Origin: Holophagaceae bacterium
GTDB taxonomy: Bacteria > Acidobacteriota > Holophagae > Holophagales > Holophagaceae
DNA length: 64,000 nucleotides
Reading direction: 5' to 3'
NCBI GenBank assembly: GCA_021286765.1
Contig: JAJTBS010000002.1
Coordinates: forward strand, 372,001-436,000
Positions 1 to 64,000 of this stretch are shown here, one piece after another; the first letter of the stretch is position 1; every line of letters starts with the position of its first letter. The position numbers and the translations under genes are program-made. The notes under the pieces are model-generated. The model did no database searches, was not told where the DNA came from, and saw only the letters and a list, made by a program, of their open reading frames with translations.

Positions 1-249
1 GAGCTCGGCCCGGCCCTCATCGTAGCGGCCCTCCCAGGCATGGATGCGACCCACGAGGATGCGGATGTCGTGGTAGCCGGGGCTGCGCTGGAGGGCCGTG
101 CGGCAGAGCTCGAGGGCCTCCGCCCGCTTGCCGTCGAAGGCGAGGCGGCGGGCCCTGGCGAATTGCTCGTCCACCCCCTCCTGGCCCCACAGGGCGAGCC
201 CCGCCATGAGCAGCGGCACGGATCGACGGAGCCTGGGGAAGGGCATCAT
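1..249 (-). CDS. Secreted TPR / YaiO-like outer-membrane protein, N-terminal part
   Basis: The gene is cut by the left edge, so only the first 83 codons are visible. The protein opens with MMPFPRLRRSVPLLMAGLAL, a plausible signal peptide. It continues with a TPR-like stretch (FARARRLAFDGKRAEALEL, then HDIRILVGRIHAWEGRYDEG) of the kind found at the N-terminus of YaiO-family outer-membrane beta-barrel proteins. The start overlaps the stop of the upstream sulfatase-fold gene as ATGATG/TGA, so translational coupling is likely. It appears to be the last visible member of a four-gene minus-strand operon. The barrel itself is outside the window, so the family call rests on the N-terminus alone. Confidence 0.6.
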   Translation of the reverse strand, partial: MMPFPRLRRSVPLLMAGLALWGQEGVDEQFARARRLAFDGKRAEALELCRTALQRSPGYHDIRILVGRIHAWEGRYDEGRAEL

Positions 250-2735
250 GGGGATCCTTTTCCGGGCGTGAATGCATAGAAGGCGTTGAGGTGGTCGATC
301 TCCTGGAGAATCAACCGGTCGTAGCGATGCTTCAACTCAGGGGTGACGGTGACCCGGGTTCCCTTGGGATCGGAACCGAGGTCGAAGCAGTGGTCGGCGA
401 AGTTCACGCCATCCGAGACATAGAGGGTTTTCCCGTCGCCGCTGAGAATGCCCCAGACGGCGCCGTAGCTGGAGGCGATGAGGTGGTGGTCACGGCGGGC
501 GCGAGTCTGCTCGGCCTGGGTCTGCGTCCAGAGGGGGCGCCCCAGGACGGCGTCCGAGGCCAGGGGGCGGTGCCCCAGGAGGTAGTAGAGCGTCGGCGTG
601 ATGTCCGTGAGGAAGGCCGGCTGCTTGGGATCCATGACCAGTCCCGCCCGGAGTTTCTCGGGCACGTGGAGGAGGAGGGGCACCTTCATGATCTCGGGGA
701 ACAGGGTGTAGGCGTGGCCGAAGCGCCCCTCCTCCCCCAGCGAATCTCCATGGTCCGCGGTGAAGATGATGAGGCTGCGGTCGTAGCGGCCCCGGTCCTT
801 CAGATACTGGATGAAGGCCCCAAACGCGGCGTCCAGGCGGCGCAGGCGGCTGGCGTAGGGGGCGTAGAAGCCGGGGTAGTCCCCCCCGCCGGGCACGTCC
901 TTGCCCTCGCGGCTGATGGAGGAGATGTGGAGGTCCTGGGCCTGGCTGTAGACGAAGACCGGGCGACCCGCGGGGGCCTGGTCCAGCTTCCCCTGGAGGT
1001 CTTTCAGGGTGGCACCCAGGCGCAGGTCTCCGGTGCCGATGCCCGCATCCAGCCTGACGAGGTCCGGCGTGGGTTTCACCACCACATCAAGAATGGAGTC
1101 CATGGACAGGTAGGGCCGGTAGCCGTGGGCCTCCACCAGCTTCTGCAGGGTATTCAGGGGATGGAAAGGGACGATGTACTGCTTGTGCAGGATCATCCCC
1201 CCCACCCAGATGGAGGGCTCGGAGAGACCCGTGGCGCCGTAGCGGGTGAAGGCCTTGGGAATCACGGTGCTCTCGGCCGCGAAGCGGTCGAGGTTCGGCG
1301 TGAAGGTCACCCGCGGGTTGTAGGCCCCCAGGTAGTCCTGGCGCAGGCTGTCCACCACGAAGATGTAGATGTCGGGCCGGTCCACGGCCGTTCCGGCGGT
1401 GAGGGGCTCCACGAAGCGCAGATCCTTCGCATCGACCTTCACCGCGTGGGGGATGTTGCTGTTGGCCAGGAGGGTCCGGTAGATGGATTCGCCGCTTCCA
1501 GCCGGGGGGCGCAGCAGGTTGGCCACCAGGTGGGCGGAGGCGTCGAAGCCTGTGTGCGCCTCCACCACCCGCGCCACCGGGCGCGGCAGCCAGTCCTTCG
1601 TCGGCTGTGGCAAGGGAGTGCCCCAGAGCCGGAACAGGGCGAGCAGGATCAGCGGCGCGGCGAAGAGCCGGGGCGACCAGGAGTGGGGCCCGGGGGCCGC
1701 GGACTGGCTCAGGTAGATGGGCGTGAAGACCAGGATCGCCACGAGGATCGCGCCCAGCTGCTGGAACAGCTGGTTCCAGTCGAAGCGCGAGACCTTCAAT
1801 CCGAACAGGAGGGCCACGCCCAGAGCCAGAAGCAGACCCGCCGCCACGCTCCAGCGGTTCACCCGGGCTGGATGGAGGGGACGGAGGAAAACCTCCAGGG
1901 CGCTGCCCACCGGGCGAGCTCCAAGTCCCAGCTGGGCCAGCAGGGCCGTCACGCAGAACCCCAGCAGCAGGGCCACGGCCCAGGCGAAGGGGCCGGCGAA
2001 GGCGATGCCCGGGAAGACGACGACGGTGAGCATGCCGGCGAAGGTGGCGGTGAGGGTCGACAGCATGAGCAGGAACTCCGCCGCGCGGAGTCGCGGGAAG
2101 AAGCCTGCCGCGGCCTGCAGGCCGAGGAGCGCCACCGCCGCCATGGACAGCACCAGCGCGTGAGCCAGGAAGCTCCACCCCAGCGTGGTGGCGGCCTCTT
2201 TGGGGGGGATGGTGGTTCCCGAAGCCAGGGCGCGGCCCAGGCCGATGGCGAAGAAGGCCAGGGTGACCAGGGCGGCCGTGAGCAGCGCCGACACGAAGAG
2301 GCGCCGGGCGTCGTCCGATCCGGCCTCGCGCTGGGGCCAGGATCCCCGGGCCTCAATCAGGTCCAGGGCCAGCAGCGTTCCGGCCGCAGCCAGGAAGGCC
2401 AGGGTGCCCAGTCGGGCGGGGAATCCAGGGGTCAGGAGGCTCAGGCCGGCGAAGGGGAACAGAGCCAGGACGCCAAGGGCCATGGCGCCCCAGTACCAGG
2501 CCCGTCGGCGCGGGAGGCTGAAGCCCAGTGGCTGGCGGTCCACCAGAGCATTGCCCACGATGACTAACAGCAGGGCCCAGGGCTGGAGGCGCATGGCGGT
2601 CGGCAGCCAGGGCAGGAGGCCGGCCCGGATCACGGCCTGATAGGTGAAGGGGATGTCCACCAGCAGGCAGGCGGTGGCCGAGGCGACCATCACCAGCAGG
2701 AAGGCCCCGCGGGCCCAGGGGCGCAGGTTGGGCAT
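246..2735 (-). CDS. Polytopic membrane protein with C-terminal sulfatase / alkaline-phosphatase-fold domain
   Basis: 829 residues from the ATG at 2735, which overlaps the TGA of the upstream TPR gene (ATGA). Roughly residues 1-400 form many hydrophobic segments. From about residue 450 a sulfatase-superfamily domain begins (DIYIFVVDSLRQDYLGAYNP), ending around the metal-ligand segment TADHGDSLGEEGRFGH near residue 655. This layout resembles lipoteichoic-acid-synthase and phosphoethanolamine-transferase-like enzymes that modify envelope glycans or lipids. No CxPxR sulfatase maturation motif is visible, so a phosphotransferase role is more likely than sulfate hydrolysis. The substrate is unknown. 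The open frame continues upstream to 3350, but that part is read out of frame through the TPR gene and looks non-coding. Confidence 0.8.
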   Translation of the reverse strand: MPNLRPWARGAFLLVMVASATACLLVDIPFTYQAVIRAGLLPWLPTAMRLQPWALLLVIVGNALVDRQPLGFSLPRRRAWYWGAMALGVLALFPFAGLSLLTPGFPARLGTLAFLAAAGTLLALDLIEARGSWPQREAGSDDARRLFVSALLTAALVTLAFFAIGLGRALASGTTIPPKEAATTLGWSFLAHALVLSMAAVALLGLQAAAGFFPRLRAAEFLLMLSTLTATFAGMLTVVVFPGIAFAGPFAWAVALLLGFCVTALLAQLGLGARPVGSALEVFLRPLHPARVNRWSVAAGLLLALGVALLFGLKVSRFDWNQLFQQLGAILVAILVFTPIYLSQSAAPGPHSWSPRLFAAPLILLALFRLWGTPLPQPTKDWLPRPVARVVEAHTGFDASAHLVANLLRPPAGSGESIYRTLLANSNIPHAVKVDAKDLRFVEPLTAGTAVDRPDIYIFVVDSLRQDYLGAYNPRVTFTPNLDRFAAESTVIPKAFTRYGATGLSEPSIWVGGMILHKQYIVPFHPLNTLQKLVEAHGYRPYLSMDSILDVVVKPTPDLVRLDAGIGTGDLRLGATLKDLQGKLDQAPAGRPVFVYSQAQDLHISSISREGKDVPGGGDYPGFYAPYASRLRRLDAAFGAFIQYLKDRGRYDRSLIIFTADHGDSLGEEGRFGHAYTLFPEIMKVPLLLHVPEKLRAGLVMDPKQPAFLTDITPTLYYLLGHRPLASDAVLGRPLWTQTQAEQTRARRDHHLIASSYGAVWGILSGDGKTLYVSDGVNFADHCFDLGSDPKGTRVTVTPELKHRYDRLILQEIDHLNAFYAFTPGKGSP

Positions 2736-3616
2736 CACCGCCGGTCTCCCTTCGGAAGGCCCGCCAGCCGCGCCCGGGCCGCCGCATGGCCGGGCTCCAG
2801 TTGCAGGATGCGGCCATAGGCGGCCCGGGCCGCGGGCAGGTCGTCCTGCTGTTCCGCCAGGCCCCCCAGCACCTGCAGGACGTCCAGGTAGTCGGGGCTC
2901 AGGGTCCGGGCCACCTCCAGTTGGCGGCGGGCCTCGGCCAGGTTGCCCTCGGAGCGCAGCGCCATGCCCAGGACGAGCCGGGCATCCACCGAGGTGGGGG
3001 ACCGCTTCACGGCCTCCTCGGCCATGCGCCTCGCCTCGATGGCGCTGCCCGTGAAGAGGGTCATGCGCGCCAGACCCACCCGGAGATCGGTGCTGTCGGG
3101 ATGCTGCTTGAGGCCCTGCCGGTAGGTGGCCCGGGCCTTCTGGAACAGGTGCTCTCGTTCCTGGGCCCGCCCCAGGAAGAAGGCCGCGTCCGGGTTGTCC
3201 GGCTGCAGCTCCAGCCACCGGGCGAAGGCATCGGTGGAGGCCTTCAGTTGGCCCAGCTTCCGGTAGGTGTCCCCGAGGGTGGGGAAGGCCTCCCAGGGCG
3301 TGGGCGAGACCTTCAGGTAGGCCTCCCAGGCGGCGGCGCATTCCGGCCACTGGCCCAGGTGCTCATGGATGTCGGCGAGACGGCTGAGGTAGATGTGGCT
3401 GGTCGGGTAGGCTTCATGCAACTCGCGGGTCAAAGGCAGGGCTTCGGCATAGCGCCCGGCTGCCACCAGGGCCCGGCTCTTCTCCTGGAGCTCCCGGGAG
3501 GCCTGGAGCCCGCCCTCTTGCGCGGTGCCCTCCTGTACGGGCGCCTCGCTCAGTACCCATCCGCAGATGGCCAGCACGAGGAGGGAGGCGACGAAGCGCC
3601 GGAGGTGGGGAGGCAT
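2735..3616 (-). CDS. TPR-repeat protein with N-terminal signal/anchor
   Basis: 293 residues. The N-terminus (RRFVASLLVLAICGWVLSEA) is a signal peptide or signal anchor. Tandem TPRs then run from about residue 45 to the end, for example the segment around AFFLGRAQEREHLFQKARAT and the repeats ending in LQLEPGHAAARARLAGLP. TPR proteins scaffold periplasmic assemblies. The tight coupling to the sulfatase-fold gene (4-nt overlap) and to the glycosidase-like gene (1-nt gap) suggests a shared envelope-polymer pathway. No enzymatic motif is seen. Confidence 0.8.
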   Translation of the reverse strand: MPPHLRRFVASLLVLAICGWVLSEAPVQEGTAQEGGLQASRELQEKSRALVAAGRYAEALPLTRELHEAYPTSHIYLSRLADIHEHLGQWPECAAAWEAYLKVSPTPWEAFPTLGDTYRKLGQLKASTDAFARWLELQPDNPDAAFFLGRAQEREHLFQKARATYRQGLKQHPDSTDLRVGLARMTLFTGSAIEARRMAEEAVKRSPTSVDARLVLGMALRSEGNLAEARRQLEVARTLSPDYLDVLQVLGGLAEQQDDLPAARAAYGRILQLEPGHAAARARLAGLPKGDRR

Positions 3617-3617
3617 G

Positions 3618-4547
3618 TCAGCGATGCCCGCCTGGCGCGGAGGCTTCGATCAGCTCCAGCCAGGTCCGCAGGTGGTGGATGGCGAAGCCCCCGAAGGCCC
3701 GCTTCCCGGCGAAGGCCTGCTCGGTGGCGGCCATCTCGCGGGTCAGCGCGGCGGCGCCCCGGTTCCGGAAGGTGACTTTCGGGGGCTGGGCCTCGCCGGT
3801 TTCGAGCCCCAGGAGCACAACTTTCCCCTGGGCCCCGCCGTAGGCGACCTCCTCGCGGGCATGGGCGATGATCCCGTCCGGGCCTTCCGCGCGGTTCCGG
3901 TAGTCCATGACCGCCACATAGTCGTAGAGGTCCTGCAGGTGGGCGTTCAGGGGCTTGGTCGCACCCTCCCACGCCACGGTGAATCCGTCGTACCAGAAGG
4001 GGATCGCCGCGCCCACGAGGAAGGCCTTTCCCGCCTGGCGGGCCATGGCCACCCACTCCCTGGATCGGGCGAGGAACATCCGGGATAGGGCCACGCGCGT
4101 CTCGTCGCTCCAAGAATCCAGGGCGTGGGGCTCGATGTCCAGGTGGACGCCGTCGAAGCGCTCCGGCGCCGCGGCGGCGGCGTTGTAATCGAGGACATGC
4201 TGCATCATGGCCCGGGCCGCCTGGTCCCGCTCGGGCAGCACGTACTCCCAGGTCTTCATGGGGTACGAGCCCAGGAGCGCCTCGACCTGGAAGCCCGCCG
4301 CATGGAGGCGAGCCAGGAGGCTGCGGTAGGCCGCCCGCTCGTTCAGGATGGGGTTGCGACCCCGGTAGTCGTCGGCGTAAAGGAAGAGCGTGCGGAAACC
4401 GTGGGTCCGGAGCAGACCCACGACGCGGGTCTCGTAGGCTTGGTCATCCAGGAGGCGCAGGGTCTCCGCCTCCCAGACCCAGATGGCCTTCGGCGCGGCC
4501 GGAAGGAAGGTGCAGGCCAGGAACAGAAGCAGGGCGCGCAGGGCCAT
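3618..4547 (-). CDS. Secreted TIM-barrel protein, glycoside-hydrolase-like
   Basis: 309 residues with a signal peptide (MALRALLLFLACTFLPAAPK). The core looks like a (beta/alpha)8 glycosidase: AIWVWEAETL at the start, FDGVHLDIEPHALDSW around residues 130-145 (DxD/E at the end of a strand, like a catalytic acidic pair), VAVMDYRNRAEG in the middle, and a conserved-looking FGGFAIHHLRTW at the end. This pattern resembles putative polysaccharide-processing proteins next to exopolysaccharide genes. The exact GH family is not assigned. It is probably the first gene of the minus-strand operon running to the left edge. Confidence 0.65.
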   Translation of the reverse strand: MALRALLLFLACTFLPAAPKAIWVWEAETLRLLDDQAYETRVVGLLRTHGFRTLFLYADDYRGRNPILNERAAYRSLLARLHAAGFQVEALLGSYPMKTWEYVLPERDQAARAMMQHVLDYNAAAAAPERFDGVHLDIEPHALDSWSDETRVALSRMFLARSREWVAMARQAGKAFLVGAAIPFWYDGFTVAWEGATKPLNAHLQDLYDYVAVMDYRNRAEGPDGIIAHAREEVAYGGAQGKVVLLGLETGEAQPPKVTFRNRGAAALTREMAATEQAFAGKRAFGGFAIHHLRTWLELIEASAPGGHR

Positions 4548-4550
4548 CCC

Positions 4551-5513
4551 TCACCAGGCCAGCAGACGGTCCAGCTCCGAGCGTACGCGCTCAACGCTGG
4601 GCAGGGCCGCGGCTTCCAATGGCGGGCTGGCCGGCGTTGGCGTGTCCGCCGCACCCACTCGCAGCACCGGCGCGTCGAGCCACGGGAAGCAGGTCTCGCC
4701 GATGCGGGCCGCCAGCTCCGCTCCGGGCCCGTAGGTGCGGGAGGCCTCGGTGAGCACCAGCACCCGGTGGGTGCGCTGGGCCAGGGTGGCCATGGCTTCG
4801 TCATCCAGGGGCCAGAGGGTGCGCAGGTCCAGCACGGCCACGTCCAGATCGGCCACCGCCGCCAGGGCGACGTGCTGGGCCGCGCCGTAGGTGATGATGC
4901 AGGCCGCGGCGCCGTCCTTGCGCAGGGCCGCCTCGCCGAGCCGGGCCGTGGGGGGTGCCTCCCACTGATCCCTCAGCCGGCGGTAGAGGTGCTTGTGCTC
5001 GAAGACCAACACAGGATCAGGATCCTCGATGGCCGCCCGGAGCAGGGCGTAGGCATCGCGCACGGTGCCCGGGGCGACGACTTTCAGGCCGGGGCTGCCC
5101 AGGAAGTGCCCTTCCGGATTCTGGCTGTGGAAGGGGCCGCCGCCGTTGCCGCCGCCGGAGGGGCCCCGGAAGACCGCTGGCACACTGGCGCCCCAGCGCC
5201 AGTGTGCCTTGGCGGCGAAGTTCACCATGAGGTCCGAGGCCAGCAGGGCGAAGTCCATGAACTGGAATTCCGCCACGGGGCGCTGGCCCATGAGCGCGAG
5301 GCCGATGGCCGACCCCGCGATGGCCTGCTCGGAGATGGGTGTGTCGATCACGCGATCAGCGCCGAAGCGGTCCAGCAAGCCTTCGGTGGCACGGAAGGCG
5401 CCGCCGTAAACGCCGATGTCCTCGCCCAGGCAGCAGACGCGGGGATCGGCCGCCATGGCGTCATGCAGGGCCTGGCGTACCGCCTCGACGTAGGTGCCGG
5501 AGAAGGCGGTCAT
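4551..5513 (-). CDS. 2-oxoacid dehydrogenase E1 component, beta subunit
   Basis: 320 residues, the usual length for an E1-beta (transketolase-like pyrimidine domain plus C-terminal domain). Visible hallmarks are VCCLGEDIGVYGGAF, DTPISEQAIAGSAIGLAL, AEFQFMDFALLASD, and the C-terminal DLRTLWPLDDEA and VLVLTEASRTYG. E1-beta pairs with E1-alpha to decarboxylate pyruvate or branched-chain 2-oxoacids using thiamine diphosphate. No E1-alpha, E2 or E3 gene is adjacent. Instead the start overlaps the stop of the cysteine-synthase-like gene by 4 nt (ATGA), an unusual coupling. Confidence 0.85.
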   Translation of the reverse strand: MTAFSGTYVEAVRQALHDAMAADPRVCCLGEDIGVYGGAFRATEGLLDRFGADRVIDTPISEQAIAGSAIGLALMGQRPVAEFQFMDFALLASDLMVNFAAKAHWRWGASVPAVFRGPSGGGNGGGPFHSQNPEGHFLGSPGLKVVAPGTVRDAYALLRAAIEDPDPVLVFEHKHLYRRLRDQWEAPPTARLGEAALRKDGAAACIITYGAAQHVALAAVADLDVAVLDLRTLWPLDDEAMATLAQRTHRVLVLTEASRTYGPGAELAARIGETCFPWLDAPVLRVGAADTPTPASPPLEAAALPSVERVRSELDRLLAW

Positions 5514-6514
5514 TCGGCCTCGGCCTCCAGCAGTCCCCGTTCCGCCAGCCAGGCATCGTTGAAGATGCTGCTGAGGTAGCGGCCGGCGCCGTCCGGGAAG
5601 ACGGTGACGATGCGCGCGGGGCGGTCCATGGGGGGCAGCCGCTTCGCCACTTCGCGCACGGCCCAGAGCGCCGCGCCGCTGGAGCCGCCCCCCAGCACGC
5701 CCTCCTCCCGCACCAGGCGCCGGGCGTGATGGAAGGCCTGGGCATCGGTCACCTGCAGCATGTCGTCGAGGACGTCGAATTCCATGGTGGGGATGAGGAA
5801 CTCGTCGCCCAGGCCCTCGATCTTGTAGGGGCCGGCCTTCAGCTCTTTCTCGCCGCGGAAGTGGGGCGAGAAGACGGATCCGACGGGATCCACGGCCACC
5901 ACCTGGATCTTCGGATCCTTCTCCTTCAGGTAGCGGCCCACCCCGCCGATGGTGCCACCGGTCCCCGCCCCAGCCACCAGGACGTCGATGCGGCCCTCCA
6001 TCTGCTCCCAGATCTCGGGCCCCGTGCCGTGGTAGTGCGCGGCGTTGTTCTCCTTGTTGCCGTGCTGGTCAGGGAAGAAGCAGCCGGGCGTCTCCCGGGC
6101 CAGTCTGGGCGCCAGGTTGTTGTAGCTCTCGGGATGCTCCGGAGGCAGGCTCGTGTCCGCCTTCCGCACCTCGACGCCCAGGGCCAGCAGCTGGTTGAGC
6201 TTCTCCTGGGAGATGGTGTCGCGCACCACGACCTTGAGGCGGTAACCCTTCTGGATGGCCATGAGGGCCAGGCCCATGGCCGTGTTGCCCGAGGAATTCT
6301 CGATGATGAGGTCACCCGGCTTCAGGCGGCCGTCCCGCTCTGCGGCCTCGATCATGAACTTCGAGATGCGGTCCTTGCTGCTGCCCATGGGGTTCATGAA
6401 CTCGAGCTTGGCGAAGGCCTCCACCGGCAGGTCCGACACGACGCGGCGCAGCCGGACCAGCGGCGTGTTGCCGATGGCCTCCAGGATGCTGCCGCAGGGC
6501 TTCCGGTAGGGCAT
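5510..6514 (-). CDS. PLP-dependent cysteine synthase / cystathionine beta-synthase family protein
   Basis: 334 residues. Fold-type II PLP enzyme signatures are present: NPMGSSKDRISKFMIEA with the PLP-binding Lys, NSSGNTAMGLAL for the substrate loop, AGAGTGGTIGGVGRYL for the phosphate-binding loop, and GVLGGGSSGAAL. The reaction is beta-replacement on serine or O-acetylserine to form cysteine or cystathionine. The ATG at 6514 is chosen because GGAGG sits 5 nt upstream; the longer frame uses a TTG that overlaps this ribosome site. There is no CBS regulatory domain. It is coupled to the E1-beta gene downstream. Confidence 0.85.
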   Translation of the reverse strand: MPYRKPCGSILEAIGNTPLVRLRRVVSDLPVEAFAKLEFMNPMGSSKDRISKFMIEAAERDGRLKPGDLIIENSSGNTAMGLALMAIQKGYRLKVVVRDTISQEKLNQLLALGVEVRKADTSLPPEHPESYNNLAPRLARETPGCFFPDQHGNKENNAAHYHGTGPEIWEQMEGRIDVLVAGAGTGGTIGGVGRYLKEKDPKIQVVAVDPVGSVFSPHFRGEKELKAGPYKIEGLGDEFLIPTMEFDVLDDMLQVTDAQAFHHARRLVREEGVLGGGSSGAALWAVREVAKRLPPMDRPARIVTVFPDGAGRYLSSIFNDAWLAERGLLEAEAE

Positions 6515-6615
6515 GGGTTCCTCCAACAGCCAGTATGCCGGAGGCGGCGGACCCTGGACCGGGGGCGGCGCGGAATCCCGGTCTGAGGGATGATGGAATT
6601 CTCTGCGGGGTGTCC

Positions 6616-8646
6616 ATGTCTGCCAGCCTCCACCGATCCGTCTGCCCCTACGACTGCCCGGACGCCTGCGGACTCATGGTGACCGTCGAGGAGGGGCGGG
6701 CCGTGGCCGTGGCGGGAGATCCGGAACATCCCTTCACCCGTGGGAGCCTCTGCCCGAAGATGAACCTCTACCAGGACACGGTCCATCACCCGGAGCGGCT
6801 GACGGTCCCCCTGCGGCGGGTGGGCCCCAAAGGGGCCGGTGACTTCGTGCCCATCTCCTGGGAGGAGGCCATCGGGACCATCGCGGCCCGGTGGGGGGAC
6901 ATCCTCCGCACCCACGGCCCCGAGGCCATCCTGCCCTACTCCTATGCCGGCACCATGGGCCTCATCCAGCGCAATGCGGGCCACGCCTTCTTCCATCGCC
7001 TGGGTGCCTCACGCCTGGACCGCACCATCTGCTCCCCGGCCAAGGGCGCCGGCTGGGCCCTGGTGATGGGAGACACCCCCGCGCCGCATCCCGATGCCTG
7101 CGCGGCCAGCGACCTTATCCTGCTCTGGGGCATGAACCCAGCGGCCACCAACGTCCATGGCCTCCACGCCGTGCGGGAGGCCAAGCGGCAGGGCGCCCAG
7201 GTGTGGCTCATCGACACCTACGCCCATGCCACGGTGCCCCTCTGCGACCGGGTGGTGCTGGTGCGCCCTGGAACGGACGGGGCCCTGGCCCTGGGCCTGC
7301 TCCACCTGCTGGATCGCCAGGGACTCTGCGACGAGGCCTTCCTCGCAGGACAGGTTCAAGGTGCCGCAGAATTCCGGAGCCGCATCCTGCCGGACTACCC
7401 GCCCGAGCGCGTGGCCGCCCTCACTGGCGTGCCCGAGGCCACGATCCGCGAGCTGGCGGAAGCCTACGGCCGCGCCCGGGATCCGCACCTGCGGCCGGGG
7501 AACGGACTCTCCCGTTACGGCAATGGCGCCATGACGCTCCGCATCCTCGCCTGTCTCCCCGCCTTCGTGGGTGCCTACGCCAAACCCGGCGGCGGGGCCT
7601 TCGCCTCCACCAGCACGGGCCACACCTTCCCCATGCACCTGGTTACCCGGGAGGACCTGCTACCGGGGCCCGTCCGCACCCTCAACATGAACCGCCTGGG
7701 CTGGGCCCTGACCGAGCTGGCGGATCCTCCCGTGGCTTCCCTCTACGTCTACCACGCCAACCCTGCCGCCGTGACCCCGGACCAGAACGCCGTGCTGCTC
7801 GGCCTGGGGCGGGAGGACCTCTTCACCGTCGTCCACGAGCGGTTCATGACGGACACGGCCCTGTATGCGGACCTGGTGCTGCCGGCCACCTCCTCCCTGG
7901 AGCACAGCGACCTCTACCGCTCGTACGGCACCTACTGCATCCAGCGGGCGGCAGCCGTGGTGGAACCGGTGGGCCAGAGCCGGTCGAACCTGGCGGTGTT
8001 CCAGGCCCTGGCCCAGGCCATGGGCTTCACGGAGGCGGTCTTCTCCCGCTCCGCGGACGAGCTCATCGACGCGCTCCTGGCGGAGCCCCACCCCTGGCGG
8101 GAAGGCCTCGACACCACCCGCCTGGGCCAGGGCCTCGCCGTGGAGCTGGACCCGGCCCGTGAGGGCCGGTCCGGCTTCCGCACCCCCAGCGGGAAGGTGG
8201 AAGTCCTCAACCCCCGGGACGCGGAGCCCCTGCCGCGCTACCTGCCGCCCCACAGCGTGGCCGATCCCCATCCCCTTCAGCTCGTGACGGCCCCCGCGGT
8301 CCAGGGGCTCAACAGCACCTTCCACGAGCGGGAGGACCTGCGCCGGCGCATGGGGTCCATGGTTGTGCGTCTGCACCCGTCCGAGGCCACGGCCCGTGGC
8401 CTGGCCGGTGGTGATCAGGTCACCGTCTTCAACGGCCTCGGCGAGGTGGCCTTCACCCTGGAGACCACGGAGCGGGTGCCGTCGGGCCTGGCCGTGGCCG
8501 AAGGAGTCTGGTGGCGTCGCCATGCTCCGGGGGACCGCACGGTGAACGCCCTGACCTCCCAGCGCCTCACGGACCGAGGCGGAGGCAGCACGTTCTACGA
8601 CAACCGCGTGGAGGTGCGGGCCGGATGGCCGGCCCCGCTAGACTGA
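6616..8646 (+). CDS. Molybdopterin oxidoreductase (DMSO reductase superfamily) with 4Fe-4S domain
   Basis: 676 residues from the ATG at 6616. The N-terminal 4Fe-4S motif has Cys10, Cys14, Cys18 and Cys46 (CPYDCPDACGL...GSLCPKM). The MGD-binding segments follow (LILLWGMNPAATNVHGLHAV, RPGNGLSRYGNGAM). A C-terminal molybdopterin-dinucleotide-binding barrel starts near residue 560 (LQLVTAPAVQGLNSTFHERE). There is no Tat signal, so it is cytoplasmic. Such single-subunit relatives include formate-dehydrogenase-, nitrate-reductase- and hydratase-like enzymes; the substrate cannot be told. It stands just before recN with a 4-nt gap. Confidence 0.85.
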   Translation: MSASLHRSVCPYDCPDACGLMVTVEEGRAVAVAGDPEHPFTRGSLCPKMNLYQDTVHHPERLTVPLRRVGPKGAGDFVPISWEEAIGTIAARWGDILRTHGPEAILPYSYAGTMGLIQRNAGHAFFHRLGASRLDRTICSPAKGAGWALVMGDTPAPHPDACAASDLILLWGMNPAATNVHGLHAVREAKRQGAQVWLIDTYAHATVPLCDRVVLVRPGTDGALALGLLHLLDRQGLCDEAFLAGQVQGAAEFRSRILPDYPPERVAALTGVPEATIRELAEAYGRARDPHLRPGNGLSRYGNGAMTLRILACLPAFVGAYAKPGGGAFASTSTGHTFPMHLVTREDLLPGPVRTLNMNRLGWALTELADPPVASLYVYHANPAAVTPDQNAVLLGLGREDLFTVVHERFMTDTALYADLVLPATSSLEHSDLYRSYGTYCIQRAAAVVEPVGQSRSNLAVFQALAQAMGFTEAVFSRSADELIDALLAEPHPWREGLDTTRLGQGLAVELDPAREGRSGFRTPSGKVEVLNPRDAEPLPRYLPPHSVADPHPLQLVTAPAVQGLNSTFHEREDLRRRMGSMVVRLHPSEATARGLAGGDQVTVFNGLGEVAFTLETTERVPSGLAVAEGVWWRRHAPGDRTVNALTSQRLTDRGGGSTFYDNRVEVRAGWPAPLD

Positions 8647-8650
8647 TCGG

Positions 8651-10333
8651 ATGCTCGCCTCGCTCCGCATCCAGAACCTGGCCCTGGTGGAAGATCTGTC
8701 CCTGGACTGGGGGCCGGGCTTCACCGTGCTCACAGGCGAGACGGGCGCAGGCAAGTCCCTCCTGGTGGACGCGCTCTCTTTGCTGGTGGGCGCCCGCGGC
8801 GATGCGGAGCTGATCCGCCATGGCGCCGACCGGGCCACGGTCGAGGCCGTGGTGGAGGGCCGCTTCGAGGCCTGGCGGGCCTTCCTCGCCGAGCGTGGCC
8901 TGCCCGAGGAACAACCCGTGGTGCTGCGCCGCGAGATCGGTTCGGGCCGCAGCCGCGCCTGGATCAATGGGGCGAGCTGCGCTTTGGCGGACTTGCGCGA
9001 GGCAGGCCGGCTCTGGATGCGGCTCACGAGCCAGCATGATCACCAGTCGCTTCTGGGCGAGGACCGGCACCTCGCCCTGATCGACGAGGTGCTGGGTCTG
9101 GAGCCCTGCCTGGAAGGCGAGGCCGCGGCCGTCCGGGAGGCGGAGGGCGCCCTGAAGGCCCGCCGCCGGAGCCAGGCGGACCGGGAGCAGCGCCTCGAGC
9201 AACTGGCCGAGGCCCTCGCGGACCTCGACAAGCTGACCCCGAAGCCAGGGGAGTGGGCCCAGCTCAAGGCGGATCGCGAGCCCCTCCGCCATGCCGTCCA
9301 TCTGGAAAGCGCGTTCCGGGAAGCGGCCGAGACTCTGAACGAGGGCCTCCCCAAGGTCGAGCTGGCCCATAAGGCCCTGATGCGGGCCGTGGCCCACTGG
9401 CCGGACGCCGTGGCCGAGCAGGACCGTCTCCGCTCCGCGGTGCTGGAACTCGAGGATCTGCTGGCCCTGGCCCAGGATCAGGCCCTTCGCTGGGCTGGCG
9501 CGGGGGCAGACCGCATCGAGGCCATGGAGGCCCGCCTGGCCCTGTACGAACGCCTGGCCCGCCGCCACCGCTGCGAACCGGAGGAACTCGCAGACCGGCT
9601 GCTGGCCCTGAAGGCCGAGCAGCGTTCCCTGCTGGCCGGAGATGCACCCATCAAGGAGCTGGAGGCGACCCTGGCCCGGGCGGTGGAGACCTACCGCCGC
9701 GGGGCCGAGGCCCTGCATGGCCAACGCATGGCGACCCTGCCCAAGCTGGAGGCCGAGGTCCAGAAGCGCCTGGGCCACCTGGGGATGAAGGGGGCCCGAA
9801 TCCAGCTGCGCCTGGCCCTGGCCGAGGATTCCGCCAGTCCCGTGGAGCAGAGCGGCCGGCCGGTAAGGGTGGCCGCCGTGGGCTTCTCGGCCCTGGCCAT
9901 CTGGATCGAGCCCAATCCCGGCGAGGGCTTCCGCCCGCTGGCCAAAATCGCCTCAGGGGGCGAGCTGAGCCGCCTCATGCTGGCCCTGGTGGGGGCTGGG
10001 CTGGTCCTGGGAGAGGGCGTCCGCGGCGGTCTCACCCTGGTGCTGGACGAAGTGGACGCGGGACTCGGGGGGGAGGCGGCCCTGGCCGTGGGCCAGGCGG
10101 TGGCCGAACTGGGCCGCGCCCACCAGGTTCTGGCCGTCACCCACCTGGCCCAAGTGGCGGCCCGGGCAGACCGGCACGGCTGCTTGCGCAAGGAGACCGA
10201 GGGCGGCCGCACGCGCAGTGCCCTCAGCTGGGTGGCCGGGGAGGTCCGCACCCGGGAGCTGGCGCGGCTGCTATCTGGCCAGCCCGATCGCGCGGAAGCC
10301 ATCGAGCACGCCAAGGTGCTGCTGGAACGCTGA
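8651..10333 (+). CDS. recN: DNA repair ATPase RecN
   Basis: 560 residues, the normal RecN size. It is an SMC-like architecture: the N-terminal Walker A GETGAGKSLLVDALSLLVGA (about residues 29-48), the RecN-typical SQHDHQSLLGEDRHLALID, a long Ala/Glu/Arg-rich coiled coil, the signature SGGELSRLMLAL near residue 435, and Walker B LVLDEVDAGLGG near 463. RecN organises broken DNA ends during double-strand-break repair. It lies downstream of, and close to, the molybdopterin enzyme gene, and is convergent with the response-regulator gene. Confidence 0.95.
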   Translation: MLASLRIQNLALVEDLSLDWGPGFTVLTGETGAGKSLLVDALSLLVGARGDAELIRHGADRATVEAVVEGRFEAWRAFLAERGLPEEQPVVLRREIGSGRSRAWINGASCALADLREAGRLWMRLTSQHDHQSLLGEDRHLALIDEVLGLEPCLEGEAAAVREAEGALKARRRSQADREQRLEQLAEALADLDKLTPKPGEWAQLKADREPLRHAVHLESAFREAAETLNEGLPKVELAHKALMRAVAHWPDAVAEQDRLRSAVLELEDLLALAQDQALRWAGAGADRIEAMEARLALYERLARRHRCEPEELADRLLALKAEQRSLLAGDAPIKELEATLARAVETYRRGAEALHGQRMATLPKLEAEVQKRLGHLGMKGARIQLRLALAEDSASPVEQSGRPVRVAAVGFSALAIWIEPNPGEGFRPLAKIASGGELSRLMLALVGAGLVLGEGVRGGLTLVLDEVDAGLGGEAALAVGQAVAELGRAHQVLAVTHLAQVAARADRHGCLRKETEGGRTRSALSWVAGEVRTRELARLLSGQPDRAEAIEHAKVLLER

Positions 10334-10407
10334 CGGACGAAACCCGGCATGGTCCGGAGAATGGCGTCCGGGCGGATCCGCGAGGCGTGGGATGTCTGGA
10401 GTGGTAC

Positions 10408-11088
10408 CTACCTGGCCTCAATGACCAGGCCGCGTCCCCGCTGGGTGTGCAGCAAGGGGCGGTCAAAAGGGTCGTCCACCTTCGCCCGGAGCCGCCGGAT
10501 TTGGGCATCCAGGGCATTGGGGCTGCGCAGGTCGGGCCGATGTTTCTCGCCACCCCAGAGCGCCAGGGCCATCTCGTCGCGGCTGACCACCTGGCCAGGC
10601 CGCTCCAGCAGGAGGGTCAGCAGGGTGTATTCCTTCGGCGTGAGGTCGAGCCGATGGTCGCCTCGGTGCACGCGGCGCAGATCCGGTTCCCAGAGCAGGT
10701 CGGCCACGCCCACCCGGCGGAGGCGGGAAGGCATCCGGCTCCGCCGGATGAGGGCCCGAAGCCGGGCCGCCAGCTCCGGCAGGGTGAAGGGCTTGCAAAG
10801 GTAATCATCGGCACCTGCCTCCAGGCCCCGCACCCGGTGCTCAGGCGTGCAGAGCGCCGTCACGAAGATCAGAGGGGTGGTGATGGCTGCTTCCCTCAAG
10901 CGCCCGACCAGATCCATGCCCGAAAGGCCCGGCAGGGCGATCTCGGTGACCAGGGCTTCGCAGGCGGAGGCCCTGGCCAGGGCTTCGTGTCCTGTTCTAG
11001 CCCACTCACAGAGAAAGCCCTCCAAGGCCAGGCCCTCGATCATCCGCCGGGCATCGACCTCGTCTGGTTCTGCGATCAGGACCACCAT
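10408..11088 (-). CDS. OmpR-family response regulator with Glu at the phospho-acceptor position
   Basis: 226 residues: receiver domain (1-118) plus C-terminal winged helix (LDLTPKEYTLLTLLLERPGQ ... QIRRLRAKVDDP). Thr77 and Lys99 of the receiver are conserved (FVTA, CKPF). The phospho-accepting Asp is replaced by Glu49 (codon GAG) in VTEIALPGLSGMDL, and the N-terminal acidic pair is reduced (IAEPDE). Such a change often mimics the active form, so it may act without a kinase. No histidine kinase is adjacent. It lies downstream of two protease genes on the same strand, separated from them by a terminator. Confidence 0.88.
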   Translation of the reverse strand: MVVLIAEPDEVDARRMIEGLALEGFLCEWARTGHEALARASACEALVTEIALPGLSGMDLVGRLREAAITTPLIFVTALCTPEHRVRGLEAGADDYLCKPFTLPELAARLRALIRRSRMPSRLRRVGVADLLWEPDLRRVHRGDHRLDLTPKEYTLLTLLLERPGQVVSRDEMALALWGGEKHRPDLRSPNALDAQIRRLRAKVDDPFDRPLLHTQRGRGLVIEAR

Positions 11089-11103
11089 GGGGGCAGTCTA
11101 ACG

Positions 11104-11131
11104 AAAAACAGGGCCGCTCGCGCGGCCCTGT
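11104..11131 (-). terminator. Intrinsic terminator of the first M4 protease gene
   Basis: A perfect 10-bp stem (ACAGGGCCGC / GCGGCCCTGT, 4-nt loop) lies 19 nt after the protease stop. On the minus strand it is followed by a run of five T. The same hairpin is repeated at 13701-13724. Confidence 0.85.
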
Positions 11132-11742
11132 CCTGGGGGTGATGGCGCCTCAGCGGGTGAGGGCGAGGTTGTAGGGCGTGGTGGTGCTGGAGCCGCTGTA
11201 GGCGATCACCTTGATGTAGAACACGGTGGCCGTGGCCGAGGTGTTGGAGTAGGTGATGCTCTCGGTGGCGGTGGTGCCGAGGCTGCTCTTGAGGGTGGTG
11301 CCGCTGCTGTTGAGGAAGTAGAGGTCGTAATCGACGCCCGTGGGGCCGGTCATGTTGATGGTGATGCTCTTGCCGGGCTGGACATTGACCTTGAAGTAGT
11401 CGATGTCGGTGGTGGCGCTCATGTAGCCGACGATCTTGTTGACGGTGTCGCCGACAACGTTGGCGGTGGCGCGGGTGTTGTTGCTCTCGACCTCGTTGAA
11501 GGTGGTGCCGGTGGAGGTGTTGCTGGTGGAGAAGCTGACGGCGGTGGAGGTGCCGATGTTGCCGGCGGCGTCATAGGCCTTGGCGACGAGGCTGTGGGTG
11601 CCGTTGGCCAGGTTGGCGGAGTTGTAGGTGACGCTGTAGGGCGAAGTGGTGTCGGAGCCCACCAGGGCGCCGTCGATGTAGAACTCGACCTTGGTGACGC
11701 CGACATTGTCGGTGGCCGTGGCGGAGAGGGTGATGGTGCCCG
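11104..11742. repeat. 639-bp exact repeat, copy 1 (3' end of M4 protease gene plus terminator)
   Basis: By eye this stretch matches 13697-14335 base for base at a constant offset of 2593. It covers the terminator and the last 198 codons of the protease (Ig-like and PPC domains). The first differing base is A11743 against T14336, and identity drops immediately beyond it. This looks like recent gene conversion or duplication. Confidence 0.85.
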
Positions 11743-13519
11743 AGGTGCCGGACTCGGAGGCGCTGGCGGTGGGGGCCGTGGTGTCGGTGGAGCCGCCGGA
11801 CCAGGCGGCGCCCACATTGATGGCCGCGAAGGCATTCCAGACCGCCTGCTCGTCCGCGCCGCCGGCGCCATAGAGATCCTTGGCGGCGTTGATGAAGGCG
11901 GTGCGGGCGGCCGCGTAGTTGGTGCTGGCCGTCATGTAGACCGTCAGGGCCCGGTAGGCGATCTTGGCAGCGTGGTCGTTGCCGATGCCCGCCATGCCCG
12001 CGGGCATGTAGGAGCTGTAGTAGTCGCTGGTGGACACATTGCTGGAACCGCGGGCCAGGAAGTACCAGCATCGGTTCATGGGGCCGGAGGAGTAGTGCAC
12101 GTCCAGAGAGCCCAGGGTGCTGGACCAGGCGTCCTTCGAGGCGCCATCCTTGCTCGGCTTGTACATCCAGCGGAGCGCGCTGCCGGGGTGCCCCCAGCTG
12201 TTCTCGAACATTGTGTAGTTGGCGGTGATGCTGCCCGTGCCCACCGCATCGGGGATCACCGTGCCGGTTCCGCCTCCGCCGAGGATGTAGAACTCGACGC
12301 AGGTGCCGAAGATGTCCGAGATGGACTCGTTCAGCCCGCCCGATTCTCCGGAGTAGGTCAGGTTCGCCGAAGTGGCCGTCACCCCGTGGGTCATCTCGTG
12401 GCCGGCGGTATCGAGGTCCGCTTCACCCACGGAACCGCCGGTGGCACCGTCGCCATAGGTCATGCAGAAGCAGCTGTCCTGCCAGAAGGCGTTGTCGTAC
12501 TGGCTGCTGTAGTGCATGCGGCTGTAGGTGGCCTTGCCGGTGTTGTCGATGCCGTTCCGGCCGAACACGTTCTTGTACATGTCCCAGGTGGCCTGGAGCC
12601 CGCGGTGGGCATCCACGGCCGCCGTCTGGGCGTTGGCGCTCATGCCGGCGGTGCCGTTGTACTGGAGGCCGTCGCCCCAGGCGTTGTCGGCATCGGTGAA
12701 GACCGTGCCGTTGCCGCTGGTGCCGTTGTTCAGGTTGGTGGTGACGTTGTTCCCGAAGGTGCCGCCCGTGCCGCGGGTCATGTCCCGCATCTCGTAGCCG
12801 GTGGCCGTGCTGTTGGTGTTGATGGACACGGTGCCGTACCACTGGGACTTCCCGGTGCCGACCGCGGCGGACCGGTGCAGCGTGTCCCAGGTCTTGAGGA
12901 TGGCGCCGGTATGGGCATCGATCATGTAATCCTGGCTGCGGGTCTCCTCAGCGCCGTTGATGAGTTCCGCGTGCACATGGTAGGCCAGCGCATAGCGCAC
13001 CACTTCCCGGACGACTTCTGCGGCATTCGGTTCCTGATCCAGGGCTTGGCGTCCGGCATGGCGGACGACTTCCGTCGCCACGGGAAAGACGACGAGTTCC
13101 ACCGAGGGCTGATGGGTGTAGGGGCCCTTGGGCGAGAGGTCCCGGTGGGCGATGGCCAGTGCTTCCGCATCGGCGAGGGAAGGCGTGACGTTGAGGCGGA
13201 TGTTCTTGTGAAGGGCATTCGTCAGGGGCAGGTCAGATCCCGTGCTGTCTGTGTGGGTGATGGCGTCGCCACCCCACACCCGCACGCCCTTGTAGAGCTG
13301 GGTGAAGTGGCCATGGGTCTGCCCCAGGGCATCCGAATGCGACGCGCGGAGGCTGAATGCATGGTCGGCATCCAGACCCAGCTGTGTGCGGCTCGCGTGG
13401 AGGCGATCGGCGGCGCCGTTCACGCGCAGGGCCTCCTGCGGCGAGCCGGCGAAGAGGGAACCTGCGGCCAGCGCAGCGGTGACGAAGGACAGGGCCAAGC
13501 GGCCTGGGGTAGACGCCAT
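11150..13519 (-). CDS. Secreted M4 (thermolysin-type) metalloprotease with Ig-like and PPC domains
   Basis: 789 residues from the ATG at 13519 (GGAG 7 nt upstream). Domain order: signal peptide (about 1-24), FTP/PepSY propeptide (about 45-210), M4 catalytic domain (about 220-568) with the zinc site DTAGHEMTHG near residue 375 and the third ligand in GGLNESISDIFG, an Ig-like domain (about 583-665), and a PPC domain (about 670-789, DYFKVNVQPGKSITINMTGP). It should be secreted as a zymogen and digest extracellular protein. A paralogue lies directly upstream, and the C-terminal 198 residues are identical in both. A TTAAC direct-repeat box lies about 145 nt upstream. Confidence 0.92.
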   Translation of the reverse strand: MASTPGRLALSFVTAALAAGSLFAGSPQEALRVNGAADRLHASRTQLGLDADHAFSLRASHSDALGQTHGHFTQLYKGVRVWGGDAITHTDSTGSDLPLTNALHKNIRLNVTPSLADAEALAIAHRDLSPKGPYTHQPSVELVVFPVATEVVRHAGRQALDQEPNAAEVVREVVRYALAYHVHAELINGAEETRSQDYMIDAHTGAILKTWDTLHRSAAVGTGKSQWYGTVSINTNSTATGYEMRDMTRGTGGTFGNNVTTNLNNGTSGNGTVFTDADNAWGDGLQYNGTAGMSANAQTAAVDAHRGLQATWDMYKNVFGRNGIDNTGKATYSRMHYSSQYDNAFWQDSCFCMTYGDGATGGSVGEADLDTAGHEMTHGVTATSANLTYSGESGGLNESISDIFGTCVEFYILGGGGTGTVIPDAVGTGSITANYTMFENSWGHPGSALRWMYKPSKDGASKDAWSSTLGSLDVHYSSGPMNRCWYFLARGSSNVSTSDYYSSYMPAGMAGIGNDHAAKIAYRALTVYMTASTNYAAARTAFINAAKDLYGAGGADEQAVWNAFAAINVGAAWSGGSTDTTAPTASASESGTSGTITLSATATDNVGVTKVEFYIDGALVGSDTTSPYSVTYNSANLANGTHSLVAKAYDAAGNIGTSTAVSFSTSNTSTGTTFNEVESNNTRATANVVGDTVNKIVGYMSATTDIDYFKVNVQPGKSITINMTGPTGVDYDLYFLNSSGTTLKSSLGTTATESITYSNTSATATVFYIKVIAYSGSSTTTPYNLALTR

Positions 13520-13659
13520 GGGCAACTCCTGGAAGGGGAACAGTGGCCGGGCAGGCCGGTGGATGGATGCCGCGTCTCCCTTTCCCTGGCCAGGGGCGGG
13601 ATCACGGCGGATCGGAGGGATGAGGTCCACTCAAGGCTCAAGCGTGGTGGGTGTCTGCA

Positions 13660-13680
13660 CAAGTTAAGAGATGTTAATTC
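13660..13680 (-). promoter_or_regulatory. TTAAC-N5-TTAAC direct-repeat box before M4 protease 1
   Basis: On the minus strand the site reads ATTAACATCTCTTAACTTG: two TTAAC units 10 nt apart, 144 nt before the start codon. The same layout and the TTG tail occur before the second protease and before the gene at 39135. It resembles direct-repeat boxes of OmpR/PhoP-type regulators. Confidence 0.55.
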
Positions 13681-13696
13681 TCGGGTCCGCCGGAAT

Positions 13697-13724
13697 AAAA
13701 ACAGGGCCGCTCGCGCGGCCCTGT
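13697..13724 (-). terminator. Intrinsic terminator of the second M4 protease gene
   Basis: The same 10-bp perfect hairpin as at 11108-11131, followed on the minus strand by a T-run. It lies 19 nt after the protease stop and just upstream of the regulatory box of the next gene. Confidence 0.85.
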
Positions 13725-14335
13725 CCTGGGGGTGATGGCGCCTCAGCGGGTGAGGGCGAGGTTGTAGGGCGTGGTGGTGCTGGAGCCGCTGTAGGCGATC
13801 ACCTTGATGTAGAACACGGTGGCCGTGGCCGAGGTGTTGGAGTAGGTGATGCTCTCGGTGGCGGTGGTGCCGAGGCTGCTCTTGAGGGTGGTGCCGCTGC
13901 TGTTGAGGAAGTAGAGGTCGTAATCGACGCCCGTGGGGCCGGTCATGTTGATGGTGATGCTCTTGCCGGGCTGGACATTGACCTTGAAGTAGTCGATGTC
14001 GGTGGTGGCGCTCATGTAGCCGACGATCTTGTTGACGGTGTCGCCGACAACGTTGGCGGTGGCGCGGGTGTTGTTGCTCTCGACCTCGTTGAAGGTGGTG
14101 CCGGTGGAGGTGTTGCTGGTGGAGAAGCTGACGGCGGTGGAGGTGCCGATGTTGCCGGCGGCGTCATAGGCCTTGGCGACGAGGCTGTGGGTGCCGTTGG
14201 CCAGGTTGGCGGAGTTGTAGGTGACGCTGTAGGGCGAAGTGGTGTCGGAGCCCACCAGGGCGCCGTCGATGTAGAACTCGACCTTGGTGACGCCGACATT
14301 GTCGGTGGCCGTGGCGGAGAGGGTGATGGTGCCCG
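13697..14335. repeat. 639-bp exact repeat, copy 2
   Basis: Second copy of the segment at 11104-11742, same orientation, ending in the Ig-like domain of the second protease. Confidence 0.85.
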
Positions 14336-16067
14336 TGGTGCCGGACTCGGAGGCGGTGGCGGTGGGGGCCGTGGTGTCGGTGCTGGAGGACCAGGCGGCA
14401 CCCACATTGATGCCGTGGAAGGCGTTCCACACGGCCTGCTCCTCGGCGCTGCCGGCGCCATAGAGATCCTTGGCGGCGTTGATGGCGGCGGTGCGGGCGG
14501 CGGCGTAGTTGGAGCTGGCGGTGAGGTAGGTGGTGAGGGCCCGGAACCAGATGGCCGAGGCCTTGTCATTGCCCACGCCCGTCATGCCCGCGGGCAGCAG
14601 CGTGGTGCTGGTGTTGCCCGTGGTGGTGGCGCCCGCGCTCAGGAAGTAGAAGCAGCGGTTCATGGGGCCGCTGGAGTAGTGGACATCCAGGGAGCCCAAG
14701 GTGCTGGACCAGACATCCTTCGAGGCGCCGTCCAGGCTGGGCTTGTACATGTAGCGCAGGGGGGTGGAGGCGAGCTGCTCGCCGATGGTCCAGTTGCCGC
14801 CGGTGTTGCCGATGGTGGCGCCGGAGCCTCCGCGGGCGTAGAACTCGATCATGGTGCCGAAGATGTCCGAGTTGGACTCGTTCAGGCCGCCCGACTCACC
14901 GGAGTAGGTCAGGTTGGCGGTGCGGGCGCAGACGCCGTGGCTCATCTCATGGCCGGCCACGTCGAGGGCGGTGAGGGTCGTGAAGCTGGTGCCGTCGCCA
15001 TAGGTCATGCAGAAGCAGCTGTCGGACCAGAAGGCGTTGTCGTAGCTGTTGCCGATGTGCACGCGGCTGTAGGTGGTGCTGCCGGCGCCATCGATGCCAT
15101 TGCGGCCGTAGACCAGCTTGTAGAAGTCCCAGGACTTGGCCATGCCGAACATGGCGTCCACGGCGGCCGTCTGGCCGTTGGCGGCGGTGGTGGAGCTGCC
15201 TTCCACATAGTTGGCGCCATCGCCCCAGGTGTTGTCGGCATCGGTGTAGATGGTGCCCACGGCGGTGGAGGTGGTGGAGGCGTGGTTCGCGTTGGTTACG
15301 TAGTTGCCGGCGGCGCCGCGGGTCATGTCCCGCATCTCGTAGCCGCCCGTGACGCTGTTGGTGTTGACCGTCACCACGCCGTTGTACTGGCTGTTGCCGG
15401 TGCCGGTGGCGGCCGCGGTGTGCAGGGTGTTCCACTTCTTCAGGATGGCGCCGGTGTGGGCATCCACGATGTAGTCGGTGTGCCGGATGCCGTCGAGGTC
15501 ATTCTCGAGTTCGGTGTGGACGTGGTAGGCCAGGGCGAAGCGGACCACCTGCCGGGTGATGTCCGTGGCGCTCGGTTCCTGATCCAGAGCCTGGCGGCCG
15601 GCATGGCGGGTGACGACGTCGACTTCCTGCGGGAAGACCACCAGCTCGGTGGTGGGGGCGTAGGCGAAGGCACCCTTGGCGGCCAGATCGGCCTGGGCCA
15701 CGGCCAGCGCCTCGCCGGCCAGCAGGGAGGGGGTGACGTTCAGGAGGATGTTCTTGTGCAGGGCGTTGGTCAGCGGCAGGTCGGCGCCATTGCGGTCGGT
15801 GTGGGTGATGGCGTCGCCACCCCACACCCGCACGCCCTTGTAGGACTGGGTGAAGTGGGCGTGGGTCTGGCCGAGGTCGTCCGAGTGCGACGCGCGCAGG
15901 CTGAATGCGTGGTCGGCATCCAGACCCAGCTGCGTGCGGCTCGCATGGAGGCGGTCGGCAGCGCCGTTCACGCGCAGGGTCTCCTGCGGCGAATTGGCGA
16001 AGAGGGAACCGGCAGCCAGGGCTGCGGTGATGAAGGACAGGGCCATGCGGCCTTTGGTAGTCGCCAT
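13743..16067 (-). CDS. Secreted M4 (thermolysin-type) metalloprotease, paralogue 2
   Basis: 774 residues from the ATG at 16067 (GAGGAG upstream). Same order of signal peptide, propeptide, M4 domain, Ig-like domain and PPC domain as its neighbour. The zinc site is DVAGHEMSHG near residue 372, with GGLNESNSDIFG supplying the third ligand. The propeptides share long stretches (for example NGAADRLHASRTQLGLDADH), while the catalytic domains have clearly diverged, which suggests different cleavage preferences. The C-terminal 198 residues match the neighbour exactly. An AT-rich block and a TTAAC box lie upstream. Confidence 0.92.
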   Translation of the reverse strand: MATTKGRMALSFITAALAAGSLFANSPQETLRVNGAADRLHASRTQLGLDADHAFSLRASHSDDLGQTHAHFTQSYKGVRVWGGDAITHTDRNGADLPLTNALHKNILLNVTPSLLAGEALAVAQADLAAKGAFAYAPTTELVVFPQEVDVVTRHAGRQALDQEPSATDITRQVVRFALAYHVHTELENDLDGIRHTDYIVDAHTGAILKKWNTLHTAAATGTGNSQYNGVVTVNTNSVTGGYEMRDMTRGAAGNYVTNANHASTTSTAVGTIYTDADNTWGDGANYVEGSSTTAANGQTAAVDAMFGMAKSWDFYKLVYGRNGIDGAGSTTYSRVHIGNSYDNAFWSDSCFCMTYGDGTSFTTLTALDVAGHEMSHGVCARTANLTYSGESGGLNESNSDIFGTMIEFYARGGSGATIGNTGGNWTIGEQLASTPLRYMYKPSLDGASKDVWSSTLGSLDVHYSSGPMNRCFYFLSAGATTTGNTSTTLLPAGMTGVGNDKASAIWFRALTTYLTASSNYAAARTAAINAAKDLYGAGSAEEQAVWNAFHGINVGAAWSSSTDTTAPTATASESGTTGTITLSATATDNVGVTKVEFYIDGALVGSDTTSPYSVTYNSANLANGTHSLVAKAYDAAGNIGTSTAVSFSTSNTSTGTTFNEVESNNTRATANVVGDTVNKIVGYMSATTDIDYFKVNVQPGKSITINMTGPTGVDYDLYFLNSSGTTLKSSLGTTATESITYSNTSATATVFYIKVIAYSGSSTTTPYNLALTR

Positions 16068-16230
16068 GGGCAACTCCTCACGGGGGGAAGGGGAGTTCAC
16101 AGCCGCACAGGTTCTTCCGGCCTGGGCGGCTCCCGGCAGCTGCGAGGATTGGATTCGCAGCGGCCTGGGGTGACGTGGGGAAAGAACGGGAGCGTGGGAG
16201 TCAGCTTCCGGGCAGACCCTGCCTCCTCTC

Positions 16231-16250
16231 AAGTTAAGGGTTGTTAATTT
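16231..16250 (-). promoter_or_regulatory. TTAAC-N5-TTAAC direct-repeat box before M4 protease 2
   Basis: On the minus strand: AATTAACAACCCTTAACTTG, the two TTAAC units 10 nt apart, followed by GAGAGG. It lies about 166 nt before the start codon and directly beside an AT-rich block. Confidence 0.55.
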
Positions 16251-16325
16251 TCTTGAGAATCAATTCTATTTAATATTTGATTTAATAAATCTATATTTAT
16301 TAATAATTAATAATCAATTTCAAGA
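16248..16325. promoter_or_regulatory. AT-rich intergenic block (UP-element-like)
   Basis: About 80 bp composed almost wholly of A and T (runs such as TTTAATATTTGATTTAATAA) in otherwise GC-rich DNA. It lies upstream of protease 2 and downstream of the amidohydrolase stop. It could be an UP element, a nucleoid-protein site or an easily melted promoter. A weak GC stem (CCGC/GCGG at 16326-16338) next to it may end the amidohydrolase transcript. Confidence 0.45.
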
Positions 16326-16344
16326 TCCGCTTTGCGGGAAATGA

Positions 16345-17601
16345 TCAAGGTTGCTTCTGGACGGTCTTCCCGCCCTTCATGACGAAGCGGACCCGTTCCA
16401 GGGTGCTGATGTCGGTGAGCGGATCTCCGTCCACGGCAATCACGTCGGCCCACCGGCCCGGCTCGAGAGAGCCCGCCTCGCCCCCCAGGCGCAGCAACTC
16501 GGCCGCGGTGAGCGTGGCGCTCTGGATGGCCTGGAGCGGGGTCATGCCATAGCTCACCAGGTAGCGGAAGTCCGCAGCCACCTGGCCGTGCTCGAAAACG
16601 CCGATGTCCGTGCCGTAGGCGATGGGAACGCCGGCCTCCAGCGCGACCTTGAAGCCCGCCTTCCGGAGGGGCAGGATGGCCCGGGCCTTGGCCAGGGACC
16701 CTTCGGTGATCTTGTACGGATTGCCGGGCAGCAGGATGGATTCCAGGGCGTAGAGGGTCGGCACGAGGAAGGTCCCGCGGGCCTTCATCTCCTTGGCCGT
16801 GGCTGGACTCAGCAGGCTGCCATGTTCGATGGAGCGCACGCCGGCCAGGGTCGCCTCCAGGATGCCCGCGTCACCGTGGGCATGGGCGCACACGTCGAGC
16901 CCCCGGCGCCGAGCCTCCTCCACGATGGCCTTGAACTCGGGGGGGCTGAAGCTGGGCGCTCCGGGATCGTCATGGTTGGAAAGCACCCCGCCGGTCGCAT
17001 GGAGCTTGATGAGATCCACGCCCCGCTTCTGCCACTCACGCACGGTGCGCCGCCCCGCGTCGGGGCTGTCCACGATGTGGTCGTCCTCGACGTGCACGTG
17101 GGGAGGGAACCCGTTCAGATCGCCGTGACCGCCGGTGATGGATAGCGCGGGCCCAGCCACCCGCATGCGGGGCCCGGGAATGTCGCCCCGGGCGATGGCA
17201 TCCCGCAGGGCCACATCGCCAAAGCCGGCCGAGGCGCCCACGTCCCGCACCGTGGTGAAGCCGGCCTCCAGGACTTTGCGGGCATTGACCACGCCGTCCA
17301 GCACCAGGGTGCCGTGGCTGCGCTTGAGATAGCCCAGCTCCCCGAGCCCGGCGGGGAACAGCAAGTGGGTATGGCAGTCGATGAGGCCGGGCAGGAGGGT
17401 CCGATCGCCCAAATCGAGGGTCTCGGCCCCGGCGGGGGCCGGGCCAGCCTGGATCCGACCGGACTGGACCCAAAGCAGCCCTGGGGCCTCCATCTTTCCG
17501 GTGCGCACGTTCAGCAGGCGCGCTGCCTTGAGGACCAGGGGGCGCTCCTGGGCAGAGAGGCCCAGGGCCAGGAGGCAGGCGAACAGGGAACGGAGGGGCA
17601 T
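16345..17601 (-). CDS. Secreted metal-dependent amidohydrolase (Xaa-Pro dipeptidase / imidazolonepropionase-like)
   Basis: 418 residues with a signal peptide (MPLRSLFACLLALGLSAQ). Amidohydrolase-superfamily features: LPGLIDCHTHLLFP near residue 76 (HxH metal ligands), VDLIKLHATGG near 197 (the Lys expected to be carboxylated), CAHAHGDAG, RSIEHGSLL, AYGTDIGVFEHG near 332 (the metal-ligand Asp), and the closing GSLEPGRWADVIAVDGDPL. Secreted members of this group cleave prolyl dipeptides or related amides, which would fit scavenging after the neighbouring proteases. The substrate is not determined. Confidence 0.85.
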   Translation of the reverse strand: MPLRSLFACLLALGLSAQERPLVLKAARLLNVRTGKMEAPGLLWVQSGRIQAGPAPAGAETLDLGDRTLLPGLIDCHTHLLFPAGLGELGYLKRSHGTLVLDGVVNARKVLEAGFTTVRDVGASAGFGDVALRDAIARGDIPGPRMRVAGPALSITGGHGDLNGFPPHVHVEDDHIVDSPDAGRRTVREWQKRGVDLIKLHATGGVLSNHDDPGAPSFSPPEFKAIVEEARRRGLDVCAHAHGDAGILEATLAGVRSIEHGSLLSPATAKEMKARGTFLVPTLYALESILLPGNPYKITEGSLAKARAILPLRKAGFKVALEAGVPIAYGTDIGVFEHGQVAADFRYLVSYGMTPLQAIQSATLTAAELLRLGGEAGSLEPGRWADVIAVDGDPLTDISTLERVRFVMKGGKTVQKQP

Positions 17602-17674
17602 GGGAACTCCCGGGGGGTGGCTCAGGTTAGCCCATGCCCGCCATTCCTTGTTCAGACAACTTCACCGCTGTCCG

Positions 17675-19255
17675 CTAGGGCCGTTTGGTGGATTTCTGGC
17701 GGGTACGCTTGGGGGGTGCGCCGGGGCCCTTCCGCGGCGCCTGCTTGGCGGCGGGTTTCGGGGCTTCCTTCTTCTTGGGCCGGGGACGGGGCTTGATCTT
17801 GTCGGCCTTCTGGGCCTGGAGCGCCTCGTTGCTGCGGGAGGGCTTCAGGCCTTCGCCGGGATCCAGGATGCGGCGCACCACGGCGGTCTCCATCGGCTCG
17901 TCCTCGCCCTTCTGCTTTTTCTGGATGCTCAGGCGCAGGGGGACGCCCGCCAGGCCGAACTGCTCCCGCAGGCGGTTCTCCAGGTAGCGCACATAACTGA
18001 AGTGCAGGCCGCGGTCGGTATTGGTCTTGATGACGAAGCTGGGAGGGCGCACGCCCACCTGGGTCATGAAATAGAGCTTGGGCAGCTTGCCATCGATGGC
18101 GTGGGGGCTCATGGCGGCGACCGATTCGCGCAGGAAGCGGTTCAGCTCGCTCGTGGGGATCCGGTGGCCGTGGGCCGCGGCCAGCTCGTCGATCATGCCG
18201 AAGAGCTTGGAGACGCGCTGTCCGGTGAGGGCCGACAGGAAGATCATGGGCGCGTGGTGGAGGAAGCCGAGGCTGCGGCGCAGGTCCTCCTCGGCGCCAT
18301 AGATGGTGTGGGTGTCCTTCTGCACCAGGTCCCACTTGTTCACCACGAGGATGACGGCGGCACCGGCTTCCTGGGCGTAGCCGGCGATCACGGCATCCTG
18401 GTGGGTGGCGCCTTCGACGGCATCTAGCAGCAGCAGGCTGACGTCGGCGCGGGCCATGGCCTGCTTGGCCTTCAGGATGCTCAGCTTCTCGGCGCCTTCG
18501 TGGGTCTTGCCCTTTTTCCGGATGCCGGCGGTGTCGATCATCCGGTAGACCTTGTCCTTCACCGTGAAGACCGTGTCCACGGTGTCGCGCGTGGTGCCGG
18601 CGACCTCGCTCACCAGGCTGCGTTCGTAGCCCAGCAGGCGGTTGGTGAGGGACGACTTGCCCACGTTGGGCCGGCCGATGAGGGCGAAGCGCAGCTCGTC
18701 GGACAGAGCGTGGATCTCGGCCTCTTCAGGGGTACGGTGGAAGGGGAGGCGGGACCGGATCGCCTCGATCAGCTCGGGAACGCCGGCGCCATGGGCCGCG
18801 GAGATGGCCAGCACCTGGTCGAAACCCAGGCCGTAGAAGCCTCCGTCCGGGGCTCCGCCCTTCATGCCATCGAGTTTGTTGATGACGAGGAGGAGGGGCT
18901 TGCCCTGGCGGCGCAGGCGGGTGGCGATCTCCTCGTCCCCCGCAGTGAGGCCGTCGTGGCCATCTACCAGCAGGATGGCCACATGGGCCTCCTCGAGGGC
19001 CGCCTGGGCCATGCGGGTGATGCCCTGGGTGATGACATCGTCGCCTTCGAAATCGAGGCCGCCCGTATCCACCAGCTCGAAGATCTCCTCGGCCTCGCCC
19101 GTCTCGCCCAGACAGGTGACGCGGCCATAGCTGCGGTCGCGGGTCATGCCCGGCAGGTCGTGGACCAGGGCCGCCCGGCTGCGGGTGAGCCGGTTGAAGA
19201 GGGTGGACTTGCCCACATTGGGGCGTCCGCAAAGGGCGACGAGGGGTAGTTTCAT
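17675..19255 (-). CDS. der: Ribosome-associated GTPase Der (EngA)
   Basis: 526 residues with two consecutive GTPase domains, each with its own GRPNVGKS P-loop (near residues 10 and 193), the G3/G4 motifs (DTGGLDFEGDD, NKLD; DTAGIRKKGK, NKWD) and a C-terminal KH-like domain. Der is essential for 50S subunit assembly. The last 70 or so residues are a Lys/Pro/Arg-rich basic tail longer than in most homologues and probably bind rRNA. The ATG at 19255 begins directly with the GTPase strand MKLPLVALCG. Confidence 0.95.
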   Translation of the reverse strand: MKLPLVALCGRPNVGKSTLFNRLTRSRAALVHDLPGMTRDRSYGRVTCLGETGEAEEIFELVDTGGLDFEGDDVITQGITRMAQAALEEAHVAILLVDGHDGLTAGDEEIATRLRRQGKPLLLVINKLDGMKGGAPDGGFYGLGFDQVLAISAAHGAGVPELIEAIRSRLPFHRTPEEAEIHALSDELRFALIGRPNVGKSSLTNRLLGYERSLVSEVAGTTRDTVDTVFTVKDKVYRMIDTAGIRKKGKTHEGAEKLSILKAKQAMARADVSLLLLDAVEGATHQDAVIAGYAQEAGAAVILVVNKWDLVQKDTHTIYGAEEDLRRSLGFLHHAPMIFLSALTGQRVSKLFGMIDELAAAHGHRIPTSELNRFLRESVAAMSPHAIDGKLPKLYFMTQVGVRPPSFVIKTNTDRGLHFSYVRYLENRLREQFGLAGVPLRLSIQKKQKGEDEPMETAVVRRILDPGEGLKPSRSNEALQAQKADKIKPRPRPKKKEAPKPAAKQAPRKGPGAPPKRTRQKSTKRP

Positions 19256-19351
19256 GGTTTTTCCAAGCCCTCCAGTGTATCGCGTTTAGATCGAAAGGAC
19301 ATGGGCGGATTCCAGGGACGGAGCTAGAGTGAGGCTCCCCTTGGAGCACCC

Positions 19352-19756
19352 ATGATCCGACCGCTGTCCTGCCTGTTGGCGTCCACCCTGCTTGTGGCCG
19401 CGCCCACCCCCAAGAACCTGAGTCCCGCGGGCACGGTGGAGCGGCAGATCGAGCTCTTCAACGCCCACGACCTGGAGGGCTTCCTGGCCCTTTTCGCGGA
19501 TGACGTCGAAGTCTCCGAGATCCCCAGCACCGCGGCCCCCACGGGGAAGGCCCGGCTGCGGGAGCTCTATGCTGCGCGGTTCCAGGCAAACCCCGACCTG
19601 CACGCCTCGGCCAAGGCCCAGATGCTCTCCGGCTCCTTCGTGATCCAGAAAGAAGTCATCAAGGGTCGGGCTGGAAAGGGCGACCCGCTCGAAGCCCTGG
19701 TGATCTACCAGGTGAAGGCCGGGAAGATCGTGAAGATGTGGGGGCTTCGGGAGTAG
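19352..19756 (+). CDS. Secreted NTF2-like (SnoaL/DUF4440 type) protein
   Basis: 134 residues: a signal peptide (MIRPLSCLLASTLLVAAPTP), then an NTF2-like fold seen from VERQIELFNAHDLEGFLALF, LYAARFQANPDLHA and VIYQVKAGKIVKMWGL. These cone-shaped folds bind small hydrophobic ligands or serve as isomerase-like enzymes. Catalytic residues are not identifiable. It is transcribed divergently from der with a 96-nt gap. Confidence 0.7.
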   Translation: MIRPLSCLLASTLLVAAPTPKNLSPAGTVERQIELFNAHDLEGFLALFADDVEVSEIPSTAAPTGKARLRELYAARFQANPDLHASAKAQMLSGSFVIQKEVIKGRAGKGDPLEALVIYQVKAGKIVKMWGLRE

Positions 19757-19918
19757 GGGCCGACCGGCGCCCACGCGGCGATCCTTGCGGTCGAGGGCTC
19801 GAACCGCAGCCGCGGCGCCCTCCGGGCTTGCGTCTGCCGGTCTCGTTTGGCGCCACATGTCGTGGCGCCTCGGCGAGCCCACCCGCGGGTTTGAGCCCCT
19901 GCCTTTGGTTCCGCCAAC

Positions 19919-19946
19919 AAAAAGGCCCCCGGGTGGGGGCCTTTTC
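19919..19946 (-). terminator. Intrinsic terminator after the tRNA-Val/tRNA-Asp pair
   Basis: GGCCCCC / GGGGGCC stem with a short loop, flanked by A-runs and T-runs on both sides, so it could act in both directions. It lies directly after the tRNA-Asp 3' end. The 19757-19918 stretch beyond it holds a GGCGCCA/TGGCGCC stem but no gene that I can support. Confidence 0.8.
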
Positions 19947-19947
19947 T

Positions 19948-20024
19948 TGGCGGGGCTGACGGGGCTCGAACCCGCGACTTCCAGCGTGACAGGCTGGCAC
20001 TCTAACCGACTGAGCTACAACCCC
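19948..20024 (-). tRNA. tRNA-Asp (GTC)
   Basis: 77 nt including an encoded CCA. On the minus strand: acceptor GGGGTTG/CAGCCCC, D-arm AGCTCAGTCGGTTAGAGT, anticodon arm CCAGC-CTGTCAC-GCTGG with anticodon GTC, T-arm CGGGTTCGAGCCCCG. Confidence 0.95.
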
Positions 20025-20052
20025 TTGCGTTTACTGCTTTCACCAGGTGAGC

Positions 20053-20128
20053 TGGTGGGCGATGACGGGCTCGAACCGCCGACATGCTGCGTGTAAGGCA
20101 GCTGCTCTACCGACTGAGCTAATCGCCC
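20053..20128 (-). tRNA. tRNA-Val (TAC)
   Basis: 76 nt with CCA. On the minus strand: acceptor GGGCGAT/ATCGCCC, D-arm AGCTCAGTCGGTAGAGC, anticodon arm GCTGC-CTTACAC-GCAGC with anticodon TAC, T-arm with GGTTCGAGCC. It is 28 nt upstream of tRNA-Asp and probably cotranscribed with it. Confidence 0.95.
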
Positions 20129-20322
20129 GAATCGCCGAACCGAAATCCTCCCACAGAGGTCCGGAAGGGTCAAGGACAAAGCTCCGGATTGAGGGAATGA
20201 GACCAATCTGGTAGGGTTTTAGGACTCCCGTGCCAGAGGTTCCCGTGGACCATCACCTGGTGTCGGTGTGACCCTGGCTGAACTGTCGGCCGTGGCCTTG
20301 GGATGTTTCTGGAGGGTGGCCT

Positions 20323-20835
20323 GTGGCGCTGCTGGAACTGGCGAATCTGACGCTCCGATCACCGCAAGAGGGTGGCCCGGTCGCGCGCATCCTGGCCCAG
20401 ATGCCGGATCCCATGCGCCCGGACCTGCCGGCCCTGCTCTTTGTGGTCGTCCTGCTCTTGGTGCTCTACTTCTACCTCCGCGTGGTGTTTTTCCAGCCCA
20501 TTACCAAGGTGATGGAGGACCGCGATCGGGACCTGAATGCCGGCGGCGACGCCAAGGCCCAGGCCGCCGCCGCACTGGAGGCCCGCCAGAAGGACTACCA
20601 GGCCCGCCTGAAGGAGCTCCGTGCCCAGGCCTTTGAACGGTGCAAGGCCCTGTCCGATGCGGCCGGCAAGGAGAAGCAGCGCCTCCTGGACGAGGCCCGG
20701 ACCCAGGCCTTGGCCGAGCGGCAGGCCGCGGTGGACTCCCTGAAGGCCCAGCAGGCCACGGCCAAGCAGAACCTTCTGGCCCAGGTGGACGCCCTGGCCG
20801 AATCCATGGCCCAGACCCTTCTGAAGCAGGCCTGA
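20323..20835 (+). CDS. atpF: ATP synthase F0 subunit b' (b-type stator)
   Basis: 170 residues from a GTG start at 20323, preceded by GGAGG at 7 nt. One membrane helix (LPALLFVVVLLLVLYFYLRV, about residues 35-54) is followed by a long charged helix (KVMEDRDRDLNAGGDAKAQA ... LAESMAQTLLKQA), the layout of the peripheral-stalk b subunit. A second b-type gene follows at once, so this pair forms a b/b' heterodimer as in several phyla. It is the first gene of the ATP synthase operon. An internal ATG at 20401 is an alternative start but would leave a very short N-terminus. Confidence 0.82.
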   Translation: MALLELANLTLRSPQEGGPVARILAQMPDPMRPDLPALLFVVVLLLVLYFYLRVVFFQPITKVMEDRDRDLNAGGDAKAQAAAALEARQKDYQARLKELRAQAFERCKALSDAAGKEKQRLLDEARTQALAERQAAVDSLKAQQATAKQNLLAQVDALAESMAQTLLKQA

Positions 20836-20837
20836 GC

Positions 20838-21575
20838 ATGAACAAGCTGATTCGACTCTCCCTGGCGGCCCTGCTGTCCCTCAGCCCCCTGGCGCTGGCG
20901 GCGCAGGCCCATGATGCGCATGCGGCTCCAGCTGCAGAAAAGCATGAATCCCCCGCGGCCGGCCACGAGGCGCAGTCTGCGGGTCACGAGGCCCACCCGG
21001 GCGGGGCCCACGCCGCCCCCGGGGAGGCCCACGGCACCGAAGCCCACGGCGGCGCGCACCACGGCCCGGCCATGAAGCTCTTTGGCAAGGAATATGGCAA
21101 TGGCGGCGCCTTCCTCGTCCAGTTGCTGAACTTCGCCATCTACGGCGCGGGGCTCTTCTTCATCCTGAAGGGCGCCCTGTCCGCCATGTTCAAGTCCCGC
21201 AAGGAAGAGCTGGAGACCCTGCTCGCCCAGGCTGAGCGGGACAAGGCTGAGGGCGAGGCCCAGATGAAGGATATGGAAGCCAAGATGGCCGGGCTCGAGG
21301 GCGAGCTGGCGGGCATCCTGTCCAAGGCCGAGGCCGACGCCGAGACCGAGAAACAGCGGGTGCTGGAAGCCGCCAAGGCCGAGGCCGCGGTCATCCTCGC
21401 CCAGGCTCAGGCCGAGATCGGGTACCAGAAGCGCCAGGCTGAACAGGAGCTCCGGGCCCTGGTGGCCGAGCTGGCAGTGGAAGGCGCTGCCAAGCGCCTG
21501 GAAGCCAAGCTGCAGGGGCCCGAAGCCGCCAAGGCCGTGGACCGTGCCATTCAGCAGATCGGAGGCGCCCAGTGA
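20838..21575 (+). CDS. atpF: ATP synthase F0 subunit b with His-rich N-terminal extension
   Basis: 245 residues. Residues 1-22 look like a signal peptide (LIRLSLAALLSLSPLALAAQ). Residues 23-76 are a His/Ala/Gly/Glu-rich linker (AHDAHAAP, AGHEAQSAGHEAHPGGAHAA, HGGAHHGP). A membrane helix follows (FLVQLLNFAIYGAGLFFILK), then a long alpha-helical stalk (KSRKEELETLLAQAERDKAE ... QEIGYQ-type charged repeats). The stalk and helix are normal for subunit b. The secreted His-rich extension is not, and may bind metals or shorten to a mature N-terminus after cleavage. The stop overlaps the GTG of atpH. Confidence 0.85.
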   Translation: MNKLIRLSLAALLSLSPLALAAQAHDAHAAPAAEKHESPAAGHEAQSAGHEAHPGGAHAAPGEAHGTEAHGGAHHGPAMKLFGKEYGNGGAFLVQLLNFAIYGAGLFFILKGALSAMFKSRKEELETLLAQAERDKAEGEAQMKDMEAKMAGLEGELAGILSKAEADAETEKQRVLEAAKAEAAVILAQAQAEIGYQKRQAEQELRALVAELAVEGAAKRLEAKLQGPEAAKAVDRAIQQIGGAQ

Positions 21576-22114
21576 GCAACCGTCTGACCGCCCGGCGCTA
21601 TGCCAAGGCCCTCCTCCAGATCGGGGACAAGCAGGGCAATGTGGCCCAGCTCCAGCAGGAGCTGGACACCGTGGCTTCCGCCGTGGCCGCCAACGCCGAC
21701 CTGGCCCGCCTCGTGGCCTCGCCCCTGGTGCTGCCCACCAAGAAGGCCCAGGTCTTCGAGACCATCCTGGCCGCCGCCAAGGTGAGTGAGCCCCTCCGCA
21801 ACTTCTTCCGGGTGGTGGCCGAGGCCGGCCGCCTGAACCTGCTGGCCGACTTGCGCCGCACCTTCGCCGACCTCGTGGACGAGCGCGCCGGCATCGTCGA
21901 GGCCAAGGTCGCCAGCGCCCAGCCCCTCACGGACGCCCAGGCGAAGGCCCTCATCGCCTCACTGGGCAGCCGCACCGGCAAGACCATTCGCCTCAGCTGG
22001 CACCAGGACACCACCCTCCTCGGCGGCGTGAAGGTCCAGGTGGGCTCTACGGTCCTGGACGCCTCGCTCCAGGGGCAGCTCCGCCAACTCAAGACGCAGC
22101 TTCTCACCGCCTAA
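21572..22114 (+). CDS. atpH: ATP synthase F1 subunit delta
   Basis: 180 residues, the standard OSCP/delta length. It begins at a GTG overlapping the TGA of subunit b (GTGA). Family marks are NRLTARRYAKALLQIG at the N-terminus, NFFRVVAEAGRLNLLADL in the middle, and LLGGVKVQVGSTVLDASLQG at the C-terminus. It connects the F1 head to the b/b' stalk. Confidence 0.95.
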   Translation: MSNRLTARRYAKALLQIGDKQGNVAQLQQELDTVASAVAANADLARLVASPLVLPTKKAQVFETILAAAKVSEPLRNFFRVVAEAGRLNLLADLRRTFADLVDERAGIVEAKVASAQPLTDAQAKALIASLGSRTGKTIRLSWHQDTTLLGGVKVQVGSTVLDASLQGQLRQLKTQLLTA

Positions 22115-23719
<1,605 letters not shown>

Positions 23720-23723
23720 TCCC

Positions 23724-24605
23724 ATGGCCGGTCTCCAGGACATCCGACGGCGGATCCGCTCGGTCAAGAACACCCAGCAGGTCACCAAGGCCATGAAGAT
23801 GATTTCCGCCGTGAAGCTGCGGAAGTCCCAGGAACGCCTGGTGGCCCTGCGCCCCTACGCCGGCAAGATGATGGAAGTCGTCCGCCGCGTCGTGGGTCGC
23901 ATCAAGGGTGATTCCGAGATCCAGCCGGGACCCGCCGCCCAGGCCTTTCTGAGCCCCCGCGAGGAGAAGCGCATCCGCCTGGTGGTGGTCGCCTCCGACA
24001 AGGGGCTTTGCGGCGGGTTCAATGCCAACGTGCTGAAGGCCGCCTCGGCCTTCGCCTCCGAGTGCCAGGCCGAAATCGTTCATGTGGATGTCGTCGGCAA
24101 GCGGGCCGCGGAATGGGCCAAGAAGCGCAAGCTGGTCCCCGCCGGGGAGTACCTCAACATCCCGCTGACGGGATTCCAGCAGGTCGTGACCGAGATCTCG
24201 AAGGGTGCCGCGGCGCAGTACCACGCGGGCGAGATCGACGCGCTCTACGTGATCTACAACTACTTCAACAGCGCCGTGGCCCAGACGCCCACCGTGTTCA
24301 AGGTCTTCCCCATGGATCTGGACCGCCGCGCCGAAGGCCGGGATGCCGTGGAGGTGTCCCACCTGCTCGAACCCGATCCCAACGCGGTGCTGGAGACCCT
24401 CCTTCCGCGCTTCGTGGAGACGGAACTGCTCCGCAACCTCCTGGAGAGCAGCGCCTCCGAGCATGGCGCCCGCATGGCGGCCATGGACAAGGCCAGCAAC
24501 AACGCCGGCGAGATGATCGCCAAGCTGACCCTCACCATGAACAAGATCCGCCAGGCCAGCATCACCAACCAGATCATCGAGATCGTCTCCGGCGCCAACG
24601 CCTGA
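23724..24605 (+). CDS. atpG: ATP synthase F1 subunit gamma
   Basis: 293 residues: GLQDIRRRIRSVKNTQQVTK and AMKMISAVKLRK at the N-terminus, and MDKASNNAGEMIAKLTLTMN ... ITNQIIEIVSGANA at the C-terminus, the two helices of the rotating coiled-coil shaft. It starts 4 nt after atpA. Confidence 0.97.
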   Translation: MAGLQDIRRRIRSVKNTQQVTKAMKMISAVKLRKSQERLVALRPYAGKMMEVVRRVVGRIKGDSEIQPGPAAQAFLSPREEKRIRLVVVASDKGLCGGFNANVLKAASAFASECQAEIVHVDVVGKRAAEWAKKRKLVPAGEYLNIPLTGFQQVVTEISKGAAAQYHAGEIDALYVIYNYFNSAVAQTPTVFKVFPMDLDRRAEGRDAVEVSHLLEPDPNAVLETLLPRFVETELLRNLLESSASEHGARMAAMDKASNNAGEMIAKLTLTMNKIRQASITNQIIEIVSGANA

Positions 24606-24634
24606 CCCATCTGTTTATTCCTTCGTCGAGGTAA

Positions 24635-26059
<1,425 letters not shown>

Positions 26060-26074
26060 TTTGTCTTTCTCCAA

Positions 26075-26102
26075 CTCGGAATCCGCGAAAGCGGATTCCG
26101 AG
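26075..26102 (+). other. Intercistronic GAAA-tetraloop hairpin between atpD and atpC
   Basis: A perfect 12-bp stem CTCGGAATCCGC / GCGGATTCCGAG capped by GAAA, with no T-run after it. It therefore probably shields the atpD 3' end or lowers atpC readthrough rather than terminating the operon. Confidence 0.75.
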
Positions 26103-26120
26103 CCTTGAAAAGAGCCCGCC

Positions 26121-26543
26121 ATGTCCCAATCCATCAAGCTGGAAGTCGTCACACCTGAGCGGCCGGTCTTTTCGGCCGAGGTGGCCGAGGTGCAGTTCCC
26201 CACGGCCTCCCGCGGCTACTACGGCATCCTGCCGGGCCACACGCCCGTCATGACCGAGGTGGGCGACGGCCTGCTCTACTACATCCAGGAGGGCCAGAAG
26301 CACTGGATCACGGTATTCGGCGGCTTCGCGGAGATCGGACCGGACCATGTGACCATCCTGGCCCGGGAGAGCGAGACCATGGACACCCTGGATCTGGAGC
26401 GGGCCGAGGCCTCCCGCCAGCGGGCCCTCAAGCTCCTCAAGGATGCCCAGACGGAGCATGACATGGCGGCAGCCCAGGCGAAGCTGAACGCCAGCCTGAT
26501 CCGGCTCCAGGCCGCGGGACACCCCGCTGGCCACGGATTCTGA
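26121..26543 (+). CDS. atpC: ATP synthase F1 subunit epsilon
   Basis: 140 residues: SIKLEVVTPERPVFSAEVAE, GYYGILPGHTPVMTEVGDG and FGGFAEIGPDHVTILARESE for the beta-sandwich, then a helical hairpin with Ala/Gln/Arg-rich composition. It couples the rotor to F1 and may inhibit ATP hydrolysis. It ends the operon; genes for subunits a (atpB) and c (atpE) are not here. Confidence 0.93.
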   Translation: MSQSIKLEVVTPERPVFSAEVAEVQFPTASRGYYGILPGHTPVMTEVGDGLLYYIQEGQKHWITVFGGFAEIGPDHVTILARESETMDTLDLERAEASRQRALKLLKDAQTEHDMAAAQAKLNASLIRLQAAGHPAGHGF

Positions 26544-26601
26544 TCCTGGCTGACCGCACCCTCCGGCCCGCCCGCGGACGGGGAGCCACCCTCCAAGCCC
26601 A

Positions 26602-26979
26602 ATGCCCGATCCGGAGCGCGTGTTGAACGACCTGCCGGTCCTCGACCCCCAGCCTTTGCGCGACCTCCTTGATCTCGGGGCGTCACCGGCGCTGGTTCAG
26701 GAACTGATCGCCCTCTTCCAGGAGGATGTGCCGGCGCGGCTGGCCCTGCTGCAGCGGGCACTCTGCGCCCGGGATGCCCAGCAGACCATGATGGAGGCCC
26801 ATCAGCTGAAGGGGGCACTGAGCAATCTGGGGCTGGTGCGGTTCGCGGAATCCGCCTCCCGCATCGAGGCGCAGGCGCGGCGGGGTCAGCTGGATGACCT
26901 GCCCCTCCTGGTGGAGGCTCTGCCAAAAGCCTACGAAGATGGCCTGGCCGCCTTGCACTCGGCCTTTCCCGGGAGCTGA
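26602..26979 (+). CDS. Single-domain Hpt phosphotransfer protein
   Basis: 125 residues matching a four-helix Hpt domain. The phospho-accepting His lies in MMEAHQLKGALSNLGLVRFA, the classical HxLKG motif. Hpt proteins pass phosphate from hybrid kinases to response regulators. No kinase or receiver gene is adjacent, so its partners are elsewhere. It follows atpC by 58 nt and converges with the MBL gene. Confidence 0.85.
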   Translation: MPDPERVLNDLPVLDPQPLRDLLDLGASPALVQELIALFQEDVPARLALLQRALCARDAQQTMMEAHQLKGALSNLGLVRFAESASRIEAQARRGQLDDLPLLVEALPKAYEDGLAALHSAFPGS

Positions 26980-26982
26980 TCC

Positions 26983-27744
26983 CTACCAGGAGATGCGCTC
27001 GTCCTGGCCAAGCAGGCTCACCCTGGGATCCCCGAGAGCCTCGATCTGCGGCAGCATGGTGGCCTTGTCCCCGGGCGTCAGGTGGTAGATGCGCACCGGC
27101 ACGTCGCGGTGCAGCTTCTTGAGTTCGGCGCCCAGCTTCGCGGGCGTGAGGTGCTTGGAGGCTTCGGCGAGGCCGGCCTGCTCGTTGGGGAAGCTGGCTT
27201 CCGTGATGACGAACCGCAGGTTGGGCGTGGCGTTGGCGATCGCCCAGATGCGATCGGTCTCCGCGGTGTCGCTGGTGAAGATGAAGGCATCCTTCCCGTC
27301 ATCGACCTTGTAGCCCACGCAAGGCACCAGATGGTTCACCCGGATGGGCGTGATGCGCAGTCCGCACACATCGTAGGTCCGTTCGGCCTCAAGCTCCAGG
27401 TAGCGGATGGTGGGGTCGTTGGGGCTCGGAATCACGCTGAAGTCGGGCCAGAGCTCGTCATTGAAGAGGTGGCGCCTCAGCACGTCCAGGGTCTCGGGCA
27501 GGGCGTGGATCTCCACGGCCTCATGGGTGCGGCCGAAGATGTTCTTGGTGAAGAAGGGCAGGGTGCAGATGTGGTCCAGGTGCGAGTGGCTGAGGAACAC
27601 GTGCTGGATCCGGATCTGCTCCTCGACGGTCAGGGCGGCGGTGATGGAGCCGGCATCGATGGCCACGCAGCCGTTCACGAGCAGGCCGGTCAGGCGCTCG
27701 CCATCCGCTTCTCCGCCGCTGCAGCCCAGGATCCGGAGTTCCAT
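26983..27744 (-). CDS. MBL-fold hydrolase, class II cyclic-nucleotide phosphodiesterase-like
   Basis: 253 residues. The metallo-beta-lactamase metal motif is LSHSHLDHICTLPFF (HxHxDH). Other ligand regions are VNHLVPCVGYK, FIFTSDTAETDRIW (metal-bridging Asp) and VRIYHLTPGDK. The start MELRILGCSGGEADGERLTG and the overall plan fit the CpdP-like class II 3',5'-cAMP phosphodiesterases. It would act in the cytoplasm. Hydrolysis of cyclic nucleotides is inferred from the family; RNase Z-like activity is an alternative but less likely. Confidence 0.75.
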   Translation of the reverse strand: MELRILGCSGGEADGERLTGLLVNGCVAIDAGSITAALTVEEQIRIQHVFLSHSHLDHICTLPFFTKNIFGRTHEAVEIHALPETLDVLRRHLFNDELWPDFSVIPSPNDPTIRYLELEAERTYDVCGLRITPIRVNHLVPCVGYKVDDGKDAFIFTSDTAETDRIWAIANATPNLRFVITEASFPNEQAGLAEASKHLTPAKLGAELKKLHRDVPVRIYHLTPGDKATMLPQIEALGDPRVSLLGQDERISW

Positions 27745-27776
27745 CGTCCCTCGGTGAAAGTGCCCTTATGATACGG

Positions 27777-27803
27777 AAAAGGGGCGCCTTCCGGCGCCCC
27801 TTT
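27777..27803. terminator. Bidirectional-looking intrinsic terminator
   Basis: GGGGCGCC / GGCGCCCC 8-bp stem with a 4-nt loop, flanked by AAAA and TTTC. On the minus strand it follows the outer-membrane protein gene. Confidence 0.8.
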
Positions 27804-27821
27804 CAATTGGATCGGCCAGCT

Positions 27822-28403
27822 TTAGAAGCGGATGCCGCCATAGATGCCGACCTGCACCTGGGGAGCCATGGCATCCGCGAAATCCTTGGGCGTGGTGGTG
27901 GCGTCCTTCTTGGACAGGGGCGCAGCCACCTCCAGGGCGAAGAAGGGGCTAACCACCGGAGTGGGGATGCTGAAGCCGATGTTCACCCGTGCCCAGGTGC
28001 GTCCCTGGGTGGTGTCGCCATTGCCGAGGGGGGTGGCCGAGCGCCAGGTCAGCTTCTCGGAGCGGTACTCGACACCCGCGCCCACGTTGACCAGGAGCTT
28101 CCAGTTCACCATGGCGCCGGCGGCCCAGTACTGGTTGTCCAACTCGCCCTGCTTAGCGCCGCCGTAGCTCAGGTCGCCGGTGGTCTTGTTGTGCCAGGTG
28201 GCGTTCACCTGGAGGGCGGCGACCTTCAGGTCCAGGACGTCGAAGGCCCCCCGGATGCCCAGTCCCGTGGGACTGACCGCGTCGTATTTCTGGGCGCTGA
28301 AGACCTGGGCCTTGCCGGCCTGCTTGTCGACAAGCAGGCCCACCTCCCCGGCCATGGCAGGCAGGACGGCCAGCAAAGACGCAAACACCAGTCTCCTACG
28401 CAT
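27822..28403 (-). CDS. Small outer-membrane beta-barrel protein
   Basis: 193 residues with a signal peptide (MRRRLVFASLLAVLPAMAGE). The rest alternates polar and hydrophobic residues in short strands (VAALQVNATWHN, WKLLVNVGAGVEYRSEKL, VQVGIYGGIRF) and ends in a C-terminal Phe, typical of BAM-inserted barrels. There are probably 8 strands. The function is unknown; it could be structural or a small pore. Confidence 0.7.
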   Translation of the reverse strand: MRRRLVFASLLAVLPAMAGEVGLLVDKQAGKAQVFSAQKYDAVSPTGLGIRGAFDVLDLKVAALQVNATWHNKTTGDLSYGGAKQGELDNQYWAAGAMVNWKLLVNVGAGVEYRSEKLTWRSATPLGNGDTTQGRTWARVNIGFSIPTPVVSPFFALEVAAPLSKKDATTTPKDFADAMAPQVQVGIYGGIRF

Positions 28404-28496
28404 GGCGGCCCCCGATCATCCGAATACTGCATGATCAGCCCTGGTCCGGGGACGGTCAACCTCCTTTGGATCTAGATCTTTGTTAATCTCACCTTT

Positions 28497-29540
28497 ATGC
28501 GGGCCCACCTGCGTTTCCTGATCCTGGATGATTTTGACCCCGACACCGGGGAGCTCGCCCTGCGGGTGGCCTTCCAGCCGGGACCGGAACCCGGTCTGGA
28601 ACTGCTCAGGCTGAGGCTGCACCTGGGAAGGGCAGGGAACCCCCTGGATCCCCTCCTGCGGGAGCTGCGCACCCATGTCCAGATGCCCCTGCCCCCCCTC
28701 TGGGAGCACGGCCTGAAGACCATCATCCATGCCATCGAGGAGGAACTGGGCGGCCCAGATGGGCGCAATGCCCTGCGCTACCTGTGGGTCCGCACCCAGC
28801 TGCTGCACCCAGCCGAACCGGCCCGATCCACCCCCAACCACCCCGTGCCTCGGCAGGTGGAGATCCTGCGGGATTGGTCCCACCGCCTGGATCAGGAGGG
28901 GCAGACCCTGAGGGCGGCGGAGATCCTGGACCGCCTGCTCCTCCTGGCGCCCAGGGACGTGACGGCCCTCGCCTACCTCACGGGCTTCTTCCGGTCCCAG
29001 GGCATGGTCGAGGAGATGGCGGCGGTGGCCGAACGCTGGCTGAAGTCGGAACCAGGCCGGGTGGAGGCGAAGCTGCGCCACGGTGAGGCCCTGCTGCGCC
29101 TGGGCCGGGTCCAGGAGGCCAGGGCCGCCTTTGAGGCCGTGCTGAAGGTCCATCCCGTCCACCTGCTGGCCCACCTCGGCATGGCCCAGGCCCTGGCCCT
29201 CATGGGCGGGAACCCCTTCCCCCACCTGGATGCCGCCCAGGAGCTGGATCCAGGCGCCACGGCCTCCGTGCTGAGGGAGACCTTCGACTACCGGCTCATG
29301 GCCGCGCCGGCTGGCGACCGGACCTATGACCTGGAGGGACTGCCCGCGCTTCTGGGGGTCTCGGGCGCCGAGGTGCAGGACTACCTCCAGTTCCTTGGCC
29401 TGCCGCTGGCGGGCTCCGACGGCTCTGTGCGCGAATCCGAGCTGGCCCGCTGGGTGGGCGTCATGAACCGGTATGCGCTGCTGCCCGGCGGGCTGAACTG
29501 GTCGGCGCCCACGCCGCGGAGGCTTCCGGAACTCACCTAG
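28497..29540 (+). CDS. TPR-repeat protein of unknown function
   Basis: 347 residues, with no signal peptide. The N-terminal 110 residues (MRAHLRFLILDDFDPDTGEL, then LPPLWEHGLKTIIHAIEEEL) form a separate domain I do not recognise. TPRs follow (EILRDWSHRLDQEGQTLRAA, AEILDRLLLLAPRDVTALAY, ARAAFEAVLKVHPVHLLAHL). The C-terminal 90 residues hold a possible short alpha-helical domain. Divergent from the outer-membrane protein gene. Confidence 0.7.
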   Translation: MRAHLRFLILDDFDPDTGELALRVAFQPGPEPGLELLRLRLHLGRAGNPLDPLLRELRTHVQMPLPPLWEHGLKTIIHAIEEELGGPDGRNALRYLWVRTQLLHPAEPARSTPNHPVPRQVEILRDWSHRLDQEGQTLRAAEILDRLLLLAPRDVTALAYLTGFFRSQGMVEEMAAVAERWLKSEPGRVEAKLRHGEALLRLGRVQEARAAFEAVLKVHPVHLLAHLGMAQALALMGGNPFPHLDAAQELDPGATASVLRETFDYRLMAAPAGDRTYDLEGLPALLGVSGAEVQDYLQFLGLPLAGSDGSVRESELARWVGVMNRYALLPGGLNWSAPTPRRLPELT

Positions 29541-29642
29541 GTCCTCTGATCGGCCCCGATTTCTTCCTTCTGTCCAGGCTCCCCGCCGGAGGTACCGCCT
29601 GGTTCATCTGCGATGATGGACCTCTTCCATGTCGGGGGCCCC

Positions 29643-30521
29643 ATGTCCGTTCTGCTCAGCACTGATCTCCCGTTTCCGGTCTTCCGCCGGGGCAAGGTGC
29701 GGGACGTCTATGACCTGGGGAAGCAGCTGCTCATCGTGGCCTCCGATCGCATCAGTGCCTTCGACTGCGTGATGCCCGAGGGCATCCCCGACAAGGGACG
29801 GATCCTCACGGCCGTGGCCTCCTATTGGATGGCGGCCACCGAGGACCTGGTGCCCAACCACTTCCGCGGCAACCAGACCTGGCCCGAGGCCGTGGTCCCC
29901 TTCCGCGAGCCCCTGGCAGGCCGCGCGGTCGTGGTGGAGAAGACGCGTCCCCTGCCCATCGAGTGCGTAGTGCGCGGCTACCTCGCGGGCAGCGGCTGGA
30001 AGGAGTACCAGGCCAATGGCATGGTCTGCGGTGTGCCCCTTCCCGCTGGGTTGAAGCTCGCGGACCGGCTGCCCCAGCCCATCTTCACGCCCGCCACCAA
30101 GGCTGAGGAGGGCCATGACGAGAACATCTCCTTCGAGCGCATGGCCGACATCGTGGGGCAGGGGCTGGCAGAGAAGCTGCGCGACCTGAGCCTGGCCCTC
30201 TACAACCGCGGGGCGGAGCTGGCCGCCCAGCGCGGCATCCTGCTCGCGGATACGAAGTTCGAGTTCGGTCTGAGCGAGGCTGGCGAGCTGATCCTCATTG
30301 ACGAGGCTCTGACGCCCGACAGCAGCCGCTACTGGCTGGCTGACAGCTGGGCGCCCGGCAAGAACCCACCCAGCCTCGACAAGCAGTTCCTCCGGGACTA
30401 CCTGGAGACCCTGGATGGCTGGAACAAACAGCCCCCGGCGCCCCACCTTCCAGCGGAAGTCATTGAAGGGGTCCGGGCCCGCTACCTGGATCTGGCCTCG
30501 CGGTTCGGGGTCAAGGTCTAG
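29643..30521 (+). CDS. purC: Phosphoribosylaminoimidazole-succinocarboxamide synthase
   Basis: 292 residues, the long (eukaryote-like) SAICAR synthase form. Family marks: LPFPVFRRGKVRDVYDLGKQ, VASDRISAFDCVMPEGIPDK, EKTRPLPIECVVRGYLAGSG, ILLADTKFEFGL and DEALTPDSSRYWL. It ligates aspartate to CAIR in purine synthesis using ATP. The ATG at 29643 is preferred because it matches the usual family start; ATGs at 29613 and 29616 would add about 10 residues. Its 3' end overlaps the convergent M16 gene by 11 nt. Confidence 0.95.
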   Translation: MSVLLSTDLPFPVFRRGKVRDVYDLGKQLLIVASDRISAFDCVMPEGIPDKGRILTAVASYWMAATEDLVPNHFRGNQTWPEAVVPFREPLAGRAVVVEKTRPLPIECVVRGYLAGSGWKEYQANGMVCGVPLPAGLKLADRLPQPIFTPATKAEEGHDENISFERMADIVGQGLAEKLRDLSLALYNRGAELAAQRGILLADTKFEFGLSEAGELILIDEALTPDSSRYWLADSWAPGKNPPSLDKQFLRDYLETLDGWNKQPPAPHLPAEVIEGVRARYLDLASRFGVKV

Positions 30522-31749
30522 CCAGGGCGTCCAGCCGCTCGCCACTGCCCGCGGCGCCCCAGCGGACCTTCCCGGAATCCAGCCAGGCCCGAAGGGTGGC
30601 GTTCAGCTGGTCCAGGTTCAGGGCCTTCATGCGATCAGGCACCGCGCCGCGGCCCTTTGCTTGGTCCAGGGCGACATCCAGCTGGGCCTCCGCATCCAGG
30701 GAGGCCAGGCTTCGGGCCGCCGTCCAGGCGGTCCGGGCCCGCTCCAGGTCCGAGGCTGTGAAGCCCCGCCGGCGAAGGGCCTCCAGGCGTTCCAGAAGCA
30801 GGGATCGGGCTGCGGCCGAGGTGAGGCCTGCCCCGGTATCGAGCGTGGCCAGCAGACCCTCGGGCCGCCAGGCGATGGAGGCCGGGAACATCGTGGGTTC
30901 GCCGGGAATGAGCATGGCGATCAGGCTGGCGGCTTCCGGGGCAAGGCCGGACGGTTGGGGCAGGCAGGCCTGGATGCGGAGCCCACCTCCCGGCGCGGGA
31001 ATGCGCAGCAGATCGGGCCCCCGGGGGGGAATCGAGGCGGGAACCCTCGCGGCGGTGGGGGCCATCGACTGGGGAGGTTCCTGGGCAGTCCAGGATCCCA
31101 GGCTCAGCAGCACGAGGCGCTTGGCCTGCTCCAGCCCGACATCGCCATGGATCAGGAGCCACGCACGGTCCGGCCGGAACACCTTGGCCCGGAAGGCCAG
31201 GAGGTCCTCCAGGGTGATGGCCCCCAGGCTGGCGAGGGTGGGGCGCGCGTCCGGGGCCTGGAGCAGGGCGGCCTCCAGCCGCTGGAAGGGGGGCGCGTCC
31301 AGCCGTTCCACCTCCTGCCAGCAGGCCAGCCGCTGGGTTTCCAGGACCGTGGGGTCGAAGACCGTCCGGAGCAGCCGGTCCGCCAGCAGGCCCAGGGCCC
31401 GGTCCTGATCCCGGCTGCGGGCCGCCAGCCGCCATTCCAGGCCTCCGGGTTTCATGCAGGAGCCGAGCTGGATGCCGGAGTCCTCCAGCAGGCGGTCGAA
31501 GCCTTCGGCTTTGAGATCAGCGGCATCCGAGTGGAGGAACATCCGCGTGGCCAGCAGGGGCAGGCCCTGGTGATTCGAGGGGGTATCGCTGGGGCCGAGT
31601 TCGAGGTGGAGCCTGACCCGGATCACGGGATGCTCATGGTCCTCCAGATGGATCACCCGCAGCCCGTTGGGCAGGGTGAAGCGCTGGGGGACGGGCTGGG
31701 CCTGGAGGGCAAAGGCGGTGGCCAGGCCGACCAGTAGGGTCCGTCTCAT
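30511..31749 (-). CDS. M16-family protein lacking the HxxEH zinc motif
   Basis: 412 residues with a signal peptide (MRRTLLVGLATAFALQ). The insulinase fold is recognisable: QRFTLPNGLRVIHLEDHEHP at the start, then DLLAFRAKVFRPDRAWLLIH before the second half. At the site where active members have HxxEH the sequence reads GLPLLATRMFLHSDA, so both His and the Glu are replaced. It is probably an inactive partner subunit. Its start overlaps the stop of the neighbouring M16 gene (ATGA), suggesting the two form a complex in the periplasm. Confidence 0.82.
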   Translation of the reverse strand: MRRTLLVGLATAFALQAQPVPQRFTLPNGLRVIHLEDHEHPVIRVRLHLELGPSDTPSNHQGLPLLATRMFLHSDAADLKAEGFDRLLEDSGIQLGSCMKPGGLEWRLAARSRDQDRALGLLADRLLRTVFDPTVLETQRLACWQEVERLDAPPFQRLEAALLQAPDARPTLASLGAITLEDLLAFRAKVFRPDRAWLLIHGDVGLEQAKRLVLLSLGSWTAQEPPQSMAPTAARVPASIPPRGPDLLRIPAPGGGLRIQACLPQPSGLAPEAASLIAMLIPGEPTMFPASIAWRPEGLLATLDTGAGLTSAAARSLLLERLEALRRRGFTASDLERARTAWTAARSLASLDAEAQLDVALDQAKGRGAVPDRMKALNLDQLNATLRAWLDSGKVRWGAAGSGERLDALARP

Positions 31750-33407
31750 CGCTTCTCCGGGGCGAGCTGGGTCTCGAGCAGCTTCAGGGTGCGCAGGCGC
31801 TCCTCGGGGGTCAGCATGCGCAGCTGCCGGAGCCCTTCGGACACCAGGCGCTCCCGCTGGGCCGGGTCCTGGAGGCGGAGGGCCGCCAGGGCCTGGAGAA
31901 CCCGGCTCATCTCGGCTTCGTGGGGATTCAGGGGCCCGCCGGGGAGGGGCTCTAGCAGCACGGTGGTTCGGTGACTCGGTTTCAACCATGCGCGGGCGGC
32001 GGCCTGGACGGCTTCCGGGGTCAGGGCGCGAAGCCTCTGGGCATCTGCTTCCAGCAGACGCCAGTCGCCCCCTTCCGCCCAGGTCCGGCCGAGGGCGCGA
32101 GCCAGGGCGGCCGGTTCATCCAGCATCCGGACATGATCCGCTTCCAGCTGGGCGATGGCGCGCAGCCACTCGTCCTGGGGAATCAGGTCCTGTTGGAGGC
32201 GGAGGATCTCGCTGTGCAGGGCGCCCTCCACCTCGGCCAGGCTGTGGCCTTCGGCTGGCTTCAGGCCCACCGTCAGCAGGCCCGGAAGCCGGCCACCCGG
32301 CAGGTCCATGCGCAGGTCCACGTGCTGGGCGAGGCCCTTTTGGCGCACCAGGCGGCTTTCGAGGCGGGCGGTGCGTCCGCCCCCCAGCAACTGGGCTGCC
32401 AGGCGCAGGGCCAGATGCTGCGGATGCCGCCGGGTCGGGAGACGCCAGCCGCAGAGCAGGCTGGGCGATCCGCCCAGTGCGGCCTGCACGCGCCGGTCCC
32501 CGAGGTCAGCCGGGATCTCCGGCAGCAGGGCCTCTTCGCCCTCGGGAGGCGTGGGCAGGGTGCCAAGGTGGCGTTCCAGGGCGGGCAGGGCGCTGTCCAG
32601 GCTCAGTCCGCCGATCACGATGACCATCAGATGGTCCGGCCGAAGGGTGCGGCGGGCCAGGGCCCGCAGATCCGTCCAGCGGAGGGCCTCCAAGGAGGGG
32701 ATGTGGTCCGCCAGGTCGCGGCCGTAGGGATGGCCGGGCAGGGCCGCGCCGCGAAGCAGGGCCTCACCCTGGGGGCCCTGGGCGCGGAGTTCGGTGATGA
32801 GATTCCGGCGGGTCTGCGAGAACCGGCTGAGCTGGATGGAGCGGAGGCGCTGGGCTTCGGTATGGCACCAGAACTCGAAGGACTCCTGGGGCAGCTCTGT
32901 GTGGGTCAGCAGCGCATCGGCCGTGGCCTCGGCCGTCTGGCGCCCGCCCCGGGCGGCGTACAGATCCGCAAGGGGGGAAGGTGAGTACAGCGCCCTCAGG
33001 CGAGCCTGGACCGACTCCAGGTGGCTCTCCAGGGCGGGCAGGGACGAGGGACCCGCCAGATCCTGGCGCTGTTGCAGGCGCTCGAGGCGGAGACCCTCCA
33101 GCAAGCCCTCTTCCTGCTTGAGCAGGGCTTCCAGCCCGGGTTGGGCCTTCGAAGGCTCCACATCTTCGGGCCAGGTGGCTCCGTAGAGGGTCCGGGCCAG
33201 CAGCTCCGTGGCCCCCGCGGCGGCGGAGGGTTCCTCAGCCCAGCCACCACGGAAGACCAGGGTGGCGTGGAAGGCGGAGAGGCCGCGTCGCTCCACCAGA
33301 AGCAGGCGGACGCCATTGGCCAGCCGCCGCTCCTGCACGTCGGCCAGGCGCGGCGTCTGGGCGTGCAGGGTGAGGAACGAGACGAGGACGGAAACCAGCA
33401 GGCGCAT
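31746..33407 (-). CDS. M16-family protein, second subunit, also without HxxEH
   Basis: 553 residues with a signal peptide (MRLLVSVLVSFLTLHAQ). The fold is visible in ADVQERRLANGVRLLLVERR, FHATLVFRGGWAEEPSAAAG, LRALARRTLRPDHLMVIVIG and LGGGRTARLESRLVRQKGLA. The expected zinc site reads AGATELLARTLYGAT in place of GxxHFLEHM, so the catalytic residues are missing here as well. As the sole candidate partner is also degenerate, the pair may act in binding or as a chaperone, or work with another catalytic subunit elsewhere. Confidence 0.82.
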   Translation of the reverse strand: MRLLVSVLVSFLTLHAQTPRLADVQERRLANGVRLLLVERRGLSAFHATLVFRGGWAEEPSAAAGATELLARTLYGATWPEDVEPSKAQPGLEALLKQEEGLLEGLRLERLQQRQDLAGPSSLPALESHLESVQARLRALYSPSPLADLYAARGGRQTAEATADALLTHTELPQESFEFWCHTEAQRLRSIQLSRFSQTRRNLITELRAQGPQGEALLRGAALPGHPYGRDLADHIPSLEALRWTDLRALARRTLRPDHLMVIVIGGLSLDSALPALERHLGTLPTPPEGEEALLPEIPADLGDRRVQAALGGSPSLLCGWRLPTRRHPQHLALRLAAQLLGGGRTARLESRLVRQKGLAQHVDLRMDLPGGRLPGLLTVGLKPAEGHSLAEVEGALHSEILRLQQDLIPQDEWLRAIAQLEADHVRMLDEPAALARALGRTWAEGGDWRLLEADAQRLRALTPEAVQAAARAWLKPSHRTTVLLEPLPGGPLNPHEAEMSRVLQALAALRLQDPAQRERLVSEGLRQLRMLTPEERLRTLKLLETQLAPEKR

Positions 33408-33420
33408 GGTTCCCAGGGTA

Positions 33421-34326
33421 CTACCTCACCCGGATGCTGCCGTTGGTGGTTTCGAGGCGGATCGTCTGGGTGCGGCCCGGCACCTTCACATGGGCGCTGT
33501 GCTTGGTCTGCTCGATCACCTGGGCGCCGCTGACCTTGACCTCCAGCGAGCCGTTGCTGTTTTCGGCGTGCAGGTCGCCGGTGGCCTTGCCGAGCTCCAC
33601 CTCGATGCTGCCGTTGGTGGATTCCAGGTGGATGCCCTCGCCCCAGCCATCGAGGTTGCGGGCCCGGATGCTGCCGTTGGTGGTCTCCAGGCGGACACCG
33701 CCGTCCACGTCCTCAAGGATGATCCGTCCATTGGTGGTGCTGCCCTTGAGGCGGGCCGCCAGCCCACGGGCCTCGATGGGGCCGTTGGTGGTGTCCACGT
33801 GGACCTCGCCCCGGATGTGCGTGACGACGATGCTGCCGTTGGTGGCCTCGCAGCGGGCGTAGCCGTCCAGGTTCTCGGCCGACACCGTGCCGTTGGTGGT
33901 CCGGAAGTGGCCCTGCAGCTTGCGGGGGACCATGAGGGTCATTTCGCAGCGGGGGCTGATGTAGACGCCGAAGCTCCAGGAGGGCTGCTGGAAGACGGCC
34001 TCGATGTCGAGGTCGGTGCCCTTCCGCTGGAGCACGAGCTCCACCTTCCGCTTGGCGCTGTCCCGGATCTGGGCTGTGAGCGCGACTTCATCCTTGTCCC
34101 AGCCGGTGACCCGGATGCCGCCGTTCCGGTTCTTCACCCAGAGCTTGGAGCCCATGGCCAGCTTCTCGTTCCGCTGCTCGGTGCGGGAGCCGGACGGGAT
34201 GTCCACGCCGATCACCGGGGCCGGGGGTTCTGGCGGGGCTGGCGGCGGAGGGGGCGGCGGTGGCGCCTGGGCCAGCAGGGCGCTCCCGACCAGGAACAGG
34301 GGAATCCAGCGGCGAAGGGCGGTCAT
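33421..34326 (-). CDS. Secreted DUF4097-type beta-helix repeat protein
   Basis: 301 residues: signal peptide, a Pro-rich linker (residues 22-38), then nine repeats of about 20 residues, each carrying a (T/S)TNG(S/T/R/P)I-like turn (TTNGTV, ATNGSI, TTNGPI, TTNGRI and so on). This builds a right-handed or trefoil beta-roll as in DUF4097 proteins, often called putative adhesins. It lies 13 nt upstream of the M16 pair in the same direction, so it may be the first gene of that operon. The ligand is unknown. Confidence 0.8.
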   Translation of the reverse strand: MTALRRWIPLFLVGSALLAQAPPPPPPPPAPPEPPAPVIGVDIPSGSRTEQRNEKLAMGSKLWVKNRNGGIRVTGWDKDEVALTAQIRDSAKRKVELVLQRKGTDLDIEAVFQQPSWSFGVYISPRCEMTLMVPRKLQGHFRTTNGTVSAENLDGYARCEATNGSIVVTHIRGEVHVDTTNGPIEARGLAARLKGSTTNGRIILEDVDGGVRLETTNGSIRARNLDGWGEGIHLESTNGSIEVELGKATGDLHAENSNGSLEVKVSGAQVIEQTKHSAHVKVPGRTQTIRLETTNGSIRVR

Positions 34327-34435
34327 GGTGGCTCCCGTGGGAGAAGAAAGATCCAGGGCGGGCCTGGTGTGCAGTTCACGAACCCGGGGTGGGAAGGTTT
34401 AGTCACGATACCCTGGAAGTTCCTAGGAGTGACCC

Positions 34436-35608
34436 ATGTCCGCGTACATCCTCTCCGCCACCCGCACGGCCGTCGGCACCTTTGGCGGCGCCCTGAAGCC
34501 CCTGAGTGCCGTGCAGCTGGGCTCGCTGGCCATCACGGAAGCCCTCACCCGGGCAGAGGTTGCCGCCGAGCAAGTGGGCGACGTGGTGCTGGGCAATGTG
34601 CTCCAGGCCGGCAGCGGCCAGAATGTGGCCCGCCTGGCGGCCCTGAAAGCGGGCCTGTCCTATGCCACGCCCGCCCACACGCCCAATCAGGTCTGTGGTT
34701 CAGGCCTCAAGGCCATCTCGCTGGGTGCCCAGTCCATCGCCATGGGCGATGCCGACCTGGTGGTGGCCGGCGGCACCGAGAGCATGTCCAACGCCCCCTA
34801 TTTGCTGCCCGCCGCCCGCTGGGGTGCCCGCATGGGCGACGCCAAGCTCATCGACAGCATGATCCAGGACGGCCTCTGGTGCGGCCACGGCGACACCCAC
34901 ATGGGCATCACCGCCGAGAACATCGCCGCCAAGCACGGGATCACCCGCGAGGCCCAGGATTCCTTCGCCCTCGCCAGCCAGTTGAAGGCCGCGGCCGCCC
35001 AGGCCGCGGGCGCCTTCGACCGCGAAGTCTTTGCCGTGACATTGGCCGGAAAGAAGGGCGACACGGTCTTCCGCCGGGATGAGTACATCAAGACCGACGC
35101 CAGCGCCGAGGGGCTGGCCAAGCTGCGCCCGGCCTTCAAGAAGGACGGCACCGTGACCGCGGGGAACGCCAGCGGCATCAATGACGGCGCCGCGGCCCTG
35201 GTGCTGGCCTCCGAGGCCGCCGCCAAGGCCCGCAAGCCCATCGCCCGCATCCTCGGCTTCGCCCAGGCCGGCGTGGATCCCGCGACCATGGGCCTCGGCC
35301 CCGTGCCCGCCATTCAGAAGCTGCTGGCCAAAACTGGGGTAAGGCTGCAGGACATCGACCTCTTTGAGTTGAACGAGGCCTTCGCCGCCCAGAGCCTGGG
35401 CGTGCTGGCGGAGCTTCCCGAGGTCGATCCCGCCCGCGTCAATGTCCGTGGCGGCGCCATCGCCATCGGCCACCCCATTGGTGCCAGCGGCACCCGCATC
35501 CTGGTGACGCTCCTGCATCTGCTTCAGGACGAGAAGAAGAAGCTCGGCCTCGCGGCCCTCTGCGTGGGCGGCGGGCAGGGCGTGGCCATGCTGGTGGAGC
35601 GGCTGTAG
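34436..35608 (+). CDS. Acetyl-CoA acetyltransferase (thiolase)
   Basis: 390 residues, the typical thiolase II size. The acyl-accepting Cys lies in [20 protein letters not shown], the His in [19 protein letters not shown], and the second Cys in [19 protein letters not shown]. It catalyses reversible condensation of two acetyl-CoA. AGGAGT sits 6 nt upstream of the ATG. It is convergent with purU (2-nt gap). The symbol (atoB/phaA/thlA) cannot be told from sequence alone. Confidence 0.92.
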
Positions 35609-35610
35609 CC

Positions 35611-36465
35611 CTACTCGAACACCACGGTCTTGTTCCCATAGGTCAGCACCCGGTGCTGGAGGTGCAGCCGCACGGCCCGGGAGAGGGCGAGGCGCTCCAT
35701 GTCCTTGCCCTTCCGCACCAGATCCTCCACGGTGTCGCGGTGACTGACGCGGACCACCTCCTGGTCGATGATCGGTCCGGAATCCAGGTCCGGCGTGACG
35801 TAGTGGGCCGTGGCGCCGATGAGCTTCACGCCCCGCGCATGGGCCTGGTGGTAGGGCTGGGCCCCAGCGAAGGCGGGCAGGAAGCTGTGGTGGATGTTGA
35901 TGACCGATGGGAAGGCCGCCAGAAATTCAGGGCTGAGCACCTGCATGTACTTCGCGAGGATCACCAGGTCCACCCGTTCGGAGCGGAGCAGGGAGAGCTC
36001 CCTTGCCTCAGCCTCGGCCTTGGTCTCCCGGGTGACAGGCACCACGTGGAAGGGGATGCCCAGGGGCGCCACGTGATGCCCCAGGTTGGCGTGGTTGCTG
36101 AGCACGAAGGCGATCTCGGCGCCCAGCTCACCGGCCTGGTGGCGCCAGAGCAGGTCCAGCAGGCAGTGTTCCTGGCGGCTGCACCAGAGCGCGATGCGGG
36201 GCACCGCCTCTGAGAAGTGCAGCTCCCAGTGGCCGCCCATGGGGCCGGCGATGGCAGCGAGCCCCGAACGGAGACCGTCCCGATCGAGGTCCAGGCCTTC
36301 CAGCTCCACCTCGATGCGGCCCAGGAAGCGGCCGGCCTGCAGGTCCGAGTGGTGGTCCGAATCCACGATGTTGCCGCCGTGCTGAAACATGAAGCCGGCC
36401 AGGCGGGCCACGATGCCCTTCTGGTCCGGGCAGGAAATGAGGAAGATGGCTGTCGGGTTGGACAT
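35611..36465 (-). CDS. purU: Formyltetrahydrofolate deformylase
   Basis: 284 residues: an N-terminal ACT domain (AIFLISCPDQKGIVARLAGF) and a C-terminal formyl-transferase-fold hydrolase with VINIHHSFLPAFAGAQPYHQ and GATAHYVTPDLDSGPIIDQE, which supply the catalytic Asn, His and Asp. It releases formate from 10-formyl-THF to balance one-carbon pools and supply PurT. The ATG at 36465 is chosen over the GTG at 36477 because AGGGTG lies 9 nt upstream of it. Confidence 0.93.
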   Translation of the reverse strand: MSNPTAIFLISCPDQKGIVARLAGFMFQHGGNIVDSDHHSDLQAGRFLGRIEVELEGLDLDRDGLRSGLAAIAGPMGGHWELHFSEAVPRIALWCSRQEHCLLDLLWRHQAGELGAEIAFVLSNHANLGHHVAPLGIPFHVVPVTRETKAEAEARELSLLRSERVDLVILAKYMQVLSPEFLAAFPSVINIHHSFLPAFAGAQPYHQAHARGVKLIGATAHYVTPDLDSGPIIDQEVVRVSHRDTVEDLVRKGKDMERLALSRAVRLHLQHRVLTYGNKTVVFE

Positions 36466-36599
36466 GACCCATTTCACCCTGGGCCACCCGGAACCACAAT
36501 CCGGGAGGCTGGAGGGGCGTGCCAGGGGATTCAGCGAAGGCGCGGGCTTGAATCCAGACTGGGGCCATCTGCACCATCTGCGGTTTAATACTCCTAGCC

Positions 36600-37286
<687 letters not shown>

Positions 37287-37328
37287 GGCGCCGTTGGTTG
37301 TAGCCTGAAGCCAGCAGATTGGATTCCC

Positions 37329-37916
37329 ATGGCCCAGCCCCTCACCGATGCCCGTTTCGTCACCTCCGCCGCCGATGCCCGGAAGCTGGGTGTCTGCCAC
37401 GCGGAAGTGGCGTTCGTCGGCCGCAGCAACGTGGGGAAGTCCTCTCTGCTGAACGCCCTGGCCAACCAGAAGCAGCTGGCCCGCGTGTCCAAGACGCCCG
37501 GCCGCACGCGGCTCATCAACGTGTTCCTCACCGGGCCTGATCGCTGGATCGTGGATCTTCCCGGCTACGGCTTTGCCACCGGTCCCGCCGCCGAGCGGGC
37601 CTCCTGGCAGGCCATGGTGGAGGGCTACCTCACAAGCCGGCCCACCCTGCGCATGGTCTTCGTGCTGGTGGATGCCGAGGTGGGGCCCACCAAGCTGGAC
37701 CACCAGATGATCGAGTGGCTGCGGGTCGAGGGCCTGCCCCACCGCATCGTGGCCACCAAGAGTGACCAGGTGAAGCCCAGCAAGGCCCTCAAACAGCGCA
37801 AGGACGTGGCCGCCGACCTCCACCTGCAGGCCCCGGACATCGCCTGGGTGAGCGCCGCGAAGGGCCTCGGCATTCCCGAGCTGCGCCGGGAAGTGGCGGA
37901 CTTGCTGGATCTCTAG
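37329..37916 (+). CDS. engB: Ribosome-biogenesis GTPase EngB (YsxC)
   Basis: 195 residues: P-loop GRSNVGKSSLLNALANQK, the G2 SKTPGRTRLINVFL, G3 DLPGYGFA, G4 TKSD, matching YihA/EngB. Needed for 50S assembly. Its stop codon shares the palindrome CTAG with the stop of the convergent VanZ-LpxH-like gene, a 4-nt overlap. Confidence 0.95.
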   Translation: MAQPLTDARFVTSAADARKLGVCHAEVAFVGRSNVGKSSLLNALANQKQLARVSKTPGRTRLINVFLTGPDRWIVDLPGYGFATGPAAERASWQAMVEGYLTSRPTLRMVFVLVDAEVGPTKLDHQMIEWLRVEGLPHRIVATKSDQVKPSKALKQRKDVAADLHLQAPDIAWVSAAKGLGIPELRREVADLLDL

Positions 37917-38983
37917 AGAGTCTCCACTTTCCCGCCTCGCCACACCATGAACCGCCCCTCGTGGGCCCAGGGCAGGGCGATGCCATTGGCCTCGACTTCG
38001 TGGGTGTGGAAGTGGCCCGTGAGGAAGGTGGTGCCGGGGCGAGCTTCGGCGGCGGCCCGGAAGGCCTGCCGCGGGAACGCCAGCTTGTAGGCGCTGTTGG
38101 TGGTGCGGAGCTTCTGCTCCATCCAGGTGGACACCCGGCGGGCGGTGCTGCCGGGCATCAGCCGGAACAGCAGCCAGAGGAGGCCGGAGCGCGAGACCAG
38201 ATTCCATAGCCGGTACTGCCGGTCCGCCGTGTTGACGAGGTCGCCGTGCTCCCAGGTCAGGGCCTCGCCTTCGAGCGCGCCGCCGATGCCTTCCCCCAGG
38301 AGGTCGAACCCATCGGCGTGCCGGTCGAGGAAGTACTCGCGGTTGCCCAGCCACAGCCCCACCCACCGACCCGCGGTCCTGCGGCCCCGGACCCAGTCCA
38401 GGAAGGCCCGCTGGGCGGCACTCTCCATGCCGGGCATGCCGACCCACACATCGAACACATCGCCCAGGAAGAGCCAGTCGGCTTCCGGGAAGCGCGTGGT
38501 GGCCGCCTCGAGGCCCGTGAGCTCCGCTGCCCAGTGGGGGTCGGCCACAAGGATCAGATCCCGGGAGGCATCCGAGCGCCGCGTTGCGCCGCGCCACCAG
38601 GACAGCGCGGCCAGGTGGCGCGTGAACAGGAGGTGGAGGCTGCTGGCCAGCAGACCCAGGCCGCCACCCAGGACATCGGCCACCCAATCGCCGAGCTCGC
38701 AGGCGCGGCCGGGCACGAAGCTCTGGTGCCACTCGTCCGTGGCGCCGAACGCGGCCAACAGCCCGAAGACCAGCAGGTGCCTCCGGTACATGGGCAAGTC
38801 CGGCCGGTTGTGTCGGGTCGCCAGGTCCAGGGCCCAGGCGAGGATCCCGAACATCGCGGCATGGGCCACCTTGTCCAGGGGCGGCGGCAGCTGGAGGCCG
38901 CCTGGATAGTGCGACTGGGAACTCAGCCAGACGATGGCCGCAGCCACCGCCAGGGGAAGGATCCAGAGCCAACGCTTGTGCAT
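37913..38983 (-). CDS. Fusion of a VanZ-like membrane domain and an LpxH-like metallophosphatase
   Basis: 356 residues from the ATG at 38983. Residues 1 to about 130 are a VanZ-like four-helix domain (WILPLAVAAAIVWLSSQSHY, DKVAHAAMFGILAWALDLA, FGATDEWHQSFVPGRACELG, DVLGGGLGLLASSLHLLF). From about 140 a calcineurin-type phosphoesterase follows with all metal sites: ILVADPHW, WLFLGDVFDVWVG, LGNREYFLD, WEHGDLVN and LTGHFHTHE. The TADRQYRLWNLVSRSG region is close to UDP-2,3-diacylglucosamine hydrolase (LpxH). I infer an inner-membrane lipid A enzyme with a VanZ anchor. The longer frame to 39244 is not supported. Confidence 0.8.
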   Translation of the reverse strand: MHKRWLWILPLAVAAAIVWLSSQSHYPGGLQLPPPLDKVAHAAMFGILAWALDLATRHNRPDLPMYRRHLLVFGLLAAFGATDEWHQSFVPGRACELGDWVADVLGGGLGLLASSLHLLFTRHLAALSWWRGATRRSDASRDLILVADPHWAAELTGLEAATTRFPEADWLFLGDVFDVWVGMPGMESAAQRAFLDWVRGRRTAGRWVGLWLGNREYFLDRHADGFDLLGEGIGGALEGEALTWEHGDLVNTADRQYRLWNLVSRSGLLWLLFRLMPGSTARRVSTWMEQKLRTTNSAYKLAFPRQAFRAAAEARPGTTFLTGHFHTHEVEANGIALPWAHEGRFMVWRGGKVETL

Positions 38984-39074
38984 GCCCCATCCAACCATAG
39001 GCCGGGTTCGGAAGCGAACCCGGCAGCTGCGGGCGGGCAGAAAAGACCCGCTTATGGCCTTCTCAAGCCGCTTC

Positions 39075-39092
39075 TTAACATCAATTAACTTG
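39075..39092 (+). promoter_or_regulatory. TTAAC-N5-TTAAC direct-repeat box upstream of gene at 39135
   Basis: Reads CTTAACATCAATTAACTTG, then AGAA. Same spacing, tail and orientation relative to the gene as the boxes before both M4 protease genes. 46 nt separate its second repeat from the start codon. Confidence 0.55.
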
Positions 39093-39134
39093 AGAACCGA
39101 TGGGTTGGCTGAGCAGATGATTCCAGAGGTTTCC

Positions 39135-39389
39135 ATGCAGTTGACGTCCCACGACCGTTGCGTGCTCCACCTGGCCTCCCGGGATGCCGAAGGACGGCTC
39201 GGCTTCTTCCTCGATGAAGAGGGCGTGGTCTCGCTGCTGGGCAAGGGCGAGACCCAGGCCGTGCCGGCCGGGGAATCGCTGCCGAAGCTGGAGGAGGGCG
39301 GCCTCCTGAGCCTGGACCTCAGCCACTCCTACGTGCTCACGCCGAAGGGCTGGGAGACGGTCCAGGCGCTGGTGGCGCTGGCCTCCTGA
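39135..39389 (+). CDS. Small protein of unknown function (84 aa)
   Basis: 84 residues from the ATG at 39135, with AGAGG 5 nt upstream; the open frame extends further upstream but into clearly non-coding sequence. The protein is mixed alpha/beta (CVLHLASRDAEGRLGFFLDE, GLLSLDLSHSYVLTPKGWET). The last part could be a short winged-helix-like element. I do not recognise the family. Its position next to the direct-repeat box suggests regulated expression. Confidence 0.6.
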   Translation: MQLTSHDRCVLHLASRDAEGRLGFFLDEEGVVSLLGKGETQAVPAGESLPKLEEGGLLSLDLSHSYVLTPKGWETVQALVALAS

Positions 39390-39394
39390 GACAA

Positions 39395-39480
39395 GCCTGC
39401 CACCGGCAGGCCGGATTCAGCCGTTGGGACGCTGCAGCCTGCCGTCGGCGCTGCCGGTGGGACAGCTCGGCCTGTGAGGG
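39395..39480 (+). other. Structured leader before the 39506 gene
   Basis: CCACCGGCA (39399-39407) pairs with TGCCGGTGG further on, closing a stem around about 45 nt. Inside are GGGACGCTGCAGCCTG and, just outside, GGGACAGCTCGGCCTG, two similar units. The loop bases expected of a cyclic-di-GMP riboswitch are absent, so this is only called a structured leader. Confidence 0.35.
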
Positions 39481-39505
39481 CGATCATTCCGGCAAGGAGG
39501 AGGCC

Positions 39506-40780
39506 ATGAACCCCTGGATGCCCGCACTCTGCGCCCTCACGCTGGCCACCCCACTGATCACCCAGGAACCTTCCCGACGGCCTGGGCCACCCAGGGAAAG
39601 CCGCGACGAGCCTGGAGGGCGCCGGGGCTCCCGGCCTCGCTACTCCCTGGAGCAGGCGACCTCGGACCGGGCGCAGCTCACCACCATCGCTTTCAATGGG
39701 CTGGCCTTCCTCACCGGGGACTTCGGGAGCGCCAGCTTCATCCCGCCAGGCAAGGTGGCGGACTTCTTCGGGTTCCAGCATCTGCGAGATCTGGATGAGG
39801 GGGAAAAAGGGCACAACCCCATGTTCCTGGACCGGATCGCCGGGAACCTCCTCCGGCTGCTCACGGAGGAGCAGCGTCGACAGTTCCAGCGCGCGGCGGA
39901 GGCCGAGGCGCCCATGATGGAAGACCTCGCCCGGGCCCGCCTGAAGCTCGTGGCTGCCTACTGGCAGAGCCTGACGGAGAATCGGGCCCTGGCGCCCGAG
40001 GCGGTCCGGTCCTATACCGCCGACCTGTTCGCCCGGGATGCGGCCCTGTCACTGCATAGGGCGCGGACGTTCTCCACCGTCCACCGCTCGCTCTCGGCGA
40101 GCCAGCGCCAAGCGCTCGCCGCGCTGCCCCATGGCCGGGTGCTGGGCTGGCCTGCGGTGGATCGCGAGGACCTGCGCGACTTGCGGCCAAGGGGGGCGGG
40201 CAAGCTCGCCAGCGTGGCCTTCATGACTCTGGCGAGCGAGTATTACAGCTGGGTCACAGGCGACGCGGAGAAGGACGCCTATTTTTGTCCTGAGCGGCAC
40301 GGCACCTACTTCGGCGGTTTCTACCTCAAGGACATGCCCATCATGGGGCAGCGGGACATGGACATCCCGACCTCCCTCACGGGCGATCAGGGCGAAGCTT
40401 TCCTGTCTCTGCTCACCCCTGCCCAGCGGGCGGCCTTCCAGTCCGCGCTGGAGCGTCAACGTCCAGCGCTCCAGGGAATCGTGGAAGTCCGGCGCCAGAT
40501 GGCCCGGGCGCTGCGCCGCGGCCTGGAGGGGACCAGCCCTGACGAGAGTGCCGTGGTGGAGTTGGGACGCAAGTATGGTCGTCTGGACGCTGACCTGGCG
40601 CTCGCCCATCTGGGGGCCTTTGCGGCCGTCCAGCGCAGCGCCACTCCTGAGCAATTCCGCCAGTTCCGGCAGCTGCGGGGCGCCGTGCCCGACGAGCGCG
40701 GCCAGGCCTTTCTCTATAGCGATCGCATGCGGCTCGACCGGCTTCCGGACACTCGGGACCTCTTCCAGGCCGCACCGTAA
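39506..40780 (+). CDS. Secreted protein with unrecognised PPGKVAD / CPERHG domain
   Basis: 424 residues with a signal peptide (MNPWMPALCALTLATPLITQ) and a Pro/Arg-rich linker to about residue 45. The rest is one domain with the landmarks FNGLAFLTGDFGSASFIPPG, KVADFFGFQHLRDLDEGEKG, HNPMF and, later, YFCPERHGTYFGGFYLKDMP. The same landmarks occur at the C-terminus of the next gene product, defining a shared domain of about 380 residues. Conserved Cys, His and Glu around CPERHG could bind a metal or haem-like cofactor. Strong ribosome site (AAGGAGGAGG). The family is not one I can name. Confidence 0.72.
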   Translation: MNPWMPALCALTLATPLITQEPSRRPGPPRESRDEPGGRRGSRPRYSLEQATSDRAQLTTIAFNGLAFLTGDFGSASFIPPGKVADFFGFQHLRDLDEGEKGHNPMFLDRIAGNLLRLLTEEQRRQFQRAAEAEAPMMEDLARARLKLVAAYWQSLTENRALAPEAVRSYTADLFARDAALSLHRARTFSTVHRSLSASQRQALAALPHGRVLGWPAVDREDLRDLRPRGAGKLASVAFMTLASEYYSWVTGDAEKDAYFCPERHGTYFGGFYLKDMPIMGQRDMDIPTSLTGDQGEAFLSLLTPAQRAAFQSALERQRPALQGIVEVRRQMARALRRGLEGTSPDESAVVELGRKYGRLDADLALAHLGAFAAVQRSATPEQFRQFRQLRGAVPDERGQAFLYSDRMRLDRLPDTRDLFQAAP

Positions 40781-40808
40781 CCTCGGACCAGGTCGGATCG
40801 CACCAAAG

Positions 40809-40843
40809 GTGGCGGGTCTCCCTCCTCGGGAGGGGCCCGCCAC
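40809..40843 (+). terminator. Terminator-like hairpin after gene 39506
   Basis: GTGGCGGG / CCCGCCAC outer stem enclosing CCCTCC / GGAGGG inner stem, followed by CGGTCGTTTC, a weak T-run. It lies 29 nt after the stop codon. Confidence 0.6.
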
Positions 40844-41065
40844 GGTCGTTTCCCGAAGATGCAGCCTGGGCGGTGGGGGCGCTGCCCGCCAGCCGCGCTG
40901 CCGGCGGGACGCCGTCCCGCGGTTCCGGGGCGGGATTCTGCCGTTCGGCCACGGAATCCCGGCGGCCGCCCAAGGTGGTGGAGGCCAGGAAGCCCAGGGC
41001 CGATGGTGGATGCAGCTCGGCTCCGGAGTTCCGAAGCCACCCACCTGTCCACCTTTGGAGGGATC

Positions 41066-43648
41066 ATGCGTCCGCTCCCGTTCCTGTCCATCGTCCTCGG
41101 TTCGCTGGCCCTCCTGGCCGCTCTCGCCTGCGGAGGCGCGAGCGCCTCGAAAACCGCCGCACCTGTGGCGGCATTCACTGTGTCCCCAGGAAGCCCCATC
41201 GCGGGCCAGGACGTCACTTTCACCGATGCCACCACTGGCTCGCCCACGACCTGGTCCTGGTCCTTCGGCGACGGGGTCACCAGCAGCGTACAGAACCCGA
41301 GCCACACCTTCGCGGCAGCAGGCACCTATGCGGTGAGCCTCACCGCCACCAATGCCGGGGGCTCTCACTCCGCCTCCAGGAGCGTCACCGTGGCCCCCGC
41401 GGGCACCTTCACGCTCGCCAGCAGTGCGGTGGCCAACGGCGGGGCTCTGCCGATCGACTACACCACGGATGGCAGCGGGGCCTCCCCCGACCTGACCTGG
41501 GGCAACGCTCCGGCCGGTACGAAGGCCTTCGCCCTCTTGCTGAGCACCCTGCCCGGTGACGGGACGACGCTCTACAACTGGGTGCTCTACAACATTCCGG
41601 CCCAGGCCACGGGTTTGGCCAGGAACAGCAGTGGCGGAGCCACCGCCGGTGCGAGCGGGCACACCCTCACGATCCCCGCCACGGGCTACGCGCCACCGCA
41701 GTCCGAGGGCCCCGGCACCAAAACCTACACCTTCACCGTCTACGCCCTGTCCGGCAATCCCAGCCTGCCCGCGGATCCTTCGCAGGTGACGGGTGCGGTC
41801 CTGAGCCAGGCCATCTCAGGTATGACGCTCGGCACCGCCAAGCTGGAAGCAACCTATGCCCGCCAGGCTCCCACCGCCGCCTTCACCGCAGCGACCAAGG
41901 GCCTCACCGTGACCTTCACCAACGCCTCCGGTCTGAGCGCCACCGGCTGGTCCTGGAACTTTGGCGACGGCACCACCAGTACGGACCCGAACCCGGTGCA
42001 TACCTATGCCACAGCCGGGAACTACGCCGTCTCTCTCACGGCCACCAACGCCTTCGGAACCTCCTCTCCGAGCACCCGGACTGTGACTCCCGAAGCCACT
42101 TCAGCACCAGTGGCCGGGTACTCCTACCTCTCTGCCTCCGGTAGCAGCACGCTGCTCCGGAGCGGCCATGCGATCCGCTTCACGGACACGACGGTGGGGG
42201 TGCCATCCTCCTGGAGTTGGACCTTTGGCGATGGCACCACCAGCACGGAGCAGAACCCGGTCCACATCTTCGCCGTGCCCGCTGCGGCCGGACCGGACAA
42301 CACCCAGAGCTTCACGGTGAGCCTCACGGCCGGCAATGCCCTGGGCACCAGCACCAAGACCCAGACCGTCGTGGTCCACCAGCCGGAGTTCAACCTCTAC
42401 CAGGGCATCTCCGACGAGGCGCAGAGCAAGACGGTCTCCTTCTCGGGGTTCGCCCTCCTCACCGGGAACCTGAATGCCCAGACCTTCTTCCCTCCGGGGA
42501 AGGTGGCCGACTACACGGGCTTCCAGTACCTGCGTGACAACGACCCAAGCGGAATGGGACACAACACCAGCTTTGTGACCCGCGTGGCCTGCAACGTCAT
42601 CAACATCCTCACCACCGACCAGCTCAACCAGCTGGCCACCCTGGCCACCAGTCAGGCAGCGGGCTTCCGGCTTTACGGCTACAAGCGCTACACGCTCATG
42701 AAGGCCTTCCGGCGGCTCCAGGAGGGTGACCTCCCCACCGGCACCACGGGGCTCAACGTCGACACGATCAAGGCCTATTCCAACGCCCTCTACCAGATCG
42801 ATGGCCAGATCAGCTACGACCGCGCCCTGCTCTACGCCAGCATCATCAAGGGGATGAGCCCCCAGCAGCTGGACTACCTGGACGCCATGAAGGGTAGGGG
42901 CTGGGCGAACTGGCCAGATGTCACCATGGACACCGTCCGGAACAAGATGAGCACCCTGCCCAAGGATGTGAACGTCCTGGTGATGACCTATGCGGGGGAC
43001 ATCTACAGCTGGTACGCAGGCTCGGTGGAGGCAGACGTGTATTTCTGCCCAGAGCGCCACGGAACCTACTACGGGGGCTTCTACATGAAGGATGCCCCGG
43101 CCATCGGACACGAGGGCTACAGCATCAGCACGACCCTCACCGCAGAGGCGGGCGGCGTGCTCCTCGGACTGGATTCCTCCAACAAGAGCGCCATCGGAAA
43201 GGCACCCTATTTCATCACCCAGTCCCAGGCGGACCTGATGGCGGGTCTTGCCACGACCCAGAAGAGCAACCTCTGGGTGGGGAGTACCAACATCGTCTCC
43301 ATCCGAACCCAGATCGCCACGCTCCTCCGGAGCCTGCTCCTCCCCGGCACGGATGCCAGTGCGGTGAAGTCCCAGGTGCTTGCCCTCTCGGGGACCTACG
43401 GTGAACTGGATGGAGAGAACAACTACAACTACGCCAAGGTGTTCGCGGCTTTCGGCAAGTCGCTCTCCACCACCCAGACGACCGCTCTGCAGTCCCTTCG
43501 GAGCTCGATCATGAAGGGCACCTACGCGGACGGCACGGCCTTCGACTTCACCAACTGCACGACCTACTACCTCTACTCAGACATCGTCACCTCGGCTGAT
43601 ATCGCGAACTATGTCGATCCATTGGCGACCGCCCCGCTGTTCAAGTAG
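41066..43648 (+). CDS. Lipoprotein with PKD, PEBP (YbhB) and PPGKVAD/CPERHG domains
   Basis: 860 residues from the ATG at 41066 (GGAGGG 5 nt upstream). Lipobox-like ALAC with Cys22. Order: PKD 1 (about 33-112, TTWSWSFGDGVTSS), a PEBP/YbhB domain (about 113-260, SPDLTWGNAPAGTKAFALLL, YAPPQSEGPGTKTYTFTVYA), PKD 2 (WSWNFGDGTTSTDPNP), PKD 3 (SSWSWTFGDGTTSTEQNP), then from about 450 the same domain as in the preceding protein (FFPPGKVADYTGFQYLRDND, YFCPERHGTYYGGFYMKDAP). PKD modules are usually surface spacers. The combination looks new to me. Confidence 0.78.
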   Translation: MRPLPFLSIVLGSLALLAALACGGASASKTAAPVAAFTVSPGSPIAGQDVTFTDATTGSPTTWSWSFGDGVTSSVQNPSHTFAAAGTYAVSLTATNAGGSHSASRSVTVAPAGTFTLASSAVANGGALPIDYTTDGSGASPDLTWGNAPAGTKAFALLLSTLPGDGTTLYNWVLYNIPAQATGLARNSSGGATAGASGHTLTIPATGYAPPQSEGPGTKTYTFTVYALSGNPSLPADPSQVTGAVLSQAISGMTLGTAKLEATYARQAPTAAFTAATKGLTVTFTNASGLSATGWSWNFGDGTTSTDPNPVHTYATAGNYAVSLTATNAFGTSSPSTRTVTPEATSAPVAGYSYLSASGSSTLLRSGHAIRFTDTTVGVPSSWSWTFGDGTTSTEQNPVHIFAVPAAAGPDNTQSFTVSLTAGNALGTSTKTQTVVVHQPEFNLYQGISDEAQSKTVSFSGFALLTGNLNAQTFFPPGKVADYTGFQYLRDNDPSGMGHNTSFVTRVACNVINILTTDQLNQLATLATSQAAGFRLYGYKRYTLMKAFRRLQEGDLPTGTTGLNVDTIKAYSNALYQIDGQISYDRALLYASIIKGMSPQQLDYLDAMKGRGWANWPDVTMDTVRNKMSTLPKDVNVLVMTYAGDIYSWYAGSVEADVYFCPERHGTYYGGFYMKDAPAIGHEGYSISTTLTAEAGGVLLGLDSSNKSAIGKAPYFITQSQADLMAGLATTQKSNLWVGSTNIVSIRTQIATLLRSLLLPGTDASAVKSQVLALSGTYGELDGENNYNYAKVFAAFGKSLSTTQTTALQSLRSSIMKGTYADGTAFDFTNCTTYYLYSDIVTSADIANYVDPLATAPLFK

Positions 43649-43724
43649 CCCGCCACCGGGAGGAACCCTCTCCATACCCGTCCTGCGCTCCCCCCTGAAA
43701 CTTCCTTCTTCGAGCCCTGATGCC

Positions 43725-45206
43725 ATGCCCCTCCGACGGACCTCCCTGATCCGCCTCCTGGCACCCGCCGCCGCCCTCGCCGCATGGTTCTCATGCGGAG
43801 GGGGCGGCGGGGCCTCGTCACCCCCTCCGGTTCCACCCCCGGCCCAGACCTTCCAGGGGTCGATCATCCTCGGAGCCCCCACCGGCTCCACCATCCTGCT
43901 GAATGTGCATTGCCCCGGGCAATCCGGGTCGGTCCAGGCACAGGCGGGCACGGGGGGCGGAAGCTATCCGTTCCAGTCTGCTGAAACCGCGATCACGGCC
44001 GGGGTCCCCGTGACCCTGACCCTGGACGGTCTCCAGGCGGACACGGCCTACACCTACCGGATCACCCTGAAGACCGCACAGGGGAGCGCCGCCTCTCCGG
44101 AAGGGCGCTTCCATACGGCGAGGCCGGTGGGGTCAACCTTCTCCTTCTGCGTGCAGGCCGATTCCCACCTGGACGAGAACTCGGACCTGGCCGTCTACCA
44201 GCGCACCCTGGGAAACGTCGCAGCGGACATGCCGGACTTCCACATCGATCTGGGCGACACCTTCATGTGCGAGAAGCACTCCTTGCCGCTGACCGCGGTG
44301 CTGGAGACCGCCAGGGACGAAGGCACGGTGCGGGCCCGCTATGCCTATGAGCGCGGGAACTTCGGCCTGGTGGCGCCCTCCGCGCCGCTCTTCCTGGTGA
44401 ACGGCAACCATGAGGGTGAGGCCGGCTGGATGGCCAATGGGACCGGGCAGTCACTGGCCGTCTGGACCGCCAACGCCCGGAAGACCTACTATGCCAACCC
44501 TGTGCCGGACGCGTTCTACACCGGGGACGCCAGCGCCACCCCCTTCGTGGGCCTGAGGGCGTCCTACTATGCCTGGACCTGGGGCGACGCGCTGTTCGTG
44601 GTGCTGGATCCCTTCTGGCACAGCACCCGGCAGCCCAGCCAGAACGGATGGAACCTGACGCTGGGGAATGCCCAGTACGCCTGGCTCCAGCAGACCCTCG
44701 CGGGAAGCGGTGCCCGGTACAAGTTCGTCTTCATCCACAACCTGGTCGGCGGACTGGACGGCCAGATGCGTGGCGGCATCGAGGCCGCCCCTTACTTCGA
44801 GTGGGGTGGGCTGAACCCTGACGGCAGCCTCGGCTTCGCCGCCAACCGCCCAGGGTGGACTCTGCCCATCCATGAGCTGTTGGTTCAGAACGGCGTCACC
44901 GCCGTGTTCCACGGGCATGACCACCTCTATGCGAAGCAGGTGCTGGACGGCATCGTGTACCAGGAGGTTCCCCAGCCCAGCGCGGTGAACTTCCAGAGCG
45001 GTCCCAGCCTGGCCACGGCCTACCACTACACCAGCGGCACCATTCTCAGCAGCTCCGGCCACCTTCGTGTCACCGTGTCCCCTGCGGGGGTGACCGCGAA
45101 GTACGTGCGCGCCTGGCTTCCCGGCCAGGAGTCGGCCACCCGCAAGAACGGGCAGGTGGATGACGTCTGGACTGTGCCCGCCCTGGCGGCCCGGAGGCAG
45201 CGATGA
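43725..45206 (+). CDS. Secreted/lipoprotein purple-acid-phosphatase-like metallophosphatase
   Basis: 493 residues. N-terminal signal (LIRLLAPAAALAAWFSCGGG; Cys possibly lipidated). A fibronectin-like domain (about 45-145, ending in EGRFHTARPVGSTF) precedes the metallophosphoesterase: FCVQADSHLDE (DxH), FHIDLGDTFMC (GDxx), FLVNGNHEGE (GNHE), FVFIHNLVGG and VFHGHDHLYAKQ (GHxH). All metal ligands are present. It is expected to release phosphate from organic phosphoesters outside the cell. Stop overlaps the start of the next, similar gene. Confidence 0.85.
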   Translation: MPLRRTSLIRLLAPAAALAAWFSCGGGGGASSPPPVPPPAQTFQGSIILGAPTGSTILLNVHCPGQSGSVQAQAGTGGGSYPFQSAETAITAGVPVTLTLDGLQADTAYTYRITLKTAQGSAASPEGRFHTARPVGSTFSFCVQADSHLDENSDLAVYQRTLGNVAADMPDFHIDLGDTFMCEKHSLPLTAVLETARDEGTVRARYAYERGNFGLVAPSAPLFLVNGNHEGEAGWMANGTGQSLAVWTANARKTYYANPVPDAFYTGDASATPFVGLRASYYAWTWGDALFVVLDPFWHSTRQPSQNGWNLTLGNAQYAWLQQTLAGSGARYKFVFIHNLVGGLDGQMRGGIEAAPYFEWGGLNPDGSLGFAANRPGWTLPIHELLVQNGVTAVFHGHDHLYAKQVLDGIVYQEVPQPSAVNFQSGPSLATAYHYTSGTILSSSGHLRVTVSPAGVTAKYVRAWLPGQESATRKNGQVDDVWTVPALAARRQR

Positions 45207-46879
45207 GGCGGTCCAGGCTCGCCGTCACCCTGGGGTGGCTCCTGCTGGCGCTGGCCTGCAACCGGAGCGGCGGTGGAGGGAGCGCCCCGGTTGCGCCTGC
45301 GGCTGCCTTCACCGTGGCGCCGGCCTCGCCAGTGGCGGGCGCCACGGTCCAGTTCACCGACACCAGCGCAGGCGCTCCCACCACGTGGTCATGGAGCTTT
45401 GGGGACGGCTCCGGCAGTCCCAGCCAGCACCCGAATCATGTCTTTGCCCAACCCGGCACGTACAGCGTGACCCTCACCGTCTCGAATGCCGGGGGTACCG
45501 CAAGTCTCAGCCGCACCCTGGCTGTCGAGGCCCCGGGGGTGGGCACCGCCTTCACCGGCAATGTGGTTCTGGGTAGCCCCACGACCAGCAGCGTCCATGC
45601 CGTCGTGTATGCCCCCGACCAGGCAGGGGCGGTGCGGATTGCCTATGGCGCTGGCGGGCTCTTGGACCGCCAGACCGCGACCGTGCCCCTCTCGCCCGCC
45701 ACGCCCCTGGACCTGATTCTGGAGGGCCTGCCTCCGGACTCGGCCTGCAACTACCGGCTGATGTTCCAGGCCGCCGGCGGGGCTGAGGGTGTGGCCTTGG
45801 AGGGGCGTTTCCGCACGGCCCGTTCACCCGGAGCCAGCTTCACCTTCTGCCTTCAGGGCGACTCCCATCCCGAGCGGGAGGGCAAGGAGTTCAGCCCCGA
45901 ACTGTACCGGCGAACCCTTGCCACGGCTGCGGCAGACCGGCCGGACTTCTACCTGGCCCTGGGCGACGACTTCAGCGTGGATACCCTGAATCCGCTCACG
46001 GTGACCCAGGCTCAGGTGGTGCAACGCTACACCTTGCAGCGGCCCTATCTGGGCATCATCGGGTCGGTGGCGCCGGTATTCCTGGTCAACGGCAACCACG
46101 AGCAGGCCGCCCGCTACTTGCTGGACGGAACCCCCGGCAACGTGGCCGTCTGGGCCCAGAACGCACGAAACGCCCACTACGCCCAGCCCGCGCCGGACGG
46201 GTTTTACACGGGCAATCCAGAGCAGGTTCCCTTCATCGGCCTTCTGCGCAACCACTATGCCTGGACCTGGGGTGATGCCCTGTTCGTGGTGCTCGACCCG
46301 TACTGGAGTTCGCCGGTCTGCGTGGACAATCCGTTCTACGGCGGTTCCAAGCACGGGAACCTGTGGGACGTCACCCACGGTGACGCCCAGTATCAGTGGC
46401 TCAAGACCACCCTTGAGCAGAGCCGCGCCACCTACAAGTTCGTCTTCGCCCACCACGTGCTGGGCACCCAACGGGGTGGGGTTGAACTGGCCACTCAGTA
46501 CGAATGGGGTGGCTACAGTGGCAACGGTGTCTGGGGGCTCTCGGCCTACCGTCCCACCTGGACCGCCTCCATCCATCAGCTCTTGGTGGCGAACAAGGTG
46601 ACGGCCTTCTTCCAGGGGCACGACCACATCTGGGTCCGCCAGGCCCTGGATGGCGTGACCTACCAGACCCTCAGCGAGCCGGCCGACCCCTTCTATGCGC
46701 TCTATAATGCCGATGCCTACCTCAGCGGCGACCGCTTCCCCAATTCCGGCTACACGCGGGTCACCGTGGCACCAGGTGGTGTGACCGTATCCTATGTGCG
46801 TTGCTACCTGCCGGCGGACGAAGGGCCCGGGAAGATGAACGGACAGCTCGCCTTCTCCTACACCCTGCCTCCCCGGTGA
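45203..46879 (+). CDS. PKD-containing lipoprotein metallophosphatase, paralogue of the preceding gene
   Basis: 558 residues; starts by a 4-nt ATGA overlap. Lipobox LLALAC. One PKD domain (about 35-115, TTWSWSFGDGSGSPSQHPNH), a fibronectin-like domain, and a metallophosphoesterase with FCLQGDSHPERE, YLALGDDFSVD, FLVNGNHEQA, FVFAHHVLG and FFQGHDHIWVRQ. Shares YAWTWGDALFVVLDPYW with its neighbour (YAWTWGDALFVVLDPFW), so the two arose by duplication, one gaining the PKD spacer. Confidence 0.85.
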   Translation: MRRSRLAVTLGWLLLALACNRSGGGGSAPVAPAAAFTVAPASPVAGATVQFTDTSAGAPTTWSWSFGDGSGSPSQHPNHVFAQPGTYSVTLTVSNAGGTASLSRTLAVEAPGVGTAFTGNVVLGSPTTSSVHAVVYAPDQAGAVRIAYGAGGLLDRQTATVPLSPATPLDLILEGLPPDSACNYRLMFQAAGGAEGVALEGRFRTARSPGASFTFCLQGDSHPEREGKEFSPELYRRTLATAAADRPDFYLALGDDFSVDTLNPLTVTQAQVVQRYTLQRPYLGIIGSVAPVFLVNGNHEQAARYLLDGTPGNVAVWAQNARNAHYAQPAPDGFYTGNPEQVPFIGLLRNHYAWTWGDALFVVLDPYWSSPVCVDNPFYGGSKHGNLWDVTHGDAQYQWLKTTLEQSRATYKFVFAHHVLGTQRGGVELATQYEWGGYSGNGVWGLSAYRPTWTASIHQLLVANKVTAFFQGHDHIWVRQALDGVTYQTLSEPADPFYALYNADAYLSGDRFPNSGYTRVTVAPGGVTVSYVRCYLPADEGPGKMNGQLAFSYTLPPR

Positions 46880-46883
46880 CCCC

Positions 46884-47993
46884 ATGACCGCCGCCGACCT
46901 GATCCAGTCCACCGTGCGCCGCTTCCAGAGGCCCGCGGCCTGGGCCATGGTGCTCGGATTCCAGGTGCTCTGGGTGCCCTCGCGCCTGTTGGCGGGCGTT
47001 CCCTGGGAGCGGATGGGGGCCTGGGAGTTTTTCGTTCCCGCGCTGTTCCTGCTGGGACACCTGGCCCTCGCTCCCCTTCCCTGGCAGTGGAGTGGCGATG
47101 GACGGCGGGAGCCGCCGCTCTGGCGGGGCGCCCTCCAGGCGGTGCCCTGGAACCTTGCCTGGGTCCTGCTGCTCCTGCTGGTTGCCCAGGACCTGGTTCA
47201 GCCGGCTCGGCCCCGCAGGGAGGGGGCCCGGGGGCCGGCAAGCACGGAAGGGGATGTGCGGCCTCGGGATCGGGAACCCCAACGGGGACCCTGGCCCAGG
47301 CAGGAATGGATCCAGCTCTTTGTGAACTTCCCCTTCGCCGTGGTGCTTGGCTGGTTCTTGGCGGAGAAGGAACGTGTGGAGCGGGACGAAGACGACTTGC
47401 GCAATCGCGAACGGGAGGCCCGCGCCGCGGCCCTCCAGTCCCAGCTCCACCCCCACGCCCTCTTCAATGTGCTGGGCGGGCTCACCGAGCTGGTCCACGA
47501 GGATCCCGACGCGGCAGAGGAGGCCCTGGTGGGGCTCACCGAGCTGTTGCGGATGCTGCTCAGGCACGGCTCGGCACTTGCTCTTCCCCTGGGGCAGGAG
47601 CGCAAGCTGGTGGAGCGTTACCTTGAGATTGAGGCCATCCGGCTGGGTCCCCGGCTTACCGTGGAGTGGGCCTGGGATCCGGCCCTGGACGGCCGGAACC
47701 TGCCTCCCCTGCTGATCCAGCCCCTGGTCGAGAACGCCATCAAGCACGGCATCTCCCCCCATCCGGAAGGTGGGCGGCTCCGCATCCAGGGCAGCCTCGG
47801 GCCCGAGGGTTTCCACTTCAGGGTGGCCAACACCGGTCAACCCCTCGGAGCGGTCATCAGGGATGGCACGGGTCTGGGCAACCTTCGGCAGCGGCTGGCG
47901 CTGCTGCCAGGGCCGCCATCCAGCCTGTCCCTGCTGCAGGAAGGCGATTGGACGGTGGCGGACCTGCGCCTCGGCGCTACCTTGGGGACATGA
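46884..47993 (+). CDS. LytS-type sensor histidine kinase
   Basis: 369 residues. Four hydrophobic segments in the N-terminal 160 residues (AAWAMVLGFQVLWVPSRLLA, FFVPALFLLGHLALAPLPWQ, NLAWVLLLLLVAQDL, LFVNFPFAVVLGWFLAEKER) and no extracellular sensor domain to speak of. Then the His_kinase phospho-acceptor ALQSQLHPHALFNVLGGLTE and an HATPase domain (PLLIQPLVENAIKHGISPHP, DGTGLGNLRQRLALL). It starts 4 nt after the phosphatase gene and overlaps the regulator gene, so a dedicated pair is likely. Confidence 0.9.
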   Translation: MTAADLIQSTVRRFQRPAAWAMVLGFQVLWVPSRLLAGVPWERMGAWEFFVPALFLLGHLALAPLPWQWSGDGRREPPLWRGALQAVPWNLAWVLLLLLVAQDLVQPARPRREGARGPASTEGDVRPRDREPQRGPWPRQEWIQLFVNFPFAVVLGWFLAEKERVERDEDDLRNREREARAAALQSQLHPHALFNVLGGLTELVHEDPDAAEEALVGLTELLRMLLRHGSALALPLGQERKLVERYLEIEAIRLGPRLTVEWAWDPALDGRNLPPLLIQPLVENAIKHGISPHPEGGRLRIQGSLGPEGFHFRVANTGQPLGAVIRDGTGLGNLRQRLALLPGPPSSLSLLQEGDWTVADLRLGATLGT

Positions 47994-48736
47994 TCCCCAT
48001 GTTGCGCGTTGCCATCGCCGAGGACGAGCCCATGAACCTGAGGCGTCTTGCGCGGCTCCTCCAGGACTGCGGCTGCGAGGTGGTGGCCACCTTCGGGAAT
48101 GGGCTCGAGCTGGAGGAATGGGTCGCAGAGGGCGCCCAGGTTGACGCCTTGTTCCTCGACATCCAGATGCCCGGCCTGGATGGGCTCAGCCTCCGGGCCT
48201 CCCTTCCGTCCACCCTGCCGGTTGTCTTCGTGACCGCCTTCGCGGAGCACGCGGTCGAGGCCTTCGACCTGGAGGCGGTGGACTACCTGCTGAAGCCCGC
48301 CACCACCGAGCGCCTGGTGAAGGCCCTGGCGAGAGTCCGCCGTGCCCTAGGCCGGGAGGATTCCACCCCGGATGCCAAACAGGCCAAGGCTGGCCGCTAC
48401 CCCGTGATGGCCGGCAAGGATGTGCTCTTCCTCCCCCTGGCCAAGACCACACACTTTGAAGTGGAAGAGCAGGTGGTCTGGGCCTATGCCGGCGAGAAAT
48501 ACCGCACCAAGTGGAAGAGCCTGGGCGAGGTGGAAGCGGCTTTCCCGGACTCGGGCCTGCTGCGCATCCACCGGCACCTGCTCCTGCGTCCCGAGGCAGT
48601 GCTCGGGCTGCGGTCCACCGGTGGTGGGACCCGGCTGCTGGTCCGCCTGCATGGTGGTCTGGAGTTGGAGGCGAGCCGGGGGGCCACCCCGAGGCTCAAG
48701 GCCCGGCTCGGGCTGGGCGAATCGCGGGAACCCTGA
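47990..48736 (+). CDS. LytTR-family response regulator
   Basis: 248 residues from the ATG at 47990, overlapping the kinase stop (ATGA). Receiver domain with Asp57 in FLDIQMPGLDGL, Thr in FVTAFAEHAVEAF and Lys in DYLLKPATTERL. LytTR DNA-binding domain from about 145 (EQVVWAYAGEKYRTKWKSLG, SGLLRIHRHLLLRPEAVLGL). Likely regulates the upstream phosphatase genes or itself. The longer upstream frame overlaps the kinase and is not used. Confidence 0.9.
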   Translation: MIPMLRVAIAEDEPMNLRRLARLLQDCGCEVVATFGNGLELEEWVAEGAQVDALFLDIQMPGLDGLSLRASLPSTLPVVFVTAFAEHAVEAFDLEAVDYLLKPATTERLVKALARVRRALGREDSTPDAKQAKAGRYPVMAGKDVLFLPLAKTTHFEVEEQVVWAYAGEKYRTKWKSLGEVEAAFPDSGLLRIHRHLLLRPEAVLGLRSTGGGTRLLVRLHGGLELEASRGATPRLKARLGLGESREP

Positions 48737-48755
48737 TCCGCCAAGGCGGGTACGC

Positions 48756-48780
48756 AAAAGGGCCCGGCTCTCGCCGGGCC
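48756..48780. terminator. Terminator shared by the LytTR gene and the old tRNA-Glu
   Basis: GGCCCGGC / GCCGGGCC perfect stem with a TCTC loop. On the minus strand it is followed by CTTTTGC and sits just after the tRNA-Glu remnant, so it was probably the tRNA terminator. On the plus strand it follows the regulator gene by 24 nt. Confidence 0.75.
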
Positions 48781-48785
48781 GTTGT

Positions 48786-48829
48786 TGGTAGTCCCAAGGG
48801 GAATCGAACCCCTGTTCCCGCCGTGAGAG
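48786..48829 (-). tRNA. tRNA-Glu (CTC) 3' half: integration-site remnant
   Basis: On the minus strand this reads anticodon loop CTCTCAC (anticodon CTC), anticodon-stem 3' strand GGCGG, T-arm AGGGG-TTCGATT-CCCCT, acceptor TGGGACT and A-CCA. The 5' half (acceptor, D-arm, 5' anticodon strand) is missing: the sequence beyond 48829 shows no D-arm. The break at the anticodon loop is the classic site for tyrosine-recombinase islands, and a recombinase gene pair follows. Confidence 0.85.
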
Positions 48830-48898
48830 TCCGGGCTTTATAACTCCCAAGTACGGCCTGGCTGGCTGAAACACGGTTCTACAAGGTAAGACATGACA

Positions 48899-48942
48899 CG
48901 GCTTGTTTGGATTGATTCCCAAACAGGCCGTTTTCTTGTTTT
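48899..48942 (+). terminator. Intrinsic terminator just inside the island
   Basis: CGGCTTGTTTGG / CCAAACAGGCCG 12-bp stem with one G-T pair and an 8-nt loop, followed by TTTTCTTGTTTT. It would stop plus-strand transcription entering the island. Confidence 0.85.
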
Positions 48943-48960
48943 CGGGCTCGAAAGGGGTCC

Positions 48961-48980
48961 AAGTGAGGCCGAAGTGAGGC
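48961..48980 (+). repeat. AAGTGAGGC direct repeats (recombinase arm-site-like), left
   Basis: AAGTGAGGCCGAAGTGAGGC: two 9-nt units with an 11-nt period. The same layout occurs in the opposite orientation at 53606-53623. One helical turn spacing fits arm-type sites bound by a recombinase N-terminal domain. Confidence 0.5.
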
Positions 48981-49049
48981 AAAAATTAGTGTCGATTAAG
49001 ATTTTCAAAAATACATACGACTGAAACATTTCGCCCGTAGTGAAAAATA

Positions 49050-49103
49050 CCTTTTGATAAAAGGAAGATGTGGCATTGACGAACAAGAATTACCTTCTAA
49101 AAT
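49050..49103 (+). promoter_or_regulatory. Sigma70-type promoter with operator-like palindrome for the recombinase genes
   Basis: TTGACG (49076-49081) and TAAAAT (49098-49103) are separated by 16 nt. Just upstream lies CCTTTT-GAT-AAAAGG (49050-49064), a possible operator. The next gene begins 87 nt further on. Confidence 0.6.
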
Positions 49104-49189
49104 GAGACGCGGGAGATGGCTCTCCCCCCTTCGCCGTTGGCTCAATGGTGGGCCCATGGTGTGTCCGAAAACCTGGATTGGAGGCCGAA

Positions 49190-50074
49190 ATGGGTAAGCA
49201 GGTGGGTAAGGATGGAAGCAAGGAAGGAGAGAAGGAAGGGGGTAAGGAAGTCTCTAAGGTGAATATCAATAAAGCGAAAAAAAGTTGTGTTGATGGCTGT
49301 ACCATCGACATTCGTAAGCCTACTAACTGGATGGATGAACTGCCAGCCAAAGGCATTGGAACCTGTCCTGGCGGGCCTCTGCTTTCAGCCATGGACCTGC
49401 ATTCTTTGCGGCACAGTCAGAATGCAGAGGTCATGTCGGTTCGGACCGGCCTCCTGGAACCTACCATGCTCCAGGCTGCCCGGGCGGCAGGGATCCACCC
49501 CACCGTGATCAAGCAGGTCTACTCGCTGACGCCTCCCGGGACGTGGACCGTCGAGCATGCCCTCTGTGGCTATCTGGCCGTCAACAGCCTCCGGAACCCT
49601 GCCCTTCGTCCGGCTACGATGGCCTTGGTCAAGCCGATTGTTCGGTCGCTTGGCTCCTGCCTCGTGGCTGACTTGGATCTTGAGACCTTGCGGGTCTGGT
49701 TCCATGGCCAGATGACGAAGGAGGACGGCGGGGCCAAAGGCCGGAACACGAGCGACCGGTCGGGTCGAGCCCGAATCCATCGGCGGGCGGCAGTCCTCCG
49801 CGCAGCGTTGGCCTACGCCCACCATCAGGGGTGGGCTGGTGCTGATGCCGCATTGCATGCCCTGGTCCAGGTGGTCCGGGAGTGGCATCGCGAGATGGTG
49901 AAGCGCAGTGAGGTGAAGCACCGTGAACAGGTGCAGGCACTGCTGGCGGTGCTGGATCCCAAGGTCCGCGCCAAAATCGGCTTCTCCCTGTGGAACCAGA
50001 TGCGGGCTCTGGCGATCAGGGGCATGTGGCCCACGGCACCCTCGAAGACTTCCAAGAGCGGAGGTGAGGCATGA
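49190..50074 (+). CDS. Recombinase partner protein / core-binding-domain-like
   Basis: 294 residues from the ATG at 49190 (GGAGG 6 nt upstream). The N-terminus is a very Lys/Glu/Gly-rich stretch (MGKQVGKDGSKEGEKEGGKE). The middle and C-terminus are alpha-helical (RPATMALVKPIVRSLGSCLV, then ADLDLETLRVWFHGQMTKED, RRAAVLRAALAYAHHQGWAG) and look like the SAM-like N-terminal domain of tyrosine recombinases without a catalytic domain. The stop overlaps the integrase start (ATGA), so both are made together. A helper or excisionase-type role is inferred. Confidence 0.6.
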   Translation: MGKQVGKDGSKEGEKEGGKEVSKVNINKAKKSCVDGCTIDIRKPTNWMDELPAKGIGTCPGGPLLSAMDLHSLRHSQNAEVMSVRTGLLEPTMLQAARAAGIHPTVIKQVYSLTPPGTWTVEHALCGYLAVNSLRNPALRPATMALVKPIVRSLGSCLVADLDLETLRVWFHGQMTKEDGGAKGRNTSDRSGRARIHRRAAVLRAALAYAHHQGWAGADAALHALVQVVREWHREMVKRSEVKHREQVQALLAVLDPKVRAKIGFSLWNQMRALAIRGMWPTAPSKTSKSGGEA

Positions 50075-51975
50075 CCCGAGCCAAGCCGGCAAAGGCGAGC
50101 CGGAAGGCCGCCATCTCGTTCATCACGTCCGATGACCGTGCCAAGATCCCGATCCGGAAGGCACCCTACTGGATGCCACTGGGGGAGGGACAGTCTCTGG
50201 GGCTCCAGAAGCGAGAGACTGGGACTGTGTGGCTGGCTCGGTTGACCACTCCCAGGAGGCAGGAAGTGATCGGTGTGCCTGAGGAGGAGCGCATCCGGTC
50301 AAAGTGCCCAACGCTGACCTGTGCACAAGCCATGATCGTGGCGGAGGCTTGGTGTCAGTCGACCCTGAATCCCCCCCTTCCTGCAACGCCCCTGGTTCGG
50401 GCTGCGGGCAGCACGACCGTCCCCGAGGATCCTACGATCGGTGATGCACTGGACCAAGCCCTCCACGTGCTTGAGTCCAGGCAGATCGAAGCAGTGGGGA
50501 CGTCCCGGTCACGGATCAACAAGATCAAGCGGGAGATCGGCCACATCAAGCTCAAGAAACTCGTGATGCAGGACCTCACGGACTGGCTTGCGAACATGGT
50601 GATTACTCCGCCTGCCCGTCGTTCCAAGAAGGGGGCAGCGCCCAACTACGCTGCCGATTGGGATCCAAACAACCCCGTCAACAAAAGGCGTCGCCAGTCG
50701 ACAGCCAACCGTTGTTTGAGCGACCTGAAGGCTGCTTTGAACCGCGCCTACCGGAACCGCTGGGTTGACTCGGATCAGGCCTGGAGCACGATCGAGCCCT
50801 TTCCGGATGCCACTGGGGTGCGGGAAGAGGTGCTGGATGCCAAGCAGCAGAGTGATTTTTTAAATGCCTGCACTCCTGAGTTTCGCCCGCTGGCCTTTGC
50901 GGCCTTGCTGACTGGCATCCGCTATGGCCCGATGACCAGGTGGAAGGTAAAGGACTTTCGACCCCTTGATCACTGTTTGCGGGTGGGCTGGGATAAAAGG
51001 CATCGGCGAGACCGCCTCGCCCCTCTCACAGATGAAGCCATGGCGGTCTTCTACTACATCACCGAGGACCGCGACCCGGAAGATTTCATCTTCCTCAAAG
51101 CGAATGGGAAGCCCTGGGGACGCAACCATCAGCTTCGCCCGATGGGTGAAGGTACCAAGTCTATTGACATCGATATTTCGTTCTACAACCTCCGTCACAC
51201 TGCCATCACCAACTGGATGATTGCCGGTGTCGAAGCAGAAGTGGTGGCGATAGCCGTCGGAACAACTCCGAAGATGATTAACGAGCACTATACGAACCCG
51301 CGAATTGGGGTTCTCGCAGACAAGCTCAACAAGAAGGTGACGCGCATCAGTTCGTCCAACGCTGAGATCGAATTCGTGTCGAGGAAGTTCGAGAAGCTCC
51401 GCCTGGAGCGACTCGAATGCTCCAAGGAACTCGATTTCAGCTTCGCGTCGTTGCACCCCAGGAACTACATCGGAAAACTCTACGGAGGTTTGGTGGATGC
51501 ACCTCCACCCAAGGTTAAGCCAACCCGAGAGGAACTTCAGGCGCTGGTCTGGGAGATTCCGGTCTCCCATATCGCTGAGAAGTATGAGGTCTCTGGCGTG
51601 ACGATTAAGAAGTGGTGCGAGAAGCAGGGCATTGAGGTGCCTGCTCGGGGCTACTGGACCCGCCGCCGCTGTGAAGAACGCCAGGCCGCCAAACTGGCGG
51701 CGAAGGGCTTGCCCCCTCGTCCTCCCAAGCCCAGCAAAGAGGTGCTTGAGGATCTGATCTGGAAGATGCCCGCCACAGACGTGGCCAAGATGTTTGACAC
51801 CACGGGACCCACGGTCCTGAAGTGGGCCGTCAGGATGGGCATCAAGTGTCCAGGCCGCGGTTATTGGAGCAAGAGGGGCGGGGAGGCTTACCAGAAGCGC
51901 AAGAAGGCTCTGTGTCTGGCAGCTCGCAGGAAGGCAGCCCAGTCCATGCCTGATGTGACTGCGCTGTCAGCCTGA
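50071..51975 (+). CDS. Tyrosine recombinase (integrase) with tandem C-terminal HTH repeats
   Basis: 634 residues, about 200 more than usual. A core-binding region (about 120-250) precedes the catalytic domain: AALLTGIRYGPMTRWKVKDF (Arg near 285), SFYNLRHTAITNWMIAG (HxxR-type box near 372) and MINEHYTNPRIGVL (nucleophile Tyr near 407). After it come two similar modules, LVWEIPVSHIAEKYEVSGVT...KWCEKQGIEVPARGYW and LIWKMPATDVAKMFDTTGPT...KWAVRMGIKCPGRGYW, which look like HTH units. They probably add DNA contacts or target choice. It likely drove integration at tRNA-Glu. Confidence 0.87.
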   Translation: MTRAKPAKASRKAAISFITSDDRAKIPIRKAPYWMPLGEGQSLGLQKRETGTVWLARLTTPRRQEVIGVPEEERIRSKCPTLTCAQAMIVAEAWCQSTLNPPLPATPLVRAAGSTTVPEDPTIGDALDQALHVLESRQIEAVGTSRSRINKIKREIGHIKLKKLVMQDLTDWLANMVITPPARRSKKGAAPNYAADWDPNNPVNKRRRQSTANRCLSDLKAALNRAYRNRWVDSDQAWSTIEPFPDATGVREEVLDAKQQSDFLNACTPEFRPLAFAALLTGIRYGPMTRWKVKDFRPLDHCLRVGWDKRHRRDRLAPLTDEAMAVFYYITEDRDPEDFIFLKANGKPWGRNHQLRPMGEGTKSIDIDISFYNLRHTAITNWMIAGVEAEVVAIAVGTTPKMINEHYTNPRIGVLADKLNKKVTRISSSNAEIEFVSRKFEKLRLERLECSKELDFSFASLHPRNYIGKLYGGLVDAPPPKVKPTREELQALVWEIPVSHIAEKYEVSGVTIKKWCEKQGIEVPARGYWTRRRCEERQAAKLAAKGLPPRPPKPSKEVLEDLIWKMPATDVAKMFDTTGPTVLKWAVRMGIKCPGRGYWSKRGGEAYQKRKKALCLAARRKAAQSMPDVTALSA

Positions 51976-52009
51976 TGTCCCTTCTGACCGTGAATCGCCA
52001 AGCCGCATT

Positions 52010-52043
52010 GGACCCCTTCAGGTGCCATTGCCTGAGGGGATCC
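52010..52043 (+). other. Imperfect hairpin after the integrase gene
   Basis: GGACCCCTTCAGG pairs with CCTGAGGGGATCC across 8 nt (one mismatch, one G-T pair). No T-run follows. It lies just before the UDG-like gene and may lower its expression. Confidence 0.5.
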
Positions 52044-52060
52044 ACCTACACTTAACCTAC

Positions 52061-52756
52061 ATGCTCAACCGTTGGTCTCCCTTCATGCAGGATCTGGAGC
52101 AGCGCTACCAGGCAGTCAGCGGCCTGCAGGATCGGGCGTTCTACAAGATCTTCTACGGACCAGTGCGACCCGCACCGATCCTTCTGCTTGGAATCAATCC
52201 CGGCGGGGATCCATCCGAAGTGGCTGAAGGAGCGCTGAAGCGGAAGGACGGCCAAGATTCGGCAGCCTCAGCAGCCTTCTACGAGCACGATGAGTGCGAC
52301 CTCCTTGACTGCAATTGGCCGGAGAACACTGGGCTCAAGAAACTCCTCGTGCCGCTGTTTGCTGGAGACGAGAGTCGGATCCGCACTGAGGTGGTCAAGA
52401 CCAACCTGGCCTTCAGGCGCTCCAAGAAGAAAACCGGCATCGACTTTGAGCGAGCCAAGCAGGAAGCAACGCCGTTTCTCTCCGAGATCATCGGGAGGGT
52501 CCAACCCAGGCTGGTGTTGCTGACGAGCCTGGATGTGGCTTCCTTCATTGACAGCTTTGGCTCCGTCATGGAACCAGTCGTTGCCCAGGAGCGCGACCCG
52601 AAGGTGGGGCAGATCGTCTTCGAGGCGGCCCGGACGACGCTTCGTGGAACGGCCTCAGAAGCCCTGGTGGTTCGCGTGGCCCACGCCTCTCAGTTCGCCT
52701 GGACCTATGCTCGCTATGACGTCGTCCGGCGCATCCAGGCACTCGTGACACTCTGA
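52061..52756 (+). CDS. Uracil-DNA-glycosylase-superfamily-like protein
   Basis: 231 residues from the ATG at 52061; a GTG at 52022 is an alternative but has no ribosome site. The segment RPAPILLLGINPGGDPSEVA is like the UDG active-site strand (GxxPG/NPG), and VQPRLVLLTSLDVASFI and ALVVRVAHASQFAW resemble later strands of the fold. UDG-type proteins cut the base-sugar bond in damaged or foreign DNA. The catalytic residue is uncertain, so activity is inferred only from the fold. 75 nt before the PP2C gene. Confidence 0.5.
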   Translation: MLNRWSPFMQDLEQRYQAVSGLQDRAFYKIFYGPVRPAPILLLGINPGGDPSEVAEGALKRKDGQDSAASAAFYEHDECDLLDCNWPENTGLKKLLVPLFAGDESRIRTEVVKTNLAFRRSKKKTGIDFERAKQEATPFLSEIIGRVQPRLVLLTSLDVASFIDSFGSVMEPVVAQERDPKVGQIVFEAARTTLRGTASEALVVRVAHASQFAWTYARYDVVRRIQALVTL

Positions 52757-52831
52757 GCGCCTTGTTCGGAGCCGAGCAACGACCACGTCACCATCTCTCA
52801 TCCCCTGTCATCGATCAGCAAGGTCCAACCC

Positions 52832-53446
52832 GTGGAAATCTACGCTGCCACCAGACGCCAAGACGGACGGTCGACCAACGAGGACGCCTACCTCCTTGGT
52901 CGGGGGGAAGTGCCCTACGCAGCCCTTTGTGATGGCTCAGGGGCTGCCCAGGGCGTGGCCAAGCGCGCCCTGGGTATCTTCCAGCGGTTGATGACCGAGG
53001 CGACCCAGGATGATGTCGGCCAGTTCGCGACCTGGTCCAATTGGACCCAACTGCTCGATTCCGCGCTCATGGGCGGTCCACAAAGCACCTTCGTGGCAGT
53101 TGCAATCTTAGGAAACCGGGCGTTTGGAGCCTGTGTGGGCGATTCCCGCCTCTACCGACTGGTCCCGGAAGGGGGCATCGAGATCGTGACCGAGGAAGCC
53201 TCGAAATTCCGACTGGGCAGCGGCAAAGCGGTGCCTTGCCCCATCCATCTCCCGCTCAAGGCCGGAGAGGTGCTCCTCCTGGCGAGCGATGGTGCCTGGA
53301 CCCCCTTGGGGCTTCCCGTCCTCCAAAGGGTCTGGGGGCGGTCAGCCTCGCGCCATTTCTCGGAGTTCCCGACTCTGCTGCTAGAGGAGGCGGGGAAGAA
53401 CGGCTGCGCGGATGACATGACCGTCATCGCGATGAGGCAGGGGTAG
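52832..53446 (+). CDS. PP2C-type protein phosphatase
   Basis: 204 residues from a GTG. Metal-binding and core motifs: RRQDGRSTNEDAYLLG, PYAALCDGSGAAQGVAKRAL, GACVGDSRLYRLVPEGG, LLLASDGAW and GCADDMTVIAMRQG, matching a minimal PPM domain with all Asp residues. Removes phosphate from Ser/Thr on proteins. No kinase gene is near apart from HipA, which phosphorylates serine and could be the counterpart, though no link is shown. Confidence 0.8.
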   Translation: MEIYAATRRQDGRSTNEDAYLLGRGEVPYAALCDGSGAAQGVAKRALGIFQRLMTEATQDDVGQFATWSNWTQLLDSALMGGPQSTFVAVAILGNRAFGACVGDSRLYRLVPEGGIEIVTEEASKFRLGSGKAVPCPIHLPLKAGEVLLLASDGAWTPLGLPVLQRVWGRSASRHFSEFPTLLLEEAGKNGCADDMTVIAMRQG

Positions 53447-53811
53447 CTCTACCGGCCTTCGCTGAGCGAAAGCCCTGCTTCCAGGGGGAGGTGAACTCTG
53501 CCCTCTTGGGGTTTTATACAGGGGTTCGAATGCATAAGGGTAATAATTCAAGATATAGAGAATAATGATCTTATGAATTGACGACGGTCGGAAATCGGGC
53601 AATTGGCCTCACTTTGACCTCACCTAAACTTCAGTGTCTGACCGGCCAATACAAGGTATGGCAAGGCGCGGCGAGGTTGCTCGAACTGGCAGGTAGGTGC
53701 CTAAAGGTGGTGGGGTTCGATTCTCGGGCGGCACCACCTCCCCGACAGAATCTGGTCTGCCAAGCCGCCAATCTGGAGGATTGGTTGGGGCGCGTTCAGT
53801 GGATGGGCTCA
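53447..53811. other. Non-coding stretch with recombinase-site-like repeats and a tRNA-like T-arm
   Basis: No gene is supported here. It holds the inverted GCCTCAC/ACCTCAC pair at 53606-53623, a GGTGCC/GGCACC inverted repeat around 53698-53736, and GGGGTTCGATTC followed by CACCA (53712-53736) that looks like a tRNA 3' end, but no complete cloverleaf can be folded. Confidence 0.4.
53606..53623 (-). repeat. AAGTGAGGC-like direct repeats, right (inverted)
   Basis: On the minus strand: GTGAGGTCAAAGTGAGGC, with an 11-nt period. Mirror of the left pair at 48961-48980. Confidence 0.5.
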
Positions 53812-53814
53812 AAA

Positions 53815-53935
53815 AATATCCCGATCGGGAATATTTGAGTGTCGAGAATCGAATTTGCAACAAAATTTACCGATCGGGAAATATTTAATGAAATCTAGGA
53901 TCGAGGGGTAAATACTTACCCGCACGGGAAAGAAA
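53815..53935 (+). promoter_or_regulatory. Three HipB operator-like palindromes
   Basis: CCCGATCGGG at 53820-53829, CCGATCGGG at 53870-53878 and CCCGCACGGG at 53919-53928, each followed by AAATA-like AT tails, repeat every 49-50 bp upstream of hipB. The spacing of about five helical turns would place bound HipB dimers on one DNA face. Confidence 0.75.
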
Positions 53936-53936
53936 T

Positions 53937-54179
53937 ATGATCAGACCCACCATCACACCATCTGACCTGGGGGCCCTTGTTAGAGCCGCCCGCAAGGCAC
54001 AGGGCCTGCGCCAGGATGAACTGGCAGGCGTGGCCGGCGTCGGCCTACGTTTCATCGTCGAGTTGGAAGGGGGAAAGCCCACCGTCCAACTGGGGAAGGT
54101 CCTGAGGGTCCTGGAGACATTGGGTTGCGGTCTCACCATCACAGCACCTGCTGAGCAGAAGCCAGGAGGCAAACCGTGA
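53937..54179 (+). CDS. hipB: HipB-like antitoxin / HTH repressor
   Basis: 80 residues: an XRE helix-turn-helix (LGALVRAARKAQGLRQDELA, GVAGVGLRFIVELEGGKPTV) and a short C-terminus (VLRVLETLGCGLTITAPAEQ). HipB binds HipA and the palindromic operators to repress the operon. Its stop overlaps the GTG of hipA (GTGA). Confidence 0.88.
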   Translation: MIRPTITPSDLGALVRAARKAQGLRQDELAGVAGVGLRFIVELEGGKPTVQLGKVLRVLETLGCGLTITAPAEQKPGGKP

Positions 54180-55453
54180 GCCGCTCGTTGGTGGTGTGGT
54201 GGGACGGCAGGGTGGTGGGGGCACTGACCCAAGACGATGGGGGCGAACTTGGGTTTGCCTATGGAGCGGATTGGCTTGAGGCCGACGATGCGCCAGCGCT
54301 CTCCGTCTCCCTGCCCAAGCGCACCGAGCCGTTCTCTCGTCGGGAGTGCCGCCCGTTCTTTGGAGGACTCCTGCCGGAGGAGACGCAGCGGCGAGCGGCT
54401 GCCCAGGCTCTGGGCATTTCGGCAGGTAATGACTTCGCCCTGCTGGATCGCCTAGGCGGCGATGTGGCGGGTGCGCTCCAATTTCTGCACACAGGTGAGC
54501 AGCCCCAGGACGCTATGGGCCCCTGGCGGTCTCGGGCTTTGGATGATGAAGAGCTGCTGCGGATCCTCGATACCTTGCCACTGCGCCCCCTGTTGGCCGG
54601 GGAGGAGGGGTTGCGCCTGTCCCTGGCTGGTGCCCAGGCGAAGGTGCCTGTGGTGTTGGTGGGAGACCGGGTGGCCCTGCCACAGCCCGGACAACCCACC
54701 ACCCACATCCTGAAACCAGCCATCCCGCGCTTCGAGGACACCACCGAGAACGAGGCCTTCGCCATGCGGCTGGCTGCTGCGGCTGGACTTGAGGTGGCGG
54801 CTGTGGAACCTCGCGTTCTACGGACTCCGGGTGGAGCGATCAGGACCTTCTTGCTGGTGGAACGCTACGACCGGGCCGTCGCCCCCACAAGCATGGTCCG
54901 TCGTCTCCACCAGGAGGACTTCTGCCAAGCCCTCAGTATTCCAGTCGAGCGCAAATACCAGAGTGAGGGCGGACCTTCCCTGGAAGATGGCTTCGCCATG
55001 CTGCGACGAGTCTCTGCTCGGCCAGCGGCGGATGTCATCAAGCTGCTGGATGCTGTGATCTTCAACGTGGTGGTTGGGAACGCGGATGCCCATGGCAAGA
55101 ACTTCTCGATCCTTTATGCGGACACTGGAGCCCGCCTGGCACCCCTCTACGACCTGTTGTCGACCGTCATGTACCCGGAGCTTTCTCCCAGGTTCGCCAT
55201 GAAAATCGGGAAGCAGGCACGCCTAGCGGACCTGGACGCGGAGAGCTGGTCTGACTTTGCAAAAAAGGCGGGATTGGGACTTCCGCTGGTGCGGCGCAGA
55301 GTCAGTGAACTGGCCTCTGGGCTTACAGAAGCGACCACGGTGACACTTGAAGGCCTTGCTGGTACCGGGCTGCACACTAAGGCTCTTGAACGGTTGGCAG
55401 CCCTTGTCGAATCGCGGTCAGAGGCGTGCGCTACAAGCCTTACGAAGAAATGA
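54176..55453 (+). CDS. hipA: HipA-type serine/threonine kinase toxin
   Basis: 425 residues. N-terminal HipA domain (LVVWWDGRVVGALTQDDGGE, LPEETQRRAAAQALGISAGN), the segment RLSLAGAQAKVPVVLV, and the kinase core with FNVVVGNADAHGKNFSILYA (catalytic Asp near 301) and LAPLYDLLSTVMYPELS (metal-binding Asp near 324). HipA phosphorylates glutamyl-tRNA synthetase in E. coli. Full-length and intact, GTG start overlapping hipB, paired with the operators above. Confidence 0.9.
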   Translation: MSRSLVVWWDGRVVGALTQDDGGELGFAYGADWLEADDAPALSVSLPKRTEPFSRRECRPFFGGLLPEETQRRAAAQALGISAGNDFALLDRLGGDVAGALQFLHTGEQPQDAMGPWRSRALDDEELLRILDTLPLRPLLAGEEGLRLSLAGAQAKVPVVLVGDRVALPQPGQPTTHILKPAIPRFEDTTENEAFAMRLAAAAGLEVAAVEPRVLRTPGGAIRTFLLVERYDRAVAPTSMVRRLHQEDFCQALSIPVERKYQSEGGPSLEDGFAMLRRVSARPAADVIKLLDAVIFNVVVGNADAHGKNFSILYADTGARLAPLYDLLSTVMYPELSPRFAMKIGKQARLADLDAESWSDFAKKAGLGLPLVRRRVSELASGLTEATTVTLEGLAGTGLHTKALERLAALVESRSEACATSLTKK

Positions 55454-55497
55454 AACGGCGAGATAGCGGGCCTGGTTTGGTCAGCGAGTAAACATAT

Positions 55498-55581
55498 TTA
55501 GCTAAGCTTAGTTGTGGTTGGGTAGGTAGCTAATAATTAAGCTTGACCTTAGCCTTACCCAAACATAGCTAAGCTTAAAAT
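55498..55581. repeat. 84-bp AT-rich palindromic repeat, copy 1
   Basis: Starts with TTAGCTAAGCTTAG and ends with ATAGCTAAGCTTAA; inside, TTGGGTA and TACCCAA form an inverted pair around AGCTAATAATTAAGCTT. 82 of 84 positions match copy 2. Confidence 0.85.
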
Positions 55582-55642
55582 CACCGGAACAGCAGGATCA
55601 CTGACGAGCCGAGTTCCGGGAATGCGTCAATCTGCACCAACA

Positions 55643-55726
55643 TTAGCTAAGCTTAGTTGTGGTTGGGTAGGTAGCTAATTATTAAGCTTGACCTTAACCT
55701 TACCCAAACATAGCTAAGCTTAAAAT
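55643..55726. repeat. 84-bp AT-rich palindromic repeat, copy 2
   Basis: Direct repeat of copy 1, 145 bp further. The 61-bp spacer between copies is unrelated in sequence. Two differences: AATAATT against AATTATT, and TTAGCC against TTAACC. Confidence 0.85.
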
Positions 55727-56040
55727 TACAAAATCGATTGAATTCAAAGTCTTGGCTTATCGAGGTGGCACTGGATCGTTGGATGACGGCTTACGAGGTC
55801 TCGTTGGTAAGCCCCAGGCGGTGGCAGGTTCCAGGCTCCATCGAGGCCAGTTGATCCTCAAGGTTTCGCTCGGGAGGTGGGGCCGGCATCCGGCCGAGTG
55901 GCCTCAGCATAATTCGTTCTCCCTGGAGCCGAATGCATGCTCCTGAACCTTATGGCCCTGGCAGAAGCAAGTCGGTACGACTGGGAGATAACTGAGTGCG
56001 TCCATTCCATCAGGACGTCAGGTACCACGCCGAAGAATTT
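55727..56040. other. Intergenic stretch without a supported gene
   Basis: Two short frames cross it (55752-55946 and 55937-56134), but neither has a ribosome site or recognisable protein. It separates the repeats from a convergent small gene. Confidence 0.4.
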
Positions 56041-56307
56041 TCAATCACGTGATTGGACCTCGAAGGTTTCGGAGTCAACCACCATGTCCTTCCGTAGGTG
56101 GTTGATGGCGTTGGCAACGCTTGCCCGGTCGTGAAATAGGACAGGGCTATCCATGTCGCCGATTCGAACAGCGTATTGGTAGCCAGAAATCCCTTCAGCA
56201 TAAACAGGACCACAGGGCTCGCCTGACTGCATCTGCATGGCTGGAACCAATTCTCCGTATGTGATGAGGCGCTGCTGCTGCTTGTGGAGAAGCGTGTAGA
56301 AGGTCAT
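56041..56307 (-). CDS. Small protein of unknown function (88 aa)
   Basis: 88 residues with GGAG 5 nt before the ATG. Sequence: MTFYTLLHKQQQRLITYGEL, then a Gly/Tyr-rich middle (YAEGISGYQYAVRIGDMDSP) and a helical end (SVANAINHLRKDMVVDSETF). No family recognised. The well-placed ribosome site and its codon use suggest a true gene. Confidence 0.55.
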   Translation of the reverse strand: MTFYTLLHKQQQRLITYGELVPAMQMQSGEPCGPVYAEGISGYQYAVRIGDMDSPVLFHDRASVANAINHLRKDMVVDSETFEVQSRD

Positions 56308-56634
56308 AGGAACTCCTGGTGATGGATCCGAGGGCAGGCATAACGGGCCTATCGTAGGTCAATCCACACGACATGGAATGTCAAATCAGGGGCATGAATC
56401 GTTCCTTCACTGGAGCATAGAAAATTCAATCAGAGCACGATTCCATCGCGCATTCGCTTAGCGCTCAAGCTCCGCGAGCCTCTCCAACTGGACAGTAAGT
56501 TGGAGAAGTCGTCGGTGTCGGGAAGGAACAATCGCTCCTCTCACACGGATGAACCGGTGGACCTGATCAATTCACCGAGGTGATCAACCGAAAGCCAATC
56601 ATCCACTTCTTAGCACCAGATTCATGGAGCACCG
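56308..56634. other. Intergenic stretch with a hairpin
   Basis: TCTCCAACT (56481-56489) pairs with AGTTGGAGA (56498-56506) across an 8-nt loop, and TGATCA repeats flank 56564-56584. It separates the divergent genes at 56307 and 56635, so promoters for both are expected here. No gene seen. Confidence 0.5.
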
Positions 56635-57483
56635 ATGTTTCAACCATCCGAGGCCTTCCGCCAGCAGTGGCAGATCTCCAGCCTCTGCACAGAATTCACA
56701 GCCACCTTGCAGCCCTGCATAGAAGAGGGGGTGTCACGCCACTTCGTCCACCAACTGGCACACCAGGTGGTACTCGATGACCGTGGCGAGATCCTTCCGA
56801 GCACAGATCGACAGTTTGCAGTCGTGGTGCGATTGCGGCGCACGTCAAATCTGCTGCCGCACATGGAGGATGACCTTCGCCGGCTTCACTATCGTCCGGC
56901 TGAAACGCTCTATCTGAGCCTTGCTGCCGGTGACCCGGTGGTGCGGGCCCGGATGCGTCTGTTGAACGAATCATCTGCGCGCTTCATCGAGCTCGCTGAG
57001 GCTGGCAGCACCGTGAGGATGGTGGCGGTCTCCCATCGCCGTGAGCTCAACGGGGCCATCGTCATTCGCCACTACCCAGTAGCAGTGTTCTCCGAAGATG
57101 AGCGCCTGGTGTGGGTGCATCCGTCTGCGCATGGCTATGGCTTGATCCGCGAGGGGTTCCCCTTGCGACAGCGTGTTCGGTCTCTAGGTCCCCGACGGAA
57201 AAGGGGAAGGATCCCTGAACTGCTTTCCCATCTGGATCATGCGACGGGCCTGCCGGGGTGGTTTCAGTACGCGAAGGAGCACCTGATTGAACTTGGCATC
57301 GACGAAGAACCGATGTACCGGGCGGTTCTGGATCACCAGGTTCACCTCATGGTCCAGCGGTCCATCTTTGAAGACGCGGACCAGGCGCTTAGGGTAGCCA
57401 CTCAGCAGTTTATGAGTGGGTTTGAGAGCCTGTTCGGCCAAGGCGGCCTGAATCCAGCCCCAGGACGGTTGGAGCTGGCATGA
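56635..57483 (+). CDS. Protein of unknown function, island-borne
   Basis: 282 residues with GGAG 5 nt upstream. Soluble, Arg/His-rich (QFAVVVRLRRTSNLLPHMED, HYRPAETLYLSLAAGDPVVR, SHRRELNGAIVIRHYPVAVF, GPRRKRGRIPELLSHLDHAT). No signal peptide, no membrane segment and no motif I recognise. It precedes the TIM-barrel gene by 134 nt in the same direction, so the two may be a unit. Confidence 0.65.
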   Translation: MFQPSEAFRQQWQISSLCTEFTATLQPCIEEGVSRHFVHQLAHQVVLDDRGEILPSTDRQFAVVVRLRRTSNLLPHMEDDLRRLHYRPAETLYLSLAAGDPVVRARMRLLNESSARFIELAEAGSTVRMVAVSHRRELNGAIVIRHYPVAVFSEDERLVWVHPSAHGYGLIREGFPLRQRVRSLGPRRKRGRIPELLSHLDHATGLPGWFQYAKEHLIELGIDEEPMYRAVLDHQVHLMVQRSIFEDADQALRVATQQFMSGFESLFGQGGLNPAPGRLELA

Positions 57484-57617
57484 GCGAACTCAATCCATTT
57501 GTCCAGAGGGGCCCTCCTGGATGTCGGGGTGTGCCGATTTAACTAGGTCTGCCTATTCAGATTTCCGTTTCCCCCAGCAACCCACAGAGCATCACCCTTT
57601 CCACCACTGGAGTACTG

Positions 57618-58697
57618 ATGGACATCATCCATCACACCGCAATCACCACACCTGCCGTTGCAGCGCCATCCCACCCATTGGGTAACCAGCAGAAGGGACT
57701 GGTTGAAAACCACAAGGCCATTCAGAACACACTCGTAGATCAAGTGGCCAACACCAACAAACACCAGCAGACTGATCCGATGTTCCAGAGTGAGGACAAC
57801 CTGCCCTTGCAAGGTTCCGATGGTCAGAGGCCGTCGCGAATGGTTCTCCTGCGGTATGGGCATCAGACCTTCCCAGATGGCGTGCTTCCGAGGATGGCGG
57901 AGGTCCCCGCTCATCTCGACATCCAGCGCATCAATGTGTCAGGTGACTACAGTCTCCACGCGGAATACTCATCGAAACCCCGGAAGTTCAACTCACCGCT
58001 CCTGGAGGGCCTTGATGCCATCAAGGAAAGCCATCGGCGGGATGTCCCAGAACTCTGGACTAGCTTGAAGTGGGCCCAGGAATTCGCAGTGCTGATGACG
58101 CGTCTGGTCGGCGAAAATCCACCGCCTTGCCAGATCGAGATCCATCCTCCGTTCTTCTCGGCATCCACGACGATCGATGACTTCCTGGCACGGTACGAGG
58201 CCTTCGAAGAGACTATCCATGCGCTGTACCCAGGCTGCGGAATCGTGATTGAGAACCGCGCCGGCACCAAGCACCCGAACCCGTTCATCATGTCCGATTC
58301 AGATTCGATCCTCGCCATGGGGAAAGCGCTTCAGCAAAGCTCCCTCAAGCTGGGAATAGCCTTAGACATCACGCAGATGTTTACGGCTAACTTCGGCAGC
58401 AAGCATCTTGTCGGGCATGAAGGTGTGTCCCTCATTGAGCGTCTCTGGCCCATCCGAGAGCGGATCCACACCATTCACCTCTGGGGTCGTGGGCCTGGGG
58501 GAGGGGCGCATGGGGGTGGACTTGAAGGGGTCTTCGCGAGCACGGATGCCAGGCAGGCTTGTCTGAATGCTCTTCGTGACCTGATCAGCGATGGAGATCT
58601 GCGTTACCTGGTTCTCGAGGTTCGAAAGGCTGCAGATGTCGCCGGGATCATTCAAGATCTTGAAGAGGCCGGGATTGCCCTCGAAGCCATGGCGTAA
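57618..58697 (+). CDS. AP-endonuclease-2 / xylose-isomerase-like TIM-barrel protein
   Basis: 359 residues; GGAG before the ATG. The first 80 residues are Asn/Gln-rich and look disordered. From about 85 a TIM barrel follows: MVLLRYGHQTFPDGVLPRMA, QIEIHPPFFSASTTIDDFLA, YPGCGIVIENRAGTKHPNPF, LGIALDITQMFTANFG, IHTIHLWGRGPGGGAHGGG, YLVLEVRKAADVAGIIQDLE. Acidic and His residues at strand ends (EIH, IEN, ALD, IHLWG, LEV) match the metal sites of the AP endonuclease 2 superfamily (endonuclease IV, sugar isomerases). DNA repair or sugar isomerisation are both possible. Confidence 0.65.
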   Translation: MDIIHHTAITTPAVAAPSHPLGNQQKGLVENHKAIQNTLVDQVANTNKHQQTDPMFQSEDNLPLQGSDGQRPSRMVLLRYGHQTFPDGVLPRMAEVPAHLDIQRINVSGDYSLHAEYSSKPRKFNSPLLEGLDAIKESHRRDVPELWTSLKWAQEFAVLMTRLVGENPPPCQIEIHPPFFSASTTIDDFLARYEAFEETIHALYPGCGIVIENRAGTKHPNPFIMSDSDSILAMGKALQQSSLKLGIALDITQMFTANFGSKHLVGHEGVSLIERLWPIRERIHTIHLWGRGPGGGAHGGGLEGVFASTDARQACLNALRDLISDGDLRYLVLEVRKAADVAGIIQDLEEAGIALEAMA

Positions 58698-58702
58698 AAT
58701 GG

Positions 58703-58754
58703 CAGGAGAATTTGCCCAAGCCGCAAGGGGGTGGCTTGGGCGGGATCTCTCCTG
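58703..58754 (+). other. Two-tier hairpin after the TIM-barrel gene
   Basis: Inner stem GCCCAAGCC / GGCTTGGGC (9 bp) and outer stem CAGGAGA / TCTCCTG (7 bp) with short internal loops. No T-run; may be a structured 3' end. The rest of 58755-58978 shows no gene. Confidence 0.6.
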
Positions 58755-58978
58755 ACATCCGGAAACCTGACACCACCTTCTAAGTGAAGTCGGCTTCGGG
58801 GTAGCCCAAGAGGCAGAGTCTTAGGAATAAGGGATTCGCGACTTTACAGACAATGGAGCCCCCAGGGGCCGGATCTCCCTGAGTAGCTTTGAGTGTGCTG
58901 CACAGACCTGGTTAGGAGATTGGCGCCATATTTTCCAAGAATGTCAAGTATGGCGGGGAGACATGCACTCCGGGTCCA

Positions 58979-60217
58979 ATGGATCAATTCGCGCTAGAGG
59001 GACTCCTCATCGATACTGGATCAGCCATGTCACAAAGGAACCAGATCTCCGCATTTGAGAATAAAGATGGAATGAGAATCGCCGGCCTCTTCGCTGGGGT
59101 TGGCGGCATCGAGCGGGGCCTACATCTTGCCGGGCACGAAACCAAGATGCTTTGTGAGTTAGACCCGCATGCTGCTTGCGTGCTCGAAGATCATTTCCCT
59201 GGTGTACCGCTTCATTCAGATATCACCACCATGCGTCGACTCCCTGCGGTGGATATGATTGCTGCCGGTTTCCCCTGCCAGGACCTGAGCCAGGCCGGTC
59301 AAACCAGCGGAATCCGTGGAGAGCAGTCAGGCCTAATCGACAACCTGTTCGATCTCATTCGTAGGGCCAAACCGCGGCCTGCATGGGTCCTGCTGGAGAA
59401 CGTCCCGTTCATGCTCTTCCTGCACAAAGGCCATGCCATGCAGCATGTCCTTGAAGGGCTTGAGGACCTCGGCTATTCCTGGGCGTACCGCATCATCGAC
59501 GCCCATGCCTTCGGACTTCCCCAGCGGCGCAAGCGCATGATCATTCTGGCGTCACGATCAGGAGACCCCAAGAGCGTGTTGCTTTCAGAAGACGCAGGGC
59601 CAACGGCCCCTCAAAGGCGTGCCGATTGGTGGTGCGGCTTCTATTGGACCGAGGGAAACAGCGGGGTCGGCTGGGCCGTGAATGCTATTCCGCCCTTGAA
59701 GGGCGGGTCTAGAGTTGGAATTCCAAGTCCTCCCGCAATATGGATCCCAGATCAACATCGCATTGTCCTTCCGGACATTCAGGACGCAGAACGACTCCAA
59801 GGGTTCCCGGCTGGCTGGACGAAGCCGAGCGGAGCCTCGTTCCGTGACCGACTCAGGTGGCGAATGGTCGGGAATGCAGTGAGTGTCCCAGTGGCTAAAT
59901 GGATTGGGATGAGATTGTCGAATCCAATCGAGTATGATCCCCAGTTGGAAATTTCATTCGAACGCGAGAAGGGGTGGCCAAAGGCGGCCTGGGGTAAGCG
60001 TGGGGTCCAGTTCGCGTACCCAGTTTCCTCATGGCCCGTTCGCCGGCCCATGAAACCACTCAGCGGTTTTCTCCGCCACCCGTTCACCTCGCTATCCTTG
60101 AGGGCAGCAAGTGGATTCTTGGGCCGCGCAAATAATTCTGGCCTGCGCTTCGAACCGGAATTCCTTGAAGATCTGGAGGCCCAAATCGCTCGAATGAGAG
60201 CCGAGATTGATCGATAG
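58979..60217 (+). CDS. DNA (cytosine-5-)-methyltransferase
   Basis: 412 residues. 5-methylcytosine motifs in order: MRIAGLFAGVGGIERGLHLA (motif I), GFPCQDLSQAGQTSGIRGEQ (motif IV, catalytic Cys), LLENVPFML (VI), RIIDAHAFGLPQRRKRMIIL (VIII), RLRWRMVGNAVSVPVAKWIG (X). Probably methylates one cytosine in a short target site. The start is uncertain: ATG 58979, 59027 and 59072 are all in frame, and the last begins directly at motif I. It sits with a vsr relative and nuclease-like genes, as is typical of restriction-type or DISARM-like clusters. Confidence 0.92.
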   Translation: MDQFALEGLLIDTGSAMSQRNQISAFENKDGMRIAGLFAGVGGIERGLHLAGHETKMLCELDPHAACVLEDHFPGVPLHSDITTMRRLPAVDMIAAGFPCQDLSQAGQTSGIRGEQSGLIDNLFDLIRRAKPRPAWVLLENVPFMLFLHKGHAMQHVLEGLEDLGYSWAYRIIDAHAFGLPQRRKRMIILASRSGDPKSVLLSEDAGPTAPQRRADWWCGFYWTEGNSGVGWAVNAIPPLKGGSRVGIPSPPAIWIPDQHRIVLPDIQDAERLQGFPAGWTKPSGASFRDRLRWRMVGNAVSVPVAKWIGMRLSNPIEYDPQLEISFEREKGWPKAAWGKRGVQFAYPVSSWPVRRPMKPLSGFLRHPFTSLSLRAASGFLGRANNSGLRFEPEFLEDLEAQIARMRAEIDR

Positions 60218-60428
60218 GGGAGAATTGGCCAGATAACAAGGGTTCAGCTTTACATCCCAAGGGAGTGCTTGACTCATGGGATGACGGCTGGTCGAAGCTG
60301 TTTAAGCGAAACATAATTTGTGCACAATTTCTGATGGCTGTGAAACTCCCCTGAAGTCCAGGGAAGGAATGCAGATTCAGACAGACAAGGACATCGCCAG
60401 AACTGGGCAAATCACTAATAATTATTTG
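60218..60428. other. Intergenic stretch between the methyltransferase and HEPN genes
   Basis: CATCCCA (60253-60259) and TGGGATG (60277-60283) form an inverted repeat with a 17-nt loop. Composition drops sharply in GC towards 60400. No gene. Confidence 0.45.
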
Positions 60429-61079
60429 TCATTGGTATTTTTTTTGATTGATGTGGTCTTCGACGTCATCCAGCACACCCTTCATATATTTAGATATAAT
60501 ATTAAACATGTCGGCTAATTGTTTAGATGTGTAATCCTTCCCGCAGTGGCTGAAGGTAATATTTCCATGGGCCAAGCTGTTTCTTTTATTTTTTACAGTT
60601 AACAATTCGTCGCATTTTGATTTTTTTTGCTTAATGCCATATGTTTTCAATTTTTCACGAATAGACCTCGCATCAACATTACCAGAAAAGATTTCGTCTT
60701 TTTCAAATGGCATTAAAATTGAATCTAGAGATATTGAGTTTAACTTTTTGACTAGGTCTGTCGCTGATCTGAGAGAAATGTTTTTAAGTATTTGAATTTT
60801 CATTGATTCATTTAAAGAATCGAAGGGAATTTTTTGGTGATGCATGTGATCGTATAGTTCTTGTATTGCATTTTTTATGGTCGATTCCACCAAATTATAA
60901 ATCATCAAAAAGCAGCTGGCTTTAAGTGTCGTAATTTGTTGTGTTGTAAGCTGTTGATGTCCAGATGGATGGCTTTTGTCTAGGATGCGTAATTCCCCTT
61001 GTTCTGCCGAATAAACGATTTTAAGATAATTATCAATTTCTATGCATCTGTCTTGAAAATCGGCAAAGGTGTTTTTCAT
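60429..61079 (-). CDS. HEPN-domain protein (MAE_28990/MAE_18760-like)
   Basis: 216 residues, very AT-rich coding sequence. All-helical; the HEPN Rx4-6H motif appears as KNKRNSLAHGNITFSHCG near residue 165 (R-N-S-L-A-H). The N-terminal half contains ASCFLMIYNLVESTIKNAIQ, as in MAE_28990-type HEPN proteins. Such proteins are usually RNases in toxin or anti-phage pairs. Only 1 nt separates it from the DUF262 gene upstream. Confidence 0.8.
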   Translation of the reverse strand: MKNTFADFQDRCIEIDNYLKIVYSAEQGELRILDKSHPSGHQQLTTQQITTLKASCFLMIYNLVESTIKNAIQELYDHMHHQKIPFDSLNESMKIQILKNISLRSATDLVKKLNSISLDSILMPFEKDEIFSGNVDARSIREKLKTYGIKQKKSKCDELLTVKNKRNSLAHGNITFSHCGKDYTSKQLADMFNIISKYMKGVLDDVEDHINQKKYQ

Positions 61080-61080
61080 A

Positions 61081-62172
61081 TCACAGGTCCAATAACCGAT
61101 CTCTCACATATTCAATTCTGGCAGCCACCCTCGGTTTCGAGTTACTAGCATCTGAGACGGTTAATTCGATGAATTCATCCGAATATAACCATGAATCGAC
61201 CGGAACGATTGGAACAAGATCTGGCTTCGCCCTTAACGCAAGGGTTACACCAACGGAGATAGCTTCGAATCTCACTCTTGGCACGGATGTATTTTTTGAG
61301 TTTTTCCTGAATCCATTTGGGAAATGTAATTCGACGAAATTTAACATCTGAAAAAACTCATGGCCAAGTTCTACCTTTGGGAAGTCAACTTGGTTTGATT
61401 TTATATATTCATCAAGAAAGGATCTCACACTCTTTTTGAAATTTTTATATTCATTCGCATAAGCAAAATACCTAAGCACCATTTCTGGGGCTTCTTCACG
61501 CCGTTGTTTGCGGTGAGAAATTGGGCAAAGCTTTTTGAAAATATCTGACTCAGAGCATTCAAGTACAAATGAATAAAAAGGCCCTACATAAATTCCTTTT
61601 CTCTTTTCCATATCCTTTAATTCGTCGCTTCCAGTATTAATTCGTTCAAATATGTCAATTCGAACAGACTCATCTGCTTTGTCTGAAAGTTCGATTACTC
61701 GAATTGGCCTTCTGTTGAACTTTCTCTGTCGGCCAAGGTCAAGATCGGAGAATCGGAACCCATTCAATAAGGATAATTTTTCCAAGCCAGTGAGAGACAA
61801 AGTGTTCTCTGTGAAATTTGCAAGAGTCCGAACTCGTTGGGACCCGTCAACAATTTCGATCCGACCCTCATCCTCTCCTACTTCCTTTGAGAGACTTGCT
61901 GTAAAAATGTAAGGAACCGGCAGGCCTAACATTACTGATTCAATAAATTTGCTCTGCCTTCTCTCATCCCAGACAAAGTCCCGTTGGTATTGTGGTACGA
62001 ATAATTCATTCTCATCATCGTCAATACCTGTTTTATATTTTTGCACAATCAATTCAACTGTATATTCCTTCGTGTCGTAATCGACAATGGTCTGTAAGTC
62101 ACGTATTTGTTGTTCCGCTCTAATCTTATGCTCGTCTGAAATTTGCGATTCTGCCTTAGAGGTCTTTGCCAT
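61081..62172 (-). CDS. DUF262 (ParB/Srx-like fold) protein
   Basis: 363 residues. The DUF262 core is clear: ELFVPQYQRDFVWDERRQSK, FIESVMLGLPVPYIFTASLS, RIEIVDGSQRVRTLANFTEN (DGSQR motif near residue 107), and FERINTGSDELKDMEKRKGI. The fold is seen in GmrSD/SspE-type NTP-sensing nucleases, but the HNH (DUF1524) half of those is absent. The HEPN gene next to it may supply the nuclease. GGAGGAATAA lies before the ATG. Codon use is markedly AT-rich, unlike its neighbours, indicating recent transfer. Confidence 0.85.
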   Translation of the reverse strand: MAKTSKAESQISDEHKIRAEQQIRDLQTIVDYDTKEYTVELIVQKYKTGIDDDENELFVPQYQRDFVWDERRQSKFIESVMLGLPVPYIFTASLSKEVGEDEGRIEIVDGSQRVRTLANFTENTLSLTGLEKLSLLNGFRFSDLDLGRQRKFNRRPIRVIELSDKADESVRIDIFERINTGSDELKDMEKRKGIYVGPFYSFVLECSESDIFKKLCPISHRKQRREEAPEMVLRYFAYANEYKNFKKSVRSFLDEYIKSNQVDFPKVELGHEFFQMLNFVELHFPNGFRKNSKNTSVPRVRFEAISVGVTLALRAKPDLVPIVPVDSWLYSDEFIELTVSDASNSKPRVAARIEYVRDRLLDL

Positions 62173-62336
62173 TTATTCCTCCGGTCAAAATTACGGTTAG
62201 ATGCTTCCGTTTCGATTGGGTCTCTAAGCGTGGCATGATCTCCGCGGAGAAGGAGAAGAGGTGTTGCCGCTTCTTTAGGACAACAGGATGCGTTGTTGCA
62301 TTCGGCGATGTGCTCATTCTGCCTGAATCCAGCGAC

Positions 62337-62390
62337 GAGGTCAGTGGGTCATTCGATTGAGAAGGAATTAATCGAATGACCCCAGACCTC
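62337..62390. other. Long perfect-arm inverted repeat between the divergent defence operons
   Basis: GGGTCATTCGATT (62346-62358) pairs with AATCGAATGACCC (62370-62382), enclosed by GAGGTC / GACCTC. The 11-nt loop and 3/2-nt internal loops make a 54-nt hairpin. It lies between the DUF262 operon and vsr, so it may be an operator for both or an RNA structure. Confidence 0.75.
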
Positions 62391-62435
62391 TTCTAGCCAT
62401 CAGAGGCGGCGCCACGTCCAGGCGACGGCAAGCGG

Positions 62436-62862
62436 ATGAAGAGGGTTAGGTGGGGAGGCACTGCGCATGAGAGTTCCGTTTGGAAGCCTTTGTTTTGGTG
62501 CGGGCTCGGAGGATCGACTTCCTCCTCAAGTGGTTCCCGGGACGAATCACCTGGCAGACCTCGTGTTCCTCGGGCCTCGAATTGCCGTGTTCTTGGACGG
62601 CTGTTTCTGGCATGGCTGTCCGACCCACGGGAGCATCCCCAAATCCAACACGGGATGGTGGCTCCGGAAGATCGACGCCAACCGAGGACGGGACCTGGAC
62701 ACCAACGAAAGACTCGCTCAGGCGGGCTGGCAAGTGCTTCGAATATGGGAACATGAAGACACGAACCAAGCCGTCGAGCGCCTCCTTGCCGCCCACAGGT
62801 CGCGATCGTCCAAATCTCGGCATCGTGGACCCCTCGGTCCCAGCCCCGGTTCACCCTCATGA
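62436..62862 (+). pseudogene. vsr: vsr-like very-short-patch repair endonuclease, apparently frameshifted
   Basis: Two adjacent frames must be joined to make a Vsr protein. From the ATG at 62436 the first frame gives MKRVRWGGTAHESSVWKPLF, which fits the family's M..(I/V)R...T..E...R..L start. After about 62495 the next frame gives VVPGTNHLADLVFLGPRIAV, FLDGCFWHGCPTHG, WWLRKIDANRGRDLDTNERL and GWQVLRIWEHED, the catalytic core and zinc site. The in-frame ATG at 62467 alone would yield 131 residues lacking that N-terminus. Vsr nicks T:G mismatches left by 5-methylcytosine deamination, so it fits the methyltransferase nearby. A sequencing error is possible. Confidence 0.7.
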
Positions 62863-62871
62863 GGTCTTGAA

Positions 62872-64000
62872 ATGTCGTCGTCAGCATTGGAAGGCACCAT
62901 CACACGCCTGAGCGCCGTCCCAGAACCCGGGCAGCTCGTCGAAGTCCGGCGCAGGCACTGGATCGTCGGTGACGTTCGGGGTTCAGAACTCCGCGACGAC
63001 ATTACCTCGGAACCGCAGCATCTCGTAACGCTTACGTCGATGGATGAGGACTCTACGGGAGAGGAGATCACCGTGCTCTGGGAGATCGAGCCCGGAGCCC
63101 AGGTCATCGAGCGGGCCGGATTGCCCGCCATGGGTTCCTACGACGATCCCGAAGTGGTCGAAGCCTTCCTGGATGCCGTGAGGTGGGGGGCGGCGACCAA
63201 TGCCGACCGCTCCTACCTCCAGGCTCCCTTTCGGAGCGGAGTCTCCATCGAGGACTACCAATTGGATCCCCTGGTGCGTGCCATCGACATGGCCAGGGTG
63301 AGCCTCCTCATTGCCGATGACGTGGGTCTGGGCAAGACCATCGAAGCAGGTCTCGTGATCCAGGAGATGATCCTGCGCCATCGGGCCAGGACTGTGCTGG
63401 TCGTATGTCCGTCGTCCCTCCAGATCAAGTGGCAGACGGAGATGCAGGAGAAGTTCGGATTGGAGTTCCGGATCGTGGATTCGGAGTATCTGAGGACCCT
63501 GCGCCGAGAACGTGGGATCCACGCGAATCCGTGGACTTCCTACCCACGCCTGATCACCTCCATGGACTGGATCAAGGATGGGGAAGCCCTCCGTTTCATG
63601 AAGAGCGCCCTTCCGGTCCGACCCACCTATCCCAGGACCTTCGACATCCTGGTGGTGGACGAATCCCACAACGTGGCCCCGTCAGGAATGGGGAGCTATG
63701 CCCTGGAGAGCCAGCGCACGCGGTTGATCCGGATCCTCGCCCCCCATTTCGAGCACCGCCTCTTCCTCACGGCCACGCCCCACAACGGCTACCAGGAGTC
63801 CTTCACCTCGCTCCTGGAACTCCTGGACGACCAGCGGTTCGCAAGGACCCTGATGCCCGACGAGAAGCAACTCCAGCGAGTGATGGTCCGTCGGCTCAAG
63901 ACCGATCTGGTGGACGAGAACGGGAACCGGATCTATCCCGTCCGCGATCTCCAGGCCCTGGAGGTCGACTACACCCCCGAAGAACTGGAGGCCCACCAGC
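62872..64000 (+). CDS. drmD: DISARM SNF2-like helicase DrmD, N-terminal part
   Basis: 376 codons visible, cut by the right edge. N-terminal domain PEPGQLVEVRRRHWIVGDVR and VTLTSMDEDSTGEEITVLWE, then the helicase core: VSIEDYQLDPLVRAIDMARV, LLIADDVGLGKTIEAGLVIQ (Walker A), TVLVVCPSSLQIKWQTEMQE, ILVVDESHNVAPSG (DExH) and HRLFLTATPHNGYQESFTSL (motif III). The length, order and the GVNPWT-like NPWTSYPRL segment match DrmD, the SNF2 helicase of class 1 DISARM. It starts 9 nt after vsr with GAGG upstream. drmMI, drmA, drmB and drmC would be expected beyond the edge. Confidence 0.82.
   Translation, partial: MSSSALEGTITRLSAVPEPGQLVEVRRRHWIVGDVRGSELRDDITSEPQHLVTLTSMDEDSTGEEITVLWEIEPGAQVIERAGLPAMGSYDDPEVVEAFLDAVRWGAATNADRSYLQAPFRSGVSIEDYQLDPLVRAIDMARVSLLIADDVGLGKTIEAGLVIQEMILRHRARTVLVVCPSSLQIKWQTEMQEKFGLEFRIVDSEYLRTLRRERGIHANPWTSYPRLITSMDWIKDGEALRFMKSALPVRPTYPRTFDILVVDESHNVAPSGMGSYALESQRTRLIRILAPHFEHRLFLTATPHNGYQESFTSLLELLDDQRFARTLMPDEKQLQRVMVRRLKTDLVDENGNRIYPVRDLQALEVDYTPEELEAHQ

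Follow-up and report, generated by a model that had tools for sequence, protein, structure and literature searches.

A conserved TTAAC direct repeat upstream of secreted protease genes in Geothrix, a probable operator of an OmpR/PhoB-family activator

Among the described systems closest to the TTAAC direct repeat reported here from Geothrix, CpxR has the box GTAAA-N5-GTAAA and ArcA a GTTAA direct repeat with an 11-bp period, and the half-site of Escherichia coli OmpR differs in sequence from TTAAC. E. coli OmpR occupies two 10-bp half-sites as a tandem dimer (PMC7380067). The PHO boxes of E. coli, Bacillus subtilis, and other bacteria are built of 11-nt units (PMC4415409). The CtrA box of Alphaproteobacteria reads TTAA-N7-TTAA, with activation sites near -35, and sites with 6-bp spacing and an invariant A at -11 have been proposed in Rhodobacter sphaeroides and Magnetospirillum (PMC6180460).

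The Geothrix box shares with the CtrA box a near-identical half-site, the direct repeat, and a predicted position near -35; however, its TTAA units are separated by N6 in all sites found (a 10-bp period), TTAAC is followed by A, and it precedes genes for secreted enzymes instead of cell cycle or flagellar genes. Moreover, no CtrA orthologue was found among the three OmpR-type regulators scanned of the five in the genome (the three that are not KdpE-like), which scored about 111 to 150 bits (best, 149.7) against the 350-bit NCBIfam cutoff. Like the PHO boxes of E. coli PhoB and Bacillus PhoP, the Geothrix box consists of direct repeats beside -35 that would serve an OmpR/PhoB-family activator, but its units measure 10 nt, and the pst genes of Geothrix have an 11-nt repeat of their own. 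Thus, on the features tested, the box belongs to neither the PHO-box nor the CtrA class. The 10-bp period is also that of E. coli OmpR, although the candidate Geothrix regulator falls below the NCBIfam OmpR cutoff. CpxR has the same period and, on the other strand, a half-site differing by one base, and the ArcA half-site is identical on the other strand but repeats every 11 bp. The literature searched contained no report of a regulon or transcription factor binding site for Geothrix or any other member of the Holophagae; as far as that search reaches, the operator is new for the genus, while its kind is already known. By comparing genomes, we obtain a well-defined operator, the families of its target genes, and a candidate regulator of extracellular proteolysis that can be tested, as some species of the genus are in culture (G. 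limicola and G. rubra).

Occurrence of the box in the window and across Geothrix

The 64-kb window (the whole stretch of DNA that was analyzed) contains three TTAAC-N5-TTAACTTG boxes. An earlier sequence-only reading had described TTAAC direct repeats 10 nt apart, followed by TTG and in the same orientation to the gene, at 13663, 16233, and 39075, and these were recovered exactly. The boxes and their nearest genes are as follows.

13660..13677, minus strand: box 1, TTAACATCTCTTAACTTG, 5' of the first M4 protease gene (TTAAC pair at 13663-13677, then TTG)
11150..13519, minus strand: secreted M4 protease 1, with FTP propeptide, M4 catalytic, and Big_7 domains
16230..16247, minus strand: box 2, TTAACAACCCTTAACTTG, 5' of the second M4 protease gene (TTAAC pair at 16233-16247, then TTG)
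13743..16067, minus strand: secreted M4 protease 2
39075..39092, plus strand: box 3, TTAACATCAATTAACTTG, with 42 nt from TTG to the ATG of a small-protein gene (TTAAC pair at 39075-39089)
39135..39389, plus strand: 84-aa predicted winged-helix protein, the target of box 3, with no Pfam or NCBIfam match

The orientation toward the downstream gene is identical at all three sites, and matches with at most one mismatch number 3 in the window, compared to 0.14 expected from dinucleotide-preserving shuffles. In a genome-wide scan, which the same reading had proposed, TTAACN5TTAACTTG occurs three times in the whole 3.15-Mb Geothrix genome, always within one 25-kb stretch of the window, and the reversed pattern gave 0 exact matches. 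Without the TTG, five exact copies were found, versus 0 in the reversed control; they precede the two M4 protease genes, the small-protein gene, a gene for a secreted protein (contig C7), and a TonB-like gene (contig C4). Since allowing one mismatch added 4 copies, compared to 22 in the control, there is no excess of weak copies, and the box set in this genome is small and exact.

The extended box TTAACN5TTAACTTG is present in 30 of 47 Geothrix genomes (reversed pattern, 0), where it precedes two gene types only: genes for secreted M4 (thermolysin-like) proteases, at about 75 to 180 nt from the ATG, and the small winged-helix protein gene. Box 2 is a syntenic copy kept across the genus. Other genera of the family yielded four exact matches (G054, G055, G056, and G058); none precedes an M4 protease gene, and they may be due to chance. 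Dropping the TTG defines a wider set, TTAACAWNNNTTAAC, whose sites nearly always read TTAACA[A/T]NNNTTAAC; box-bearing species carry 4 to 12 copies of TTAACN5TTAAC per genome, against 0 to 2 in the control.

To describe this wider set, 40 more stretches around TTAACN5TTAAC sites in relatives were retrieved and examined. All 99 distinct sites are outside called genes, and for 92 of them a gene on the same strand starts within 330 nt. The downstream genes sort into 14 families, among them M4 proteases of several types, an M16 peptidase, a DUF4402 protein followed by a PapD-like chaperone, a Phi_1 (phosphate-induced) domain protein, a sortilin/Vps10-like protein, PKD/Big_7 surface proteins, a lipase-like protein, a TonB-like protein, a helicase-like protein, and several without assignment. 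Signal peptides mark 8 of the 14 families, a modest excess over the 31% of background genes; the TonB-like, helicase-like, and small proteins are not exported. Two sites in relatives are tandem arrays, one with three and one with four TTAAC units in 10-bp steps. Judged from sequence, the box is a real, well-conserved operator of a small regulon for which there is a candidate regulator. In three genomes (G018, G007, and G022; stretches L177, L200, and L214), the box lies between a gene for another OmpR-type response regulator and the DUF4402 gene, which in G018 is followed by the PapD-like gene.

Promoter architecture and the protease locus

Among 57 non-redundant sites, 15 have a TAnnnT hexamer at offset 22 to 25 after the box, compared to 2.0 in shuffles, and the best 4-nt window in 1,000 shuffled sets held 9. 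The looser xAnnnT peaks at offset 22 to 24. We infer that this hexamer is the -10 element; if so, the box spans about -50 to -36, the position of a class II activator site, which suggests activation rather than repression. For the protease promoters, this would place the start of the -35 element at the invariant TTG, with gAnnCT as the -10 element. The putative -10 elements in the window are as follows.

13634..13639, minus strand: putative -10 element GAGCCT, at offset 23 after box 1
16203..16208, minus strand: putative -10 element GAAGCT, at offset 24 after box 2
39114..39119, plus strand: putative, weak -10 element CAGATG (TAGATG in several relatives), at offset 24 after box 3

OmpR/PhoB-type operators are characterized by head-to-tail repeats of 10 to 11 bp and a fixed promoter position. 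The Geothrix sites repeat every 10 bp without exception, include arrays of three and four units, and show an excess of -10-like hexamers, placed by sequence, at offset 22 to 25. Because of these traits and the constant orientation, binding by an OmpR-type protein fits the box architecture. The family proposed by the sequence-only reading, which had pointed to OmpR-family regulators and to the Bacillus PhoP box, was thus supported, whereas the PhoP part was not, as PHO boxes consist of 11-nt units.

In relatives, the protease locus is syntenic and runs from a GTPase Der-like gene, often through an amidohydrolase gene, to the box, the M4 protease gene, and recN. In the window, each of the two M4 protease genes has one box. 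The tandem genes share 82% DNA identity over their full length; their 3' parts, together with terminator hairpins (11100-11800 and 13699-14400), are near-identical, and their 5' parts differ. The pair looks like a recent duplication or gene conversion.

On the 5' side of box 2 (16248-16280) lies another conserved element, AAATAGAAnTGATTCTCA, which stops a few bases short of the first TTAAC and is present at most protease promoters (also in stretches L014 to L053, L180, and L201). It resembles a Fur-type site, which suggests a second regulator at these promoters. Alignment of 16170-16200 with relatives revealed a conserved CnTCTTTC word about 15 to 20 nt past the putative -10 element, probably in the early transcript. 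Two further candidates were rejected. The hairpin CTCAAG...CTTGAG around box 2 is present in some genomes and broken in others (rows L020, L024, and L031) and is therefore not a conserved RNA feature; an Rfam search around box 2 gave no match. Likewise, GGAAnCTGA and CGTTCTTTC were considered as -35 and -10 elements of one protease promoter, but their spacing varies by several bases.

Candidate regulators of the box

Only five proteins of this genome carry an OmpR-type DNA-binding domain: a PhoB-like regulator beside pstB-phoU, two KdpE-like regulators, the neighbor of the proteases, and a regulator on contig C6 (G000:C6:35801-36526) encoded beside a sensor kinase. The neighbor is placed as follows.

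10408..11088, minus strand: adjacent OmpR-type response regulator, with close orthologues in 5 of 47 genomes

The sequence-only reading had pointed out that this gene comes right after the proteases. Its product is of the OmpR type, and the gene follows the proteases directly both here and in two relatives (G015 and G029); its close orthologues (at least 73% identity), however, occur in 5 of the 47 genomes while the box occurs in 30 (Fisher P = 0.14). This distribution rules it out as the general reader, and that it reads the box at all is very improbable.

The C6 regulator shows a much closer match. Its orthologues, 86 to 100% identical, occur in 30 of 47 genomes, and its distribution follows that of the extended box, with 28 genomes having both, 2 the box only, 2 the regulator only, and 15 neither (Fisher P = 2e-8). 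The genomes lacking both fall into three separate groups in a RecN tree, so the association does not stem from a single event. About three independent events underlie the association, and with so few of them a tree-aware test does not reach significance. There are also exceptions: of the two box-only genomes, one is G031 (94% complete), in which no C6 regulator was found, and the other is 64% complete; G043 has the regulator and no box was found in it; and G040 and G042 are without the regulator, yet each has three matches to the short motif. The operon of the C6 regulator itself has no TTAAC box, and the protein scores 167 bits with the NCBIfam CpxR model, whose cutoff is 341 bits. These data point to the C6 regulator as the best candidate reader, and no more than that.

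On this evidence, TTAACAWNNNTTAAC is probably the operator of one OmpR/PhoB-family activator, most likely the C6 response regulator, that governs a Geothrix regulon made up mainly of secreted proteases and other exported proteins. Two (sometimes three or four) subunits would bind head to tail on the 10-bp direct repeats, at about -50 to -36, and the bound activator would help sigma-70 RNA polymerase at promoters with a weak -35 element and a TAnnCT or gAnnCT -10 element. The regulon would comprise mainly secreted proteases, with other exported or surface proteins and the small winged-helix protein. A real class II activator operator with a different reader, either a KdpE-like regulator or one from outside the OmpR family, is a rather unlikely alternative. 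Two KdpE-like members of the family exist in this genome, and the link between the C6 regulator and the box is correlative, with few independent events behind it; nonetheless, arrays of this kind, head to tail with a 10-bp period, typify the OmpR family and so narrow the candidates here to a few, and KdpE-type regulators are expected at potassium transport genes. More tentatively, the C6 kinase-regulator pair, highly conserved and PhoB-like yet not concerned with phosphate, could form a dedicated two-component system for exoenzymes. Through the 10-bp TTAAC operator, it would turn on genes for surface proteins and for secreted proteases of the M4 and M16 types and, in some species, the gene for a stand-alone winged-helix protein acting as second-tier regulator; operator and regulator are absent together in three lineages.

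Proposed phosphate control and the 39-kb locus

The sequence-only reading had raised phosphate starvation as the signal, with box 3 ahead of two secreted phosphatases. The two Metallophos proteins at 43.7 to 46.9 kb are real, but they lie at least 4.6 kb past box 3 behind three other genes, and the first gene after the box encodes the 84-aa protein, not a phosphatase. We further examined the start of the pst operon in seven genomes. In six of them, the pst promoter carries the pair GTTACANNGATGTCAC (GTTAC/GTCAC), with an 11-nt period, before pstS (e.g., L258:4200-4280); for G043, the remaining genome, the predicted start lies too far upstream for the repeat to be judged. No TTAAC box was found at these promoters (best match, 4 mismatches), and pst or pho genes, before which the earlier reading had suggested looking for hits, were absent from the targets examined. 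This 11-nt repeat is probably the PHO box of the genus, so that the TTAAC operator can now be told apart from the organism's own PHO box.

A phosphate reading is unlikely because the pst promoters carry this other repeat and PHO boxes are 11-nt repeats. In its strict form, the TTAAC box would itself be a PHO box, with phosphate starvation turning on the proteases and the 39-kb locus by way of PhoB/PhoP; the OmpR-family architecture, a half-site that resembles the Bacillus PhoP unit as the earlier reading noted, the Metallophos genes farther downstream of box 3, and a Phi_1 protein among the targets elsewhere would agree with it. We regard it as highly unlikely, as PhoB-like homologues (46% matches) also occur in genomes without the box, and the targets are proteases and surface proteins.

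The gene behind box 3 has orthologues of 82 to 101 aa, and in all 10 genomes with the gene the box lies 41 to 45 nt before the ATG, with 1 mismatch in one of them. The locus is syntenic among these relatives. A high-confidence predicted structure of the small protein (pLDDT, 92.9) contains a winged-helix domain, and among solved structures those of MarR-family regulators come nearest to it (Z up to 9.3 over about 70 residues). The likeness to the MarR family lies in this modeled fold; the sequence matched no Pfam or NCBIfam model, a Foldseek search with the model gave no significant match by E value, and a PDB sequence search gave chance matches only. Judged from the model, the protein may be a second-tier regulator. 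Given its predicted fold and a box that precedes its own gene by 42 nt, it might be thought to bind the box and control both itself and the proteases. That is scarcely credible, as the gene is missing from 37 of 47 genomes, about 20 of which have the protease box, and its absence there rules it out as the general reader. The C6 regulator remains the candidate that we favor.

Right after the two Metallophos genes, a His_kinase and a LytTR response regulator are encoded as a pair at 46884-48736. Farther downstream, the stretch at 50071-55453, with a phage-type integrase gene (50071-51975), a HipA-like toxin gene (54176-55453), and a weaker coding signal, is probably an acquired island.
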